Assembly: GCA_029907475.1 (NCBI GenBank)
Contig: JARYLU010000018.1
Span: 1-55,057, forward strand
Length of the DNA stretch: 55,057 nt
Direction: 5' to 3'
Source of the DNA: Bacillota bacterium
GTDB taxonomy: Bacteria; Bacillota; DSM-12270; Thermacetogeniales; Thermacetogeniaceae
Part shown: piece after piece, positions 1 to 55,057 of the stretch
How the letters are laid out: every line of letters begins with the position of its first letter
Numbering within the stretch: position 1 is the stretch's first letter
Position numbers and translations under genes: made by a program
Notes under the pieces: model-generated
Database searches by the model: none
Seen by the model: the letters and a program-made list of their open reading frames with translations, nothing else
What the model was told of the DNA's origin: nothing

Positions 1-69
1 TGGATCACTTTTGCTTTATCACTGGTGGATCACTTTCACATTATCAGGTGGATCAATTCTATATTGACA
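1..69 (+). mobile_element. Right end of an IS21-like element, body outside the window
   Basis: Three copies of the core GGATCA (preceded by GGT in copies two and three) stand 25 and 23 bases apart and are followed by ATATTGACA. Read from the other side the end is TGTCAATATAG. Clusters of such repeats with a terminal 5'-TG...CA-3' are known from IS21-family ends. The window's right edge carries the same core in inverted orientation. No transposase (IstA/IstB) is visible here. The exact outer boundary near base 69 is inferred. An alternative is that these are MuA binding sites of the adjacent Mu-like element. Confidence 0.5.
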
Positions 70-2079
70 AACGCAACAAAGCACGCAGCACTGCTTTTAA
101 ATATTTCAGAAAGAGCTATTCGGGGAAAAATTCAAGCTGGCTGTTATGAAGTCAGGGAAATTAGAAGTGCTCAGGTTGGTGGGCGTGGCGGTAAATCCTA
201 TGAAATTCATATTTCTTCTCTACCTCCTCAAGCAAGGAAACAATACCTGGAAAATCTCCAGGATATGAAAAATGACGTTACGGAATCCGGCCAGAACGCA
301 CCGGAGAATAAAGAACCGGAATTTACAACGCTGGCCGGCTACATCAATAAATACGGCGCTGACGCAGTGGACAAGGCGCTGCAAATAGAAGCCGCCATAA
401 GGGACATTGAAACCGCCCCTGACCGCTTGGAGGTCGGGCGCAGAGTCCACAAATGGGCCAGGCTCTTTGATGTTACAGACACGACTATCAGGAACTGGAG
501 GAGAGATTACGCGGCCAACGGCTTGACAGGTCTGTTCCGGAAGGAGCGGGCAGAAAAAGGAACCAGAAAAAGCACCTGTGAAGCCGCCGCTGATCGGCTG
601 AAATTAATATTCCTGGCCGATAACAAAATCACTCTCAAAGAAGCCTATAAGCAGTTAAAGAAAGAGCTTAACAACACCGGCCCGGATACCTGTTTAGAAT
701 GCTACTACTCCGGCCAGTGCGCGGATATGGACAAAAACGGCTGGAAAATCGGCTCATACAAAACAGCGCAGCGGATAGTCAAAGAACTGGAGTACGGAGA
801 GAAAAAGCGTTACCGGGAAGGCTTGCAGAAATGCCGGGCGGATGCCATGCCCAAAGGGCGGGTTGACTTTACCAAATACTTGGTTAACGAACGCTGGACA
901 AGCGATCACCATACCTGCGATTTCTTCTGTGTGGACGAATACGGCTACCTGGCGAGGCCGCACCTTACCGTTTGGCAGGATGTGCGATCAAGAGTCATAA
1001 CCGGCCTTACACTGAGCTTCCAGGGTAATTCCCATACAATCGGGCTTGCCTTTGCCCACGGGATACTGCCGAAACCAGGTTCACCAATAAAGGGCATCCC
1101 CAAAGAGACGTACATGGACAACGGCAAGGACTACCGTTCCCATTACCTGGGCCAACCTGAGAAGGTTACAGGCCGCCACGAGTACACCACTGAAATGCGT
1201 GGTCTGTTCTCAATGTTGAAAATTGAACCGCACTACTGCGAGCCTTACAGTCCGTGGAGCAAACCCCCGGAATCCTTCTTCCGGACATTTAAGATGCAGT
1301 TTTCCGTACATCAGCCCGGATACACCGGCGGTTCACCGGACGAAAGGCCGGAAGGCCTTGATAAGGAGCTTAAGAAGCTGAAGGCTGAAGGTAAGATATT
1401 AACTCTGCAAGCGGCCTACGACAGGATAATTGACTGGGTAATGAACGACTATCACCATCAAGTACATAGCGAACTTGGAGACACCCCAATGAATGTATTT
1501 TTGAACGCCCCCAGGTATGAAGGCGGGACGGTATCACAAAATGTGGCCGCAATACTGTTGTACCACACCGAGAAGAGAAAAGCCGGGCGTGACGGCATCC
1601 GCTTCAAAAACGCGCTATACAAAGACCGCGCCCTTTATCCGTTGCAAGACAAGTGGGTTCAGGTTCGATATGATCCCTTCAACCTCAGCAGCATCATTGT
1701 GGAGCACGAAGGCAAATTCGTCTGCATAGCCGAGAGGTACACGGCCATGCGGACCCAGGAGGACGTAGAAGCGAACGCCAAAGAACAAGCCTACTATATG
1801 AACCGGATTAAAGAAAAGCATGAAAAGTATGTTCGCGGTTCTACCCCGGTCAGGCGCAAAAAGTCCAAAGAGGTTGTTGTCGGGGAAACGCTGGACAAGC
1901 CGGAAGAAAAAGATGTTGTTCGCATAACCGGCCTGGAGCAGGCGGCCAAGATGCGCCAGAAAAGCCAGGCCGGCAAGAAGCCCACTCCCCCGCCGGAGAC
2001 AGAAGCGCCCGCCGGTTTTGAATGGTACCGGCTGGGATATGAGGAGTTTAAGAAAGCCGCTGCGGGAGATGAACAATAA
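64..2079 (+). CDS. Mu-type DDE transposase (MuA-like)
   Basis: Transposase that would bind the ends of the Mu-like element and join them to target DNA. A helix-turn-helix resembling MuA N-terminal domains opens the protein (ALLLNISERAIRGKI), followed by a second helical DNA-binding region with a Cys cluster (CLECYYSGQC). The RNase H-like core gives candidate catalytic D281 (in TSDHH), D352 (in YMDNGKDY) and E403 (in PPESFF), matching MuA D269/D336/E392. A C-terminal barrel and a basic stretch about 90 residues from the end follow. The start is uncertain: TTG at 64 sits in the last bases of the upstream IS end, GTG at 25 lies inside IS repeats, and neither has a clear ribosome site, so a few native codons may be lost. 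MuB follows after 27 bases. The catalytic core is intact and the family assignment is confident. Confidence 0.9.
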   Translation: MTNATKHAALLLNISERAIRGKIQAGCYEVREIRSAQVGGRGGKSYEIHISSLPPQARKQYLENLQDMKNDVTESGQNAPENKEPEFTTLAGYINKYGADAVDKALQIEAAIRDIETAPDRLEVGRRVHKWARLFDVTDTTIRNWRRDYAANGLTGLFRKERAEKGTRKSTCEAAADRLKLIFLADNKITLKEAYKQLKKELNNTGPDTCLECYYSGQCADMDKNGWKIGSYKTAQRIVKELEYGEKKRYREGLQKCRADAMPKGRVDFTKYLVNERWTSDHHTCDFFCVDEYGYLARPHLTVWQDVRSRVITGLTLSFQGNSHTIGLAFAHGILPKPGSPIKGIPKETYMDNGKDYRSHYLGQPEKVTGRHEYTTEMRGLFSMLKIEPHYCEPYSPWSKPPESFFRTFKMQFSVHQPGYTGGSPDERPEGLDKELKKLKAEGKILTLQAAYDRIIDWVMNDYHHQVHSELGDTPMNVFLNAPRYEGGTVSQNVAAILLYHTEKRKAGRDGIRFKNALYKDRALYPLQDKWVQVRYDPFNLSSIIVEHEGKFVCIAERYTAMRTQEDVEANAKEQAYYMNRIKEKHEKYVRGSTPVRRKKSKEVVVGETLDKPEEKDVVRITGLEQAAKMRQKSQAGKKPTPPPETEAPAGFEWYRLGYEEFKKAAAGDEQ

Positions 2080-2106
2080 ACAAATACAAGAAAGGAGCGG
2101 ATGTCT

Positions 2107-2913
2107 GTGAAAAGAGGCGAACTGAGCAGAAAGGGGCTATCGGTGGTTAGAACTGAGGAGCCTCAAAAAGAAAGGCACGACAGCGGAAGCAGCCTGATTG
2201 AACTGGGAACCTGGGAAACGTCAGATTTCGTTCAATCAATCGGCATGTGCTTCCGCTGCCGCGAGGAGCGCACCATGGGACTCCTTATTGGGCCGCCCGG
2301 CTCCGGCAAGACCACTGTCATTAACTCCTTCGCCCAAAGGTTTAATGACACAGTGCTCATTACCGCCACGGTGACCATGGCCGTTAAGGACTTACTGGAG
2401 GTCATTGCAGGAGCAATCGGCGTTACCGTTTACGGCGGCAACAACCAACGGTTTAAACAAATCGCCGAAGCCCTGAAGCGCCATCCAGTAACCTTAATCG
2501 TCGATGAAACAGAAAATCTCATAACCAGGTCGAGTATATCAAAAATTGAAATACTCCGTCAACTGCATGACATGGCCGGAATCGGGGTTATATTCTGCGG
2601 CACGCCCCGGCTGGAAGAGTTAATAATCCGTGGCCCCAATGGCCGGGACAACCTTGCGCAGCTATATTCACGCATTTTATACCGCTACAGGCTGAAGGGA
2701 ATATCCGGCAAGGAAGTAACGAACATTCTCACACAATACACAGCAGACAAAGCGGCTGTTGATGAATTAACGGCCATTGCCACCAATACCGCCAGGGGCG
2801 GCCTTCGGATGTTCACTAATGTTCTGAGGCGGTGCCTGACCATCTCACAGAACACGGGAGAACCGATAATTAAGGACATGGTACTGCAGGCGACGGGCAT
2901 GATGATCATATAG
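2107..2913 (+). CDS. MuB-like AAA+ ATPase, transposition target selector
   Basis: ATPase partner of the MuA-like transposase; MuB proteins coat target DNA, deliver it to the transpososome and confer target immunity. Walker A is GPPGSGKT (about residues 62-69) and Walker B is TLIVDE (about 131-134), with an AAA+ lid region to the C-terminus. At roughly 268 residues it is shorter than Mu MuB (312) and lacks an obvious long N-terminal HTH, as is common in Firmicutes versions. GTG at 2107 is preferred because AAGGAG at 2092-2097 is nine bases upstream; ATG at 2101 would be only three bases from it. It directly follows the transposase in the same direction, so the two are probably co-transcribed. 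Confidence 0.88.
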   Translation: MKRGELSRKGLSVVRTEEPQKERHDSGSSLIELGTWETSDFVQSIGMCFRCREERTMGLLIGPPGSGKTTVINSFAQRFNDTVLITATVTMAVKDLLEVIAGAIGVTVYGGNNQRFKQIAEALKRHPVTLIVDETENLITRSSISKIEILRQLHDMAGIGVIFCGTPRLEELIIRGPNGRDNLAQLYSRILYRYRLKGISGKEVTNILTQYTADKAAVDELTAIATNTARGGLRMFTNVLRRCLTISQNTGEPIIKDMVLQATGMMII

Positions 2914-2929
2914 CGGGAGGCGCTGCTCC

Positions 2930-2989
2930 ATGGTAAATATCGCTTACTGGAAAGGAGGTAGCCAGGAAGACGGTATGGGAAGCGGCTGA
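2930..2989 (+). CDS. Possible 19-residue peptide between MuB and GemA
   Basis: A short frame (MVNIAYWKGGSQEDGMGSG) has GGGAGG about ten bases upstream. It fills part of the 131-base gap between the MuB-like and GemA-like genes. It resembles nothing I recognise and may be chance or a leader peptide. The rest of the gap carries only the GemA ribosome site. Confidence 0.18.
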   Translation: MVNIAYWKGGSQEDGMGSG

Positions 2990-3044
2990 ACCGCTTCCGG
3001 TGTGAGAGCCTCGGAGGAATACGTTAAGCGAGGAGGAAGCCGTC

Positions 3045-3461
3045 ATGGCATCAATCACAAAGCCCCAGGTCAGGAAAATATGGGCGACGTCTAAGGAGTT
3101 GGGCCTTGATGAGGAAACAGTTTATACCATCGTCTACCGTGAAACGGGCTGTGACAGTATCTCAAGCCTCACAAAAGAACAAGGGGTAGACGTAATCAAC
3201 GCCCTGGTGTCTCTAAAGGAACAGAAGCCGCTCCGGCCGGGGATGGCCACGGAAAAGCAATTGTGGCTCATCAGCAAGCTGGTAAAAGACCTTGGTTGGG
3301 ACGACAATCCCAAGAGGTTGCAGGGTTTTGTTAAGCGCCTGGTCAAGGTTGATAACCCGCGCTGGCTGACCCAGCAATCAGCCTCCAAAATAATCATTGG
3401 GCTTAAAGCCATCCAGCGGCAGCAAATGGAGAAGCAGGCCGCCCGTGAATCGAGTCAGTAA
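3045..3461 (+). CDS. GemA/gp16-like phage regulatory protein
   Basis: Small basic protein of the Mu GemA (gp16, DUF1018) family. In Mu, GemA modulates host gene expression and DNA topology early in infection; the biochemical role is not settled. The recognisable pattern is the N-terminal helical segment (TKPQVRKIWATSKELGLDE), a central MATEKQLWLISKLVKDLGW block and the C-terminal WLTQQSASKIIIGLKAI block, which is the family signature in Firmicutes Mu-like prophages. A strong AGGAGG lies just before ATG 3045. Its place after MuA and MuB is the expected early-region order, which supports the call. Confidence 0.82.
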   Translation: MASITKPQVRKIWATSKELGLDEETVYTIVYRETGCDSISSLTKEQGVDVINALVSLKEQKPLRPGMATEKQLWLISKLVKDLGWDDNPKRLQGFVKRLVKVDNPRWLTQQSASKIIIGLKAIQRQQMEKQAARESSQ

Positions 3462-3546
3462 CCGGTGGAGATGTATATAGGCGCTGTCGAATGCAGCCCC
3501 TATGTCAAGGAATAAAACCCATATTCACGAAAAGGAGATGAAACGA

Positions 3547-3918
3547 ATGGTAAACTTTGGTGACAGGTTCAATCAGTTTCTGCTGGAAAGAAAGGCGGAA
3601 GCCGCCGACGAGACTCTTAAAGGCGAGCAGTATAAAGAATTCGTGGAACGGTACGGTCTGCTTCGCGCTCAATTAGTGGCAAGCATTGCCGAAGACCTGC
3701 AGGACCTACTTATTCAATTAGAAGACTGTAAAAATGAGCAAGGTGCTTACGAAAACGAGGTAATATACAAGATCGGCTTTATGGATGGCGTCCAGTTCGG
3801 CCAAGGGGTAATTATTGAGGAAGCCGGACAAGTGATAAAAGGCGTTACTGGATGCGTGCAGTTGCAGGCCGACGAGGAAGAAGATAAAAAGGTTTGGGAG
3901 ATGCGCAATGCTAGTTAA
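3547..3918 (+). CDS. Hypothetical Mu-like prophage protein
   Basis: An acidic, mostly helical protein of 123 residues that I do not recognise. The segment YKIGFMDGVQFGQGV looks like short motifs in small uncharacterised Firmicutes phage proteins, but this is not enough for a family name. ATG at 3547 is chosen because AAGGAG at 3532-3537 is nine bases upstream; the in-frame ATG at 3502 has no ribosome site. The C-terminus is a run of Asp/Glu followed by KKVWEMRNAS. It overlaps the start of the next small frame by 11 bases, suggesting translational coupling in the prophage early operon. Confidence 0.6.
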   Translation: MVNFGDRFNQFLLERKAEAADETLKGEQYKEFVERYGLLRAQLVASIAEDLQDLLIQLEDCKNEQGAYENEVIYKIGFMDGVQFGQGVIIEEAGQVIKGVTGCVQLQADEEEDKKVWEMRNAS

Positions 3919-4042
3919 CAGACCGATTGATGAACAGCGAATAAACCGGATTAACACCACCAAAGAAGAGGCCCAGCGCCTCTTCTTCGTTTGTCATTCG
4001 GAAATGTTTCCACTTTCCGGACCCAGTATAAAGGCCTTTTAG
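3908..4042 (+). CDS. Possible 44-residue phage protein overlapping its neighbour
   Basis: A short frame starts at ATG 3908, seven bases after GGGAG, inside the last codons of the preceding gene, and ends with TAG at 4040. The product begins MLVNRPIDEQRINRINTTKE and is amphipathic. A perfect 10-base inverted repeat (3963-3972 with 3978-3987, loop CCAGC) lies within the frame and could act as an RNA hairpin; no solid T-run follows. No family is recognised. The overlap and ribosome site argue for a real gene, the small size against certainty. Confidence 0.38.
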   Translation: MLVNRPIDEQRINRINTTKEEAQRLFFVCHSEMFPLSGPSIKAF

Positions 4043-4100
4043 AAGGCCCTACAATGGCCCTGACAATAAAGTGAAGGGGGTAATACCAAGGCAAAATTAT

Positions 4101-4149
4101 TAACGCGAAATAACGCAAAGTAACGCGGTTTTAACGCGATAGTAACGCG
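4101..4149 (+). repeat. Five helically phased TAACGCG repeats
   Basis: TAACGCG or TAACGCA occurs at 4101, 4111, 4121, 4132 and 4143, all in the same orientation. The periods are 10, 10, 11 and 11 bases, about one helical turn, so the copies face the same side of the DNA. They lie about 40 bases before the start of the tail chaperone-like gene, in a 148-base gap (4043-4190) that holds no other feature. This is the form of a cooperative protein-binding array; the protein is unknown. Confidence 0.7.
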
Positions 4150-4190
4150 GGGGGTATCCCCAAATGTTTCTCGGACAGGAGGGCAAACAG

Positions 4191-4514
4191 ATGGACAGGC
4201 CGACTGAAGAAGAAATGAAGGCTTGGAGGGCCAAGTATGGCGCGATTTTAGAGTTTAGCACGGAAGAAGGCTACCCCAATTACTGTTTTGTCTGCCGGAT
4301 GCCAGATCGCCAGGCATTGCGGAGATATGTAAAAAGGGTTGCTAAAGATGTTTATGAAGCCGCATATAGTCTGCTCCTTAAATGCCTGCTTTACCCGAGT
4401 GTTGAGGAGGCGCGGCGGCTGTTCAAGGAGAAGCCGGGAATACCCTTCGCGCTGGGAAGTGAGTTGCAGAAGGCCGTGGAAGCCGACTTGGAATTTTGCG
4501 TGAAGCGTTCGTAA
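4191..4514 (+). CDS. Phage tail assembly chaperone-like protein
   Basis: A 107-residue protein lying directly upstream of the tape measure gene, where tailed phages encode the tail assembly chaperone. The pattern RPTEEEMKAWRAKYG, a central LLLKCLLYPSVEEARRLF block and a final ALGSELQKAVE helix resemble chaperone-like proteins of Mu-type and Myoviridae-type tails (similar to DUF6848-like families). This assignment is by pattern and position and is not certain. ATG 4191 is preferred over ATG 4164 because AGGAGGG is seven bases upstream of it. No slippery-sequence extension typical of lambda-like chaperones is evident. Confidence 0.55.
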   Translation: MDRPTEEEMKAWRAKYGAILEFSTEEGYPNYCFVCRMPDRQALRRYVKRVAKDVYEAAYSLLLKCLLYPSVEEARRLFKEKPGIPFALGSELQKAVEADLEFCVKRS

Positions 4515-4577
4515 ACATATTGCCACGCCAGTTGATTAATAAAGCCTTAAATTACTTTCAAAGAAAGGAGGTAAACT

Positions 4578-7004
4578 TTGGAATCGCTGTTCAAGCTGGG
4601 CGTGATAGTCACGGCCATAGACAAACTAACCGGCCCGGCCCGAAAGATGGCCCAGGCCGTAGGAAACCTCGATAAGTCTATTCAAGGGGCAAAGGGTATG
4701 GTGGAATTTGGGCAGCGCATGACCCTTTCCGGCGCGCTGATCCAGGGCGCAGCCGACAAGATGCGAAGCTCTGTTTTTAGCATCATGGAACCCCTGCAGG
4801 CGGTGGAGGACGCTTCCGCCCCCTTAGCTACGGTGGTCACCTCCACCATGGGCGGCGTGGAAAAGTCCCTGGAGGCGGCCACGTCGGCGGCGCTGGACTG
4901 GAGCAAGAACCACAGGGCCGCAGCGGACGAGTTTATTAAAACGGCGTATATCATGGCCGGCGCGGGACTGAACGACGTTCAGGCCATCGAGGGTACCAGG
5001 ACAGCCCTGGCTGTGGCGACGGCCACCATGGGGGACAACGCGGAGGCAGCCAACCTGCTGGCCGTGATCTACAACAACATGGGCGACAAGACTGCAGACG
5101 TGCGTACTGAAATGGCCCGCCTGGGCGATGTTGTCACGGCGACCCAGGGAGTGTTCCAGATCGCCAACATGGCCCAGTTGAGTGAAGGGTTGAAGTACGC
5201 CATCCCCTCAGCCTTGCAGGCGAGAATGAGCATTGAGCAACTGTCCGCCATCGTCGGCCAGCTCAACAACGCCGGACTGCAGGGCAGTATGGCCGGCACC
5301 GCCTTCGCGGCCACCATGCGGCAGATGACCAAGGCGTCAGCCGAACTAGGGTTTAAGGTGGCCAAGACGGCCGACGGTAGCGTGGACTTCATCGGCACCC
5401 TGGAAAACATCAAGAAGAAGTACGGCGACCTGTCCAAGTTAAGCCCGGAGGTGCAGATGGCCTTCCAGCAGGCGTTTGGCGACGAAGGCCTGCGAGCGGT
5501 GGTACTACTGAGCAACCAGACCGATGTCATGCGCAAAAACCTGGATGCGGTCACCAACTCCATGGGCGCGACCACCAAGGCCCAGCAGACCATGGAGGCC
5601 ACGGCCAGCGCCCAGATGCAAATACTCAAAAACAATATTGACGCCCTGAAAATGGACGTGGCCAAGGAACTGCTGCCGGTGCTGCAGGGCATCATTCCGG
5701 ACTTAAAGGAGATTGTGACACAGTTTTCCGGCTGGGCCAAGGAACACCCGGAACTGATCAAGACCGGGGCACTGCTGGCTATGGTGGGCACGGGACTGCT
5801 GATGATCCTGGCCCCCATCCTTACCGTAGCCGGCGCGTTCATCACCATGGGGGGTTACGCCATACAAGGCGTTACCAAGGCCGTTCAGGGTATTCTCTGG
5901 ATGAAGGGAAAACTGACCGACAAGGCCACCCTGGACGCCATCAAAAGAATAGAAACCGGCATGAGGGCAGGCTTCAGCGCCGCCGGGCAAGGGGCCATGT
6001 CGGCGGGCCGCTGGGTGGTCTCCCTGGGCAAGAACCTGGGACAGGCCGCCGTCAACGCCGGCAGGTTCGCCATGGTGGCCGGGGGCAAGGGCCTGGAGGC
6101 CGCCAAAGCCATGGGACTGGCTGTGTTCAATTTCGGCAAGCAAGCCCTCTTTACGGCCATCCGGGCGCTGCCGGGGCTTATCGCCGGCGTCTGGAGCTTT
6201 ACCGCCGCCCTGCTGGCCAACCCCATCACCTTTATTGTGCTGGCGATTATCGGACTGATCGCGGTCATCGTGCTGCTGATAAAGAACTGGGATACCGTCA
6301 AGGCGGCGGTGATCAGCGCCTGGGAGACCATCAAGGGAGCCGTAAGCGCTGGCGTGGCCTTTGTCGGCAACCTGGTCAACAGCTTCTGGACGGTCATCAA
6401 GGGCGGCATAGACAAGGCCCTGGCCTGGCTGGGGGGATTATGGGACACGTTCAAGGAATCAGGCCGGGCGCTCTGGGATGCCTTCACCGACGGGTTGAGG
6501 TCCATCATCAACAAGCCGGTGGAAGTGGTAAAGAGCGGCCTGCAAAAAATCCGCGACATGCTGCCGTTTTCCGACGCCAAGACAGGCCCGCTTTCCGAGC
6601 TGACCAAGAGCGGCCAGGCCATGATTACCACCTTTCAGGGCGGCGCGGAAAGGAAAATGGACGGGCTGCAGAAGGCAATGGCTGCCGGCCTGGCCGGGAT
6701 TGCCCTGGCTTCCCCCCTGCCCCCTCTCCCCTCAGCCCTGCCGCCATTAAGCGGAGTGGCTCAGTACGAGGTGGTCCAGGGACCCCTTCCGGCAGTCCCG
6801 AAAGTGACGGATATTCTCACCGCCGAAGTACCGGACCTGACCGGGTACTTCGCGGCACCGGCAAAAGCTGGGGCGGCTGGGGTGGCCGGACGACCCAGGC
6901 CGGTAACAATCAATGGGGACGTTCACCTGCACGTGGACAAGGTGGACAGCCCGGAAGATTTGTGGCAGGCGCTGCGGCGCTTTGCTGAGGAAGTGAGCGG
7001 GTAA
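4578..7004 (+). CDS. Phage tail tape measure protein (TP901 core)
   Basis: Tape measure protein, which sets tail length and helps tail assembly and DNA ejection. The N-terminal 350 residues contain the TP901-type core (VATATMGDNAEAANLLAVIY; LNNAGLQGSMAGTAFAATMR). Hydrophobic segments near residues 395-425 and 525-570 are typical of the family, and the C-terminus ends in an amphipathic VHLHVDKVDSPEDLWQAL motif also usual there. At 808 residues it is moderate in length, which would imply a tail of roughly 120 nm at about 0.15 nm per residue. TTG at 4578 is chosen because AAAGGAGG is seven bases upstream. GC content is visibly higher than in the genes on either side. No other tail structural gene follows, which is unusual. 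Confidence 0.88.
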   Translation: MESLFKLGVIVTAIDKLTGPARKMAQAVGNLDKSIQGAKGMVEFGQRMTLSGALIQGAADKMRSSVFSIMEPLQAVEDASAPLATVVTSTMGGVEKSLEAATSAALDWSKNHRAAADEFIKTAYIMAGAGLNDVQAIEGTRTALAVATATMGDNAEAANLLAVIYNNMGDKTADVRTEMARLGDVVTATQGVFQIANMAQLSEGLKYAIPSALQARMSIEQLSAIVGQLNNAGLQGSMAGTAFAATMRQMTKASAELGFKVAKTADGSVDFIGTLENIKKKYGDLSKLSPEVQMAFQQAFGDEGLRAVVLLSNQTDVMRKNLDAVTNSMGATTKAQQTMEATASAQMQILKNNIDALKMDVAKELLPVLQGIIPDLKEIVTQFSGWAKEHPELIKTGALLAMVGTGLLMILAPILTVAGAFITMGGYAIQGVTKAVQGILWMKGKLTDKATLDAIKRIETGMRAGFSAAGQGAMSAGRWVVSLGKNLGQAAVNAGRFAMVAGGKGLEAAKAMGLAVFNFGKQALFTAIRALPGLIAGVWSFTAALLANPITFIVLAIIGLIAVIVLLIKNWDTVKAAVISAWETIKGAVSAGVAFVGNLVNSFWTVIKGGIDKALAWLGGLWDTFKESGRALWDAFTDGLRSIINKPVEVVKSGLQKIRDMLPFSDAKTGPLSELTKSGQAMITTFQGGAERKMDGLQKAMAAGLAGIALASPLPPLPSALPPLSGVAQYEVVQGPLPAVPKVTDILTAEVPDLTGYFAAPAKAGAAGVAGRPRPVTINGDVHLHVDKVDSPEDLWQALRRFAEEVSG

Positions 7005-7061
7005 TTCAAGAGGCCAAGTCTACCGTTAATAGACTTTAATTAAAATGAACGGAGTGATTAT

Positions 7062-7256
7062 ATGCAAGCGAAAATCAACAGGTTACTGGGTGTTACCGAG
7101 GAAGATTTTAAAAAATATGGTCAGGAGTCATATAACCATTCAGGCATGATCCAGACCAACAAGGACAGCTTTTGTCAAAGTGATGATATACAGGTAAAGG
7201 TAAATAAGTTACTGGGTGTTTCAGAAGAGGACTTTAAAAAGTATGGTCAGGCTTAA
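7062..7256 (+). CDS. 64-residue protein with a duplicated LLGV-EEDFKKYGQ motif
   Basis: The protein is nearly all one motif used twice: residues 4-20 (KINRLLGVTEEDFKKYG) and 46-62 (KVNKLLGVSEEDFKKYG), joined by a polar linker of about 25 residues (YNHSGMIQTNKDSFCQSDD). Similar short motifs occur at the C-terminus of some Mu-like head protease/scaffold proteins, so it may be a scaffold-tail remnant or a bivalent binding peptide; this is inference from memory. The ribosome site is GGAG about ten bases from ATG 7062. It lies between the tape measure gene and a coiled-coil gene, and AT content rises sharply here. Confidence 0.6.
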   Translation: MQAKINRLLGVTEEDFKKYGQESYNHSGMIQTNKDSFCQSDDIQVKVNKLLGVSEEDFKKYGQA

Positions 7257-7284
7257 AGGCATAAAAACGGGTCTTGATTTTAAA

Positions 7285-7303
7285 TTAAGGGTATAGCCCT
7301 TAA
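7285..7303 (+). other. Small inverted repeat before the coiled-coil gene
   Basis: TTAAGGG (7285-7291) pairs with CCCTTAA (7297-7303) across a five-base loop. It sits about 20 bases upstream of ATG 7326 and just before the ribosome site. It could be an operator or a short RNA hairpin; no T-run follows, so it is not a good terminator. Confidence 0.3.
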
Positions 7304-7325
7304 AACGATAGGAAGGGGTAAAAAT

Positions 7326-8249
7326 ATGACCAGGAAAACCAATATGGCAGTAGCCAACCAAAATCCATGGTATGAAGCTCTTAAAACCACTATCTCCAAA
7401 ATACAACTTGAAAATGACGGATACAAAAAGAGGATACACGAACTGGAAAGAGAGGCTACCGAGCTAAGGAAAAGCCCAAACTATTACCCTGGCTCTGACC
7501 TAAGCGCCAAGGTAAACGGCATCCAACTTGATGTCAACAGGCTACGCTCTCAAATTAACGCGAATCAAGAGCGCCTGGACAAGTTTCAAAAGCAGCTAGC
7601 CCTGGGCTATATTCCAAGTGATAAGTTAGTGGAGTTAATCAACCTTAAGGCCCAGATGAAAGAACAAAAAGCAGTTGCGGAGGAATCTTTGGCAGAGATT
7701 GCCGCCTCAAGAAATGAATTGAAAGCAGAGATTGAACAGCTTGAACTTGAGGGACAGTTTTTAAGGCAATTTGGGAAGACCCCTCTCGAAGTTAAAAGGG
7801 CCGAAAACATCCAGGAGCGCTTGCGGGAACTAAAACAAGAGCTTGTGGATTTAGATGAGGGAGAAAAAGGTTTTAAGGCTGTAATGCTGGCAAATGAGTG
7901 TCAGAGTTCTATAACGTTACCAGGATTAGAAACACCCGTAAACAAGCTCCGCCAGTTGGAGCAAGAATTAGACATGGAAACCAGGGGCTTTATTAATGAC
8001 ATACAGCATGAATGGGATCAGCAAATGGCAGGAATTAACAAGGCAGCGGAGGCATTGCGAGAAGCTATTAAGGGGCTGGGCTATATCAAAGCCAAAGTAT
8101 ATCTAAGGGACAAAGAATTGGCAGAAGCAGGTTATCCCGAAACTGGCCTGGCAGGTAAATGTCAGTTGCCCATTACCGAAGGCCTGCAGTTTTCTCCCCA
8201 ATCAATTCGCGGGCTTTTCTGCCAAGGGGAGAGCATTGGCAAGGATTGA
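7326..8249 (+). CDS. Coiled-coil protein of the prophage region
   Basis: A 307-residue protein whose first 230 residues are almost continuously heptad-patterned (repeated LE/EL and KL pairs, few prolines), so it should form long coiled coils. The last 60 residues are less regular and end in a polar tail (FSPQSIRGLFCQGESIGKD). There is no signal peptide or membrane segment. I cannot assign a function: candidates are a phage scaffold, an internal virion protein or a host-interaction factor. AGGAAGGGG precedes ATG 7326. The gene ends 29 bases before a strong hairpin, which it shares with a gene on the opposite strand. Confidence 0.6.
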   Translation: MTRKTNMAVANQNPWYEALKTTISKIQLENDGYKKRIHELEREATELRKSPNYYPGSDLSAKVNGIQLDVNRLRSQINANQERLDKFQKQLALGYIPSDKLVELINLKAQMKEQKAVAEESLAEIAASRNELKAEIEQLELEGQFLRQFGKTPLEVKRAENIQERLRELKQELVDLDEGEKGFKAVMLANECQSSITLPGLETPVNKLRQLEQELDMETRGFINDIQHEWDQQMAGINKAAEALREAIKGLGYIKAKVYLRDKELAEAGYPETGLAGKCQLPITEGLQFSPQSIRGLFCQGESIGKD

Positions 8250-8277
8250 CTTAGGCACCATCATCCTCTTTACTATA

Positions 8278-8317
8278 GAGTTCAAGGGGACGGTAATAAC
8301 CCCGCCCCCTTGAACTC
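8278..8317. terminator. Bidirectional hairpin between convergent genes
   Basis: GAGTTCAAGGGG (8278-8289) pairs perfectly with CCCCTTGAACTC (8306-8317), a 12-base stem. On the plus strand it is followed by ATCCTTTT. It lies between the 3' ends of the coiled-coil gene (plus) and a small membrane-protein gene (minus) and probably terminates transcription in both directions. Confidence 0.65.
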
Positions 8318-8357
8318 ATCCTTTTAAAATCTCACAATATGCATGGCTGGAAAATGG

Positions 8358-8549
8358 TTATTGCAGCCCTTTGTGATTACGGGATTCGTTCCAGCCTTCC
8401 TTAAGCGCGCCGCCCCATGCATGGAGGACGTCTATTATAGAAACAAAAAGCAATGCCAGCAACGGTATTCCATATCGAATAAATACATAGGCCAAGCCCA
8501 GCAAAGTGCCAATCCCAAAGAAGAAAAAGAAGACCCCCAATCCAGGCAT
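8358..8549 (-). CDS. Small membrane protein, holin-sized
   Basis: A 63-residue hydrophobic protein on the strand opposite to the prophage genes. It has two likely membrane segments (residues about 4-24 with five consecutive Phe, and about 26-42) and a polar C-terminus (KEGWNESRNHKG). ATG 8549 has GGGGGTGG just upstream; an in-frame TTG at 8564 is also possible. A candidate promoter (TTGCAA, 18 bases, TATTAT) lies upstream and a bidirectional hairpin follows, which together make a real gene more likely than chance. Size and topology would fit a holin-like or small inner-membrane protein, but there is no sequence signature, so function is unknown. Confidence 0.45.
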   Translation of the reverse strand: MPGLGVFFFFFGIGTLLGLAYVFIRYGIPLLALLFVSIIDVLHAWGGALKEGWNESRNHKGLQ

Positions 8550-8581
8550 TAATACCACCCCCAAAAGACTTATACACTCTC

Positions 8582-8611
8582 ATAATAGACCGTGAAACTA
8601 AAGACTTGCAA
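8582..8611 (-). promoter_or_regulatory. Candidate sigma-A promoter for the small membrane protein
   Basis: On the minus strand TTGCAA (8611-8606) and TATTAT (8587-8582) are separated by 18 bases. The -10 box is about 30 bases from the first possible start codon. It overlaps the leader of the divergent mor-like gene, so the two may influence each other. Confidence 0.4.
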
Positions 8612-8647
8612 GCCAAAGTTTGATATTCTGACAAGGAGGCTATAGTT

Positions 8648-8965
8648 GTGAGTATGGGCAGTATTTTTCAAAACCAACAGTTAAAAGACCTTCTACCCAA
8701 TATTAAGCCGGAAGACTTGACGGCACCATATGACAGCATTGCCGGGATAATAGGGGTGGAGAACACCCTAAAATTGGCCGAAGAGTTTGAGGGAACCACG
8801 GTTTATTTCCGGAAGATTACCATGCAAAACATCATTAGGGAACATTTATACGAGCAAATACGAACGGAATTTGACGGCCAAAATTACCAGCAACTATGCA
8901 AAAAATATGGGTTTAGCCAGGCCTGGATCAGAAAGATTGTAACGTCGGGCTTTAGAAAAGGGTAA
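8648..8965 (+). CDS. Mor-family transcription activator
   Basis: Member of the Mor/C family, which in Mu switches on middle and late phage promoters. The family pattern is clear: an N-terminal dimerisation part with IAGIIGVENTLKLAEEFEG and TTVYFRK (about residues 31-56), then a HTH with IRTEFDGQNYQQLCKKYG followed by FSQAWIRKIV (about 70-98). Length (105) is usual for Firmicutes members. GTG 8648 is supported by AAGGAGG about nine bases upstream. In Mu-like prophages mor precedes the late operon. Here it is followed by one gp27-like gene and then nothing structural, so the regulator has probably outlived its regulon. Confidence 0.85.
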   Translation: MSMGSIFQNQQLKDLLPNIKPEDLTAPYDSIAGIIGVENTLKLAEEFEGTTVYFRKITMQNIIREHLYEQIRTEFDGQNYQQLCKKYGFSQAWIRKIVTSGFRKG

Positions 8966-8999
8966 AAGAATCGAATCCAAAGGAGGCGGTACTGGAATT

Positions 9000-9299
9000 A
9001 TGCTAACCGAAAAAGAGATTAATCGGCTTCTGTCAGGCATAGAGGAAGCTATCAAAAAACTGGGCAATATAGAAAGACACTTATTGGCAATAATTAACCT
9101 TCTTAGAGACAAGAAGCCACGGCGGAGAAGTGGAAAGCATATATCGAAGATAACACTGCTTGGGTTAGAAAAAGACGTCGAAAAATTGATTTCCGAAGGC
9201 AAGACATATAGAGAAATAGCAGATTGCATTTATAAAAAAACCGGCAAGAAAGTGAGTAAAGCATCTATTGGGCGCTTCTTTCAAGCCAAAAAGCGTTAA
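9000..9299 (+). CDS. gp27/DUF3486-like HTH protein (small terminase-like)
   Basis: A 99-residue basic protein. After a helical N-terminus it has SKITLLGLEKDVEKLISEG, then TYREIADCIYKKTG and KVSKASIGRFFQ, which match the pattern of the Mu gp27 (DUF3486) family, thought to be the small terminase subunit, although the protein is shorter than typical members (170-180 residues). AAAGGAGG at 8979-8986 precedes ATG 9000 with a rather long 13-base spacing. In Mu-like phages gp28, the large terminase, follows; here the phage operon ends. It may therefore be a truncated late-region leftover or simply a small HTH regulator. Confidence 0.55.
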   Translation: MLTEKEINRLLSGIEEAIKKLGNIERHLLAIINLLRDKKPRRRSGKHISKITLLGLEKDVEKLISEGKTYREIADCIYKKTGKKVSKASIGRFFQAKKR

Positions 9300-9369
9300 G
9301 CGCCCCTTCCCTTTATTGATGCTACCCCACTACCTCTTAAAGGGGTTGGTAGGGCTAAAGAAGGAGCGC
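9300..9369. repeat. Long imperfect inverted repeat ending the prophage operon
   Basis: GCGCCCCTTC (9300-9309) and GAAGGAGCGC (9360-9369) pair with one mismatch. Further inside, CTACC and CCCC on the left can pair with GGTAG and GGGG on the right, giving a degenerate hairpin of about 70 bases. It starts at the stop codon of the gp27-like gene. It may be a terminator or a small decayed mobile repeat; no T-run follows. Confidence 0.4.
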
Positions 9370-9386
9370 CAGAAGTATGTAAACCT

Positions 9387-9602
9387 TTATTCGTCTAATG
9401 CTTTGGGCCATCTCTTAAGCCGCTTAAGTTGTCCTGTGTTAGTAATTCGGTATACTGCTAAAGTTCCGTTAACGTTTCTTAGAACGACATAGTATTTGCC
9501 ATTATATTCTACTTCCTCGCTGCTGTTTGAAGGTTGTGGCATGTTCGGGCCACCCGTGCGATAATACGCCGAAATAGCACGATTTAAAAAACCTGTATTC
9601 AT
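9387..9602 (-). CDS. Small hypothetical protein, YVVLRN-type
   Basis: A 71-residue soluble protein with a polar N-terminus and a beta-rich C-terminal half (VEYNGKYYVVLRNVNG, then LAVYRITNTGQLKRLKRWP). I have the impression that this C-terminal pattern recurs in small Firmicutes proteins of unknown function, but I cannot name a family. The gene is well supported: AAAGGAGG lies about eight bases from ATG 9602 and a good sigma-A-type promoter is upstream. It reads against the prophage genes, so it may be cargo at the element's edge or a host gene next to the insertion. Confidence 0.6.
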   Translation of the reverse strand: MNTGFLNRAISAYYRTGGPNMPQPSNSSEEVEYNGKYYVVLRNVNGTLAVYRITNTGQLKRLKRWPKALDE

Positions 9603-9631
9603 ATTCTGTACCTCCTTTACCTATATTATTA

Positions 9632-9660
9632 ATATAACATTGCCAATATAAAATCGTCAA
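9632..9660 (-). promoter_or_regulatory. Sigma-A promoter for the YVVLRN-type gene
   Basis: On the minus strand TTGACG (9660-9655) and TTATAT (9637-9632) are separated by exactly 17 bases, close to the vegetative consensus. The surroundings are very AT-rich, with partly repeated CAATAT elements that could be an operator. The bases from here to 9839 hold no recognisable gene. Confidence 0.6.
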
Positions 9661-9839
9661 TATAGATAAAGGGTACAGGGGTAATAAACACCAACTGGAG
9701 GTCTTTTTGTTCCTTACTAGGGGCCGTTTTAATGGCCTGGGAGGAGTCTGGCAAGGGTGTATTACTTGATATTGTTATAGAGCTTGCAGGGTAAAATTAG
9801 GCCGGGGATAAAAGAAGAGTCGCCCCGGCAAGAAAATTT

Positions 9840-9889
9840 CCGTGAAATTTTAACGTGTCCCTCGCGAAATTTTATCGTGTCCCGTATCA
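9840..9889 (-). mobile_element. Orphan IS end with two tandem 22-base repeats
   Basis: Two abutting 22-base units (9840-9861 and 9862-9883) share GAAATTTTA and CGTGTCCC and differ at three positions. Read on the minus strand they give GGGACACGATAAAATTTCGC twice after TGATAC, the appearance of a repeated IS terminus (IS21- or IS481-like). No transposase is present. The fragment ends about 40 bases from the rpoN stop codon and may mark the right boundary of the accessory island. Confidence 0.5.
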
Positions 9890-9927
9890 GATGCAGGCTG
9901 GAAAGCGGGGTCTTGAGGGGGAGCGCT

Positions 9928-11334
9928 TCAGCGGTAGCGCTTTCGCTGGCGGACGGGGGGAATTCCGATCTCCTGCCTGTACTTAGCAACCGTCCGGCGG
10001 GCGATCCGGATTCCACGTTCCCGCAAAAGCTCGCAAAGGCGCTGGTCGCTATGAGGCCTGGTGGGGTCCTCGCTTTCGATCAATTCCTTTAAAATACGTT
10101 TGATGCTTTCTGCCGCAACCATTTCCCCTGCCAAAACATTTTCCACGCCGCTGCTGAAGAAAAACTTCAAATCATAAACACCCTGCGGTGTCTGGATGTA
10201 TTTATTGGCAATCGCCCGGCTGACGGTTGACTCATGCAGTTCCGCCATCTGGGCGATATGCTTTAGAGTCAGGGGTTTTAAGTACTTGATCCCCCGTTCC
10301 AGAAACTCCCGCTGGCAGTCGACGATACACTTGACAACGCGGTAAATTGTCAAACGCCGCTGCTCAATGCTGCGGATGAGCCAAACCGCCGCTTTCAGCT
10401 TGTTTTCGAGAAACCGCGCGGTAGCATAATCGCAGGTATCCCGTTGTTTCAAGAGGGTCTGGTAGGTTTTATTGATGATTAAACGGGGCACGGAAACATC
10501 GTTGACCAGCACGATAAACTCCCCGTCAACCTTTTCCACGACCACATCGGGAACGATGTAGCGGACATCTCCTGGCCGCGAAAAGTTCCGGCCCGGCTTT
10601 GGATCCAGGGTCTTAATCAAGTCCGCTTTTAACTGGACCTCCTGAACTGTCAATCCCAGCGCCGCCGCAATCTTGACCAGCTTTCCCCTGGCAAGATCAT
10701 TGAGGAAAAAGCGCACCAGTTTTTCCATGACAGGAGTGTGCAGGCCTCGCTGATCTAACTGGATCAGGAGACATTCCGCAAGGTCGCGCGCTCCCACCCC
10801 CGGCGGGTCAAAAGACTGGATGACCTTGAGGACGCGCTCAATTTCCGGAAGTGAGCGGCCGCATGCCTTCTCTGCTTCTTCCAGGCTGATTTGGAGATAA
10901 CCCTGGTCGTTAATGTTGCCGATTAAAAATTCCCCGATTTCCCGTTCCCAGGGTTCGGAGAGGGAAAGATGGAGCTGTAAAGTGAGATACTCATGCAGGC
11001 TCGGTACCTGGGCGATAAAATGCTCAAAATTATAGGAGTCGTTTGCTTCCTGCTCCGCCCAGGCCCGGTCAAACGACCGGTCAACCTGACCGTACTCGGC
11101 CAAATACTCGCACCAGTCCCGGGTAAAATCATCCCCTGCAGGCTCCGGCTTCACGTCTTCCTCGATCTCCGGCTCTTCTCGCACCTCTAAAAGAGGATTT
11201 TCGAGCATGGCGTTTTCGATGTACTGGACAAGGTCCGCCGTGGCCAACTGGAGGACCGTAATCGCCTGCCGGAGCTCCGGTGTCATAATTAACTTTTGTG
11301 ACTGTTCGAGATTAATTCCGTAACCTAAACGCAT
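9928..11334 (-). CDS. rpoN: RNA polymerase sigma-54 factor
   Basis: Alternative sigma factor that recognises -24/-12 promoters and needs enhancer-binding ATPases to open them; in Clostridia it often serves amino-acid, sugar or flagellar operons. The N-terminal activator-interaction region (residues 1-50, Gln/Leu-rich: LEQSQKLIMTPELRQAITVL) is followed by an acidic linker, the core-binding domain (about 110-300), a HTH (TLKHIAQMAELHESTVSRAI) and the RpoN box (ARRTVAKYRQEIGIP) near the C-terminus. Length (468) is normal. The start follows GGGGAGGG. It is the last gene of the minus-strand block and has a leader of about 100 bases upstream. No sigma-54-dependent activator gene is visible nearby. 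Confidence 0.96.
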   Translation of the reverse strand: MRLGYGINLEQSQKLIMTPELRQAITVLQLATADLVQYIENAMLENPLLEVREEPEIEEDVKPEPAGDDFTRDWCEYLAEYGQVDRSFDRAWAEQEANDSYNFEHFIAQVPSLHEYLTLQLHLSLSEPWEREIGEFLIGNINDQGYLQISLEEAEKACGRSLPEIERVLKVIQSFDPPGVGARDLAECLLIQLDQRGLHTPVMEKLVRFFLNDLARGKLVKIAAALGLTVQEVQLKADLIKTLDPKPGRNFSRPGDVRYIVPDVVVEKVDGEFIVLVNDVSVPRLIINKTYQTLLKQRDTCDYATARFLENKLKAAVWLIRSIEQRRLTIYRVVKCIVDCQREFLERGIKYLKPLTLKHIAQMAELHESTVSRAIANKYIQTPQGVYDLKFFFSSGVENVLAGEMVAAESIKRILKELIESEDPTRPHSDQRLCELLRERGIRIARRTVAKYRQEIGIPPVRQRKRYR

Positions 11335-11436
11335 TTAGCGCCCTCCCCTCAGCCCTCTATACTTTTAAATTCGACCTATCTCCGACAATTCCTGCTCTGT
11401 TGTTTACATTCTACGCAAACAGCCTGGTAATGATAC

Positions 11437-12108
11437 TTAACGAGTTTTCCGGCTCCGCCGGAAATATACGGGAAGATCGCGCTCGTCCCCTACCGGAGCA
11501 CGGTGAGCATTCTGGTAAGAAGGCGCCGATGTGATAATTCCCCCGGAAACCAGCAGTTTTAACCCTTCTTCAACACTCATCTCAAGAAAAATTAACTCCT
11601 CGCGCGGGGCAATCAAAAAAACCCCGGCTGTGGGAGGAGTGGCGGGAAGATAAACGTTCAGAAGTTCTTTTTTGACTCTTCCTGTAATTTCAGCCGGTGC
11701 CTCACCGGTAATAAAACCGAGAGAAAAGAGGCCCCGCCGGGGATATTCAAGCAAAACGACGCGCTGAAAGACCTCCCGCCGCTGCAAGGCAAACGCCTCC
11801 ATCACCTGCTTCGTAGCAGTATAAATGCTCTTGACAACCGGAATCCGCCGTAAAATCTCTTCGCCCCACGCGATAAGCCTCCTCCCCACCACATTTGTCC
11901 CGAAAAGACCGGCAAGGAGGACCAGCCCGATCATGATCAGGAACCCAACGCCCGGCAAATCGCGACCCGTAAGGAGCTGGATTAAATCGCGGAGGATTCC
12001 GTCTACCAGGTTAAAGGCAAAAATCAGGATATAGCCTGTGATGATGAGCGGCAAAAGTACCAGGATTCCGGTTAAAAAATATTTGCGGAGAAAACGCCAG
12101 AACACCAT
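11437..12108 (-). CDS. DUF502 membrane protein
   Basis: Membrane protein of the DUF502 family, whose function is not established. The N-terminus has two membrane helices (about residues 9-33 and 53-73, FLRKYFLTGILVLLPLIITG and VGFLIMIGLVLLAGLFG). The family core follows (IPVVKSIYTATKQVMEAF; VVLLEYPRRGLFSLGFITG), then a conserved PPTAGVFLIAPREEL stretch and a short basic tail. Length 223 is typical. It sits 46 bases after whiA in the same direction and is probably at the distal end of the glk-to-whiA operon. The conserved soluble core suggests a stress or envelope role, but this is inference. Confidence 0.85.
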   Translation of the reverse strand: MVFWRFLRKYFLTGILVLLPLIITGYILIFAFNLVDGILRDLIQLLTGRDLPGVGFLIMIGLVLLAGLFGTNVVGRRLIAWGEEILRRIPVVKSIYTATKQVMEAFALQRREVFQRVVLLEYPRRGLFSLGFITGEAPAEITGRVKKELLNVYLPATPPTAGVFLIAPREELIFLEMSVEEGLKLLVSGGIITSAPSYQNAHRAPVGDERDLPVYFRRSRKTR

Positions 12109-12154
12109 GATTCACCTCTAATTCACGCTCACTGTAATTTTCCAGTTCTTATTC

Positions 12155-13138
12155 TTACCGAGCTTCATATCGATCCGCCCCCGGTTTCCCCGGCCGGGGG
12201 TCTGTTCCCTGATTCAAAAACCGGCGCGCGATCCGGCGCAGCTCCCGGAACCGGTGATTAACCCCGGATTTACCGACCGGAGGGGAAAGGAGTTTGCCGA
12301 GTTCTCTGAAGCTCGCTTCCGGGTATTGAAGCCTGAGCTCGGCAAGGTCTCGTAAATGCGGGGGTAATGAAGAGAGGCCGGGGCATGCCGCCAGTTGTTT
12401 AATCATTTCCACCTGCGCCAGGCCGGTCTCCACCGTTTTTGTGAGGTTAGCCGTCTCGCAATTCACCAGCCTGTTCACGTGATTCCGCATCTCTTTCAGA
12501 ATCCGGCTGTTTTCGAATTCAAGCACAGCCCGTGTCGCCCCGATAATGCGCAAGAACTCACCTACCTGATCTGCTTCTTTGAGATAAATTCTAAAACCGC
12601 CTTTACGCTCCCGCTGGCTCGGAGTCAAGCCGAAGCGGGTCAGGACAGTCCTTACCTCTTCGGCTCCCTCTGTGGAGCCCAAGTTAAATTCCAGGTGATA
12701 GGAATGATCCGGTTTGCTGAAGTACCCGCTTCCGAGGAAACAACCCCGTAAAAACGCACGGCGGCAGCAGTTCCGGTCCCACAAACGTAAATTCAGGCGA
12801 TCCTTCAGCCTGTCCTTCCTGTCGGCAAAACCCAGTTCCTGGAGCAGCGATAAACCGTCCTGCCGGACAGGAAGCCGCACGACGAAAAGATGGTAGCGGC
12901 GCGGCCTGCTAAACCGGCGCACGATAACGCTCCGGTTCCAGCCTAACAGTTTAGAGAGGATAAAGATTTTCCGGGCAACCGCCGGATTTTCCGTTGTCAT
13001 CATTAAAGTAGCCGGTGTAGACCCTAAACAGAGACTTCCTGCCACCCGCGCCAGGGCGGCCAGCTCTGCCCGCCAGCAGCAGGTGCTTTCCGGGACAATT
13101 CGTGCCACCTCGTGCTTGACCTGCGCGGAAAAAGACAT
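12155..13138 (-). CDS. whiA: WhiA sporulation/cell-division transcription factor
   Basis: DNA-binding protein with a degenerate LAGLIDADG fold at the N-terminus (residues about 1-200) and a C-terminal HTH (LPPHLRDLAELRLQYPEASF then GVNHRFRELRRIA). The family hallmark NHVNRLVNCETANLTKT is present near residue 220. In Streptomyces it controls sporulation; in B. subtilis it influences cell division and chromosome segregation. The GAF-like homing signature is preserved as fold only, with no sign of nuclease residues. Length 327 is normal. It lies six bases after yvcK and belongs to the highly conserved rapZ-yvcK-whiA unit, so translation is probably coupled. Confidence 0.95.
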   Translation of the reverse strand: MSFSAQVKHEVARIVPESTCCWRAELAALARVAGSLCLGSTPATLMMTTENPAVARKIFILSKLLGWNRSVIVRRFSRPRRYHLFVVRLPVRQDGLSLLQELGFADRKDRLKDRLNLRLWDRNCCRRAFLRGCFLGSGYFSKPDHSYHLEFNLGSTEGAEEVRTVLTRFGLTPSQRERKGGFRIYLKEADQVGEFLRIIGATRAVLEFENSRILKEMRNHVNRLVNCETANLTKTVETGLAQVEMIKQLAACPGLSSLPPHLRDLAELRLQYPEASFRELGKLLSPPVGKSGVNHRFRELRRIARRFLNQGTDPRPGKPGADRYEAR

Positions 13139-13144
13139 ATGCTC

Positions 13145-14152
13145 TCACCTTTTGCATCCCAGGCGGATTACGGTCCGGGCTAATTTGTAAGGGTCATGCC
13201 GAACCAGTTCTGTTTCTTCTAACAGGTCGGCTTTGATCACCTTCGTTCCCAAGCGGGCAAGGCCGTGATCGTCAACCACAACCGGCGCCGAACCCTCGCG
13301 GGCGTATTTCTCGCGCTGCGCCGGGGTGATCCGCCGGGTATTTACGATAATATAATCGATCCAGTCAGGCCCCACGTGGTCATAAAGCGCCCGCAGGTGG
13401 TCGGAAGCGGTAAACCCCGTCGTTTCCCCGGGCTGGGTCATAATATTGCAGATGTAACACTTCAGGGCCGGAGCCCCCCTGACAGCATCCGAAATTTCCG
13501 GAACCAGCAAATTAGGTAAAACACTTGTAAACAAACTCCCCGGCCCCAGCAGGACCAGGTCGGCCTGAACGATCGCCTTCAGGGCTTCCGGAACCGCGGC
13601 ACATTCCCCGGGGGTAAGGTAAACCCGCTTCACCCGCGTCCTGCTCTGAGAAATCTTGCTCTCCCCGCTTACTGTCGTTCCATCCTCAAGCTCCGCATGT
13701 AAAACGACCTGTCTCAAGGTTGAAGGGAGAACCTGCCCCCGTACCTTGAGAACCTTGCCGACCTCCCTGATCGCGGTTTGAAAATCCCCCGAGATGTCCG
13801 TCAGGGCGGTAATCAGCAAATTTCCCAGGCTGTGGCCCGCAAGGCCTTCACCCTGCCCAAAACGGTAGCAAAACAATTTATCCATCAAGGTTTCCGTTTC
13901 CGCCAGGGCCACCAGGCAGTTCCGGATATCCCCCGGAGGGAGAATTCCGAATTCCCCCCGCAGCCTCCCGGAACTTCCCCCATCATCGGCAACGGTGACA
14001 ATTGCCGTCAGGTTTTCGGTGTATTCCTTCAAACCCCTCAGCAGAACGGGGAGGCCGGTTCCTCCCCCGATGGCCACAACCCGGGGGCCGCGCTTTAAAA
14101 ACTGGCGGCGGCACAACCGGCCCAACCAGCTTTTCGCACCTCTGAAATTCAC
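13145..14152 (-). CDS. yvcK: YvcK/GlmR, UDP-sugar-binding regulator
   Basis: CofD-like protein (gluconeogenesis factor, GlmR). B. subtilis YvcK binds UDP-GlcNAc, stimulates GlmS and is needed for growth on gluconeogenic carbon and for normal morphogenesis. A Rossmann-like nucleotide-binding loop is visible ([18 protein letters not shown], residues about 25-42), followed by [14 protein letters not shown] and [15 protein letters not shown], all diagnostic. The C-terminus has YVTPGECA-like and [12 protein letters not shown] motifs. GTG 14152 overlaps the rapZ stop codon as GTGA, a four-base overlap that implies translational coupling. Length 335 is usual. Confidence 0.95.
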
Positions 14153-15048
14153 GCGGACTCCACCACCCGGGCCCTGTGGAGATCGCGGTGGTGAACCCGT
14201 ACCTGGTAGTCGCGCCTGAGCATTTGCGCCAGGTGTTCACTGACTGCTACAGAGCGGTGCTGCCCCCCGGTACAACCGATCGCCGTCACAAGGTGGGTTT
14301 TTCCTTCCTTTATATAAAAAGGAAGCAAAAACTTCAAAAGATTGTAAAAACGCCGGAGAAAACGTTTCGTTACAGGTGCGGAAAGAACGAACTCGGAAAC
14401 CGGCGCATCCAGGCCGGTTAAGTGTTTTAAATCTTCGACATAATTCGGGTTGGGGAGGAAGCGAACGTCAAGCACCAGATCCGCATCCAGCGGAATTCCG
14501 TATTTATAGCCGAAAGAGAGGACGGTCACGGTGAGATGCAAGGAATCGTCGGAAACTCCGAAAATCCGGGTCAGGTTTTCTTTCAGCTCCCGGGGGGATA
14601 TTTCTGTTGTATCCAGAATAACGCTGGCCATGCCCCGGAGTTCCTGAAGCCGCACCCTTTCGGCACGGATCGCCGCCAGCACCGAACCCTCTCCTCCCAG
14701 CGGGTGCTGCCTGCGGGTTTCTTTGTAGCGGCGGACCAGAGCCTCATCGGTAGCTTCGAGAAACAGAATTTCATATTTAATCCCTTTGTGCGCCAGCTTG
14801 TTCAGTTCTTCGCTTAAAGAGTCAAAAAATTCCCCCCCGCGCACATCGATGACGAGGGCAATCCGCTTCACCTTGCCTCCCGACTGCTGGCACAGTTCTG
14901 TAAATTTCGGAATCAACATGGGCGGAAGGTTATCAACACAAAAAAAACCCAGGTCCTCCAAACACCTGACCGCCTGAGTCTTCCCTGCCCCTGAGAGTCC
15001 GGTCACGATCACCAGACGAATATCTCCCGTCTCCTCCATGGCATTCAC
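14149..15048 (-). CDS. rapZ: RapZ (YvcJ) nucleotide-binding RNase adapter
   Basis: P-loop NTPase. In E. coli RapZ binds GlcN6P and hands the GlmZ small RNA to RNase E; in B. subtilis YvcJ hydrolyses GTP/ATP and affects competence. The P-loop is GLSGAGKT at residues 17-24, followed by [16 protein letters not shown]. The C-terminal sensing domain shows [10 protein letters not shown] and the Asp/Pro-rich [16 protein letters not shown] block. ATG 15048 is used; ATG three codons later is possible. It precedes yvcK with a four-base overlap. The small-RNA partner is not known in Firmicutes. Confidence 0.95.
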
Positions 15049-15086
15049 CTTCTCCCTTTTTCATCTCCCCGGTTGTTCCCGCACTT

Positions 15087-16007
15087 TTACCGGTTGCGCA
15101 GGGGTCCCCGGATCAACTCGTGGCGGCGGGGCTGGCGCCGGTAAAAATCCGCCAGCTGGCGGTTTAGCTCCGCCTGGTAATCCAGTTCCTCTGTTTCCCC
15201 GCCGGCCACCTGCCGGGCAAAACTCCCGAGATCTCTGCCAACTGCCCGCGCCGGGCGCCTGAGTCCCAGCGCTCCCGTAATCGTTGCGGCAATCTCCAGG
15301 TTATGGACCACACCCAGGTTGATCCGGCCGCAGATTTCTCCGGTAATCAAAGATAACGGGGTGGGTGAGGTATTGTGCCGCCCCGTCATGGGGTTCGTCC
15401 CGTGGTCCGCGGCGATGATTACTAAGGTTTCGGATAGATCTACCTCCCGCAAGATGAGTCCTACCATCCTGTCTGCCCTCTCAACGGCTTCGATCAACCC
15501 CGAAACATTTTTCCGGTGGCCCGAGAGGTCTACCCCACCGTAAGTCGCGACCAGGACCCCCTCCTGCATCCTGTATAAAATCTCAAGGATTTCCCGTACC
15601 AGGAGAGCATCGTCGGAAGCGTCAATCCCCTCTTTTTCGAGGCGGCAGAAAGAAAGTTCCCCGGTCCCGCCTAAAACAACGGCGGCCTCATTTTTTCCGA
15701 CTGCAGCCGTAGTGAGTCCCGCGGCCCGCGCCACATCCCCCACGGTTTCAACTATCTCTCCAAAATAATTATAGCACTTCCCCGGATTTTCTAAACCCGG
15801 CCTGGCCGCCACCACATCGGGGCTTCCCGTTCCCATCATGGCATGGGCGATCGGGGTCAGGGCCGCTCCCGCGCCAATGATTTCGGTGTGGGCGACCCCG
15901 ACCGCCGTCCTCCCGTGGATTCCGCTCATGACCGGGGTATCGGCCATCGTAAAATTAACAGTATCCATACCGTCAATTACCAGCAAAACGACCTTTTTAA
16001 CCGTCAA
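15087..16007 (-). CDS. Alkaline phosphatase superfamily metalloenzyme
   Basis: Putative two-metal phosphohydrolase or phosphomutase, 306 residues. Metal ligands fit the nucleotide pyrophosphatase type: D12 (VIDGMD), nucleophile T51 (ALTPIAHAMMGTG), D201 and H202 (AADHG) for one metal; D160 and H164 (GGVDLSGH) and H211 (GRHNTSPTP) for the other. The cap domain is small, so it is neither classical phosphopentomutase nor full-length independent phosphoglycerate mutase. TTG 16007 is chosen because GGGGG lies about eight bases upstream and longer readings run into pgi. It lies between pgi and rapZ in the same direction, 38 bases from rapZ, which hints at a sugar-phosphate or nucleotide-sugar substrate; this is inference. 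Confidence 0.75.
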   Translation of the reverse strand: MTVKKVVLLVIDGMDTVNFTMADTPVMSGIHGRTAVGVAHTEIIGAGAALTPIAHAMMGTGSPDVVAARPGLENPGKCYNYFGEIVETVGDVARAAGLTTAAVGKNEAAVVLGGTGELSFCRLEKEGIDASDDALLVREILEILYRMQEGVLVATYGGVDLSGHRKNVSGLIEAVERADRMVGLILREVDLSETLVIIAADHGTNPMTGRHNTSPTPLSLITGEICGRINLGVVHNLEIAATITGALGLRRPARAVGRDLGSFARQVAGGETEELDYQAELNRQLADFYRRQPRRHELIRGPLRNR

Positions 16008-16047
16008 CCAAGGACCCCCTTTAAAGGCTCGACACGCGCAAAAACGC

Positions 16048-17127
16048 TCAGGAAAGCCGGGCCAGCTCCTGCTTGAGATAGTCAATGACAGCAACCGGTT
16101 TCGGATTAATCCCGTAGAGCAAAGCCAGGTAGACACTCGCGTAATCCCCCAAATAGATCAGGGAAAAAAGCCTGACGAGAAGAGAGGAACCCTCTCCCCA
16201 AAACTCAGCAACCCCGGCAACCCGGTCCTGCAAGAGGTGCTTCGTAATCTCCATCCTGGCCCGAACCCGCGGGTGATCCCCGGCATCCCGGAGGAAGATC
16301 AAAAACAAAGAACGCAGGGCTTCCGGAGGAGCCTCGAACCCCACAATTTCGTTGTGATTCATTTCGGGGAAAGCATTCCAGTAAGCCAGGCACTTGGAAT
16401 TTTCGTTAAACTGTCCCTTCCAGCGAGTGGCAGCCACCTCCGTAGTATGGGCGGCGCCGTAAATAACCGGAATTCTCCCGTAAAGACGCAGGGCGAGGTC
16501 CTTGGCCCGGTTTCTCTCGCGGGGGGAGGCGGGTTCAAACTGGGCGCGCAGCTTCCGGAGCACCTCTGCAAGTTCGCCGTATCCCTCCCGGAGGGTGACA
16601 AGACCCAGGCGGCCCAAGATGAAAAGTGCAGGTAAAAACAGGTAGCCGAGCGCGGAACGCGGGGGGAGCCCGGCCGGCACGCGAATCACAGGAACGCCAT
16701 CCCTTTGGGCGCGCTCCGCCAGTTTTCCCCCTGTCGTAAAGACAATTCTGGCCGCCCCCTGTTTGCCGGCCGCCTCGTAGGCGCTCAAGGTTTCTTCCGT
16801 ATTTCCGGAATAACTCGTTAAAAAAACAAGGGTCTCCTCATTGATATATGATGGTAAAGTGTAATCGCGGCAAACCAAAACAGGAGTTCCGGCTTCCTGC
16901 GCCACAACTGCCCGAACCAGATCCCCTCCGATGGCAGAACCGCCCAGACCTGCCATCACTACCTGGCGGGGGTCTTTTTGTAAGGAGGGAAGGGGGGCTT
17001 CCCCGCCCAGCTTCAACGCTTCTTCGCACTGTTCGGGTAAACCTGCCAGCGTTTCCAGCATTCCGTCGGGATCCCTTTCCCGCAGGACGCCGGTGTCATC
17101 CAGGTTCACTTTAAGCTCGAGGTTCAT
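16048..17127 (-). CDS. Bifunctional phosphoglucose/phosphomannose isomerase
   Basis: Interconverts glucose-6-phosphate and fructose-6-phosphate, and probably mannose-6-phosphate, feeding glycolysis and amino-sugar synthesis. It is the short, archaeal/Clostridia-type enzyme (359 residues) with two SIS domains, not the long Pgi. Visible motifs are VVMAGLGGSAIGGDL, LTSYSGNTEETLSAYE (phosphate loop), PPRSALGYLF and, in the second domain, FPEMNHNEIVGFE with catalytic Glu/His. It follows glk after three bases and precedes the alkaline phosphatase superfamily gene by 40. Mannose activity is known of the family and not shown here. Confidence 0.88.
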   Translation of the reverse strand: MNLELKVNLDDTGVLRERDPDGMLETLAGLPEQCEEALKLGGEAPLPSLQKDPRQVVMAGLGGSAIGGDLVRAVVAQEAGTPVLVCRDYTLPSYINEETLVFLTSYSGNTEETLSAYEAAGKQGAARIVFTTGGKLAERAQRDGVPVIRVPAGLPPRSALGYLFLPALFILGRLGLVTLREGYGELAEVLRKLRAQFEPASPRERNRAKDLALRLYGRIPVIYGAAHTTEVAATRWKGQFNENSKCLAYWNAFPEMNHNEIVGFEAPPEALRSLFLIFLRDAGDHPRVRARMEITKHLLQDRVAGVAEFWGEGSSLLVRLFSLIYLGDYASVYLALLYGINPKPVAVIDYLKQELARLS

Positions 17128-17130
17128 CTG

Positions 17131-18111
17131 TCAACCCCTTTCGTGAGAGTATAAAAGGCTCCGGCGCGCGAAGGCCGCCGCCCCAAGCACCCCGGCCCGC
17201 CCGCGTAAAGCGGCAGGGACGATTTGCAGATAATCCCGGAGGGCCGGAAAAACGCGAAGGCTCGCTTCGGCCCGGGCAGGTTCCAGGAGAAGCCTGCCTG
17301 CCCCGCGCGCCACACCTCCCCCGATGACAAAAAGCGGGGGATTGAGCAGGTTGGCGATGTTTCCGATTGCCAGCCCCAGCCAGCGGCCGGCCTCGGCCAG
17401 CAGCTCGCGCGCTTCGGGATCGCCGGCGTATCCGGCGCGCGTGATTTCCGGGGCATCGACCGCCCCCGGCTTGCCCCCCGCCAGTTCGAGGATCCGGCGT
17501 CCCTTCCCGGCCGCGATCAGTTCCAGTGCCTTCCTTTTAAGGGCGCGCCCCGAGGCGACCGCTTCAAGGCACCCCCGGTTTCCACACGGGCAAAGGGGCC
17601 CGTTGGGGTCCACGACCAGGTGGCCGATCTCCCCCGCTCCTCCGAAGGCGCCGGAATAAATATCCCCTTTGAGGATCAGGCCTCCCCCAACCCCCGTGCT
17701 GACCGTAATAAAAACGAGATCATCGAATCCCTGCCCCGCTCCGTAAAGCTGTTCCCCAAGGGCGGCTAGATTGGCATCGTTTTCCAGGAAGACGGGGAGT
17801 CTTAAGGCGTCCTGGAGGATTTCCTTCAGATTGACGTCATGCCACTGCAAATTGGGGGCAAAAAAAATCCGGCCGGTACGCGAGTCAAGGGGACCAGGTG
17901 CGCCTACCCCGATTCCCGCGATCGTGCCCTTTTTGCGGGCACCTGGAGGTAAAACCGCCTCAATGCTTGCCAGGATATTCGCAATTACCTTTTCTTTTCC
18001 CTGGGCCGCCTCCGTTGGCCGGACATCTTTCTCGATAATCCGGTCCCCAGTGCCCACCAGGGCGGAGTAGATTTTTGTCCCCCCCAGGTCTACGGCCACG
18101 ATGTAATCCAT
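17131..18111 (-). CDS. ROK-family glucokinase
   Basis: Phosphorylates glucose with ATP. The N-terminal phosphate loop is VAVDLGGTKIYSALV (residues 5-19). The catalytic ENDANLAALGE motif, a GTGVGGGL glycine loop (STGVGGGLILKGD) and the ROK zinc motif CPCGNRGCLEA are present. No N-terminal HTH, so it is an enzyme and not an Xyl/NagC-type repressor. ATG 18111 has AAGGAG upstream. As first gene of the glk-pgi-rapZ-yvcK-whiA block it has a good promoter about 75 bases upstream. Substrate within the ROK family (glucose, mannose, N-acetyl sugars) cannot be fixed from sequence, but pgi next door favours glucose. Confidence 0.87.
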   Translation of the reverse strand: MDYIVAVDLGGTKIYSALVGTGDRIIEKDVRPTEAAQGKEKVIANILASIEAVLPPGARKKGTIAGIGVGAPGPLDSRTGRIFFAPNLQWHDVNLKEILQDALRLPVFLENDANLAALGEQLYGAGQGFDDLVFITVSTGVGGGLILKGDIYSGAFGGAGEIGHLVVDPNGPLCPCGNRGCLEAVASGRALKRKALELIAAGKGRRILELAGGKPGAVDAPEITRAGYAGDPEARELLAEAGRWLGLAIGNIANLLNPPLFVIGGGVARGAGRLLLEPARAEASLRVFPALRDYLQIVPAALRGRAGVLGAAAFARRSLLYSHERG

Positions 18112-18183
18112 CGACGTTGCTCCTTAATTTTCTTTCTTCAACCTAGATGCCATTTACTCATTTTGCTCTCCGGTTATGTTTCT

Positions 18184-18212
18184 ATTTTATCTTTTCTACC
18201 CTTGATAAGCAA
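18184..18212 (-). promoter_or_regulatory. Promoter for the glk-pgi-rapZ-yvcK-whiA block
   Basis: On the minus strand TTGCTT (18212-18207) and TAAAAT (18189-18184) are 17 bases apart, about 75 bases before ATG of glk. The rest of the 192-base gap to the HAD gene holds a weak hairpin (ACAGG 18248-18252 with CCTGT 18257-18261) that may end the uvr transcript. Confidence 0.55.
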
Positions 18213-18303
18213 GGATGAACCGCCGCCTCCATCATCCGGTAGGGATTACAGGATCGCCTGTCCCCACACAGAATGGGCTCACTTTGCTGAACGGCAGTTT
18301 AAA

Positions 18304-19119
18304 TTAAGGCTGTTCTCTCCCAAGAATAAAGGTTTCAAGGGCAACCGCAACTCCGTCCTCATTATTGGAAAGGGTTACGTACCGGGTCCGGCAGCGTACC
18401 TCGGGGCGGGCGTTCGCAACCGCAACACTAACCCCGGCAAACTCCAGCATTTCAAGGTCGTTAAAACTATCCCCAAGCGCCATTACCTCGTCCCGCCCCA
18501 CGTCCAGCCACGCGGCTAATTCCCGGAGAGCCCGGCCCTTTGTGGCCTGGGGATGGATAACTTCCAGATAGCTGGGTTTGGACTTCGTGAGGTGTGCTTC
18601 TTCCCCCAAGATTTCTTTTAATTCTTGGGCGAATTCGTCTAAAACAGGTTCTGCTTCAATCAAAAGCAGCTTTAAGGGGTTCCCCTGCTCCAGCAGGCTC
18701 TCCAGATCCGCGACCTGGTGACAGGGAACTCCGGCGAAAGAAGCGTAATGGAAGCCACGGGGTGTCACCCTTTCTACATACAATTCATCATCGAGGTAAA
18801 AATTGACCTGAACCTTTTTCAGGCGCCCGAATGCGATCACCCGGCGCGCCACCCCGGCGGATAGGGGGCAGTGGTAAACAACCTCCTCCGAAAAGGCACT
18901 TTTAACAAGAGCCCCCTGGTAGGTAATCAGGGGAAGATCAAAGCCGAGCTGCCGGGCATAGGGCCTCGCCGAGCGAAACATCCTCCCTGTGGCGAGGGTA
19001 ACAGCAATCCCCCGTTCTTTCACAGCCTGCACCGCAGCCCGGGTGCGCGGGGAAATCGTCAGGTCATCCCTAAGCAGGGTATCATCCAGATCGATCGCAA
19101 CCAGTTTAACGTTTTCCAC
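18304..19119 (-). CDS. Cof-type HAD phosphatase
   Basis: Haloacid dehalogenase superfamily phosphatase, Cof/YidA subfamily (type IIB cap), acting on small phosphorylated metabolites. Motif I is AIDLDDTLL near the N-terminus, motif II TLATGR, motif III K in ATKGRAL and motif IV GDSFNDLEML. GTG 19119 is preferred: GGGGGAAG is seven bases upstream and it gives 271 residues, the normal length; an in-frame start at 19152 would run further into uvrC. With GTG 19119 the gene overlaps the end of uvrC by 14 bases, implying co-translation. The substrate is unknown; nothing links it to DNA repair apart from position. Confidence 0.88.
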   Translation of the reverse strand: MENVKLVAIDLDDTLLRDDLTISPRTRAAVQAVKERGIAVTLATGRMFRSARPYARQLGFDLPLITYQGALVKSAFSEEVVYHCPLSAGVARRVIAFGRLKKVQVNFYLDDELYVERVTPRGFHYASFAGVPCHQVADLESLLEQGNPLKLLLIEAEPVLDEFAQELKEILGEEAHLTKSKPSYLEVIHPQATKGRALRELAAWLDVGRDEVMALGDSFNDLEMLEFAGVSVAVANARPEVRCRTRYVTLSNNEDGVAVALETFILGREQP

Positions 19120-20953
19120 ACTGCTTCCCCCAATCCTCTCCCATCCCGGCACCGTGGAGAAACTCGTGCAGCGCTTCCGCCGCCTTTTTGTTCATACCCG
19201 GCACAGCCGCCAGTTCCCCAAAACTCGCAGCCCGCAGCCGTGCAAGTGACCCAAAATGCCTCAACAGGGCCTCCTGGCGCTTCTTCCCGATCCCCCGCAC
19301 CTCTCCCAGGAGAGAGGCCGTCGCCTTTGAGGAGCGGAGTCTCTCCTGGTAAGCGCGGGCAAACCGGTGGGCCTCGTCCCGCGCCTGCTGCAGGAGGTGG
19401 AGACCGGGGTGACTGGGGGGAAGAGAAAGAGCAGTTCTCGACCCGGGACGGAAGATCTCCTCCTCTTCCTTCGCGAGCGCCACCAGTTCGACCCCTGTAC
19501 AGCCCGTCTCCCGCAAAACGGCGAGGGCGGCATGCAACTGCCCCTTTCCTCCGTCAATCACCAGGAGGTCCGGGAGCGGCTCTTTTCCGGTGCGGCCGAG
19601 GCGGCGCCTCAAGACCTCCCGCAGGGCGGCGTAATCGTCACCCGCAACATCCCCCCGGATCCGGTAGCGCCGGTATCCCTTCCTGTCGGGTTGCCCATCG
19701 GTAAAGCGGATGAGGGAACCCACGGTCTCCCGGCCGCCGAAGTGGGAAATATCAACACATTCGAGGCGCCGGGGAGGAGCACCCAGGTCCAGCGCCTTTT
19801 GAAGTTCCAGTGCCAGAAGACGCCCCTTTTCCTGATAGGCTAAAGCGCGCTTTTTGCGCTGCCGGGCGTAAAGGGTTGCATTCTCCAGCGCCAGTTGGAG
19901 CAGTTCCCGGCCGCGCCCGCGCCTGGGAAAGCGGATCACCACTTTGCTTCCCCGCTCCCGGCCGAGCCAGGCCGCCAGGAGTTCGGATTCGGGCAGGGGA
20001 GCGCTCACAAGCAGAACAGCCGGAATCTCCCTCCCGGCGTGGTAATACTGCTTCATAAAGGAAGCCAGAATTTCTCCCGGCTGCAGCCCCCCGGCCTCTG
20101 TTAAAAAATAGTGCTCTTCCGCAACCAGCTTCCCTCCCCGGAGGCGGAAAAGGAGAACGCAAACCTCATCCAGGAAGGTCCCCACGGCCAGGACATCCTC
20201 GTCTCGCCCTGCCGCCCGCGCCACCCGCTGCTGCTCCCGGAACTTCTTTAATGCCGCCAACTGGTTCCGCAGTGCGGCGGCCCGCTCAAAATCCCAGCGG
20301 CCGGCGGCCTCCTCCATCTGGGCCGCGAGGCGCTTTTCCACTTCACGCCTTCTGCCTTCCAGGAAGAGGACGAGCTGCTCGATCATCTCCCGGTAGTCCC
20401 CGGAAGAAACGCCACCCGTACAGGGCGCCAGGCAGTTTTTGATCTGCCCGTTGAGGCAGGGCCTGCCCCGCGGCGCGAGGTTTTTATCCGGGCAGGAACG
20501 AAAGGGGAAAAGCTTGCGCAGCAGGTTCACCGCTTCCTTGACCGCGTTCACATCGGGGTAAGGACCGAAGTACCGCGACCCATCCCGGACAAGGTTCCTG
20601 GTGATCATCACCCGCGGGAACTCCTCTGCCGTCACTCTCAAGTAAGGATAAGACTTATCATCTTTTAAATTTATGTTAAACTTGGGCCTGTATTCTTTAA
20701 TGAGATTACATTCCAGAACAAGTGCCTCAACCTCTGAATCGGTGACAATGTACTCGAAACGCGCTGCTTCCAGGAGCAGCCGCCGGATCCGCTCCGGATG
20801 CCCTTTTGCCTGAAAATACGAGCGAAGGCGGTTTCTGAGAGAAACCGCTTTCCCCACGTAGATCACGGTGCCGGACTGACTCCTGAAAAGGTAAACACCG
20901 GGCCGCTCGGGGACGAGTTCGAGTTCCTTTTTGAGTTCCGCTTTTGCTTCCAT
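19106..20953 (-). CDS. uvrC: Excinuclease ABC subunit C
   Basis: Nuclease of nucleotide excision repair; makes both incisions after UvrA/UvrB locate the lesion. The GIY-YIG domain is at the N-terminus (PGVYLFRS...TVIYVGKA), followed by a Cys-containing segment, the UvrB-binding UVR motif (AAQMEEAAGRWDFERAAAL), the RNase H-like endonuclease domain (ECVDISHFGG; DLLVIDGGKGQL) and tandem helix-hairpin-helix motifs (GIGKKRQEALLRHFG; AVPGMNKKAAEAL). ATG 20953 is favoured because GGAGG is five bases upstream and the protein then begins near the usual place (615 residues); in-frame starts up to 21013 are possible. It lies 102 bases after uvrA in the same direction. Confidence 0.95.
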   Translation of the reverse strand: MEAKAELKKELELVPERPGVYLFRSQSGTVIYVGKAVSLRNRLRSYFQAKGHPERIRRLLLEAARFEYIVTDSEVEALVLECNLIKEYRPKFNINLKDDKSYPYLRVTAEEFPRVMITRNLVRDGSRYFGPYPDVNAVKEAVNLLRKLFPFRSCPDKNLAPRGRPCLNGQIKNCLAPCTGGVSSGDYREMIEQLVLFLEGRRREVEKRLAAQMEEAAGRWDFERAAALRNQLAALKKFREQQRVARAAGRDEDVLAVGTFLDEVCVLLFRLRGGKLVAEEHYFLTEAGGLQPGEILASFMKQYYHAGREIPAVLLVSAPLPESELLAAWLGRERGSKVVIRFPRRGRGRELLQLALENATLYARQRKKRALAYQEKGRLLALELQKALDLGAPPRRLECVDISHFGGRETVGSLIRFTDGQPDRKGYRRYRIRGDVAGDDYAALREVLRRRLGRTGKEPLPDLLVIDGGKGQLHAALAVLRETGCTGVELVALAKEEEEIFRPGSRTALSLPPSHPGLHLLQQARDEAHRFARAYQERLRSSKATASLLGEVRGIGKKRQEALLRHFGSLARLRAASFGELAAVPGMNKKAAEALHEFLHGAGMGEDWGKQCGKR

Positions 20954-21055
20954 CACTTCCTCCACCCATCCCTTGCCAACTCTGGCCGGATCACAAACAG
21001 GCACCAGTTCCATTCCCCACTTCCTGCCGGCACTGGAAGCCCTGGACGCACTATT

Positions 21056-23929
21056 TTAGCCGGGGGCCGAAAAAGCGACCTGCCCCCTGAGGACTTCCTG
21101 TAAATAGCGGCCTGTGTAAGAGTGAGGACATGCCGCAATTTCTTCGGGCGTTCCGGCGGCCACGACCTCCCCCCCTCTTTCGCCTCCTTCGGGACCGAGA
21201 TCGATGATATAGTCTGCCGTTTTCATGACATCCAGATTGTGCTCGATGACGACCACCGTATTCCCTCCCTCCACGAGGCGGTCGAGCACCAGAAGAAGCC
21301 GCCTGATGTCCTCCTTGTGCAGGCCGGTTGTGGGCTCATCGAGAATATAGAGAGTGCGTCCGTTGCTCCGCCGGGAAAGCTCCGCGGCCAGCTTCACCCG
21401 CTGCGCTTCACCGCCCGAAAGGGTCGTCGCGGGCTGGCCGAGCTTAATGTAGCCCAGGCCCACGTCGTGCACGGTCTGAAGCTTGCGGTTGATCTTAGGA
21501 ATGTGCCGAAAAAACTCCAGGGCCTCGCTCACGGTCATGTCGAGGACCTCGGCAATGTTTTTCCCCTTGTACTTTACTTCCAGGGTTTCCCGGTTGTAGC
21601 GCCTCCCCTTACATTCCTCGCAGGGCACGTAGACATCCGGCAGAAAGTGCATCTCGATTTTAATGATCCCGTCCCCCCGGCAGGCCTCGCAGCGCCCGCC
21701 CCGCACATTAAAACTGAAGCGCCCGGGGCGGTAGCCCCGGATTCTGGACTCAGGGGTAAGGGAGAACAGTTCCCGGATCCCGTCAAAGGTTCCCGTATAA
21801 GTCGCCGGGTTCGACCGGGGAGTACGCCCTATGGGGGACTGGTCGATTTCAATCACCTTATCGAGGTGCTCCACCCCGCGGAGCTCCCGATAGTTTCCCG
21901 GACGGGCGCGTGCACCGTGCAAACGCTGGGCAAGGGCCTTGCAGATAATCTCCTCCAGCAGGGTGCTTTTTCCGGAACCGGAAACCCCCGTAATGCAGAC
22001 GAAAAGCCCAAGGGGAATCCGGACATCGATGTCCTTCAAATTGTGCTCTTTTGCCCCGCGCACCTCCAACCACCTCTCCCCCGGGCGGCGGCGGGAAGGC
22101 GGAACAGGAATTTCGCGGCGCCCGCTTAAATACTGGCCGGTAATCGACTCCGTCACATTTTTAATTTCTTCCAGAGTGCCCTGGGCCACGATCTGCCCCC
22201 CGTGCAACCCCGCGCCGGGTCCGATGTCGATGATCTCGTCGGCGCTCCGCATCATTTCTTCGTCGTGCTCCACCACAATCAAGGTGTTGCCCAAATCCCT
22301 CAGTTCTTTCAGGGTTCCGATAAGCCTGGTGTTATCCCTGGGGTGCAGGCCGATGCTGGGCTCGTCCAGAATATAAAGCACACCCACCAGCCCCGAGCCG
22401 ATCTGGGTGGCGAGGCGAATCCGCTGCGCTTCCCCTCCCGCAAGGGTTCCTGCCGGCCTGTCCAGGGTCAGGTAGTCGAGGCCGACGTTGACCAGAAAAC
22501 CCAGGCGGGCATCAATTTCTTTCAGTACCTGGCGGGCGATCTGCTCCTCCCTGGAAGTCACACGGAGGCCCCACAGGAATGCCCGCGCCTCCACGACGGT
22601 AAAACGGGTTACCTCGCAGATGTTCTTCCCGCCAACGGTCACCGCAAGACTTTCAGGCCGGAGCCGCGCCCCCTTGCAGGCAGGGCAGGGGCGCGAAGTC
22701 ATAAACTCCGAAATTTCCTCCCGGATATCCTCCGAATCCGTTTCCTGGTAGCGGCGGCTCAAGTAAACCACAACACCTTCGAAGGAGGCGTACCAGGTCT
22801 TAACCTGTCCAAAGTGATCCTGGTAGCGGAAACGGATGCGCTCCGGGGTTCCGTAAAGAAGCGCCTCCTGGACCTGTTCCGGGAGGTCTTTGAAAGGTAC
22901 GTCCCACGTCTGGCCGTAATGCTCCAGTACCGCCCGCACCAGTTGGGGATAATAATGCTGCGGTGAGCGCGTCCAGGGAACCAGCGCCCCTTCGCGAACC
23001 GAACGCTCCCGGTCCACAACCAGCTCCGGGTCCACCTCGAGCCGGTAGCCCAACCCGGAACAGGCGCGGCAGGCTCCGTAGGGGCTGTTGAAAGAAAAGA
23101 GGCGGGGAGTAATTTCCGCAAGGCCGATTCCGCACTCAGGGCAGGCAAAATTCTGGCTGAAAACAAGCTCCTCCCTTTCCTGCACCCCGGCAATGACTGT
23201 ACCTTCACCGAGCCCCAGCGCGATCTCCAGGGAGTCTGCCAGCCGGCGTTCCACTCCCGCCCGCACGACCAGGCGGTCGACCACTACCTCAAGATTGTGC
23301 TTTTTCTTCCGGTCCAGGCTAATGTCATCTTCCAGCTCTCTGATTTCCCCGTTCACCCGGACCCGGGTAAAACCCTTTTTCTGAACCTCGGCCAGGAGCT
23401 TCTGGTGCTCTCCCTTTTTCCCCCGGACCAGGGGGGCCAGGATCTGTACCTTTGTTCCCTCCGGATAAGACAGGATCTGGTCCACCATCTGAGAAACAGT
23501 CTGCTGCCTGACGGGGCGGCCGCACTGGGGACAGTGGGGCCTCCCGATCCGGGCGAAAAGGAGGCGCAGGTAGTCGTAGATCTCGGTAACCGTCCCGACC
23601 GTCGAACGCGGGTTGCGGCTCCCTGACTTCTGGTCAATCGAAATCGCCGGGGAAAGTCCTTCGATATAGTCCACATCGGGTTTATCGGCAACGCCGAGAA
23701 ACTGGCGCGCGTAAGCGGAGAGGGATTCGACATAACGCCGCTGTCCCTCAGCATAAATGGTATCAAAAGCCAGAGAGGACTTCCCGGAACCAGAAAGCCC
23801 GGTGATCACCACCAGCTTTCCCCGGGGAATCTCGACATTGATGTTTTTCAGGTTGTGGACGCGCGCTCCCCGGACGATGATCTTATCCCGCGCCGGGGCA
23901 CGGGTCTCTTCTTCCGTTCGCCGGTACAT
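21056..23929 (-). CDS. uvrA: Excinuclease ABC subunit A
   Basis: Damage-recognition ATPase of nucleotide excision repair; a dimer loads UvrB at lesions. It has two ABC modules: the first Walker A is GLSGSGKSS (residues 44-52) and the second is [10 protein letters not shown]. Zinc modules ([28 protein letters not shown] with CEECKGRRY) and two ABC signatures ([24 protein letters not shown]) are intact. Length 957 is typical. The start overlaps the end of uvrB by 82 bases; the first 14 residues before [13 protein letters not shown] are variable in the family, so a somewhat later start is possible, but no better ribosome site is seen. Confidence 0.97.
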
Positions 23930-25992
23930 TCCTTTTCTTGATGCCTCCCCGTAAAAGCCAGGTCTTCCGGCGCCCCCTTCTGACGCGGGGCGCGGGTGCG
24001 GGCAGCCACTAATTCTTTCCGTAATTCGATGATCAAATCCCGCACTTCGGCGGCCTTCTCGAAGGCCAGCTCCCGGGCCGCCTGGCGCATCTCCTGCTCG
24101 AACCGGGCAATCAGTTTCTCGAGCTCCTTCTTCCCCAGTTGCTTCAAATTCCTTCCTGTGCCGTAAGGTTCTTTAGTTTCAGCAACCTCAACGGGAAGAG
24201 TGACCTCAATGATCCCCCGGACCGCCTTTTCTATGCTGCGCGGAGTAATCCCATGCCTCCGGTTGTACTCCATTTGGATCCGGCGCCTCCTGTCGGTCTC
24301 GTCCAGGGCGCGGCGCATGGATTCGGTGACGGTATCGGCGTACATGAGCACCTTCCCCTCCACGTTCCGGGCGGCACGCCCGATGGTCTGGATGAGGGAA
24401 CGCTCCGACCGGAGAAAACCCTCTTTATCGGCATCCAGGATCGCAACGAGAGCGACTTCGGGGAGGTCGAGCCCCTCCCGCAGGAGGTTAATCCCGACCA
24501 GAACGTCGAAAACCCCCAGACGGAGGTCCCGCAAAATCTCCATCCGTTCGAGGGCGTTAATCTCCGAGTGGAGGTAGCGCACCTTAATCCCCAGGTCGCG
24601 CAGATAATCGGTTAAATCCTCGGCCATTTTCTTCGTCAGGGTGGTTACAAGCACCCGCTGCCTCTTCTCGACCCGGAGCCGGATCTCTTCCACAAGGTCG
24701 TCCACCTGGCCGCGGGCCGGCCGGACCTCCACCTCGGGGTCCACGAGCCCGGTCGGCCGGACGATCTGCTCCACAACCCGCGAACTCTGTTCCAGTTCGT
24801 AAGGCCCCGGGGTGGCTGAAACAAAAATCACCTGCGGAACCTTCGCCATAAACTCCTTAAAGCGCAGGGGACGGTTATCCAGGGCTGAAGGAAGCCGGAA
24901 ACCGTAATCCACAAGGTTTTTCTTGCGAGAGTAGTCACCCTCGTACATCCCGTGAAGCTGGGGAACCGTAATGTGAGACTCGTCAATCACCACCAGGAAA
25001 TCCTGTGGGAAAAAATCAAGCAAACAGTAAGGAGGCTCCCCGGGCCGGCGTCCCGTGAGGTGCCGGGAATAATTTTCAATTCCCTTGCAGGTCCCCACCT
25101 CCCGCAGCATTTCGAGGTCAAAACGGGTGCGCTGCTCCAGGCGCTGCGCCTCCAGCAATTTGCCGCCGGCGCGTAGCTCCGCCAGGCGCGCCTCCAGTTC
25201 GGTCTCAATGGCGGTGATCGCCTGCTCCATCCGCGCGCGCGGGGTAACGTAGTGAGAAGCCGGGAAGACCGCAGCGTGCAGGCGGCGCGCCAGCACCTCT
25301 CCGGTGAAGGTGTCAATCTCCAGGACCCGGTCAATTTCGTCCCCGAAAAACTCTACCCGGAGCGCCTTTTCGCTGAAGGAGGCGGGGAAGATCTCGATTA
25401 CGTCACCCCGCACCCGGAACCGGCCGCGTCCAAACTCGTAGTCGTTCCGCGTGTAGTGAATGTTGATCAGGCGGGCGAGGACCTCGTCCCGGTCGATCTG
25501 CATCCCCTGGCGGAGGGAAACCATCATTTCCCGGTAAGCGGCGGGAGAACCCAAGCCGTAAATGCAGGAGACGCTCGCCACAATGATCACATCGTCCCGC
25601 TCGAAGAGAGCCGCCGTTGCCGAGTGCCGGAGTTTATCAATTTCTTCGTTTAAAGAAGAGTCCTTCTCGATGTACGTATCTGTCTGCGGCACGTATGCCT
25701 CCGGCTGGTAATAATCGTAGTAACTGACAAAATACTCCACCGCGTGGTCTGGGAAGAACTCCCGGAACTCGCCGCACAACTGGGCGGCAAGGGTTTTGTT
25801 GGGAGCGATCACCAGAACCGGTTTCTGGACCTCCTGGATCACGCCGGCAATGGTAAATGTCTTCCCCGAACCGGTGACACCCAGCAGGGTTTGATATGGT
25901 AAACCGGCCCGGATCCCCGCGCTGAGCCGGTCAATCGCCTGCGGCTGATCCCCGGTGGGAGCAAAAGCCGCCCGGAGCCGAAAACTGCTCAT
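23848..25992 (-). CDS. uvrB: Excinuclease ABC subunit B
   Basis: Central helicase-like subunit of nucleotide excision repair; opens DNA at the lesion and recruits UvrC. Walker A is GVTGSGKT (residues 38-45), the beta-hairpin segment is [20 protein letters not shown], and the helicase motif II region is [14 protein letters not shown], followed by SATPG, the [15 protein letters not shown] motif and QTIGRAARN. The C-terminal UVR motif ([20 protein letters not shown]) binds UvrC. The protein runs about 45 residues past the usual end (after ELRKEL) with a basic, low-complexity tail that overlaps uvrA. ATG 25992 has AGGAGAAGG upstream. No GAAC-N4-GTTC SOS box was seen before the gene. Confidence 0.97.
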
Positions 25993-26023
25993 AAAAAAAC
26001 ACCTTCTCCTGAAGTGATGAAAA

Positions 26024-26053
26024 AATCCGGGTTTCTTTTCACCCCGGATTATA
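26024..26053 (-). promoter_or_regulatory. uvrB extended -10 promoter inside a hairpin
   Basis: On the minus strand TGG-TATAAT (TATAAT at 26053-26048) is a perfect extended -10 element. AATCCGGG (26024-26031) pairs with CCCGGATT (26043-26050) across 11 bases and is followed on the minus strand by TTTTTTC. The stem overlaps the -10, so it could be the terminator of the upstream P-loop gene, with the uvrB promoter fused to it. A -35 element is poor. Confidence 0.5.
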
Positions 26054-26100
26054 CCATAAAATAAACACTACCTGCCACACGGCCCACCAGACTTGGATGG

Positions 26101-27162
26101 CTAAAATTTAACAAGTGTTTTGGAACCGGTGGTTTCCTGTAAAAGCCGGGAGGTAAAAGCCGTAACATCCTCCCTTGTCAGGGGCGTTTCGATCTGTTCC
26201 TCCCCCGGCTGCGCTCTTCCCAGGGCCTGTGCCGCTGCAGCGAGGAGGAAGGAGAGTTCCGCCTCTGCCTTTTCCGTCTCTTCCCGCGGCGTTTCCTTCC
26301 CGGATCTTACATATCCCGAAATGTCCCAGACAATGTCGCAGGGTAGAGGGGAAGGCTGATACCCACTCGTACCGTCAATGACTGCAGTAGAGATTTCAGG
26401 GAAAATCAGCATCACCGGGTCATCAGGATTGAGATAGGAATGGTAGGCTTCTACTTTATAGTGGCGGCTTAAAGCATGACTCAAAATTTCTTGGATGACC
26501 AGGCTTCCCGTCCCCGGTGCACCCTTAATGAGGTAGCGCTCCCGGCACCCGGCGGAGAGGAATGAGATGAAATCCACAGGGCCATCAGGAGCAATGGTAT
26601 CCGCGAAAAAATGTTTGAGTTGGGACGATTTCGGAAAAATTTTCTGCGCCCAGCCTGCAACCCGGATCTTAACCGCTTCTTCATCCAGCTCCTTCCGGTA
26701 ATGCAGAGAGATCCGCCTCCAGGCGTCCCCGGCTTCCTCGAGGAGTTCTGCCGCCTGCACGCGGGCCTGCCGGCCCGCCTCGCGCCGGTTTCCTTCTGCT
26801 TCCCGCTCTTTTCCTTGAGGCGAGGAGTGATCCGGCAGGGTTATCTCTATTACTCTGGGCACAAGCGCGGGACCTCCCCTGTTTAAATTGTAAGGCAGGC
26901 CGTCCAGGATACCTGCTCCCAAAGCGCGCACAACCAAACCCTCCAGGGTCATGTGATCCTCTGGTTTGTGAAAGTAATCCACCTGGTACCCCCGGTCCGT
27001 AAGGGCAAGTCCCAACAAACGCAAAAATAAACTCTTCCCTCCCGGAGAAGAGCCCTTCAACAGGTAAACGTACTTTAGATCCTGAAGGACTTCCTCCCAA
27101 TACGAAAAAAATCCCCGGCTTGTTAAAGAGCTTGCAAAAACATGTTTATTCCGGACTCGCAT
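26101..27162 (-). CDS. PRK06851-type P-loop protein with duplicated ATPase halves
   Basis: A conserved Firmicutes ATPase-like protein of unknown function, with two repeated nucleotide-binding halves. The first has a P-loop GSSPGGKSLFLRLLG near residue 37. The second half carries KGAPGTGSLVIQEIL in the corresponding place, where the usual Lys after Gly is replaced by Ser, so it may not bind ATP. Each half continues with matching segments (YQVDYFHKPEDHMTLEGLVV and YKVEAYHSYLNPDDPVMLIF). The family is found mainly in spore formers. A hairpin sits directly before the ATG and may mask the ribosome site. It lies between the MinJ-like gene and uvrB. Confidence 0.75.
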   Translation of the reverse strand: MRVRNKHVFASSLTSRGFFSYWEEVLQDLKYVYLLKGSSPGGKSLFLRLLGLALTDRGYQVDYFHKPEDHMTLEGLVVRALGAGILDGLPYNLNRGGPALVPRVIEITLPDHSSPQGKEREAEGNRREAGRQARVQAAELLEEAGDAWRRISLHYRKELDEEAVKIRVAGWAQKIFPKSSQLKHFFADTIAPDGPVDFISFLSAGCRERYLIKGAPGTGSLVIQEILSHALSRHYKVEAYHSYLNPDDPVMLIFPEISTAVIDGTSGYQPSPLPCDIVWDISGYVRSGKETPREETEKAEAELSFLLAAAAQALGRAQPGEEQIETPLTREDVTAFTSRLLQETTGSKTLVKF

Positions 27163-27169
27163 TTTTAAG

Positions 27170-27193
27170 CCTGCCCGATTTTTACCGGGCAGG
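27170..27193 (-). promoter_or_regulatory. Hairpin that may cover the ribosome site of the P-loop gene
   Basis: CCTGCCCG (27170-27177) pairs perfectly with CGGGCAGG (27186-27193) over an eight-base loop. On the minus strand the 3' arm contains the only SD-like bases (GGCAGG), seven bases before ATG 27162. The stem could limit translation. The 144-base gap to the MinJ-like gene is otherwise AT-rich, with no clear terminator. Confidence 0.35.
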
Positions 27194-27306
27194 GACCCTC
27201 ACCCCCTGTAAAAAAAATATTTTTTCCAACCCGGAAGCCTGTTTGATATTATTAAATTATTACACAGGGGGAGGAGTTGTGACTTGCATGCCGGAAAAGA
27301 AAAAAG

Positions 27307-28557
27307 TTAATAATTGGATCGGAAATGGAAGAAGCGCCGCACGAGATTTTTTAAAGGGCTGGCCATCGTGTAATCGACGTTGGGCAAATCACCCGGCTCG
27401 GGAACAAGAATCAAGCCGAGGGGGACTCCCTCCTCCCGGAGAACCTGAACCCGCAACGAAGAACCCGCGGAGGAGGTTACTTCCATGATGAAAGATGAAT
27501 TAACGAGTTCCAGTGCGGAAAGAAGCTCCGCGCGCGAGTTGACGGGAACTCCCCCGAGCCTCAGGATCACGTCGCCCGCACGGAGACCCGCTCTTGCAGC
27601 CGGAGAACCTTTAAAAACATCCAAAACCATGACCCCCCGGGAGGGAGGAACAAACCTTGGTCTTCCCTCAAACTCGGCACGCCGCCCTAAATGAATCACA
27701 AGTTCATGACCCAGGGGGGCAAATAAAGCAGCGAGAACCGCCCACCGGGAGTAGTGAGAAGCGAGCACCGCAAGGCCGAGCAGGACCAAACTGAAAAGGG
27801 CAAGATTCAAAGCGGAGTGCTTCGCTTTCTCGCGGGGCAAACGCGTGATTGCCAGCTCTCCGTAGCCTAAAGCAGCAACCACAGGGAAGATGCTATAAAT
27901 GATTTCCTGGTTTTCCAGTTCTCCCCAGGGGCGGATCAACGGCCACCATTCGGGCATCTTGATGATGTCTCCCGGCACCTGGTGTGGGACCCCGGTGAGG
28001 ATCGCCATCACCGCAAGGGGAATTGGCCAGAATTTTTGCAGGTTAAAAGCCCCGACCACCCGCCCAAAACGGTTGCGGACATAGACGGGGAGGGGATCAA
28101 AATGGCCGCTTATGAGAATTAAAACGCTCTCCACCAGGTGCAGGACGGCAACCAACCCCATTAAAGCGGAAATATTCACCTTTGGGTAACCGGTCACAAG
28201 GGAAAAAAGGGCGAGGATTCCGCCGGCGTAGGAAAAACATAAGAAACGAGGGTTGATTAACATCAAAGCAATGGCCAGCAACCATAAATACCCAATTCCC
28301 AGCCCGTTGATGGAGATGCCAAAAAGAACCATTAAGCAACTTCCGGCCAGACCCCCGATAATTCCGTAACCCAGAGCAACTCCCGCAACCCTGAAGGGGG
28401 AATCCCGAAAACCAAAGAGGGCCTCTTTGGTCCGCAGCATGCGTTGATACTGCAACCAGACCAGAAGAACCACAAGCCAGAAAAAGGGCTCGGTCAGAAC
28501 CCGCAGGAACACAAAACCAACAAGAGGTAAAACCTCGCGCCAGGGAAAATCCATCAA
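27307..28557 (-). CDS. MinJ-like PDZ membrane protein
   Basis: Membrane protein with about eight predicted transmembrane helices in the first 290 residues and a C-terminal PDZ domain (GVMVLDVFKGSPAARAGLRA, GDVILRLGGVPVNSRAE), about residues 310-400. The architecture and position fit B. subtilis MinJ (YvjD), which bridges DivIVA to MinCD and selects the division site; there too it neighbours ctpB and ftsEX. Length 416 matches. It lies 10 bases after ctpA in the same direction. The MinJ assignment rests on domain order and synteny; sequence identity to MinJ is likely low. Confidence 0.7.
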   Translation of the reverse strand: MMDFPWREVLPLVGFVFLRVLTEPFFWLVVLLVWLQYQRMLRTKEALFGFRDSPFRVAGVALGYGIIGGLAGSCLMVLFGISINGLGIGYLWLLAIALMLINPRFLCFSYAGGILALFSLVTGYPKVNISALMGLVAVLHLVESVLILISGHFDPLPVYVRNRFGRVVGAFNLQKFWPIPLAVMAILTGVPHQVPGDIIKMPEWWPLIRPWGELENQEIIYSIFPVVAALGYGELAITRLPREKAKHSALNLALFSLVLLGLAVLASHYSRWAVLAALFAPLGHELVIHLGRRAEFEGRPRFVPPSRGVMVLDVFKGSPAARAGLRAGDVILRLGGVPVNSRAELLSALELVNSSFIMEVTSSAGSSLRVQVLREEGVPLGLILVPEPGDLPNVDYTMASPLKNLVRRFFHFRSNY

Positions 28558-28567
28558 GAACCGCCTC

Positions 28568-29746
28568 CTAAGCCACCTTTTCTCCGCCCTGCCGGAGGCG
28601 GTCCTTCAGGAGCCGGACTGCCTCTTCCAACTGCAGGTCCTTTCCTGCACCGTTAGGCTGCTCCACCAGCACATCGGGCTCAATTCCCTTGTTATGAATA
28701 TCCCTTCCTTTTGGTGTCAGGTATTTATCTGTCGTCAACTTCACTCCCACGTCCGAATCCAGATTAAAAACGGTCTGCACAAGGCCTTTTCCAAAGGTGC
28801 GGGTCCCTACGAGGATCCCGCTTCCCGTATCTTTAATCGCCCCAGCCACGATTTCGGAAGCGCTGGCGCTCCCTTCGTTTATGAGCACGACCAGAGGTAC
28901 TTTGATCCGGGTTCCGGCGCGGGAAGACTGCCAGACCTCTTCGGCTCCCCCCCGGTGTACGATGCGGACTACCGGTCCCTCAGGAATAAAGTAGCCGGCA
29001 AGTTCCACCGCAGTCTGGAGGTCGCCGCCGGGGTTTCCCCGCAGGTCCACGATCAACCCCTGGTAACCCCCTGACTCGAGAGCAGAAAGGGTTTCTTTCA
29101 ACTGGTTAATCGTACTCGTCCGGTTAAAATGCATCACTTGCAGGTAGCCGATCCCGGGATGTTGAGAAAGCATCCTGCCGGTAACCGAAGGAACTGAAAT
29201 CTGCTCACGCACTAAATTAACGTCAAAAAAGCGGTTGGTTGTTTTCCGCCAGATTTTGAGCGAGACACTGGTACCCGGTTTTCCCCGTAACAGCCTGGCA
29301 GCTTCAACTAAAGATATTTTCGTAACTTCTTTTCCGTTAATTTGAACAATCCGGTCCCCGCTCTTAAGGCCGGCGCGCGCTGCAGGGGTGCCGGGTAAAG
29401 GAGCCACAACCACGAGCTGCTTCTCCTGGTCGAGATCAATTTCCACACCGATCCCCCCGAAAGACCCCTCGATCTGAAGGTTTAACTCCCTGTAGGCGTC
29501 CCGGTCCAGGTAAACGGAATAGGGGTCGCCCAGGGCATCCACCATCCCCCTGATGGCGCCTTCGATTAAGGCGGGGGTACTCACTGTATCGATATACTGG
29601 GTTTTAATCAGCATCCAGGTTCTGACGAACTTGGCAAGGTTGTTTTCCTCTGCCCAAAGAAAAAGGCCCCCTAACCCGGCCCCCAAACAAAGCAAAATCA
29701 CACCTACGGCAGCAATTCCACCAAAACGCCGCTTCAGCCTGCCCAC
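28568..29746 (-). CDS. C-terminal processing protease, S41 family
   Basis: Membrane-anchored serine protease that cleaves extracytoplasmic C-termini; B. subtilis CtpB activates SpoIVFA during sporulation. From GTG 29746 the order is a membrane helix (11-32), an N-terminal helical domain, PDZ (about 97-180) and the S41 core with candidate catalytic S295 (EGSASASE), K320 (TFGKGLVQT) and Q324; the 25-residue S-K spacing matches CtpB. The start is uncertain: GTG 29746 overlaps its own GGAGG, and the frame stays open to 29917. It precedes the MinJ-like gene. A palindrome lies about 60 bases upstream of the chosen start. Confidence 0.88.
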   Translation of the reverse strand: MGRLKRRFGGIAAVGVILLCLGAGLGGLFLWAEENNLAKFVRTWMLIKTQYIDTVSTPALIEGAIRGMVDALGDPYSVYLDRDAYRELNLQIEGSFGGIGVEIDLDQEKQLVVVAPLPGTPAARAGLKSGDRIVQINGKEVTKISLVEAARLLRGKPGTSVSLKIWRKTTNRFFDVNLVREQISVPSVTGRMLSQHPGIGYLQVMHFNRTSTINQLKETLSALESGGYQGLIVDLRGNPGGDLQTAVELAGYFIPEGPVVRIVHRGGAEEVWQSSRAGTRIKVPLVVLINEGSASASEIVAGAIKDTGSGILVGTRTFGKGLVQTVFNLDSDVGVKLTTDKYLTPKGRDIHNKGIEPDVLVEQPNGAGKDLQLEEAVRLLKDRLRQGGEKVA

Positions 29747-29805
29747 CTCCTGGAAAATAACCCCTGCAGCAAGAATTTCCCCTTTCCTGCTATCCCCACT
29801 ATATG

Positions 29806-29825
29806 AATAATCGTACACGATTATT
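29806..29825. promoter_or_regulatory. 20-base palindrome upstream of ctpA
   Basis: AATAATCGTA and CACGATTATT (29806-29825) form a palindrome broken only at the central two bases. It sits 60-80 bases before the chosen ctpA start. On the minus strand TTGTGA and GATAAT with 18-base spacing lie just upstream, so the palindrome would cover the start region. This is the layout of a dimeric repressor operator; the regulator is unknown. Confidence 0.45.
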
Positions 29826-29891
29826 ATCGATTTGAAAACCCTTATTTCACAAGATATTTCAGCCCTCATTTTTCGTTTTGCTAGCCGTTTG

Positions 29892-30014
29892 CTAACGAGA
29901 ACCACCCAGAGAACCACTAAAGACGCGCTCTATGGCCCGGACGGCCTCTAATTGGGTATCGGGGAGGACGTGGGAGTAGATGTCCAGCGTGGTTTTGATG
30001 CTTTTATCTTTCAT
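29892..30014 (-). pseudogene. Tyrosine recombinase, C-terminal remnant
   Basis: The 40-residue frame reads KSIKTTLDIYSHVLPDTQ followed by LEAVRAIERVFSG. This matches the last catalytic segment of phage-type integrases (GH-SI-TTLD-YSHV), including the active-site Tyr. The upstream four fifths of the gene are absent, so it cannot function. It lies in the 386-base gap between ctpA and the DUF6922 gene. The bases on either side (30015-30133) show nothing further. Confidence 0.75.
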
Positions 30015-30133
30015 ATATTACTTTTGGCGGCCCCTACCAACCTTTCAATCCTACTCCTGGGGTCAGGGTGAGTTAACGAATATTTCGCCAATTTCCGCTA
30101 AAACGCGTTAACTATCCCCGCGCAGCTTCTCTT

Positions 30134-30472
30134 TTATCGAGATAGGGATGGCGGCACCCGGCGCCGCCGCCACCTTTCGGCACGGGTCTCGTTTTCCCGC
30201 TTTTTCCTTTCCCGCCAGTACTCTTCCTCATCCAGGAAAAGGAGGCCCCAGAGATTGGCCACCGGTTCAGGCAGTTCCCGCAGCCCGTAGAAATCCTTGA
30301 GAAATACCTCTTTAATTCTCTCTTCCCCGTAGTAATCGAAAATCCAGAGAACCTGGTCCCAGGAGCCCCGGGTCAAAACGGTTTTTACGACCAGTTCTGC
30401 CTGCTCTTCGGCATCGATTTTGTCGAAGCCGTAGTTCCTGAAGAGAGGGGCAAAAGAATCCGGGAGCTTCAA
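30134..30472 (-). CDS. DUF6922-like partner of the AbiEii nucleotidyltransferase
   Basis: A 112-residue protein matching the DUF6922 pattern seen next to AbiEii-type nucleotidyltransferases: LPDSFAPLFRNYGFDKIDAE, then VLTRGSWDQVLWIFDYYG and a C-terminal region rich in Arg/Glu. It is probably the antitoxin or partner half of a toxin-antitoxin-like pair, by association. It overlaps the end of the upstream nucleotidyltransferase by four bases (ATGA), so the two are translated together. Here the partner follows the enzyme, the reverse of the usual AbiEi-AbiEii order. A basic C-terminus (RAERWRRRR) could contact nucleic acid. Confidence 0.65.
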   Translation of the reverse strand: MKLPDSFAPLFRNYGFDKIDAEEQAELVVKTVLTRGSWDQVLWIFDYYGEERIKEVFLKDFYGLRELPEPVANLWGLLFLDEEEYWRERKKRENETRAERWRRRRVPPSLSR

Positions 30473-31191
30473 AGCCGCGGCCCCCTTCTTTTGAGCAGCT
30501 GAGCTTTGACGGCCTCGGAGGCCTTCCGGGCGAGGTACCCGTCGATTTCGTTGCTGCCGATCTTTTCCCCGATCAAAGCATCAAGAGCGGACTCTTTATC
30601 CGGAATGTCCTCTGTATAAGCGAGCTGTTCCAGGAAAAGTTTGGGCGAAAACACCGGCTCCCCGTCAATTACGAACTTTTTGGGAGCCTTTTCCAGAATG
30701 TACTTAATGCTGATCGTGCCGGTTTTGAGCAGAAAGTACAGGTCGATGTAATCCCTGTAGCTTGTCCGCCTGCCGATGGTATAGGCTTTCATCAGGGCTA
30801 TCTCGCGAGGAGAGGCCAGCCTGATCCCGGCCAGGCTTTCGGCTACTTCCCGGCCGTCGACAAAGGGCTCCACCAGCGGGAAAGGATAAGCACGAAACGT
30901 TAATTTCGTTCCAGAGGCGGCAATGATTGCCTGGTCCAGCTTCTTGAGTTCTACCCGAAGATTTTTTTGAGAGAACAACCCGGACAGTTCTCTGTAGATT
31001 TCGTTGAAATTGATTTCGTCTTTAGTTCCCATCTGAAAAAAGTCCAGGTCGTAGGATTTCCTGTGGCCGAGCTGCAGGGCCAGCGCCGTTCCACCGGCCA
31101 GGTAGTATTTTTTCCGGATCAAGTCGGTGGTACCGAGCAGAGAGCACAAGCGCCAGCCGCTCTCATCCAGCACCTGAAATGCGGACATCAT
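30469..31191 (-). CDS. AbiEii-family nucleotidyltransferase
   Basis: Nucleotidyltransferase of the AbiEii/AbiGii type. Family members act as toxins in abortive infection by transferring nucleotides to tRNA or other acceptors (as shown for MenT). The core motif is YYLAGGTALALQLGHRKS followed by YDLDFF, giving G33-G34 and candidate metal-binding D48 and D50. A helical C-terminal domain follows with SPREIALMKAYTIGRR and DYIDLYFLL, typical of the family. ATG 31191, or 31188, has GGGAGAAG just upstream; in-frame extension to 31266 lacks a ribosome site. It sits between two gene ghosts, which suggests arrival by recombination. Confidence 0.8.
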   Translation of the reverse strand: MMSAFQVLDESGWRLCSLLGTTDLIRKKYYLAGGTALALQLGHRKSYDLDFFQMGTKDEINFNEIYRELSGLFSQKNLRVELKKLDQAIIAASGTKLTFRAYPFPLVEPFVDGREVAESLAGIRLASPREIALMKAYTIGRRTSYRDYIDLYFLLKTGTISIKYILEKAPKKFVIDGEPVFSPKLFLEQLAYTEDIPDKESALDALIGEKIGSNEIDGYLARKASEAVKAQLLKRRGPRL

Positions 31192-31263
31192 CTTCTCCCT
31201 TCCTGTTTTTGCCTTCCTGCTGCTTATTATACCAAAAAATCGGATACCTCGCTTTTGCTTCTC

Positions 31264-31298
31264 CAAAAAAAGAGGAGCCGTTCCAAAGCGGCCCCTCT
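31264..31298 (-). terminator. Intrinsic terminator of the ftsEX-M23 transcript
   Basis: AGAGGAGCCG (31271-31280) pairs with CGGCCCCTCT (31289-31298), one A-C mismatch, and on the minus strand is followed by seven T's. It lies downstream of the M23 gene and its broken copy and just upstream of the AbiEii gene. Confidence 0.75.
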
Positions 31299-31303
31299 GA
31301 ACG

Positions 31304-31485
31304 TCATTGCTTTCTTTTCTTTCTCAGCTTTCCCGTTCCGGCCAATGCAAACGAAGCCAACCCGCCGCAGCCGATGATCAGCAGCGGGTCGATGTGCTTG
31401 CCCCTCAGCGCGTCGTAAACCTCCAGGTGCAGGGGGCCCCGACGATTCGCCCGTCGAGCCGACCAGGGACAGGATGCCGGTACTG
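31304..31485 (-). pseudogene. Frameshifted tail of a second M23 peptidase
   Basis: Immediately after the stop codon of the intact M23 gene, one frame reads ILSLVGSTGESSGP and the next reads HLEVYDALRGKHIDPLLI, then a Gly-rich hydrophobic helix and RKKRKQ. Together these are the end of an M23 domain (VGSTG-STGPHLHLEV) with the HLH pair damaged at the frame change. It is a partial, broken copy from a different M23 protein, one that ended in a membrane-type helix. It cannot be active. Confidence 0.6.
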
Positions 31486-32628
31486 CTACAAATAGCTGGA
31501 GGGGTTCTGGGGCTCCCCGTTTACCCGCACCTCAAAGTGGAGGTGGGGACCGGTGCTCCACCCCGTGCTTCCCACCAGCCCAATCTTTTCCCCCTGGCGG
31601 ACCTGGCTCCCGTTTCCTGCCACGATACGCGACAGGTGAGCGTAAAGGGTCGAATAACCACCGCCGTGGTCGATCACAACCACCTGTCCGTAACCGCCCA
31701 TCCACCCCGTATAGATTACCGTTCCATCGTCGGAAGCCACCACCGCCGCTCCGGAAGGAGCCGCGATGTCAATTCCCGTATGCATGCGGGACTGGCGCAA
31801 GATAGGGTGAAAGCGCATCCCGTATCCTGAAGTAATCGTGCCGTGGCCGGGTACGGGCCAGATGAAGCGCCCAGTCCCCTTACGGGGGGAGGGGTTCTTT
31901 GCCTGGAGCTGCTGGATAATTTGAGCCAGGCGGCGGGATGTGGCTTCAAGCTCGTCGAGGGCGCGCTCATAAGCTTCCCGCTCTGATTCAAGTTGATCCA
32001 GCACCCCCTTTCGTTCTTCGCTGCGCGCTGCAAGGTAGGTCTGCTTTACCCGCGTCTGCTCCCGGAGCAGGACCAGCCTCTCCTGCCGGGCCTCCAAATC
32101 TTTTTTGCGTTTTTCAACCAGGTCGCGCTGGGCGGCCAGTTCTTTCATTAATTTGATATCCTGTTCGGCGATCCGCTGCATTAAATCAAAACGGGTGAGA
32201 AAGTCGCCCAAGCTCGTGGCTTGCAGGAGCACCTCCAGATAAGAAACCTGCCCCTCGGTATAAATGTCGCGGAGGCGCTGGTGCAAGATATCGGTCCGTT
32301 CCTCAAGATCGTCCTCCGCTTTCTGGAGTTCCTGCCGGGCTACGTCGATCGCCTGCTCAAGCGCAGTTAAATCGTTATTCAGGGCATGAAGCTCCTGTTC
32401 GGCCTGGTTAATGTCCCGGTCGAGCCTGGCAAGTTCTTCGAGAATATTCTTCTGTTTACGTTCATTTTCCTGGATCTGCTGCTTCCGGACCTGGATCATC
32501 CGGTTCACTTCATTAAGTTCTCTTTTCCGCTCATCTAACTCCGAAGCCCAGCTCGGCCAGAGCGCGCCGAAGGCAAGTACCATCCCGAGCAGGAGACTGA
32601 CCAGTGCTTTTAAGGTATTACCCTTCAA
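31486..32628 (-). CDS. Secreted coiled-coil M23 murein hydrolase
   Basis: Probable endopeptidase of peptidoglycan activated by FtsEX (EnvC/PcsB-like arrangement). TTG 32628 is chosen because AAGGAGG is nine bases upstream; it gives a clean signal peptide ending near SWAS. Residues about 30-240 are coiled coil. The C-terminal M23 domain shows zinc ligands in GYGMRFHP, MHTGIDIAAPSG and GPHLHFEV. Length 380 is typical. It lies 58 bases after ftsX in the same direction, which is the context that suggests FtsEX control. A frameshifted second M23 tail follows directly. Confidence 0.88.
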   Translation of the reverse strand: MKGNTLKALVSLLLGMVLAFGALWPSWASELDERKRELNEVNRMIQVRKQQIQENERKQKNILEELARLDRDINQAEQELHALNNDLTALEQAIDVARQELQKAEDDLEERTDILHQRLRDIYTEGQVSYLEVLLQATSLGDFLTRFDLMQRIAEQDIKLMKELAAQRDLVEKRKKDLEARQERLVLLREQTRVKQTYLAARSEERKGVLDQLESEREAYERALDELEATSRRLAQIIQQLQAKNPSPRKGTGRFIWPVPGHGTITSGYGMRFHPILRQSRMHTGIDIAAPSGAAVVASDDGTVIYTGWMGGYGQVVVIDHGGGYSTLYAHLSRIVAGNGSQVRQGEKIGLVGSTGWSTGPHLHFEVRVNGEPQNPSSYL

Positions 32629-32686
32629 TTTTCCTTCCTCCTTTTCCCTCCACAAACGGGGAGTCTTTTCCCCAAATTTAAAACCC

Positions 32687-33574
32687 CTAAACCCGGAGGT
32701 AGCGGTGCACGGAAATGTAACTCCCGATCAATCCCAAACCGATTCCCGCCGTCAGGAGGCCCTCGAAAAGCTGGAGCAAAAGGCTCCCTTCTTTTACAAG
32801 CGGGAGAAAGGTAAGAGCTGCTTGAATTTTCGAGACAAGCGTCCCGTACGAAAAATAAAGGATACCGATAGCAGTGAGGGCACCGGCCCCGCCCAGGATG
32901 ACCCCCTCCAGGAGAAAGGGCCACCGCACAAACCAGTCGGTCGCACCTACGTACTTCATAATGCTGATCTCCCGGCGCCTGGCATACATGGTGAGGCGGA
33001 TCGTCGTTGCAATGAGGAAGATCGCACAGAGACCCAGCAGTCCCATGATCGCGATACTGACGCGGCGCACCCAGGCCGTGAGTTGAAACAGCTTCTCCAC
33101 AACCTCCTGTCCGTAGCGGACCTTTTCCACGCCCGCCAGCTGGTTGATCGCATTGGCGACAGCGATCACCCGCCGGGGTTCATCAGTGCGAACTTTGTAG
33201 GCATCGGGCAGGGGGTTGGTCCCGCCCAGGCTTTCCCGCAGGCGGCTCCCCTTTCCAAACTGCCGCTCCAGAGAGGCAAGAGCCTCCTCGCGGGAGATAT
33301 AGCGCGTTTCCTTCACGCCGGGAATCTGCACGATCTGGGTGCGGAGCGCCCGCGCGCCCTCTTCCTTGAGCCCCTCCTCGAGGTACACCATAATTTCTAC
33401 ATTTGATTCTACCGTTTTCGAAATGTAATTCGTATTTACCACCAGGAGGATCGAGATCCCCAAAACGAACAGGGAAACTGCCGTTGTTCCCGCAGCCGCA
33501 AAATTTAACCAACCGTTGCGCCTTAAAGAACGAAAGGCTTCCTGGATAATGTAGATCGCAACCCTAAGTCGCAT
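32687..33574 (-). CDS. ftsX: Cell division protein FtsX
   Basis: Permease-like membrane subunit of FtsEX, which couples ATP hydrolysis by FtsE to murein hydrolases at the septum or, in Bacillus, to CwlO. The first helix (about 22-45) is followed by an extracellular domain (residues 50-165) and three helices at about 180-210, 225-250 and 270-290, the usual four-helix FtsX topology. ATG 33574 is preferred with GGGGG about nine bases upstream; ATG 33607 would push deep into ftsE. The start overlaps the ftsE end by 11 bases, so the two are coupled. Confidence 0.93.
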   Translation of the reverse strand: MRLRVAIYIIQEAFRSLRRNGWLNFAAAGTTAVSLFVLGISILLVVNTNYISKTVESNVEIMVYLEEGLKEEGARALRTQIVQIPGVKETRYISREEALASLERQFGKGSRLRESLGGTNPLPDAYKVRTDEPRRVIAVANAINQLAGVEKVRYGQEVVEKLFQLTAWVRRVSIAIMGLLGLCAIFLIATTIRLTMYARRREISIMKYVGATDWFVRWPFLLEGVILGGAGALTAIGILYFSYGTLVSKIQAALTFLPLVKEGSLLLQLFEGLLTAGIGLGLIGSYISVHRYLRV

Positions 33575-34250
33575 GAGCGTAAGCCCCCTGGTATTCATCC
33601 CGGACAATTTGGCCGCGGTCGAGGGCGATCACCCGTTGCCGCAAAGTATCGACAATTTCGCGGGCATGGGTTGCAATCAAGACGGTTGTTCCCCGCCGGT
33701 TAATTTCCTGCAGGTAATTAATAATTTCCCAGGATGTATCCAGATCAAGGTTCCCCGTCGGCTCATCGGCTATCAATAAAGCCGGGTTGTTGACAAGGGC
33801 GCGGGCAATCGCCACCCGCTGTTGCTCCCCCCCGGAAAGCTGGCGGGGATACATCCGGGCGCGTTCTTCCAGGCTCACAAGGCGGAGGACTTCAGGGACG
33901 CGCCGCCTAATCTCGGCCGGTCCCGCTCCTACAACCTGCATGGCAAAGGCGACGTTTTCGAAAACCGTCCGGTCCGGCAAAAGGCGGAAATCCTGAAACA
34001 CCATTCCGATCTGGCGGCGCAGGTAAGGAACTTCGCGCGGTTTCATCCTGACGATGCTCCGCCCTCCGATGTAGATCTGGCCTTTTGTTGGAAGTTCTTC
34101 CCTGAAAATGAGTTTAATCAGGGTCGATTTTCCCGCGCCACTGGGTCCCACAAGAAAGACAAATTCCCTTTTTTCAATGTGAAGTGTCACCCCTAAAAGC
34201 GCCTTCACCCCATTGGCATAAAATTTGGAAACATTGTAGAACTGGATCAA
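33564..34250 (-). CDS. ftsE: Cell division ATP-binding protein FtsE
   Basis: ABC ATPase of the FtsEX complex. Walker A is [15 protein letters not shown] (residues about 36-50), the Q-loop [14 protein letters not shown], the signature [15 protein letters not shown] and Walker [13 protein letters not shown] are all intact, and the H-loop is ATHAREI. TTG 34250 follows AGGTGATC nine bases upstream. It is the first gene of the ftsE-ftsX-M23 unit; a terminator for the transketolase genes lies about 60 bases upstream, so a promoter should sit in the intervening AT-rich stretch, but no good -35/-10 pair was found. Confidence 0.95.
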
Positions 34251-34301
34251 AATGAGATCACCTCAATGTAAATCGGCCGGAGTCCTAAAAATATTACGTC
34301 T

Positions 34302-34338
34302 AAATAAGAAAAACAACCTCCTTTTTGGAAGTTGTTTT
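34302..34338 (-). terminator. Intrinsic terminator of the transketolase transcript
   Basis: AAAACAAC (34310-34317) pairs with GTTGTTTT (34331-34338), with further TCC/GGA pairing inside and an AAAAA loop on the minus strand. A T-rich run follows on that strand. It ends the tktN-tktC transcript and separates it from ftsE. Bases 34339-34475 hold no other feature. Confidence 0.65.
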
Positions 34339-34475
34339 CGACATAAAATGAGAATTTCCTTTTTACTTCCTGTTGAGATTAATAAAAATTGCTATTTTTT
34401 TGCTTCGTAAAATGGAGCCGCACGGCGGGATTCCAGTTTCCCCAACAATTTCCGGATCGGAAAGTCCGTTCGGTC

Positions 34476-35453
34476 CTAGCGGCAACGCCCTATCCACTTG
34501 TCGCGGCGGCGCCGCACAATTTCAACAGCCCGGACGATATGAGGTGCGGTCAAACCAAAGGTCTCCATCAGTTCTGCAGGAGCGCCCGATTCCCCAAAAC
34601 GGTCTTTTATGCCGACCCGAACAATGGGAACAGGGCAGTGCTCCCCCAGCACCTCGGCAACCGCACTCCCCAGCCCGCCGTTAATTGTGTGCTCTTCAGC
34701 GGTAACCAGCGCCCCGGTTCTCCGGGCCAGGCGTATGACTGTTTCGACATCCAGCGGTTTAACAGTGTGGAAGCTCGCGACCGCCACTTCAATCCCCTGG
34801 GCTGCCAGTTGTTCTGCAGCTTTAAGCGCTTCCGCAACCATTACCCCGGTGGCGCAGATCGCAGCATCAGTGCCGTCCCTCAGAAGCGGCGCTACACCAA
34901 GCCGGAATTTATAATCCTCGCCAAAGAGGACCGGAACGGCCGGGCGGCCCAACCGAATGTAGACCGGCCCCCGGTGAACCGCAGCGGCGGCAACAGCCCG
35001 GGCGGTTTCGGTGGCGTCAGCAGGGACGACGACGGTCATATTGGGAAGAGCGCGCATCAAGGCAATATCTTCAACCGACTGGTGGGAGGCGCCATCTTCT
35101 CCGACCGTAATCCCGGCATGGGTCGCCACAATTTTCACATTCAAGCCGGGGTAAGCGATCGTATTGCGCACCTGATCGAACGCCCGGCCCGTCGCAAAAA
35201 CGGCGAAGGTGCTGGCAAAAGGAATTTTCCCGGCAAGGGCAAGACCGGCGGCCGTCCCCATGAGGTTCTGTTCCGCGATTCCCATATTGAAGAAGCGGTC
35301 CGGAAAAGCCCGGGCAAACTCGTGTGTTTTCGTAGATTTCGACAAATCCGCATCGAGGACGACGATTTCAGGGTAACGCCCTCCCAGCTCCACCAGAGCC
35401 CGGCCGTACGCATCCCGGGTTGCAATCTTTTCCTGACGGTTTTCACTAATCAT
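34476..35453 (-). CDS. Transketolase, C-terminal subunit
   Basis: Pyrimidine-binding and C-terminal half of a split transketolase, which moves two-carbon units in the non-oxidative pentose phosphate pathway. The thiamine pyrophosphate contact Glu lies in FNMGIAEQNLMG; HAGITVGEDGASHQ and the C-terminal TAEEHTINGGLGSAV block are conserved. Length 325 is usual for the split form, common in Clostridia. ATG 35453 has GGAGG eight bases upstream. The N-terminal subunit gene ends 70 bases before it, so both chains come from one transcript. Confidence 0.93.
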   Translation of the reverse strand: MISENRQEKIATRDAYGRALVELGGRYPEIVVLDADLSKSTKTHEFARAFPDRFFNMGIAEQNLMGTAAGLALAGKIPFASTFAVFATGRAFDQVRNTIAYPGLNVKIVATHAGITVGEDGASHQSVEDIALMRALPNMTVVVPADATETARAVAAAAVHRGPVYIRLGRPAVPVLFGEDYKFRLGVAPLLRDGTDAAICATGVMVAEALKAAEQLAAQGIEVAVASFHTVKPLDVETVIRLARRTGALVTAEEHTINGGLGSAVAEVLGEHCPVPIVRVGIKDRFGESGAPAELMETFGLTAPHIVRAVEIVRRRRDKWIGRCR

Positions 35454-35523
35454 GGACCTGTCCTCCGAAATTTCTTTTTTCTACCGGCAGACCGGAAGCA
35501 AGCAAAAGGCTTGCCGGTCATCC

Positions 35524-36369
35524 TCAAAAGGATCGGGACCGGGCCTCCAGCTCGGCGAGGGCGCGGGCGGCCTGCTCCCGGTTAGGCGCCGACCCATGCC
35601 AGTCAACCTCGTTTTCCATAAAAGAAACACCCTTTCCCTTGACGGTCCGGGCAAGAATCAGGGAGGGGCGCTCCCTCACCTCCGCCGCCCAGTTAAAGGC
35701 GGCGATGAGTGCGGCAAAATCGTGCCCGTCTACTTCCCTCACAGCCCAACCGAAGGCCCGCCACTTTTCCGCGAAGGGAAGGGGAGAGAGCACCTGGGAA
35801 ATGGGGCCGTCGATCTGGAGGCCGTTATAATCCAGGATGGCCGTCAGGTTATCCGCCCGGTAGTGGGCTGCCGCCATTGCCGCCTCCCAAACCTGCCCTT
35901 CTTCACATTCGCCATCCCCCAGGAGAACGTAAACCCGGTAGTCCCTCTGATCAAGCTTTCCGGCAAGGGCAACCCCCAGGCCAATCGAAAGCCCCTGCCC
36001 CAGGGAACCCGTCGAAGCCTCAACTCCGGGGAGCTTCCGGAGATCCGGGTGTCCCTGCAGGCGGCTTCTCAATTTCCGGAGTGTGAGGAGTTCTTCGGGA
36101 GGGAAAAAGCCCCGTTCCGCAAGGGCAGCATAAAGGAGAGGCGCAGCATGCCCTTTGCTTAAAATAAAGCGGTCGCGGTCGGGCCACGCAGGTTGATCAG
36201 GCCTGATGCGGAGAACGTGAAAATAAAGGGTTGTGACGATTTCCACCGCAGACAGGCTCCCCCCGGGGTGCCCGGAGCCGGCTTCTGCCAGCATCTTGAT
36301 CAGATCCACGCGCAGGGTACGTGCTCTTGCTTCTAATTCCCGGAGCAGTGCTGCCGGTACCTCTGCCAC
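35524..36369 (-). CDS. Transketolase, N-terminal subunit
   Basis: Thiamine-diphosphate-binding half of the split transketolase. Visible are SGHPGGSLSAVEI, FILSKGHAAPLLYA and the metal/ThDP motif GDGECEEGQVWEAAM followed by YNGLQIDG. GTG 36369 is preferred because AAAGGAG lies about ten bases upstream, giving 281 residues, near the usual length; an in-frame start at 36405 has no ribosome site. It works with the adjacent C-terminal chain. The YitT-family gene ends 42 bases upstream. Confidence 0.93.
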   Translation of the reverse strand: MAEVPAALLRELEARARTLRVDLIKMLAEAGSGHPGGSLSAVEIVTTLYFHVLRIRPDQPAWPDRDRFILSKGHAAPLLYAALAERGFFPPEELLTLRKLRSRLQGHPDLRKLPGVEASTGSLGQGLSIGLGVALAGKLDQRDYRVYVLLGDGECEEGQVWEAAMAAAHYRADNLTAILDYNGLQIDGPISQVLSPLPFAEKWRAFGWAVREVDGHDFAALIAAFNWAAEVRERPSLILARTVKGKGVSFMENEVDWHGSAPNREQAARALAELEARSRSF

Positions 36370-36411
36370 TTCTCTTTCTCCTTTCTTTATAATAAATCCT
36401 AACAATTTCCT

Positions 36412-37251
36412 TCAGCGGGGGATTTTAAATCCTTCCCCTAAAACTTCGTGGGCGTCAGTTATGAACACAAAGGCGCGGGCATCCACCTCGTAAATTACCT
36501 CTTTCAAGCGGCTTTCTTCACTCTTTGCCACCACGCAGAGGAGCACGGGACGCTTCTCCCCCGTATACATCCCCTCCCCCTGCAAGGAGGTCACCCCCCG
36601 CTCGAGCTCCCGGAAGATTGCCCGGGCGACCTCCTGTGAGCGAACAGAAATAATAAAAGCTGCTTTGGCGTAGCTAATTCCCTCCTGAACCAGGTCAACC
36701 ACTTTGCTCGTTGCCAGCAGCCCCAGCAGGGCGTAAAGGGCCAGCTCGGCATTAAAAAAAACACCGGCCAGGCTGATCACGACAAAATCAGCACCCAAAA
36801 GGGCCTGCCCCACCGTGACGGGTAAATATTTAGAGATCAGCCGGGCCACCAGGTCCGTCCCCCCGGTAGTTCCGTGCGCCCGGAGGACGATCCCCATCCC
36901 GAACCCCGCGACGATTCCTCCATAAACAGAGGCAAGAAGAAGATCGCCGGTTAAAGCGGGAACGCGGGGGGCAAGCACCTCGACAAAAATCGATGTTGCT
37001 ACGGCCCCGTAAAGACTCCGGACCACTACCTGAAAACCCAATTCCCGGTAAGAGAGAAAAAAGAGAGGTATGTTAATTGCCAGCAGTGTCCAGCCAACCG
37101 GTATCCCCAGAAGGTGGTAGAGGATTGTTGCCAGACCGCTTACTCCGCCGGCAGCGATCCTGTTAGGAACAAGAAAAAGATCCAGGGCGAGGGCGGTACC
37201 CAGGGAGCCTAAAGTAATCCAGATGTAAGAGCGTATCAGCCTCTTGCGCAC
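36412..37251 (-). CDS. YitT-family membrane protein (DUF2179)
   Basis: Integral membrane protein of unknown function with about five helices in the first 190 residues (for example IWITLGSLGTALALDLFLVP and VGQALLGADFVVISLAGVFF) and the cytosolic DUF2179 domain at the C-terminus (residues about 200-279, RAIFRELERGVTSLQGEGMY; LKEVIYEVDARAFVFITDAH). The conserved GRAHGTTGGTDLVARL-like loop is present. GTG 37251 is used; GAGAGG is near. It is transcribed with the transketolase genes, but no functional link is evident. Confidence 0.87.
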   Translation of the reverse strand: MRKRLIRSYIWITLGSLGTALALDLFLVPNRIAAGGVSGLATILYHLLGIPVGWTLLAINIPLFFLSYRELGFQVVVRSLYGAVATSIFVEVLAPRVPALTGDLLLASVYGGIVAGFGMGIVLRAHGTTGGTDLVARLISKYLPVTVGQALLGADFVVISLAGVFFNAELALYALLGLLATSKVVDLVQEGISYAKAAFIISVRSQEVARAIFRELERGVTSLQGEGMYTGEKRPVLLCVVAKSEESRLKEVIYEVDARAFVFITDAHEVLGEGFKIPR

Positions 37252-37386
37252 AAAAATCCTCTCACCCCGTTCTATTTCCGGACGGTCATCCTCCTTACAT
37301 TAGTCTTTCCAAAAGCCTCTTGAACCGTTCACAATGATTAAAGGTTTCTCGGTTCGACAAAAAATTCCTGCCTTGTTAATTCAAAT

Positions 37387-38088
37387 CTAGATCTGCCCGG
37401 AAAGGATGAGAGTTTCGCCTTCAATATCAACTTGCTGAACCTTGAAAGAAAAGGGGAGCTCCGCTCCGGTGAGATTAAAGCGGAGATGAGGAAGAATTTT
37501 TTGAGTAAGTTCGAGGGAAAGAGGTTCGCCTTCGACCCGCAGTTCGGTAGGCGAAAACTCCACCTGCCCGTCTTCGCGCGGCCGGAAATTTCCCCACATC
37601 GAAACGGCAAGCGAATTTCCTAAAAAGCCAACCCTTCCTTCAAGTTTAACGCCCCGGGAATTGAAGTCCAGTTTGGGATTCTCGATCCCTTTTAAACCGA
37701 CCCGGGAGAGGTAATTATTTAAATCCTCTTTTCCAAAAACGAGGCGGACCCTGATGGGACCAGTTGGTTTAAAGGCAGCAGGAAGAGATCCGGTTGCCGC
37801 TGCCCGCCAATCCAGGCTGCCCCGCGGGATTTCGACGATCAAAAGAGAAGCCCGGCAGCCGTTTAAATCCAGCTTTTCCATTTTTAACCGCGCCCCATCC
37901 ACCTGACCCAGGAGAATCTTCGCGGCCGGAAATGCAAAAACGCGAGCTTCAACCCGTTCCGCCCGGAACTCACTTTGTTCTGCCTCCCGCTTGAGGGCTT
38001 TTGCGACCAGATCGGGCAACGTAAACTCGCAGAGGATTAAAAACACAAGAAAGGCAATTAAAAGACCCGCAAATAATCTCTTCATCAA
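37387..38088 (-). CDS. DUF2993/LmeA-type secreted lipid-binding protein
   Basis: An exported or membrane-anchored protein with one N-terminal helix (residues 4-22, LFAGLLIAFLVFLILC) and a long beta-rich domain of the DUF2993 family, which includes mycobacterial LmeA, a phospholipid-binding periplasmic protein. Repeated amphipathic strands and the RVRLVFGKEDLNNYLSR segment support this. Function in Firmicutes is unknown. ATG 38088 or the next ATG may be the start. It begins 13 bases after the prfB stop codon. Between its end and YitT there are 135 bases with no clear terminator. Confidence 0.7.
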   Translation of the reverse strand: MMKRLFAGLLIAFLVFLILCEFTLPDLVAKALKREAEQSEFRAERVEARVFAFPAAKILLGQVDGARLKMEKLDLNGCRASLLIVEIPRGSLDWRAAATGSLPAAFKPTGPIRVRLVFGKEDLNNYLSRVGLKGIENPKLDFNSRGVKLEGRVGFLGNSLAVSMWGNFRPREDGQVEFSPTELRVEGEPLSLELTQKILPHLRFNLTGAELPFSFKVQQVDIEGETLILSGQI

Positions 38089-38101
38089 CGTAAACAGGCT
38101 C

Positions 38102-39236
38102 CTAAAATCTCAACGGCTCCTGGCTTTCCCGGAACTGCCGGAGATAAGCCTCAATAAAAGGAGTAATTGCGCCATCCATCACGGCCTGCACATTACCCAC
38201 TTCAACTCCGGTCCGGTGGTCCTTGACGAGGGTGTAGGGCTCAAAAACATAGGAACGGATCTGGCTCCCCCAGGCGATTTCCCGCTGTTCTCCCCGCAGT
38301 TGAGCGAGCTTTGCCTCCTGTTCCCGCCTTTTCAGCTCCCCCAGGCGCGAGCGCAGCATCTTCATGGCGCGAAGCCGGTTCGCCAGCTGGGAACGCTCAC
38401 TCTGGCACTGCACGACGATCCCTGTAGGGAGATGGGTGATCCGTACTGCGGAATCGGTTTTATTTACATACTGCCCCCCGTGCCCGCTTGCCCGGAAGGT
38501 GTCGATCCGGAGATCGTCCGGATCGATCTCGACCTCCGCTTCTTCCTCTACCTCCGGGATGACATCCACCGAGGCAAACGAAGTGTGGCGCCTTCCTGAA
38601 GCGTCAAAAGGAGAAATCCGGACGAGCCGGTGGACACCGCGTTCCGCCTTCAGGTAACCGTAAGCCCGGCGGCCCGAAATCAACGCAGTAATGCTTTTAA
38701 TACCGGCTTCCTCCCCAGGGAGGAGATCGAGCACCTCTACTTTAAAACCCTGCTCCTGGGCCCAGCGCGCGTACATCCTGAAAAGCATTTCCACCCAATC
38801 CTGGGCCTCGGTTCCGCCGGCGCCGGCGTGAAGTGAGATCAAAGCATTCCTGTGGTCGTAGGGCCCTCGAAAAAGGGTTTCCTCCTCCCACCGGTTCAAT
38901 GCAGCGTTAAATTTTTTAATTCCTTCTTGCAGCTCCCCCTCGATTTCAGGGTCTTCGGATTCCTCCGCCAGTTCGAGGAGCACTTCAAGCTCTTCTAAAT
39001 CTTCCCGCAGTTTGTGGTAAAGGCCCAATTCATCTTTGAGCCCGGCCGCCTCTTGCAGGATCTCTCCGGCCCGCCTGGCATCCGCCCAGAAATCGGGAGC
39101 AGCAACAAGGGACTCGAACTTGTGCAACTGCTTTTCCTTCTCTTCGATGTCAAAGGGAAACCCTCAATTCCACGAACCTGTTTTTCAAATTTTCAAGTTC
39201 TCTTTTCCATTCTCTCCATTCGCCCAAAAAGTTCAC
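38102..39236 (-). CDS. prfB: Peptide chain release factor 2, with programmed +1 frameshift
   Basis: Terminates translation at UGA and UAA. Synthesis requires a +1 frameshift: GTG 39236 opens a 28-codon zero frame that ends in CTT-TGA, after which reading continues from GAC (39151) to the stop at 38102, giving about 377 residues. Domain order is an N-terminal helical domain, then the tripeptide anticodon SPF (in ISPFDASGRRHTSFA), and the GGQ catalytic motif (ASGHGGQYVNKTDSAVR). Length is normal for RF2 only when the frameshift is included; without it the N-terminus would be missing. GTG overlaps the preceding HD-gene stop codon as GTGA. Confidence 0.93.
39150..39164 (-). promoter_or_regulatory. 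prfB programmed frameshift signal
   Basis: On the minus strand AGGGTTTCCCTTTGA carries an internal SD-like AGGG (39164-39161) and the slip site CTTTGA (39155-39150). The stop is UGA, read by RF2 itself, so low RF2 favours the shift (autoregulation known of the family). The spacing between AGGG and CTT is five bases, longer than the three in E. coli. Confidence 0.88.
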
Positions 39237-40453
39237 TCTCCCTCTGACATAGCCTCATGTTTAAGAAAACGGCACCTTTTGTTGACCTCGGCCTGCAGCC
39301 GCGCCTGGTGAAAGTTCTCCGCAATGTTTCCTCCGGTCCCGTAACCGGAACGAACTTCAAATCCGGTTCGCAGCTTGACACTGACGGCGATCCGCTCGAT
39401 CATTTCTTTCAGGACGTGAGGTTCCTTCACCTTTGTGATAATCGCATACTCATCCCCGCCAATCAGGGCAACCAGGTCGCGCTCGTTCCCCGGCCGGTTC
39501 ACCCGGACCAGGGAACGGACCAGCTGGAGGATCGAAACTTTGATGTTCTGAATTTCATACTCCGTATGAAGCTTCACAAAGCTCCCAAAGGCCCGCAGGT
39601 CCAAAAGGATTACAGACTCGTCCCCCCTTAACACCACGTCCAGCACCCTCAGGCGGGGGTCGTTTTCCCCGGTGATCCCGATGACAAGATCGCGAACTAC
39701 CTCGTCTTCAATTTGCTGCGGTTCCAGGCCGAGACTAACCCGTGCCTGAAATTTCCTTTCAATTGCGCACAACTGATCGAGGATGGCAATTACTTGGGCA
39801 AGATTGCAACCCGGCGCAGCATACTGCTCCGGATTGTAGTTGAAGATGTCAAGCATGACGATCCCGCTTAAGCAAAGCGCATCCCCGACGAGGTTAAGCG
39901 TTCGGGGCCTGATTTTAACGTGGTGGTGAAGGGCAATCCCCTCCAACACCCGGGCGGAAAGGCCGTATTTCCGGGCAATTTCAACGCTCCGCGCCACGTG
40001 GTCGTGAAAAGGGGTTTTCCACTCCGCCCATCTCATTCCGGGGTAAGAACGGAGAAAGAGAGGAGCGTTGGACTTCGCGACGGCGCGGGCATCAAAAAAG
40101 TTGTCATCAACCTCATTGCCCTTACCAAGATCGTGAAAAAGTACTCCCGCCAGCAACTCTTCCCGGTTTATACCCAGGGTATCTAAAACCTCCCCGGGCA
40201 GGAGAGCGACCAGTTCCACCATCCGGACCGTATGATGCAGCTGGTTTTCTCCTCCGGAAATGATGTTGGCGAGATAGAGGAGCTCTTTTACTCCGAAGAA
40301 ACGCTCTAGGAAAGGGACAACGCGGGGCCTGACAACCCCCAGTAAGGTTTTTAATAAAAGTTCCCGGTGACAAAGGGGCTGATCGCAATGAAAATCGGCC
40401 GAAACGCAAAACTCCGCCAGATCTTGTTTCGTGGCCGCCCTCTTTCCCTGCAT
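39233..40453 (-). CDS. HD-domain protein with degenerate GGDEF-like C-terminus
   Basis: A 406-residue soluble protein. The N-terminal half is an HD-type phosphohydrolase domain (VLFHDLGKGNEVDDNFFD, later FHDHVARSVEIA and GIALHHHVK). The C-terminal 170 residues resemble GGDEF domains, with LIGGDEYAII in place of GG(D/E)EF, so cyclase activity is doubtful and a binding role is more likely. The architecture recalls signalling proteins that make or break cyclic nucleotides. No membrane segment is seen. It lies upstream of prfB with a four-base overlap and just downstream of secA in the same direction. Confidence 0.7.
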   Translation of the reverse strand: MQGKRAATKQDLAEFCVSADFHCDQPLCHRELLLKTLLGVVRPRVVPFLERFFGVKELLYLANIISGGENQLHHTVRMVELVALLPGEVLDTLGINREELLAGVLFHDLGKGNEVDDNFFDARAVAKSNAPLFLRSYPGMRWAEWKTPFHDHVARSVEIARKYGLSARVLEGIALHHHVKIRPRTLNLVGDALCLSGIVMLDIFNYNPEQYAAPGCNLAQVIAILDQLCAIERKFQARVSLGLEPQQIEDEVVRDLVIGITGENDPRLRVLDVVLRGDESVILLDLRAFGSFVKLHTEYEIQNIKVSILQLVRSLVRVNRPGNERDLVALIGGDEYAIITKVKEPHVLKEMIERIAVSVKLRTGFEVRSGYGTGGNIAENFHQARLQAEVNKRCRFLKHEAMSEGE

Positions 40454-40572
40454 TTCGCTTCCTGGCCTCCGTTCCTTCGTGCTGTTTAGTTTTAGGAATC
40501 AGTAATTTATTCTGCCATCAAATCGTAAATTCCTGCCCCTTTGTTCATTTTAAATGGAAAAAATCCAGCAGG

Positions 40573-43242
40573 TTACTTCCCGCAGCAGCGTTTATATTTC
40601 TTTCCGCTTCCACATGGACAGGGAGCGTTTCTGCCGATATGTTGCACCCGGACCGGGTGGGAGCGCTCTTCACCGTCCCCCCTGTTTTCCACGACCTGGC
40701 GGGGGCGCCGCTCATTTGCTGCCGGAAAGATTTGAACCCTGTAAAGAAAACGGACAACATCTTCCTGGATGCCGTTGATCATTTCCTGAAACATGGCATA
40801 TGCCTCAAACTTGTACTCCACCAGCGGATCGGAGTGACCGTAAGCACGCAGTCCAATCCCCTGGCGCAACTGGTCCATCGCATCCAGGTGGTCCATCCAC
40901 TTGGCGTCAACAACTCTGAGGAGAATTACCCTCTCCAGTTCTCGCAGCGTTTCGGCACCCAGTTCCTCTTCGCGGGTGCGCCAGTGAGCTTCGGCCTCCT
41001 CGCAAAGTTTTGACTGAAGTTCCTCCCGCGACGATAACTCTCTTAAGTCCTCCTCGTTCACGGCACCCGGACGGAGGAAAAACTGCTCACCGTACTCGAT
41101 CAATCCCGTCAGGTCCCACTCCTCCGGGTACTTGCTCTCTCCCGTATAGCGAGCAACAACACCTGCAACGACACTGGTTATCATCTCCCGGATTGTATCC
41201 CGCAGGTCCTCTCCCAGCAAAACGCGGCGCCGCTGGCTGTAGATAACCTCCCGCTGCTGGTTCATGACGTCGTCGTACTCCAGCACGTGCTTGCGGAGGT
41301 CGAAGTTGCGGCTTTCCACCTTCTTCTGGGCGGCCTCAATCGACCGGGTCACCAGCGGGTGCTCGACGGGGACCGAGTCGTCCATCCCCAGCTTATCCAT
41401 GATCCCCATGATGTTGTCGGAACCAAAGAGGCGCATCAGATCGTCCTCCAGGGAGACGTAAAAACGGGAGGCACCCGGGTCCCCCTGCCGGCCCGCCCGG
41501 CCCCGGAGCTGGTTGTCAATGCGCCGGCTTTCGTGGCGCTCCGTCCCGATGATGTACAGGCCCCCCAGCGCAACCACCTTTTCGTGTTCGGCATCGGTTT
41601 CCTGCTTAAATTTAGCCTCCAGTTGCCGGAATTTCTCCCGCGCTTCGGCCACTTCCGGGGAAGAAGGCGCCCCGTATTCGGCCGCTTCGGCCACGACCTC
41701 GGGAGGGTAACCCTGGCGGAGAAGCTCCTCCCGCGCCAGATACGCCGGGTTTCCCCCGAGCAGAATATCGGTTCCCCGCCCCGCCATGTTTGTGGCAATG
41801 GTAACCATCCCCAGCCGTCCCGCCTGAGCAACGATCTTTGCCTCCTGCTCGTGATATTTCGCGTTCAAGACCTGGTGAGGAATTCCCCGTCTTTTGAGGA
41901 GCCCGCTGAGCACCTCGGACTTCTCAATGGAGATGGTACCCACCAGCACGGGCTGGCCACACCGGTGGCATTCGGCAATTTCCTCTACAACCGCAGCAAA
42001 CTTGCCCTGCTCCGTGCGGTAAACGGCATCAGGGTGATCAACCCTGATCATCGGTTTATGAGTAGGAACCACCACCACGTCAAGCCCGTAAATCTTCCGG
42101 AACTCTTCCTCTTCGGTTGCCGCCGTCCCGGTCATGCCGGCCAGTTTCCGGTACATACGGAAATAGTTCTGGAATGTAATTGTAGCCAGGGTCTGGGATT
42201 CCCGCTCAATGCGCACTCCTTCCTTGGCCTCAATTGCCTGGTGTAACCCCTCGCTGAAACGGCGCCCGAACATCAGGCGACCCGTAAACTCGTCTACAAT
42301 GATGACCTTTCCGTCCTTTACGACATAGTCACGGTCGCGCTTCATCAGAGCGTGGGCGCGCAGTCCCTGGTAAACATGATGCGCCAGTTCCAGGTTCGTT
42401 TCATCGGAAAGGTTATCAACCCCCAGCAGCTTTTCTACCTTGTGGACTCCTGCCTCCGTAAGGGCCACCGTATGTGCCTTCTCATCAACCTGGTAATCGT
42501 TTCCAGCCTGGAGCCTGGGGATGACACGGGCGATCCGGTAATACAGCTCCGTCGGCTTTTCCGCCTGCCCCGAAATGATCAGCGGAGTGCGCGCCTCGTC
42601 AATCAGGATGCTGTCTACTTCGTCAACGATCGCATAGTGGAGTTCCCGCTGGACCATTTCCGCAGCACCGAGGACCATGTTATCCCGGAGGTAGTCGAAA
42701 CCGAACTCATTGTTGGTCCCGTAAGTAATATCAGCAGCGTAGGCACGCTGCCGTTCCGGGGCATCAAGACCGTGGACAATCAGACCCACCGAGAGACCCA
42801 GGAAACGGAAGATGCCTCCCATCCACTCACTGTCCCGGCGTGCCAGGTAGTCGTTTACAGTCACGATGTGTACACCAAGCCCCGTCAGGGCGTTCAAGTA
42901 CGCAGGCATGGTCGCGACGAGGGTCTTTCCTTCCCCGGTCTTCATCTCGGCGATCTTCCCCTGGTGGAGCACGATTCCCCCCATTAACTGCACGTCAAAG
43001 GGCCGCATGCCGAGGACGCGCCGCGCCGCCTCCCGGACTACAGCAAAGGCCTCCGGAAGGAGGTCAGCCAGGGTTTCACCCTCAGCGAGCCGGTTTTTAA
43101 ATTCCCCGGTTTTAGCCTTAAGCTGGGCATCACTTAACCCATTCATTTGGGGCTCAAGGCTATTGATGCAGTCTACGGTTCTTTCCAAACGCTTTATTTC
43201 GCGGGCGTTATCATCAAAGAGATTGCGTAAAACATTAAGCAT
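40573..43242 (-). CDS. secA: Preprotein translocase ATPase SecA
   Basis: ATPase motor of the Sec export pathway, acting at the membrane with SecYEG. Walker A is [14 protein letters not shown], followed by [19 protein letters not shown]-type Walker [21 protein letters not shown], the preprotein cross-linking domain and motif [19 protein letters not shown]. The C-terminal linker ends in the zinc motif [13 protein letters not shown], so it can bind phospholipid or a SecB-like partner. Length 889 is normal. ATG 43242 follows GAAGGTGAG, and a promoter with 17-base spacing is upstream. The 119 bases after its stop show no hairpin. Confidence 0.97.
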
Positions 43243-43275
43243 TTTCTCACCTTCTTTTTAACGAGGACCGCTTTC

Positions 43276-43304
43276 ATTTTAGCACCTCTCTTCTTTCCTG
43301 GCAA
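43276..43304 (-). promoter_or_regulatory. Sigma-A promoter of secA
   Basis: On the minus strand TTGCCA (43304-43299) and TAAAAT (43281-43276) are 17 bases apart, about 35 bases before ATG of secA. It lies after the hpf terminator-like hairpin, so secA starts its own transcript. Confidence 0.6.
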
Positions 43305-43319
43305 GAAAGGGCCAAAGTG

Positions 43320-43342
43320 AAGGGACCCGCCTGAGGTCCCTT
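43320..43342 (-). terminator. Hairpin after hpf
   Basis: AAGGGACC (43320-43327) pairs perfectly with GGTCCCTT (43335-43342) over seven bases. On the minus strand CACTTTGG follows, a weak T-run. It likely ends the hpf transcript just before the secA promoter. Confidence 0.45.
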
Positions 43343-43388
43343 AATCCCTCAAAAATTCAAGGAGCTTAATTTTCTGGATCGGCAAAAC

Positions 43389-43934
43389 TTAAAACTCTGG
43401 TTCGATCAGCCCGTAGTTACCGTCTTTCCGGCGGTAAAGGACGTTAACCTGTTCTGTTTCCGCGTCCCTGAAGACAAAGAAATCGTGCCCCAGCAGGTTC
43501 ATTTGCAAAATCGCTTCCTCCACCGGCATCGGCTTCATGGCGAAACGCTTCGTCCTTACCACTTTCGGTTCTTCGTCCTTCCTGTTTTCTTCACCCAGCG
43601 CCGTAATCAAATCTTTTAAGCCCTGGTTTCGGAACCGCCGGTACAGCTTGGCCCGGTACTTCTGAACCTGTTTCTCAAGCTTGTCGGTAACCTGATCGAC
43701 GGCGGCGTAAAGGTTCTCTCCACCCCCCTCTTCCCCGCGCAAGATCATGCTGTTGAGAGGAATGGTCACCTCCGCGACATAGCTCCCCCGTTCCGTAAAA
43801 ACCGTTACCTGAGCTTCGTGGATGTGATCAAAATACCGGGTTAACTTCGCTAACTTTTTCTCTACATAATCCCGTAGCCCCTCAGTCACTTCGACGTTTT
43901 TTCCCCGGATGGTGATTTTCACCTGGACATCCAC
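43389..43934 (-). CDS. hpf: Long-form ribosome hibernation promoting factor
   Basis: Binds the 30S decoding region in stationary phase and pairs ribosomes into inactive 100S dimers. The N-terminal S30AE domain (residues 1-100, VKITIRGKNVEVTEGLRDYV) is joined to the C-terminal dimerisation domain (about 120-181, VVRTKRFAMKPMPVEEAILQ; HDFFVFRDAETEQVNVLYRR), the pattern of the long form found in Firmicutes. ATG 43934 has AAAGGAG five bases upstream. A sigma-H-type promoter sequence lies before it, in line with the dual sigma-B/sigma-H control known for B. subtilis yvyD. It sits in the syntenic place between the flagellar chaperone gene and secA. Confidence 0.95.
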   Translation of the reverse strand: MDVQVKITIRGKNVEVTEGLRDYVEKKLAKLTRYFDHIHEAQVTVFTERGSYVAEVTIPLNSMILRGEEGGGENLYAAVDQVTDKLEKQVQKYRAKLYRRFRNQGLKDLITALGEENRKDEEPKVVRTKRFAMKPMPVEEAILQMNLLGHDFFVFRDAETEQVNVLYRRKDGNYGLIEPEF

Positions 43935-43960
43935 TCCTTTCGGTTCTGGTATCTATTATT

Positions 43961-43987
43961 ATTCCCTTGAAAGGGAAAAAATCCTTC
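43961..43987 (-). promoter_or_regulatory. Candidate sigma-H promoter of hpf
   Basis: On the minus strand GAAGGATTT (43987-43979), 11 bases, AGGGAAT (43967-43961) fits the sigma-H consensus RnAGGAwwT - 11/12 - RnnGAAT at every defined position. It lies about 27 bases before ATG of hpf. B. subtilis hpf (yvyD) is known to use sigma-H and sigma-B promoters. Confidence 0.65.
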
Positions 43988-44010
43988 TCGTCTGCGGGCC
44001 CGTCCCCCAA

Positions 44011-44040
44011 CAAAAGAAACCCCGGCTTGACCCGCCGGGG
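44011..44040 (-). terminator. Intrinsic terminator of cspA
   Basis: CCCCGGC (44020-44026) pairs with GCCGGGG (44034-44040) and is followed on the minus strand by TTTCTTTTG. It lies about 40 bases after the cspA stop codon. Confidence 0.75.
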
Positions 44041-44079
44041 CCCCTTCGATGCCAGCAGAAATCCAAGACAAGAGATCTT

Positions 44080-44277
44080 CTATACTTTCACGACCCTGGC
44101 AGCCTGGGGTCCGCGGGCACCCTGCACGATTTCGAACTCAACCCGCTGGCCCTCACTCAGAGTCTTGAAGCCCTCCTCCTGAATCGCTGAGTAGTGAACG
44201 AATACGTCTCCACCACCGTCACACTCGATGAAGCCGTATCCCTTCTCCTGATTGAACCACTTGACTTTGCCTTGCAT
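44080..44277 (-). CDS. Cold-shock protein
   Basis: Small OB-fold RNA/DNA chaperone of the CspA/CspB family that melts RNA secondary structure at low temperature. The RNP1 motif is KGYGFIE (residues about 12-18) and RNP2 is VFVHYSAI (about 25-32), both intact; aromatic contacts W8, F9 and F16 are kept. Length 65 is typical. AGGAGG is about 12 bases upstream of ATG 44277. A near-consensus promoter drives a leader of about 80 bases with a GC-rich stretch ending in six T's, so folding of the leader may regulate it. Terminator after the gene; monocistronic. Confidence 0.95.
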
Positions 44278-44365
44278 TACTTTACATTCCTCCTAAAATT
44301 TGATCCCCACGAAAAAACCGCCCCCGCCCCCGTCCCGGCGGGCACGGATTTCCACGAGCAACTTC

Positions 44366-44394
44366 ATCATAACACAGGGGGAAGACCTTGTCAA
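44366..44394 (-). promoter_or_regulatory. Strong sigma-A promoter of cspA
   Basis: On the minus strand TTGACA (44394-44389) and TATGAT (44371-44366) with 17-base spacing, near-perfect consensus. The leader of about 80 bases contains the GC-rich segment at 44318-44346, followed on the minus strand by six T's at 44317-44312. It could act as an attenuator or as a cold-responsive structure; pairing is only partial, so this is tentative. Confidence 0.75.
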
Positions 44395-44478
44395 TTTCCC
44401 GGAAATTTAAATGGCTGTAAGTGAATTTTTGAATGTCGAAAAAAGTGTGCGCGAAACACACAATAACTTACCAATTCC

Positions 44479-44552
44479 TGTGGATAATGTGGATAAAACT
44501 GTTCATAACCTTAATTTCATTAACATTTTGGTGTGGATTAATCTGTGGATGC
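44479..44552 (+). other. DnaA-box cluster
   Basis: TGTGGATAA occurs twice head to tail at 44479-44487 and 44488-44496, both perfect complements of the consensus TTATCCACA. Three weaker copies in the same orientation follow: TGTTCATAA (44500), TGTGGATTA (44532) and TGTGGATGC (44544). They lie in an AT-rich gap of about 350 bases between cspA and the FliT/FlgN-like gene. No dnaA, dnaN or rpmH gene is near, so this is more likely a DnaA-titration or regulatory cluster than the origin. Confidence 0.75.
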
Positions 44553-44630
44553 AAAAATTTTGTCAAATAAAACGACGATCTGTCTATTTCTAATTATTTT
44601 TTCGCCCCTGATAGCCTGATAATTCGTTGA

Positions 44631-45125
44631 TTATTTTTTCAGGTCCAAAACACTTCCCCCGTCCGAAAAACTTCCCTGGTAGGCCCGGTGCGCAGTGCGG
44701 TTATCACGGATATCCCGAAGAGACTCCCTAACTGCTTTGAGATCTTTTTCCAACAGGAGGGCGCTCTCCCTGTCGTACCGCTGAATCTCTTCAATGAGCC
44801 CGGCCAGTTCGCGCAAAGTTTCTTTCAACTCCGCACATGATGGAACATTTACCAGCTTCTCAAGCTTTTCGAGTTTAAATTCTTCAAGGTGGAAAATTTG
44901 TTGGACCTCTTCCCTGAAACCGGCCAGCTTCCGGCCAGTTTCATCAATCTCCTCCATAAGTGCCTGACGCCTGGCAAAAATTTCGTCAAGCTGCAAGATA
45001 CCCCCCGGCCGCATCAATTCCTGCTGGCGCCGGGCAAGGTCCCTCATCTCGTGAAAACGCCGGAGTTGGAGCTTGTAACCGGAGACAAGTTCAGCCATAA
45101 GCTGGTAAAACCGCTTCATTTTCAT
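44631..45125 (-). CDS. FliT/FlgN-like flagellar export chaperone
   Basis: A 164-residue, almost wholly helical protein with heptad patterning (LVSGYKLQLRRFHEMRDLAR; LEEFKLEKLEKLVN; LRELAGLIEEIQRYDRESAL), ending in a disordered GSFSDGGSVLDLKK tail typical of FlgN-type chaperones, which keep late flagellar substrates unfolded until export. In B. subtilis fliT lies directly upstream of hpf, so position favours a flagellar chaperone; length is closer to FlgN. The exact partner is unknown. ATG 45125 follows GGGAGGG. The region up to 45369 holds the divergent start of the M20 gene and no clear promoter. Confidence 0.6.
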   Translation of the reverse strand: MKMKRFYQLMAELVSGYKLQLRRFHEMRDLARRQQELMRPGGILQLDEIFARRQALMEEIDETGRKLAGFREEVQQIFHLEEFKLEKLEKLVNVPSCAELKETLRELAGLIEEIQRYDRESALLLEKDLKAVRESLRDIRDNRTAHRAYQGSFSDGGSVLDLKK

Positions 45126-45369
45126 TTTAATCCCTCCCCTGATATTATCGAGTTAGATGAAGTTAGCTCCAAGCCAAGAGACCTGGTCCTTGACAACCAC
45201 ATAGGAATTCTGGGGCAACCCGGATAAATATTTCTGCCTTTTCCCACCGCAGGACGGACCACCGGCAGGAGTTCCACCCTATTTGAAGAAGTAAAAAGTT
45301 TGCGTACGGCGCGCGGGCGCTTTGAACGCCTGCTGCCTGAACTCAATAAAGCCAGGGGGAATTTTAGCA

Positions 45370-46680
45370 GTGGACAATTTGGAGCTTGCTCCCGAGGAAA
45401 TCCTGTCCGCGTTAATTAAAATAAATACGACAAACCCGCCGGGAAATGAGCTGGAGGCAGCCCTGTTTCTAAAACGGCTTTTCAACGCAGCGGGAATCTC
45501 CGGCGAGATCATCGAGGCGGCACCGGGGCGCGCCAGCTTCCTCGCCACCCTCGGCCCCAAAGACCCTGCAGCAAAACGCCTCCTTTTTCTCTCACACCTG
45601 GATGTGGTTCCTCCAGGCAGCGGGTGGAGCTTCGATCCCTTCGGAGGAGAAATCAAAAACGGGTTCGTGCTGGGAAGGGGAGCCCTTGACTGCAAGGACA
45701 TGGTGGCAGCCCAAGCTGCCGCTTTTCTGGTGCTGGCCCGCGAACAAAAAGTGAGGCCGCTTGGAGGATCCCTCATTTTTGCCGCCGTGGCGGACGAAGA
45801 AAAAGGGGGAAGATACGGGATCCAGCACCTGCTCCGCCACCACCGGGCGAAAATTGCGGCAGACTTTGTCGTTAACGAAGGTGCAGAAGAACCCCTGAGG
45901 GTGAGAAATGAATGTATTTATTTCATCCAAACCGGGGAAAAGGGACTCGCCTGGAGCACGCTGAAAGCGCGAGGAACTGCGGCGCACGGCTCTCTCCCCG
46001 GCCTGGGAAGGAACGCGATCGTTGCAATGGCAGGAGCGGTCAAGAACCTGGGGAGTTACAGGCCCGAAATCGTTCTCCTTCCTGAAGTGAATCACTTGAT
46101 CAACACCCTTGCCCGGCTGCGGGGCCAGAAAGAACAGGTCACCCCGGCAAACCTTGATTCTTTTTTTGCGGCCTGGGAGGACCGGGGTTTTGCCGCCACC
46201 CTCCACGCCATGACCCGCCTCACCATGTCCCCCAATGTCATCCGGGGCGGGGTGAAAACCAACGTCATCCCCGATTCCTGCGAAGTTGACGTAGATATCA
46301 GAGTCCTTCCGGGGCAGGACCGGGCCTACGTTTTCCGGGAACTGCGCAGGTGCGCAGGCAAAGAGATCGAAATCGAAATGCCTAACTTCCGTCCCCCTTC
46401 TTTTTCGCCAATCTCTTCGCCTTATTATCAATTCGTCGAAGAGGCCATTAAAGAGGTTCACGGAAAAGCCACCTGCCTCCCCATGATCTCTCCGGGTGCC
46501 ACCGATTCCCGCTTCCTGCGGGAGGCCGGTTTCCCCTGCTACGGAGTAGCCGTCCTTGCGCCCGACTTCCCCCCGGAACTACGGACCACAATCCACGCGG
46601 CCGACGAACGGATCGACATTAAAAGCCTCCGTTACTTTACCATGTTTTTTGTTACCCTGGCCCGGAAATACCTGGGCTAG
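45370..46680 (+). CDS. M20-family metallopeptidase
   Basis: Zinc aminoacylase/peptidase of the M20/ArgE-DapE-CPG2 group, 436 residues. Metal ligands fit the family: H in LLFLSHLDVVPPG, D in GRGALDCKDM, catalytic and metal Glu in VADEEKGG, later NEGAEEP and a His near the C-terminus (TTIHAADERID). The lid domain shows GTAAHGSLPG. GTG 45370 is chosen because AGGGGG lies ten bases upstream; a start at 45322 has none. Substrate (dipeptide, acyl-amino acid or succinyl-diaminopimelate) is not fixed by sequence. It reads against the upstream flagellar gene and converges on the Lon-like gene. Confidence 0.85.
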   Translation: MDNLELAPEEILSALIKINTTNPPGNELEAALFLKRLFNAAGISGEIIEAAPGRASFLATLGPKDPAAKRLLFLSHLDVVPPGSGWSFDPFGGEIKNGFVLGRGALDCKDMVAAQAAAFLVLAREQKVRPLGGSLIFAAVADEEKGGRYGIQHLLRHHRAKIAADFVVNEGAEEPLRVRNECIYFIQTGEKGLAWSTLKARGTAAHGSLPGLGRNAIVAMAGAVKNLGSYRPEIVLLPEVNHLINTLARLRGQKEQVTPANLDSFFAAWEDRGFAATLHAMTRLTMSPNVIRGGVKTNVIPDSCEVDVDIRVLPGQDRAYVFRELRRCAGKEIEIEMPNFRPPSFSPISSPYYQFVEEAIKEVHGKATCLPMISPGATDSRFLREAGFPCYGVAVLAPDFPPELRTTIHAADERIDIKSLRYFTMFFVTLARKYLG

Positions 46681-46682
46681 AG

Positions 46683-46700
46683 GCCGGATTCGCATCCGGC
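46683..46700. terminator. Short hairpin between the convergent M20 and Lon-like genes
   Basis: GCCGGAT (46683-46689) pairs perfectly with ATCCGGC (46694-46700) over a TCGC loop, just after the M20 stop. No T-run follows on either strand, so termination is possible but weak. Confidence 0.35.
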
Positions 46701-46718
46701 AACCCGGCACAGTGAAGA

Positions 46719-49127
46719 TCACGCCTTTTCTCCGTCAAGCCTTTCGCGCTCCGCCCCGGTGCTGGCGCGTACCTGCTCGGCCAGGGCCTTCAGCCGTGCC
46801 ACAACACCGGCATGCACCGTTCCCGGCGGGAATTGCCCGTCCGGCTCGCGTTCTCCTGCAGGCATCCCGGTGAGGATTTCCAGGGCCTCATCCACATTAC
46901 TGATTAAATAAATGTGAAATTGTCCCTCCCTGACGGCATCCACTACATCCTCGCGCAGCATCAAGTTCCGGAGGTTGCCCGCAGGGATCAAAACCCCCTG
47001 ATCTCCAGTTAAACCCTTTAACCGGCAGATGTCGAAAAACCCTTCGATTTTTTCGTTGATTCCCCCGACCGGTTGAATCTCTCCTCTCTGGTTGACAGAA
47101 CCTGTAACGGCAAGGCTCTGCCGGAGCGGGATCCCGGCCAGGGCCGAGAGCAGAGCCAGCAGCTCCGCACAGGAAGCACTATCACCCTCCACTCCTTCGT
47201 AGCTCTGCTCGAAGACAAGCCTGGCGCTTAAAGGAAAGGGGGTCTCGTGCCGGTACTTTTCCGCCAGGTAACCGGTGAGAATAAGCACCCCCTTGGTATG
47301 AATCCGCCCCCCGAGCCGCGCTTCCCGCTCGATGTCTATGACCCCTTCCCTCCCGGCGGCAACGGTTGCCGTGATTCGCGTCGGTTTTCCAAAGTCAAGA
47401 TCTCCGAGGCTGATCACGCTTAAGCCGTTAACCTGTCCGGTCTTTTTCCCCTGCAGGTCGAGGAGGATCATATTCTTCTGGACCATTTCTTGAACCATGT
47501 GCTGGATTAAATTAGAACGATAAAGCTTTTCTGCGCCCGCCCGGCTGACATGGGCGGCTGTAACGTAGGAGGCCCCCTCCTGCCGGGCATAATAACAGGC
47601 CTCCCGGGCAAGGTCGGCAATTTCCGCAAAGCGCGTTGAAAGGTGGTCCTGCGCCCCCGCAAGGCGAGAGCCGTACTCGACCAGTTTTGCCACCGCCGAG
47701 GCATCGAGGTGGAGGAGATTCTCTTTCTGGCAGAGAGTGGCAAAAAAGGCGGCATACTTTTGGACATTTTCCGGCGTGCGCTCCATCCAAACGCCGAATT
47801 CGGCTTTCACCTTGAAGAGCTCCCGGAAATCGGGGTCGTAATGATAGAGGAGGGAATAGAGATGGGAATCCCCCAGCAGAATAACCTTTAAATCGAGCGG
47901 AATCGGCTCGGGACGGAGGCTCTTTGTGGATAAAAAACCCAGCCTTTCGAGAGGGTCCTCGATCACGCCCAGCCGGTCGCGGAGAGCCCGCTTCAAACCG
48001 TCCCAGGAAAAGGCGTTGCGGAGGAGTTCTTCCACTGCCACCACCAGGTACCCACCGTTGGCACGGTGCAGCGACCCCGCCCGGATCAGTGTAAAATCGG
48101 TGATTAAAGCGCCGAACTGCGCTTCCTTTTCGATGGTCCCAAAAAGATTCGAGTAAGTAGGGCTTAACTCGACGACAACCGGAGCCCCGCTGGTTTCGCT
48201 GTTGTCCACCAGGACATTTACCTCGTACTTCCTGAAGGGGTTCTCATGCTGCGGCCAGGGTGCCTTTTGCTGTTCTTCTCCCGGTTCCACGCGGAAGAGG
48301 GGGAGGCTTTCCAGAACATCGTTGGAGACGGCATCGAGGTATGAGATAACTTCCGGGAAGGAGGCGTAAGCCGCCCTGAACTCCCCCAGCAGGAGGTCGA
48401 GGGCTCTTCCTGCAACCTGGCGGTCCAGTTCCTTCAAGGCTTCCTGGGCCTGCCTGTCCACTTTTTGGACTTCCCGCAGGGTGCTTCCCACCAGATCTTC
48501 AATTTTTTCCCGGAACTCCATGATCTCCTTCCGCCTGGTTTCGGGGAGGGCGTCAAATTCCTCGGCCTTCAGGGGCTTCCCGTTTACCGCAGGAATAATG
48601 AAAATCCCCGTCGGGCCGATTTGAATGACAAACCCGGCCGACCCCGCCTCTTCGTCGAGGCGGCTCAACAGGGCGCTCCGTTCCCTGGTGAACTGCGCCG
48701 TGGTCTCTTCCCGCTTCTTGGTGTATTCCTCGCTCTTAAAAAGGCGCGGGATTTCCTGGCGCGCCTGTTTCAGGAAACTTTTCATTTCCCCGGCCAGCTT
48801 CTTCCCGAAGCCAGGCGGAAGCTTGAGGACGCGGGGCCGGGAAGGTTCACGGAAATTGTAAACATAGCACCAATCCGAAGGAACGGGCTTCGTTGCCGCC
48901 ACACCTTCCAGAAAAGACTGGACCGCGGTATTCTTTCCCGTACCGGGAAGTCCGGCCACAAAGATGTTAAATCCCTGCGCCTCAATACCCAGGCCGAATT
49001 GCAGTGCTTTCACTGCACGCTCCTGCCCGATGATCGCTTCCAGCGGCTTTATCATCTCTGTCGTCCCAGAGCTGATTCCTTCCCAGCAGCAAACTGCCCG
49101 TACCTCCTCGGCTGTCGCTTTTCGCAA
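46719..49127 (-). CDS. LonB-type ATP-dependent protease
   Basis: Membrane-free Lon-like protease with AAA-type and Lon proteolytic domains, 802 residues. The N-terminal region has GQERAVKALQFGLGIEA and a Walker A GLPGTGKNT, where Asn replaces the usual Ser/Thr after Lys, so ATP use may be altered. A central coiled-coil insertion precedes the Walker B-like GGYLVVAVEELL region. The C-terminal protease domain has candidate catalytic S650 (EGDSAS) and K693 (GGINEKIEG), 43 residues apart as in E. coli Lon (S679/K722). TTG 49127 is chosen with GGGGGAGG eight bases upstream. Targets are unknown. Confidence 0.87.
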   Translation of the reverse strand: MRKATAEEVRAVCCWEGISSGTTEMIKPLEAIIGQERAVKALQFGLGIEAQGFNIFVAGLPGTGKNTAVQSFLEGVAATKPVPSDWCYVYNFREPSRPRVLKLPPGFGKKLAGEMKSFLKQARQEIPRLFKSEEYTKKREETTAQFTRERSALLSRLDEEAGSAGFVIQIGPTGIFIIPAVNGKPLKAEEFDALPETRRKEIMEFREKIEDLVGSTLREVQKVDRQAQEALKELDRQVAGRALDLLLGEFRAAYASFPEVISYLDAVSNDVLESLPLFRVEPGEEQQKAPWPQHENPFRKYEVNVLVDNSETSGAPVVVELSPTYSNLFGTIEKEAQFGALITDFTLIRAGSLHRANGGYLVVAVEELLRNAFSWDGLKRALRDRLGVIEDPLERLGFLSTKSLRPEPIPLDLKVILLGDSHLYSLLYHYDPDFRELFKVKAEFGVWMERTPENVQKYAAFFATLCQKENLLHLDASAVAKLVEYGSRLAGAQDHLSTRFAEIADLAREACYYARQEGASYVTAAHVSRAGAEKLYRSNLIQHMVQEMVQKNMILLDLQGKKTGQVNGLSVISLGDLDFGKPTRITATVAAGREGVIDIEREARLGGRIHTKGVLILTGYLAEKYRHETPFPLSARLVFEQSYEGVEGDSASCAELLALLSALAGIPLRQSLAVTGSVNQRGEIQPVGGINEKIEGFFDICRLKGLTGDQGVLIPAGNLRNLMLREDVVDAVREGQFHIYLISNVDEALEILTGMPAGEREPDGQFPPGTVHAGVVARLKALAEQVRASTGAERERLDGEKA

Positions 49128-49244
49128 TCTAAATGCCTCCCCCGAACATTTTTCCTTATCGTGATCCTATAGAAACTTCGCCTTAATTTAACGGTTTCCT
49201 GCTGCTGCTAACCGCATCATACCTACCTTTCACCAAGAGACGAG

Positions 49245-49268
49245 TTCGGCCGGCGTGGGCCGGCCGAA
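49245..49268 (-). other. GC-rich hairpin in the 267-base gap after the repeat gene
   Basis: TTCGGCCGG (49245-49253) pairs perfectly with CCGGCCGAA (49260-49268) over six bases. It lies between the heptad-repeat gene and the Lon-like gene, both on the minus strand. No T-run follows, so it is at best a weak terminator. The rest of 49128-49394 shows no gene. Confidence 0.3.
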
Positions 49269-49394
49269 AGCGCGGTGGGCGCGGAAATACCCGCCCCCAA
49301 CATGATCTATCCAGTTTTGGGACGCACCCATCCGCTCCTCTGACCTCTACCTCTCCCGCGCCACCCACACTGTGCCAGCACTCCTGCCGTGCCC

Positions 49395-49967
49395 TTAGAT
49401 GGAGCGCCGCCGCAAGGTCCTGATAGATACTTCATGGTCGCCGAGGATTTCCCGAATTGACCTGTTTTCTTCTCCGATTTCGTTAATGTTTAACTCAATA
49501 CGGTCCTGGCCTTTTCGCAGTTCCTCCTGCCCCTGGCACAACTCTTCCTGTCCCCTGCAGAGATCATCCACACCCTGCCGGAGTTCACCCACTTCCTTGC
49601 GCAGCTCTTCCTGTCCCTTGCGGAGCTCACCTACCTCCTGGCGCAGCTCTTCCTGCCCCTTTCGCAGTTCTTCCTGCCCCTGCCGGAGTTCACCCACTTC
49701 CTGGCGCAGTTCGCCCTGCCCTTTATGGAGTTCATCCACCTCCTGGCGCAGCTCTTCCTGCCCTTTTCGTAGTTCATCCTGCCCCTGGCGGAGCTCTTTA
49801 ATCTCGCCCTCGATCCTGGCAACGGAATGAGTGAGATTATCGATTTCGGCTTTGTGCACTTCGCTGGCATGCTCTAATGCTCTAAGCAACTGAGTGTGTT
49901 CACCAAGTTGCCGGCCGATCTGTTCAAACTTTTGAATCACCAGTTCCTGAAACTTCTCGCCATCCAT
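49395..49967 (-). CDS. Heptad-repeat coiled-coil protein
   Basis: A 190-residue protein whose middle (residues about 57-155) is built of about 14 tandem seven-residue units of the type ELR-GQE (ELRKGQE, ELRQEVG and variants), encoded by a 21-base minisatellite. The N-terminus (KFQELVIQKFEQIGRQLGEH) and C-terminus (LNINEIGEENRSIREILGDH) are ordinary helical. It should form a long parallel coiled coil. Related repeat proteins are common in Firmicutes and their function is unknown. The repeat number is likely to vary between strains by slippage. It begins the accessory tail of the window. Confidence 0.75.
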   Translation of the reverse strand: MDGEKFQELVIQKFEQIGRQLGEHTQLLRALEHASEVHKAEIDNLTHSVARIEGEIKELRQGQDELRKGQEELRQEVDELHKGQGELRQEVGELRQGQEELRKGQEELRQEVGELRKGQEELRKEVGELRQGVDDLCRGQEELCQGQEELRKGQDRIELNINEIGEENRSIREILGDHEVSIRTLRRRSI

Positions 49968-50139
49968 GATCTACTCCCCCTGTAACCTTAATATCTAACC
50001 AGATGCTGCCGGGATCTCCCCAACAGTTCTCGGCACGTTAGCATACTTCTCCAAAATCCAAATTTTTTCCTGCTCACCAACAGCTCGAGATTCGCCAGGC
50101 TCAAGGGGGACGGCAAATGAGCGGCTCTAAGTTCTGGTA

Positions 50140-50399
50140 TTATCCTGTTTTTTCTGTCCGCTCAGCCTTGAGAATCCCGGGTTTGGCTTTCACCGCCTTC
50201 ACCCCGGCTATTATCCCGGCAGTGCTGCATATCGAAGGATATACCCACAACCGGTTTTTAACGCCCACGCAATCCAGGAAGGGAGTTCGTCATCGATGCG
50301 CTTCAACACCTTATCCCACTCGCGGGCCACCTTCTCCTGAATCTTCCAGCGAAATAGTTCCTTGATCGCCTCGTTCTGGCGCATCACCCGTGCCGGCAC
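50140..50399 (-). pseudogene. Short hypothetical gene, probably frameshifted
   Basis: From 50399 a frame reads RQNEAIKELFRWKIQEKVA then WDKVLKRIDDELPSWIAWAL and stops at 50211; in a shifted frame the sequence continues open as ICSTAGIIAGVKAVKAKPGI to a stop at 50140. The two parts read as one protein-like sequence with a break near 50240. I do not recognise the family. The upstream start is weak and follows the HepT gene by 16 bases. The stretch 49968-50139 shows nothing else. Confidence 0.3.
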
Positions 50400-50414
50400 C
50401 CGCGATAAGCCCGA

Positions 50415-50792
50415 TTATCCAGTCGGTGACTCACGGCCTTCCTCTGCCTCCATGTCGGCCAGCACTTGCGATACAGCCTTCTGCATCTTGGGTAGCTCCT
50501 CGTGAACGGTTCGCCATACCACCTCAAGATCCACGCCAAAATAATCGTGGACCACTTTATCACGCATGCCAATGATCTTCCGCCACGGTACCTGCGGGTA
50601 TTTATCCCTGAGAGACCTGGGAATATGACGCGCTGCCTCCCCGATCACCTCCAGCGCTCTTACAACTGCGAAGATTTTCTCATCGTTTCCCTGAAAATCG
50701 TTAAAGGCCACACCCTGCATAAATTGCACTGCCTTGCCGGCGTATTCGATCATATCCCGCAGGTAATCGGTATATACCCGCTTTGATTTCAT
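50415..50792 (-). CDS. HepT-like HEPN ribonuclease toxin
   Basis: Toxin half of a HepT/MntA pair. The HEPN catalytic motif R-X4-6-H is present as R77 and H82 with Tyr84 (MRDKVVHDYFGVD), the tyrosine being the residue that MntA adenylylates. The helical DUF86 core (YLRDMIEYAGKAVQFMQG; VVRALEVIGEAARHIP) matches. HEPN toxins cleave RNA; this is family knowledge. The start overlaps the end of the antitoxin gene by four bases. A C-terminal acidic tail (ADMEAEEGRESPTG) follows. Confidence 0.9.
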   Translation of the reverse strand: MKSKRVYTDYLRDMIEYAGKAVQFMQGVAFNDFQGNDEKIFAVVRALEVIGEAARHIPRSLRDKYPQVPWRKIIGMRDKVVHDYFGVDLEVVWRTVHEELPKMQKAVSQVLADMEAEEGRESPTG

Positions 50793-51112
50793 ACGGCTAT
50801 CACCTCGGCAAGGATCCGCCGGCCGATAGCCGGCCTGAGCGCACTTCTCATCACCAAGTCCACCTTAACACCCAGCAATTCGCTCAGGTGGTCCTCAAGG
50901 TCAATAAACTCAAAAAATGTCGGCGCGCGTTCAAACTCCACCAGCACGTCCAGGTCGCTACGCTTACCCTGCTCCCCGCGCACATACGAACCGAAGACGC
51001 CAAGCGTTCTCACCTTATACCGCTCGCGGAATCCGGGCAGGTGCTCCCGGAGAACTGCAAGTATCTCCTCGATCGTACGGCTTTTTTGCGCTTTTTGCAC
51101 CCGTTTACCCAT
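50789..51112 (-). CDS. MntA-like nucleotidyltransferase antitoxin
   Basis: Antitoxin of the HepT/MntA module; MntA neutralises HepT by AMPylating its tyrosine. The minimal nucleotidyltransferase core GVFGSYVRGEQGKRSDLDVL gives G41-S42 and metal-binding D53 and D55. The remaining protein is small and helical (FIDLEDHLSELLGVKVDLVM). Length 107 is normal. It is upstream of the toxin with a four-base overlap, the usual order. A 250-base stretch follows on its 5' side up to 51363, with a hairpin (51234-51240 with 51248-51254) and no gene. Confidence 0.9.
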   Translation of the reverse strand: MGKRVQKAQKSRTIEEILAVLREHLPGFRERYKVRTLGVFGSYVRGEQGKRSDLDVLVEFERAPTFFEFIDLEDHLSELLGVKVDLVMRSALRPAIGRRILAEVIAV

Positions 51113-51363
51113 AAGAACATCCCCCTAACACCCGTACTATCGCACACTCTCTTAAACATTTTACCCCCGATTCCCTGAACTTACCAGACTCAAAAGCGCC
51201 ATCCAAACTCGTTTCTTTCAATCCGGCTCTTTACCCGGCGGCTTTTTCGCCGGGCGCTCCAAACACCGGTATGGAACATTCCTTTTGTTTTCAAACGATG
51301 CGCTGCAACACCTTCTCCCTCGGCTTCTCTACCCCGGCCACAGCCCGAAAAGTGAAGGGGCTG

Positions 51364-51684
51364 CTATCCGCATCTACCTTCAAGCCGGCGCAAAAGCTCC
51401 ACCTGTAGGTTTTTATGCTCCATCCCCTGCACCTCGGCTAAAAACTCGTCGCTCAGGATGGAGATGTGCGGCTGGTAATCCTCCGGGTCGCTGGCCGCGC
51501 CGGTCATCACCACCGCCACCTCGGGACAACCTGGTAGCTCCCGCAGGTACTTATAAAGCTCAACGCAGATGCGCCGGCTCATGCAGAAGACCATGGCCTT
51601 GCCGTCTAAAGCCTCCAGTCGCCTTTCGAAGTGGGGCACGGCGTCGCGCAGCTGCCGGGCTAAGCCGTCGATGAAGTCGTCCTG
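51364..51684 (-). pseudogene. Ghost of a second type I restriction HsdR, internally deleted
   Basis: One open frame reads SQDDFIDGLARQLRDAVPHF, then RRLEALDGKAMVFCMSRRIC, VVMTGAASDPEDYQPHI, and then abruptly LSDEFLAEVQGMEHKNLQVE with a short end. The first part matches the helicase region of the shorter HsdR type and the second its DUF3387-like C-terminus, so about 150-200 residues are missing between them and the gene lacks its N-terminus. It is out of frame with, and fused directly to, the stop of the intact hsdR. Not functional. Confidence 0.7.
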
Positions 51685-51685
51685 G

Positions 51686-54600
51686 CTACCTCGCGCTGCC
51701 AGGTTCGCTGTAGGTCAGTGCGAATACCGTGTCGGTCAGCCAGCGCCGGAACGACTCATTGTCGCTGAATTGCTTAAACAGCTCGGTGTCATCCCGAAGT
51801 AGCGCGGTCATCACCCGAACGAGGGCCTTGTCGTGCTCGATACGTGCGTTCTGTTTGTCGGAATACTTGCGTGCATTCTGGTAGGCGGTGTCAGCAGCTA
51901 CCCGCGCGGGAATCTCCTCGGTGATCAGTTTGCGCACCCGATCGGCGTCGGTCCAGGGAATGTTGCCGAACTGATCGTTAAAAGCCTTGATGATGTTCGA
52001 GAGACGGTCGAGCTCCGGTTCGGGCTTGTGTCCACCACCCACAGTGGGCACCGGTTCGATCTCGGCATCCGCATCGGGAAGCGCGATCCTCATGCTCGCC
52101 TGCTTTTCGACCCGGTAGCTGTCCATGTCGATCGCCTCGAGGATGCCCTTTGAGAGGTCTTCCTCTTTCGGCGCCGGCAGCTTGGGTACCAGGAAGTTGA
52201 GGAAGATCGATAGCTTCTCCCACTCGGCGTTGGTGTAGGGGAGGATCGAAGACAGAAAGTTATAGGTTCGCAGAAACGCCTTGGCTTTGCCCTTGAAGTC
52301 GACCTGACCGTCCTCGTCGAGATGCTCCATGTAGGTGGCGACGCAGGCATCAAGGATCGGGTCGAGGCGGTCGCGGTCGGCGCCGTCCAGGTACAGCCGC
52401 ACCAGCTCTTCCACCTGTTCGAGCGCGTATACCTGGTAGCTATCGAGGTCGGACTTGAGGTCGTGCAGCTTGTTCGGGTCGGTCTCGTCGGCGAGGATGG
52501 TCGTCCGGTAGTAGGGCTCGAAGGCCTTTTGGATCACCTCCGGGTCGTTGACGAAATCGAGGACAAAGGTGTCGTGCTTCTGGGGGTGGGCGCGATTGAG
52601 GCGCGAAAGCGTCTGCACCGCCTTGACCCCAGAGAGCACCTTGTCCACGTACATCGTGTGCAGAAGCGGCTCGTCGTAGCCGGTCTGAAACTTGTCGGCG
52701 CAGATCAAAAACCGATACGGGTCCTCCCGGATCTTGTCGGCGATCTGGTTCGAGGGAAAGCCGTTAAGGCTGGCCTCGGTGACCTGTTGACCGCCATACT
52801 CGTGCTCACCCGAGAAGGCCACAATCGCCCGATAGGGGCTCTTGCGCTCGGCCAGGTACGCCTGAAACGCATGGAAGTACTGGATGGCGCGCTCGATCCC
52901 GCTGGTAACCACCATGGCCCTTGCCTGGCCGCCGATCTTGCCCTTGGCAATCACCTGCTCGTGAAAGTGGTCCACCATGATCTCGGCCTTGAGCCGGATG
53001 GCGTACTCGTGCCCCTCGACGAAGCGGCGCAGCTTCTTCTGGGCCTTTTTGACATCGAATTCCGGGTCGTCCTCGATCTTCTTGATGAGCCTGTAGTAGC
53101 TCTTGACCGGCGTGTAGTTGGCCAGCACATCCAGGATAAACCCTTCCTGAATGGCCTGTTTCATGGTGTAACTGTGGAATGGCCTGTGCTTGACCGTGCC
53201 ATCGGGCTGCGGGTCGGGCGTGCCGAAAATCTCGAGCGTTTTGTTCTTGGGCGTGGCGGTGAAGGCGAAGTAGCTCGCGTTGGGCAGCAGCTTCCGGGCC
53301 TCCATCAGCCGGTTGATCTTGTCCTCGAAGGTCTCGTCCTCACCCTCCGCTCCGGCCTCCGACAAGGCCATGCTCATCTTGGTCGAGGTGCGGCCACCCT
53401 GACTGGAATGCGCCTCGTCGATAATGATCGCAAAACGGCGCCCGCGGTGCTCGTTGCCGATTTCGTCGAGGATGAACGGGAACTTCTGGAGTGTCGTGAT
53501 GATGATCTTCTTGCCGCCCTCGATGAAGCGCCGCAGGTCGCCCGAATGCTCGGCGTGCCCCACCGTGGCGCTCACCTGGGCGAACTGCTTGACCGTATCC
53601 CGGATCTGCTGGTCCAGGATGCGATGGTCGGTCACCACGATGATGGAATCGAAAACCGGCTTGCCGTCTTTCGCCAGGCCAATCAACTGATGGGCCAGCC
53701 AGGCGATGGAGTTGGACTTGCCGCTGCCGGCCGAATGTTGGATAAGGTAGCGCCGGCCCACGCCGTGCGCCGCCGCGTCCGCCAAAAGTTTTCGCACCAC
53801 GTCGAGCTGGTGATAGCGGGGGAAGATCTGCCGTCGCCGTTTCTTGCCGGTCTTGAGGTCTTTCTCCTCAACGAGTTGAGCGTAGTTTTCGAGGATGTCG
53901 GTCAGGCTCTCACGGGTGAGTATCTCCCGCCACAGGTAATCGGTCTTGAGCCCCTGCGGATTGGGAGGATTGCCCGCGCCGTCGTTCCATCCCTTGTTGA
54001 AAGGCAGAAACCACGACGCCTTGCCCGCAAGGTGGGTACAGAACCACACCTCGTTTTCGTCCGCGGCGAAGTGCGCCACGCAGCGGCCCAGCTCGAAGAG
54101 CTTCTCGCGCGGGTTGCGGTCGCGCCTGTACTGCTCGATGGCGTCGTGCACCGTCTGTTTGGTGAGGCGGTTTTTGAGCTCGAAGGTGAAGACCGGCAGG
54201 CCGTTGATGAAGAGCACAAGATCCAGCGCCCGCTGCGACTCGTCGCGGCTGTAGCGGAGCTGGCGCGTGACGGTGAAGCGGTTCTGCTCATAGAGCGCCC
54301 GCGCTAGCTCGTTTCCGGGGGAAGGCGTGCCGTAGAAGAGTTCAATGCGGTAAGGCCCGTGCTGGATGCCGCCTCTCAGCACATCCACTACTCCGCGCTT
54401 GCTCACCTCGCCCTGAAGACGCGCCAGAAACTTGCGCCGCGTGGGGCTGTCGTTGTCGAGATCGAGCGCTTCGGCGACCTCGGGCTGCGTCGAGCGCAGA
54501 AAGGCCGCAAGTTGAACCAAATCGACGCAGTACTCCCGGTCGTAGTCGGCCGGGTCGCCGGGCAACCATCCCACACCGCCGTAGGGTGCCGGCGTCTCGG

Positions 54601-54706
54601 CAGCGACCGCCGGGGCGCCGGCAGGCCGGGGCACGCAGTCACTGCCCGTCAGCGCCCGGCAGATTAGGCTTTCGAGCCCGGCTTCGCTGGTGTCGGTTGA
54701 TTTCAT
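51686..54706 (-). CDS. hsdR: Type I restriction enzyme R subunit
   Basis: Motor and nuclease subunit of a type I restriction-modification system; with HsdM and HsdS it translocates and cuts unmethylated DNA. The PD-(D/E)xK nuclease shows D162 (RALDLVLFI) and E176/K178 (FTFELKNRL). Superfamily 2 helicase motifs follow: Walker A SAGSGKS (325-331), motif II DEAH (430-433), SATP-like FAFTATPKN and a helicase C-terminal half with LSRLNR. The C-terminus ends normally (DTVFALTY) and then gains a few residues (SEPGSAR) from the ghost gene. GC content is clearly higher than that of the surrounding core genes, which suggests transfer. It overlaps the HsdS stump by four bases. Confidence 0.95.
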   Translation of the reverse strand: MKSTDTSEAGLESLICRALTGSDCVPRPAGAPAVAAETPAPYGGVGWLPGDPADYDREYCVDLVQLAAFLRSTQPEVAEALDLDNDSPTRRKFLARLQGEVSKRGVVDVLRGGIQHGPYRIELFYGTPSPGNELARALYEQNRFTVTRQLRYSRDESQRALDLVLFINGLPVFTFELKNRLTKQTVHDAIEQYRRDRNPREKLFELGRCVAHFAADENEVWFCTHLAGKASWFLPFNKGWNDGAGNPPNPQGLKTDYLWREILTRESLTDILENYAQLVEEKDLKTGKKRRRQIFPRYHQLDVVRKLLADAAAHGVGRRYLIQHSAGSGKSNSIAWLAHQLIGLAKDGKPVFDSIIVVTDHRILDQQIRDTVKQFAQVSATVGHAEHSGDLRRFIEGGKKIIITTLQKFPFILDEIGNEHRGRRFAIIIDEAHSSQGGRTSTKMSMALSEAGAEGEDETFEDKINRLMEARKLLPNASYFAFTATPKNKTLEIFGTPDPQPDGTVKHRPFHSYTMKQAIQEGFILDVLANYTPVKSYYRLIKKIEDDPEFDVKKAQKKLRRFVEGHEYAIRLKAEIMVDHFHEQVIAKGKIGGQARAMVVTSGIERAIQYFHAFQAYLAERKSPYRAIVAFSGEHEYGGQQVTEASLNGFPSNQIADKIREDPYRFLICADKFQTGYDEPLLHTMYVDKVLSGVKAVQTLSRLNRAHPQKHDTFVLDFVNDPEVIQKAFEPYYRTTILADETDPNKLHDLKSDLDSYQVYALEQVEELVRLYLDGADRDRLDPILDACVATYMEHLDEDGQVDFKGKAKAFLRTYNFLSSILPYTNAEWEKLSIFLNFLVPKLPAPKEEDLSKGILEAIDMDSYRVEKQASMRIALPDADAEIEPVPTVGGGHKPEPELDRLSNIIKAFNDQFGNIPWTDADRVRKLITEEIPARVAADTAYQNARKYSDKQNARIEHDKALVRVMTALLRDDTELFKQFSDNESFRRWLTDTVFALTYSEPGSAR

Positions 54707-54984
54707 GGTTCAACCTCCTCGGAGATGACCTCTGCGCCGGACTCTTCATCTGTCGTCTCACCTTCGGCTATCTCGTCCGTGTCCACCAACTCAGCCTCCT
54801 CCTCGGGCGGCTCCTCCGGCAACCCTGCCGCGACCTCGCGGACATCCACCTTGCCGGTGACCACGTCGGCAACGAGGCGAGTGCGGTATTCGCGCAACAG
54901 TTCGATTTCGCGGCGGGCGGCGGCAATGGCGGTGGCAATCCCCGATGTAGTCAATGTGATGTATTCAGCGATGCGCCTTTGCTG
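54703..54984 (-). pseudogene. HsdS specificity subunit, C-terminal stump
   Basis: The reading frame (about 94 codons) contains QRRIAEYI and then ARREIELLREYRTRLVADVV, the hallmark final coiled-coil and tail of HsdS. Everything upstream, including both target-recognition domains, is replaced by an IS21-like end at about 54983, in frame up to there and then a stop. The stump cannot recognise DNA. The acidic tail (about 35 residues of Glu/Asp) follows. HsdR is intact, but the system lacks S and HsdM is not in the window. Confidence 0.85.
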
Positions 54985-55057
54985 TATTTGCTACTATAAA
55001 GCTGATCCATTTTTAGCCCCTGTGATATTGTCAAACTGATCCACCCTGGAAGCCGCC
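54983..55057 (-). mobile_element. Left end of an IS21-like element, body outside the window
   Basis: From TGTATTTGCTAC (54983) onwards two inverted copies of the core GGATCA appear as TGATCCA (55002-55008) and TGATCCA (55038-55044). Compared with the left edge of the window the longest shared stretch is GGTGGATCAnTTTnACA. The HsdS frame breaks exactly at this boundary, which dates the insertion as later than the gene. The element's body lies beyond the window. Confidence 0.5.

Follow-up and report, generated by a model that had tools for sequence, protein, structure and literature searches.

A conserved DnaA-box array away from the replication origin, with a predicted and helically phased Spo0A box, at the comFC/flagellar-cspA-hpf-secA locus of Bacillota

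The question raised by this locus is what a cluster of DnaA boxes does between a cold-shock gene and a flagellar chaperone gene, at a site without origin genes. The window, the whole 55,057-nucleotide stretch of DNA that was analysed, belongs to a draft genome (3.01 Mb in 114 contigs) in which dnaA and oriC lie on another contig (C13), and the preliminary description of the site likewise noted no origin genes there. That description reported two consensus boxes head to tail and three degenerate boxes in the same orientation, and all five were recovered on the forward strand. Boxes 1 and 2 (44479..44487 and 44488..44496) are perfect, abutting copies of TGTGGATAA. Box 3 (44500..44508; TGTTCATAA, two mismatches) begins 3 bp past box 2, and box 4 (44532..44540; TGTGGATTA, one mismatch) and the degenerate box 5 (44544..44552; TGTGGATGC, two mismatches) lie at offsets of +53 and +65, respectively. 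The array, with offsets of 0, 9, 21, 53, and 65, spans 74 bp; the 3-bp gap is present in both box pairs 2-3 and 4-5, and the distance from box 1 to box 3 is 21 bp. Boxes 1, 2, and 3 constitute a tri-box core that was found phylum-wide.

The genome count suggested in the preliminary description gave 23 perfect copies of TGTGGATAA, against 8 for a reversed control. With 23 boxes placed randomly, ∼9e-5 abutting same-strand pairs are expected, in keeping with the earlier judgment that the tandem is very unlikely to be a product of chance. Even when up to 2 mismatches are allowed, the perfect tandem occurs only once in the genome. Degenerate boxes are common in AT-rich DNA, and the 12 one-mismatch boxes in the window exceed the 6.7 expected, which would suit an accumulation of boxes by chance or mutation. 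Against this stand the unique tandem, the fixed spacing, the recurrence of the array at two syntenic loci, and the lack of any match to a reversed control pattern in 398 genomes. Chance clustering is refuted by conservation, and the probability left to it is negligible.

Conservation in relatives was clear at both the family and the phylum level. Among 15 family genomes, no insertion or deletion was present from box 1 to box 5, and the boxes were 90-99% identical compared with 52-57% in the flanks (mean column conservation of 95, 99, 98, 96, and 90% for boxes 1 to 5, respectively). For the phylum, a sample that takes in Bacilli (the same sites are met again in the Bacilli sample) was scanned with the pattern TGTGGATAATGTGGATAAnnCTGTTnATAAC, allowing ≤3 mismatches, alongside the reversed control. 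The core TGTGGATAA-TGTGGATAA-nnC-TGTTnATAA-C was detected in 183 of 398 genomes and the reversed pattern in 0 of 398; the majority of genomes in the sample have no core within 3 mismatches. When the region was used as a BLASTN query, the tri-box core alone was matched in distant families. The exact core is present, among others, in named records of Desulforamulus, Desulfofundulus, Desulfallas, Sporotomaculum, Thermincola, Clostridioides difficile (hpf), Laceyella, and Paenibacillus, and at tsaD in records that bear the label Candidatus Aerophobetes. Sequence comparison thus strongly supports the view that the array is a real extra-origin DnaA-box cluster of a known kind, one probably kept by selection.

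Inspection of the genes flanking the core revealed two principal locations. Of 232 non-redundant sites, classified by tblastn of the flanking genes with dnaA sought within the fetched flank, 94 were assigned to locus A, 85 to locus B, 6 to a flipped form of A, 46 to other contexts, and 1 to a position beside dnaA; non-redundancy was set by flank identity only, and the genomes are phylogenetically non-independent. Locus A has the order comFC (or flagellar genes), array, cspA (where present), hpf, and secA, with TGTGGATAA on the opposite strand, and the array in the window is a site of this class. At locus B, the array lies 11-2152 bp (median of 129) past the matched 3′ part of tsaD, on the same strand. 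Orientation is locked at both loci; in the flipped-A sites, of which those named are from Bacilli, the motif is reversed relative to hpf. Among family-labelled genomes, locus A was found in 28 families and locus B in 27, with 17 common to both. Gut Clostridia MAGs account for many of the 46 sites in other contexts, and no gene was common to the contexts checked.

Agreement between the extended A and B consensus sequences continues beyond the core, in G residues at +42/43 and a box close to +53, and a box at +52/53 is also present at non-redundant A sites outside the family. This shared extended consensus implies that A and B are elements of one kind, a DnaA module that is independent of its neighbours. 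The genome under study itself retains a degraded B cluster 3′ of tsaD (contig C17, about 31.4-31.56 kb), which reads TGTGAATTT, TGTGGATAA, ttC, and TGTGTATAT in succession, followed by further boxes. A third recurrent tri-box variant, TGTGGATAATGTGGATAACTCTGTGGAGAAC and close forms, was observed in eight Bacilli genomes (L342-L349), in which neither tsaD nor hpf was detected within 1.5 kb of it. In one Clostridia genome (L301/L319), a pair of tri-box arrays, ∼250 bp apart, has a Mur ligase gene on one side and, on the other, a DnaB/DnaD-like gene for replication initiation (PF07261).

Locus B connects the module to a characterized system. The gcp/ydiF cluster of Bacillus subtilis binds DnaA with a Kd of 0.15 μm and a 16-fold preference for the ATP form at low DnaA, and it is among the eight highest-affinity DnaA regions of that organism (PMC4447404). 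Like the gcp cluster, locus B lies at the 3′ end of tsaD, including in ∼14 sampled Bacilli genomes, and the array in the window is likewise an intergenic extra-origin DnaA-box cluster. In contrast, the window locus is not among the top B. subtilis DnaA regions (PMC4447404). The array in the window was also considered as an orthologue of the gcp cluster and rejected, being not 3′ of tsaD in a genome where the tsaD copy is a separate, degraded cluster. The comparison with B. subtilis clusters drawn in the preliminary description is nonetheless strongly supported by the cross-family conservation and by the sister copy at tsaD. The cluster itself was correctly recognized there, whereas its fixed spacing, the second conserved locus, and a phased Spo0A box found beside it had no place in that account.

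The sequence TGTCGAA, the Spo0A-box core (PMC3485338; the same consensus is given in PMC5295017), is present as an exact match at 44434..44440 on the forward strand, 45 bp upstream of box 1. This predicted Spo0A box accompanies the array in 14 of the 15 family genomes, the remaining one having TGCCGAA. To the right of box 5, a second Spo0A-box-like sequence, TTTGTCAAATAAA (44559..44571, forward strand), is a candidate site that is less conserved in the family than the first, with the TGTC core kept and the remainder variable.

Enrichment of the box extends to locus A in general. Within ≤150 bp of A sites, 104 occurrences of TGTCRAA were observed compared with 8.8 in dinucleotide shuffles, and an unbiased count of flanking 7-mers placed TGTCGAA first (37 of 63 non-redundant A sites), ahead of TGTGGAT. 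Position is equally restricted: TGTCGAA lies at −47 to −41 in 27 of 63 A sites, where 0.03 would be expected from composition, and in 0 of 70 B sites. The window copy differs from the B. subtilis gcp cluster in carrying a phased Spo0A box, which site B is without at that position. From −65 to −20 there are 57 upstream boxes, and every one is at −55/−56, −42 to −46, or −33/−34, in steps of approximately one helical turn; about a third of A sites have no Spo0A box near that offset. Given the resemblance between Spo0A and DnaA boxes (PMC5295017), TGTCGAA was considered as a mere degenerate DnaA box. That reading was rejected: at A sites where the exact TGTCGAA is missing, nothing like TGTGGATAA occurs at that offset. 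The genome under study encodes both DnaA and Spo0A, the latter on contig C1 (31935-32246, E 9.7e-45), and Spo0A is encoded in 57 of 59 A-site genomes, hence these genomes provide no contrast for co-loss of the box.

Sites for the two proteins also occur together in the B. subtilis oriC (Boonstra 2013 and Castilla-Llorente 2006, via PMC5295017), and in both cases a link between replication and sporulation is possible. There, however, the Spo0A boxes resemble DnaA boxes inside the origin (PMC5295017), whereas in the window TGTCGAA is a separate element, 44-45 bp from box 1, helically phased, and away from oriC. No mention of a DnaA cluster at comFC/hpf was found in the literature searched, which did not extend to Okumura 2012; relative to that literature, the locus (comFC/flg-cspA-hpf-secA) and the composite form with a Spo0A box are new.

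Does the array act on the genes beside it? Downstream, on the reverse strand, lie cspA (44080..44277; cold-shock protein, PF00313, E 2.5e-31) and hpf (43389..43934; long-form hibernation promoting factor, PF02482/PF16321), and it is hpf that usually lies downstream at site A. On the other side is a flgN-like flagellar chaperone gene (44631..45125, reverse strand; PF05130, E 5.9e-9). Its place is occupied by comFC in most other families, and flgN linkage was rejected as a constant feature. A sigma-A-type promoter for cspA, TTGACA-17-TATGAT, is predicted at 44366..44394 on the reverse strand, its −35 element 84 bp from box 1.

An operator at which DnaA and Spo0A∼P repress or activate cspA-hpf(-secA), coupling hibernation and cold shock to replication and sporulation, would be consistent with several observations: at locus A the first known gene on the downstream side is hpf or cspA-hpf in nearly every case, a regulatory role is usual for Spo0A boxes, and at some B. 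subtilis clusters DnaA works as a transcription factor (PMC4447404). The geometry points the other way. Across the family genomes, anything from 65 to 420 bp separates the array from the cspA promoter, while the spacing of the Spo0A box to the DnaA boxes is fixed, which indicates that the Spo0A box moves with the DnaA boxes and not with the cspA promoter. In families f3, f34, and f42, cspA-hpf is ∼2.6 kb from the array, and an ABC-transporter substrate-binding protein gene adjoins the array where examined. The distance to hpf at locus A (158-3313 bp, interquartile range of 469-629) is looser than that to the comFC 3′ end (median of 109, interquartile range of 84-129 bp), in Bacilli the motif has the opposite orientation with respect to hpf, and the tsaD copy of the module has no constant downstream gene. 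Control of the cspA/hpf promoter is therefore the second choice after holding of DnaA, and we regard it as unlikely. The link to cspA, hpf, secA, or flagellar expression raised in the preliminary description is correspondingly weakened by the variable promoter distance, the remote cspA-hpf, and the inconstant flgN.

An AT-rich intergenic region with three tandem boxes, which resemble the three beside the DnaA-trio in C. difficile oriC2 (PMC7561715), might be taken for a replication origin of secondary or relic type, or for a DNA-unwinding site. The location of dnaA on another contig, and its presence in the fetched flank at only 1 of 232 sites, make this highly improbable, and identification of the array as oriC itself was rejected because dnaA and dnaN are not adjacent. 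A scan for DnaA-trio repeats found none near the array, and it was a weak scan, as none was found in the dnaA-dnaN region of the same genome either. In one Bacilli genome (L357) the tri-box adjoins dnaA, and in G469 and G519, which carry the L357 variant, two tri-box copies ∼2 kb apart possibly flank dnaA as a bipartite oriC.

Chromosomal position was examined in complete genomes of relatives. Six of these carry both loci, one on each arm, with A at 0.13-0.29 and B at 0.29-0.38 of the half-chromosome. In 8 complete relatives, the mean position of locus A along the half-chromosome is 0.23, a departure from uniformity (KS p 0.008, the genomes being related), and 11 locus B positions show no departure from uniformity (KS p 0.23, again among related genomes). 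These positions are no more than suggestive of an origin-side location for locus A in complete relatives. Copies on opposite arms at a moderate distance from oriC would fit a DnaA- or Spo0A-bound anchor on each arm that organizes the chromosome or segregates the origin rather than governing DnaA supply or transcription, and origin capture during sporulation involves SirA and DnaA (PMC5295017). However, no anchoring partner or precedent is known for loci A and B, and the arm positions may merely reflect gene order inherited by descent; an anchoring role is considered improbable.

The best explanation, and one that we hold to be somewhat better than evenly supported, is that the array is a DnaA-holding cluster with Spo0A input. 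Holding of DnaA at locus A is suggested because the architecture is common to locus B, the site of the B. subtilis gcp cluster. In the proposed sequence of events, DnaA would bind cooperatively to the abutting boxes 1 and 2 and to box 3, the 21 bp between boxes 1 and 3 being two helical turns, and would then spread to boxes 4 and 5. DnaA held at a fixed locus could make free ATP-DnaA for initiation at oriC less abundant or timed. Spo0A∼P, predicted to bind on the same helix face 45 bp upstream, may alter DnaA occupancy when growth stops or sporulation begins, in whichever direction. The array would probably in this way tie the supply or use of DnaA to the decision of the cell to stop growing.

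Titration by the array is plausible by analogy with the six oriC-proximal B. subtilis clusters (Okumura 2012, via PMC5295017 and PMC13220808), which similarly comprise several boxes outside oriC; an origin-side position, as suggested for locus A in complete relatives, would be a further likeness, and an effect on free DnaA is likely on the same analogy. Deletion of the six clusters causes early initiation (PMC5295017, PMC13220808), and a major role for them was doubted in a 2017 review (PMC5295017). What sets the present array apart from those clusters is a core of fixed geometry (9 + 9 + 3 + 9 bp and then +53) kept across loci and families. Counted against holding, five boxes are few for titration, and the degraded tsaD copy in the genome under study, together with the absence of the core from more than half of the genomes, indicates an element that is dispensable or drifting.

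In Escherichia coli, datA, DARS1, and DARS2 depend on IHF or Fis and on nucleotide hydrolysis or exchange. They too are DnaA-box loci outside the origin, with a tuning effect on the activity of DnaA, and no homology with the present array is claimed. Detailed knowledge of extra-origin DnaA clusters comes from only a handful of model bacteria, and opinions differ on what they do in B. subtilis; a module of fixed geometry at two loci in ∼38 sampled families implies that such clusters are old and selected. A broader proposal, which we put forward tentatively and at less than even confidence, is that many spore-forming Bacillota possess a dedicated non-oriC DnaA-Spo0A composite. Here, phased Spo0A∼P would control the array at the comFC-hpf junction as a conserved cis-acting checkpoint between replication and sporulation or stationary phase, and a twin without the phased box would lie at tsaD on the other arm. 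The coordinates reported here are exact enough for deletion, and direct Spo0A input, coupling replication control to sporulation away from oriC, is predicted.

Other features of the window were apparent from the translations. Positions 25-8249 have the appearance of a Mu-like phage or remnant, with genes of transposase-like and MuB-like ATPase type as well as a tape-measure-like protein. At 49395-49967, a protein made up of near-perfect LRQEVGELRKGQEELRKG repeats (coiled coil) is predicted, and a large open reading frame at 51686-54706 resembles the HsdR subunit of a type I restriction enzyme.
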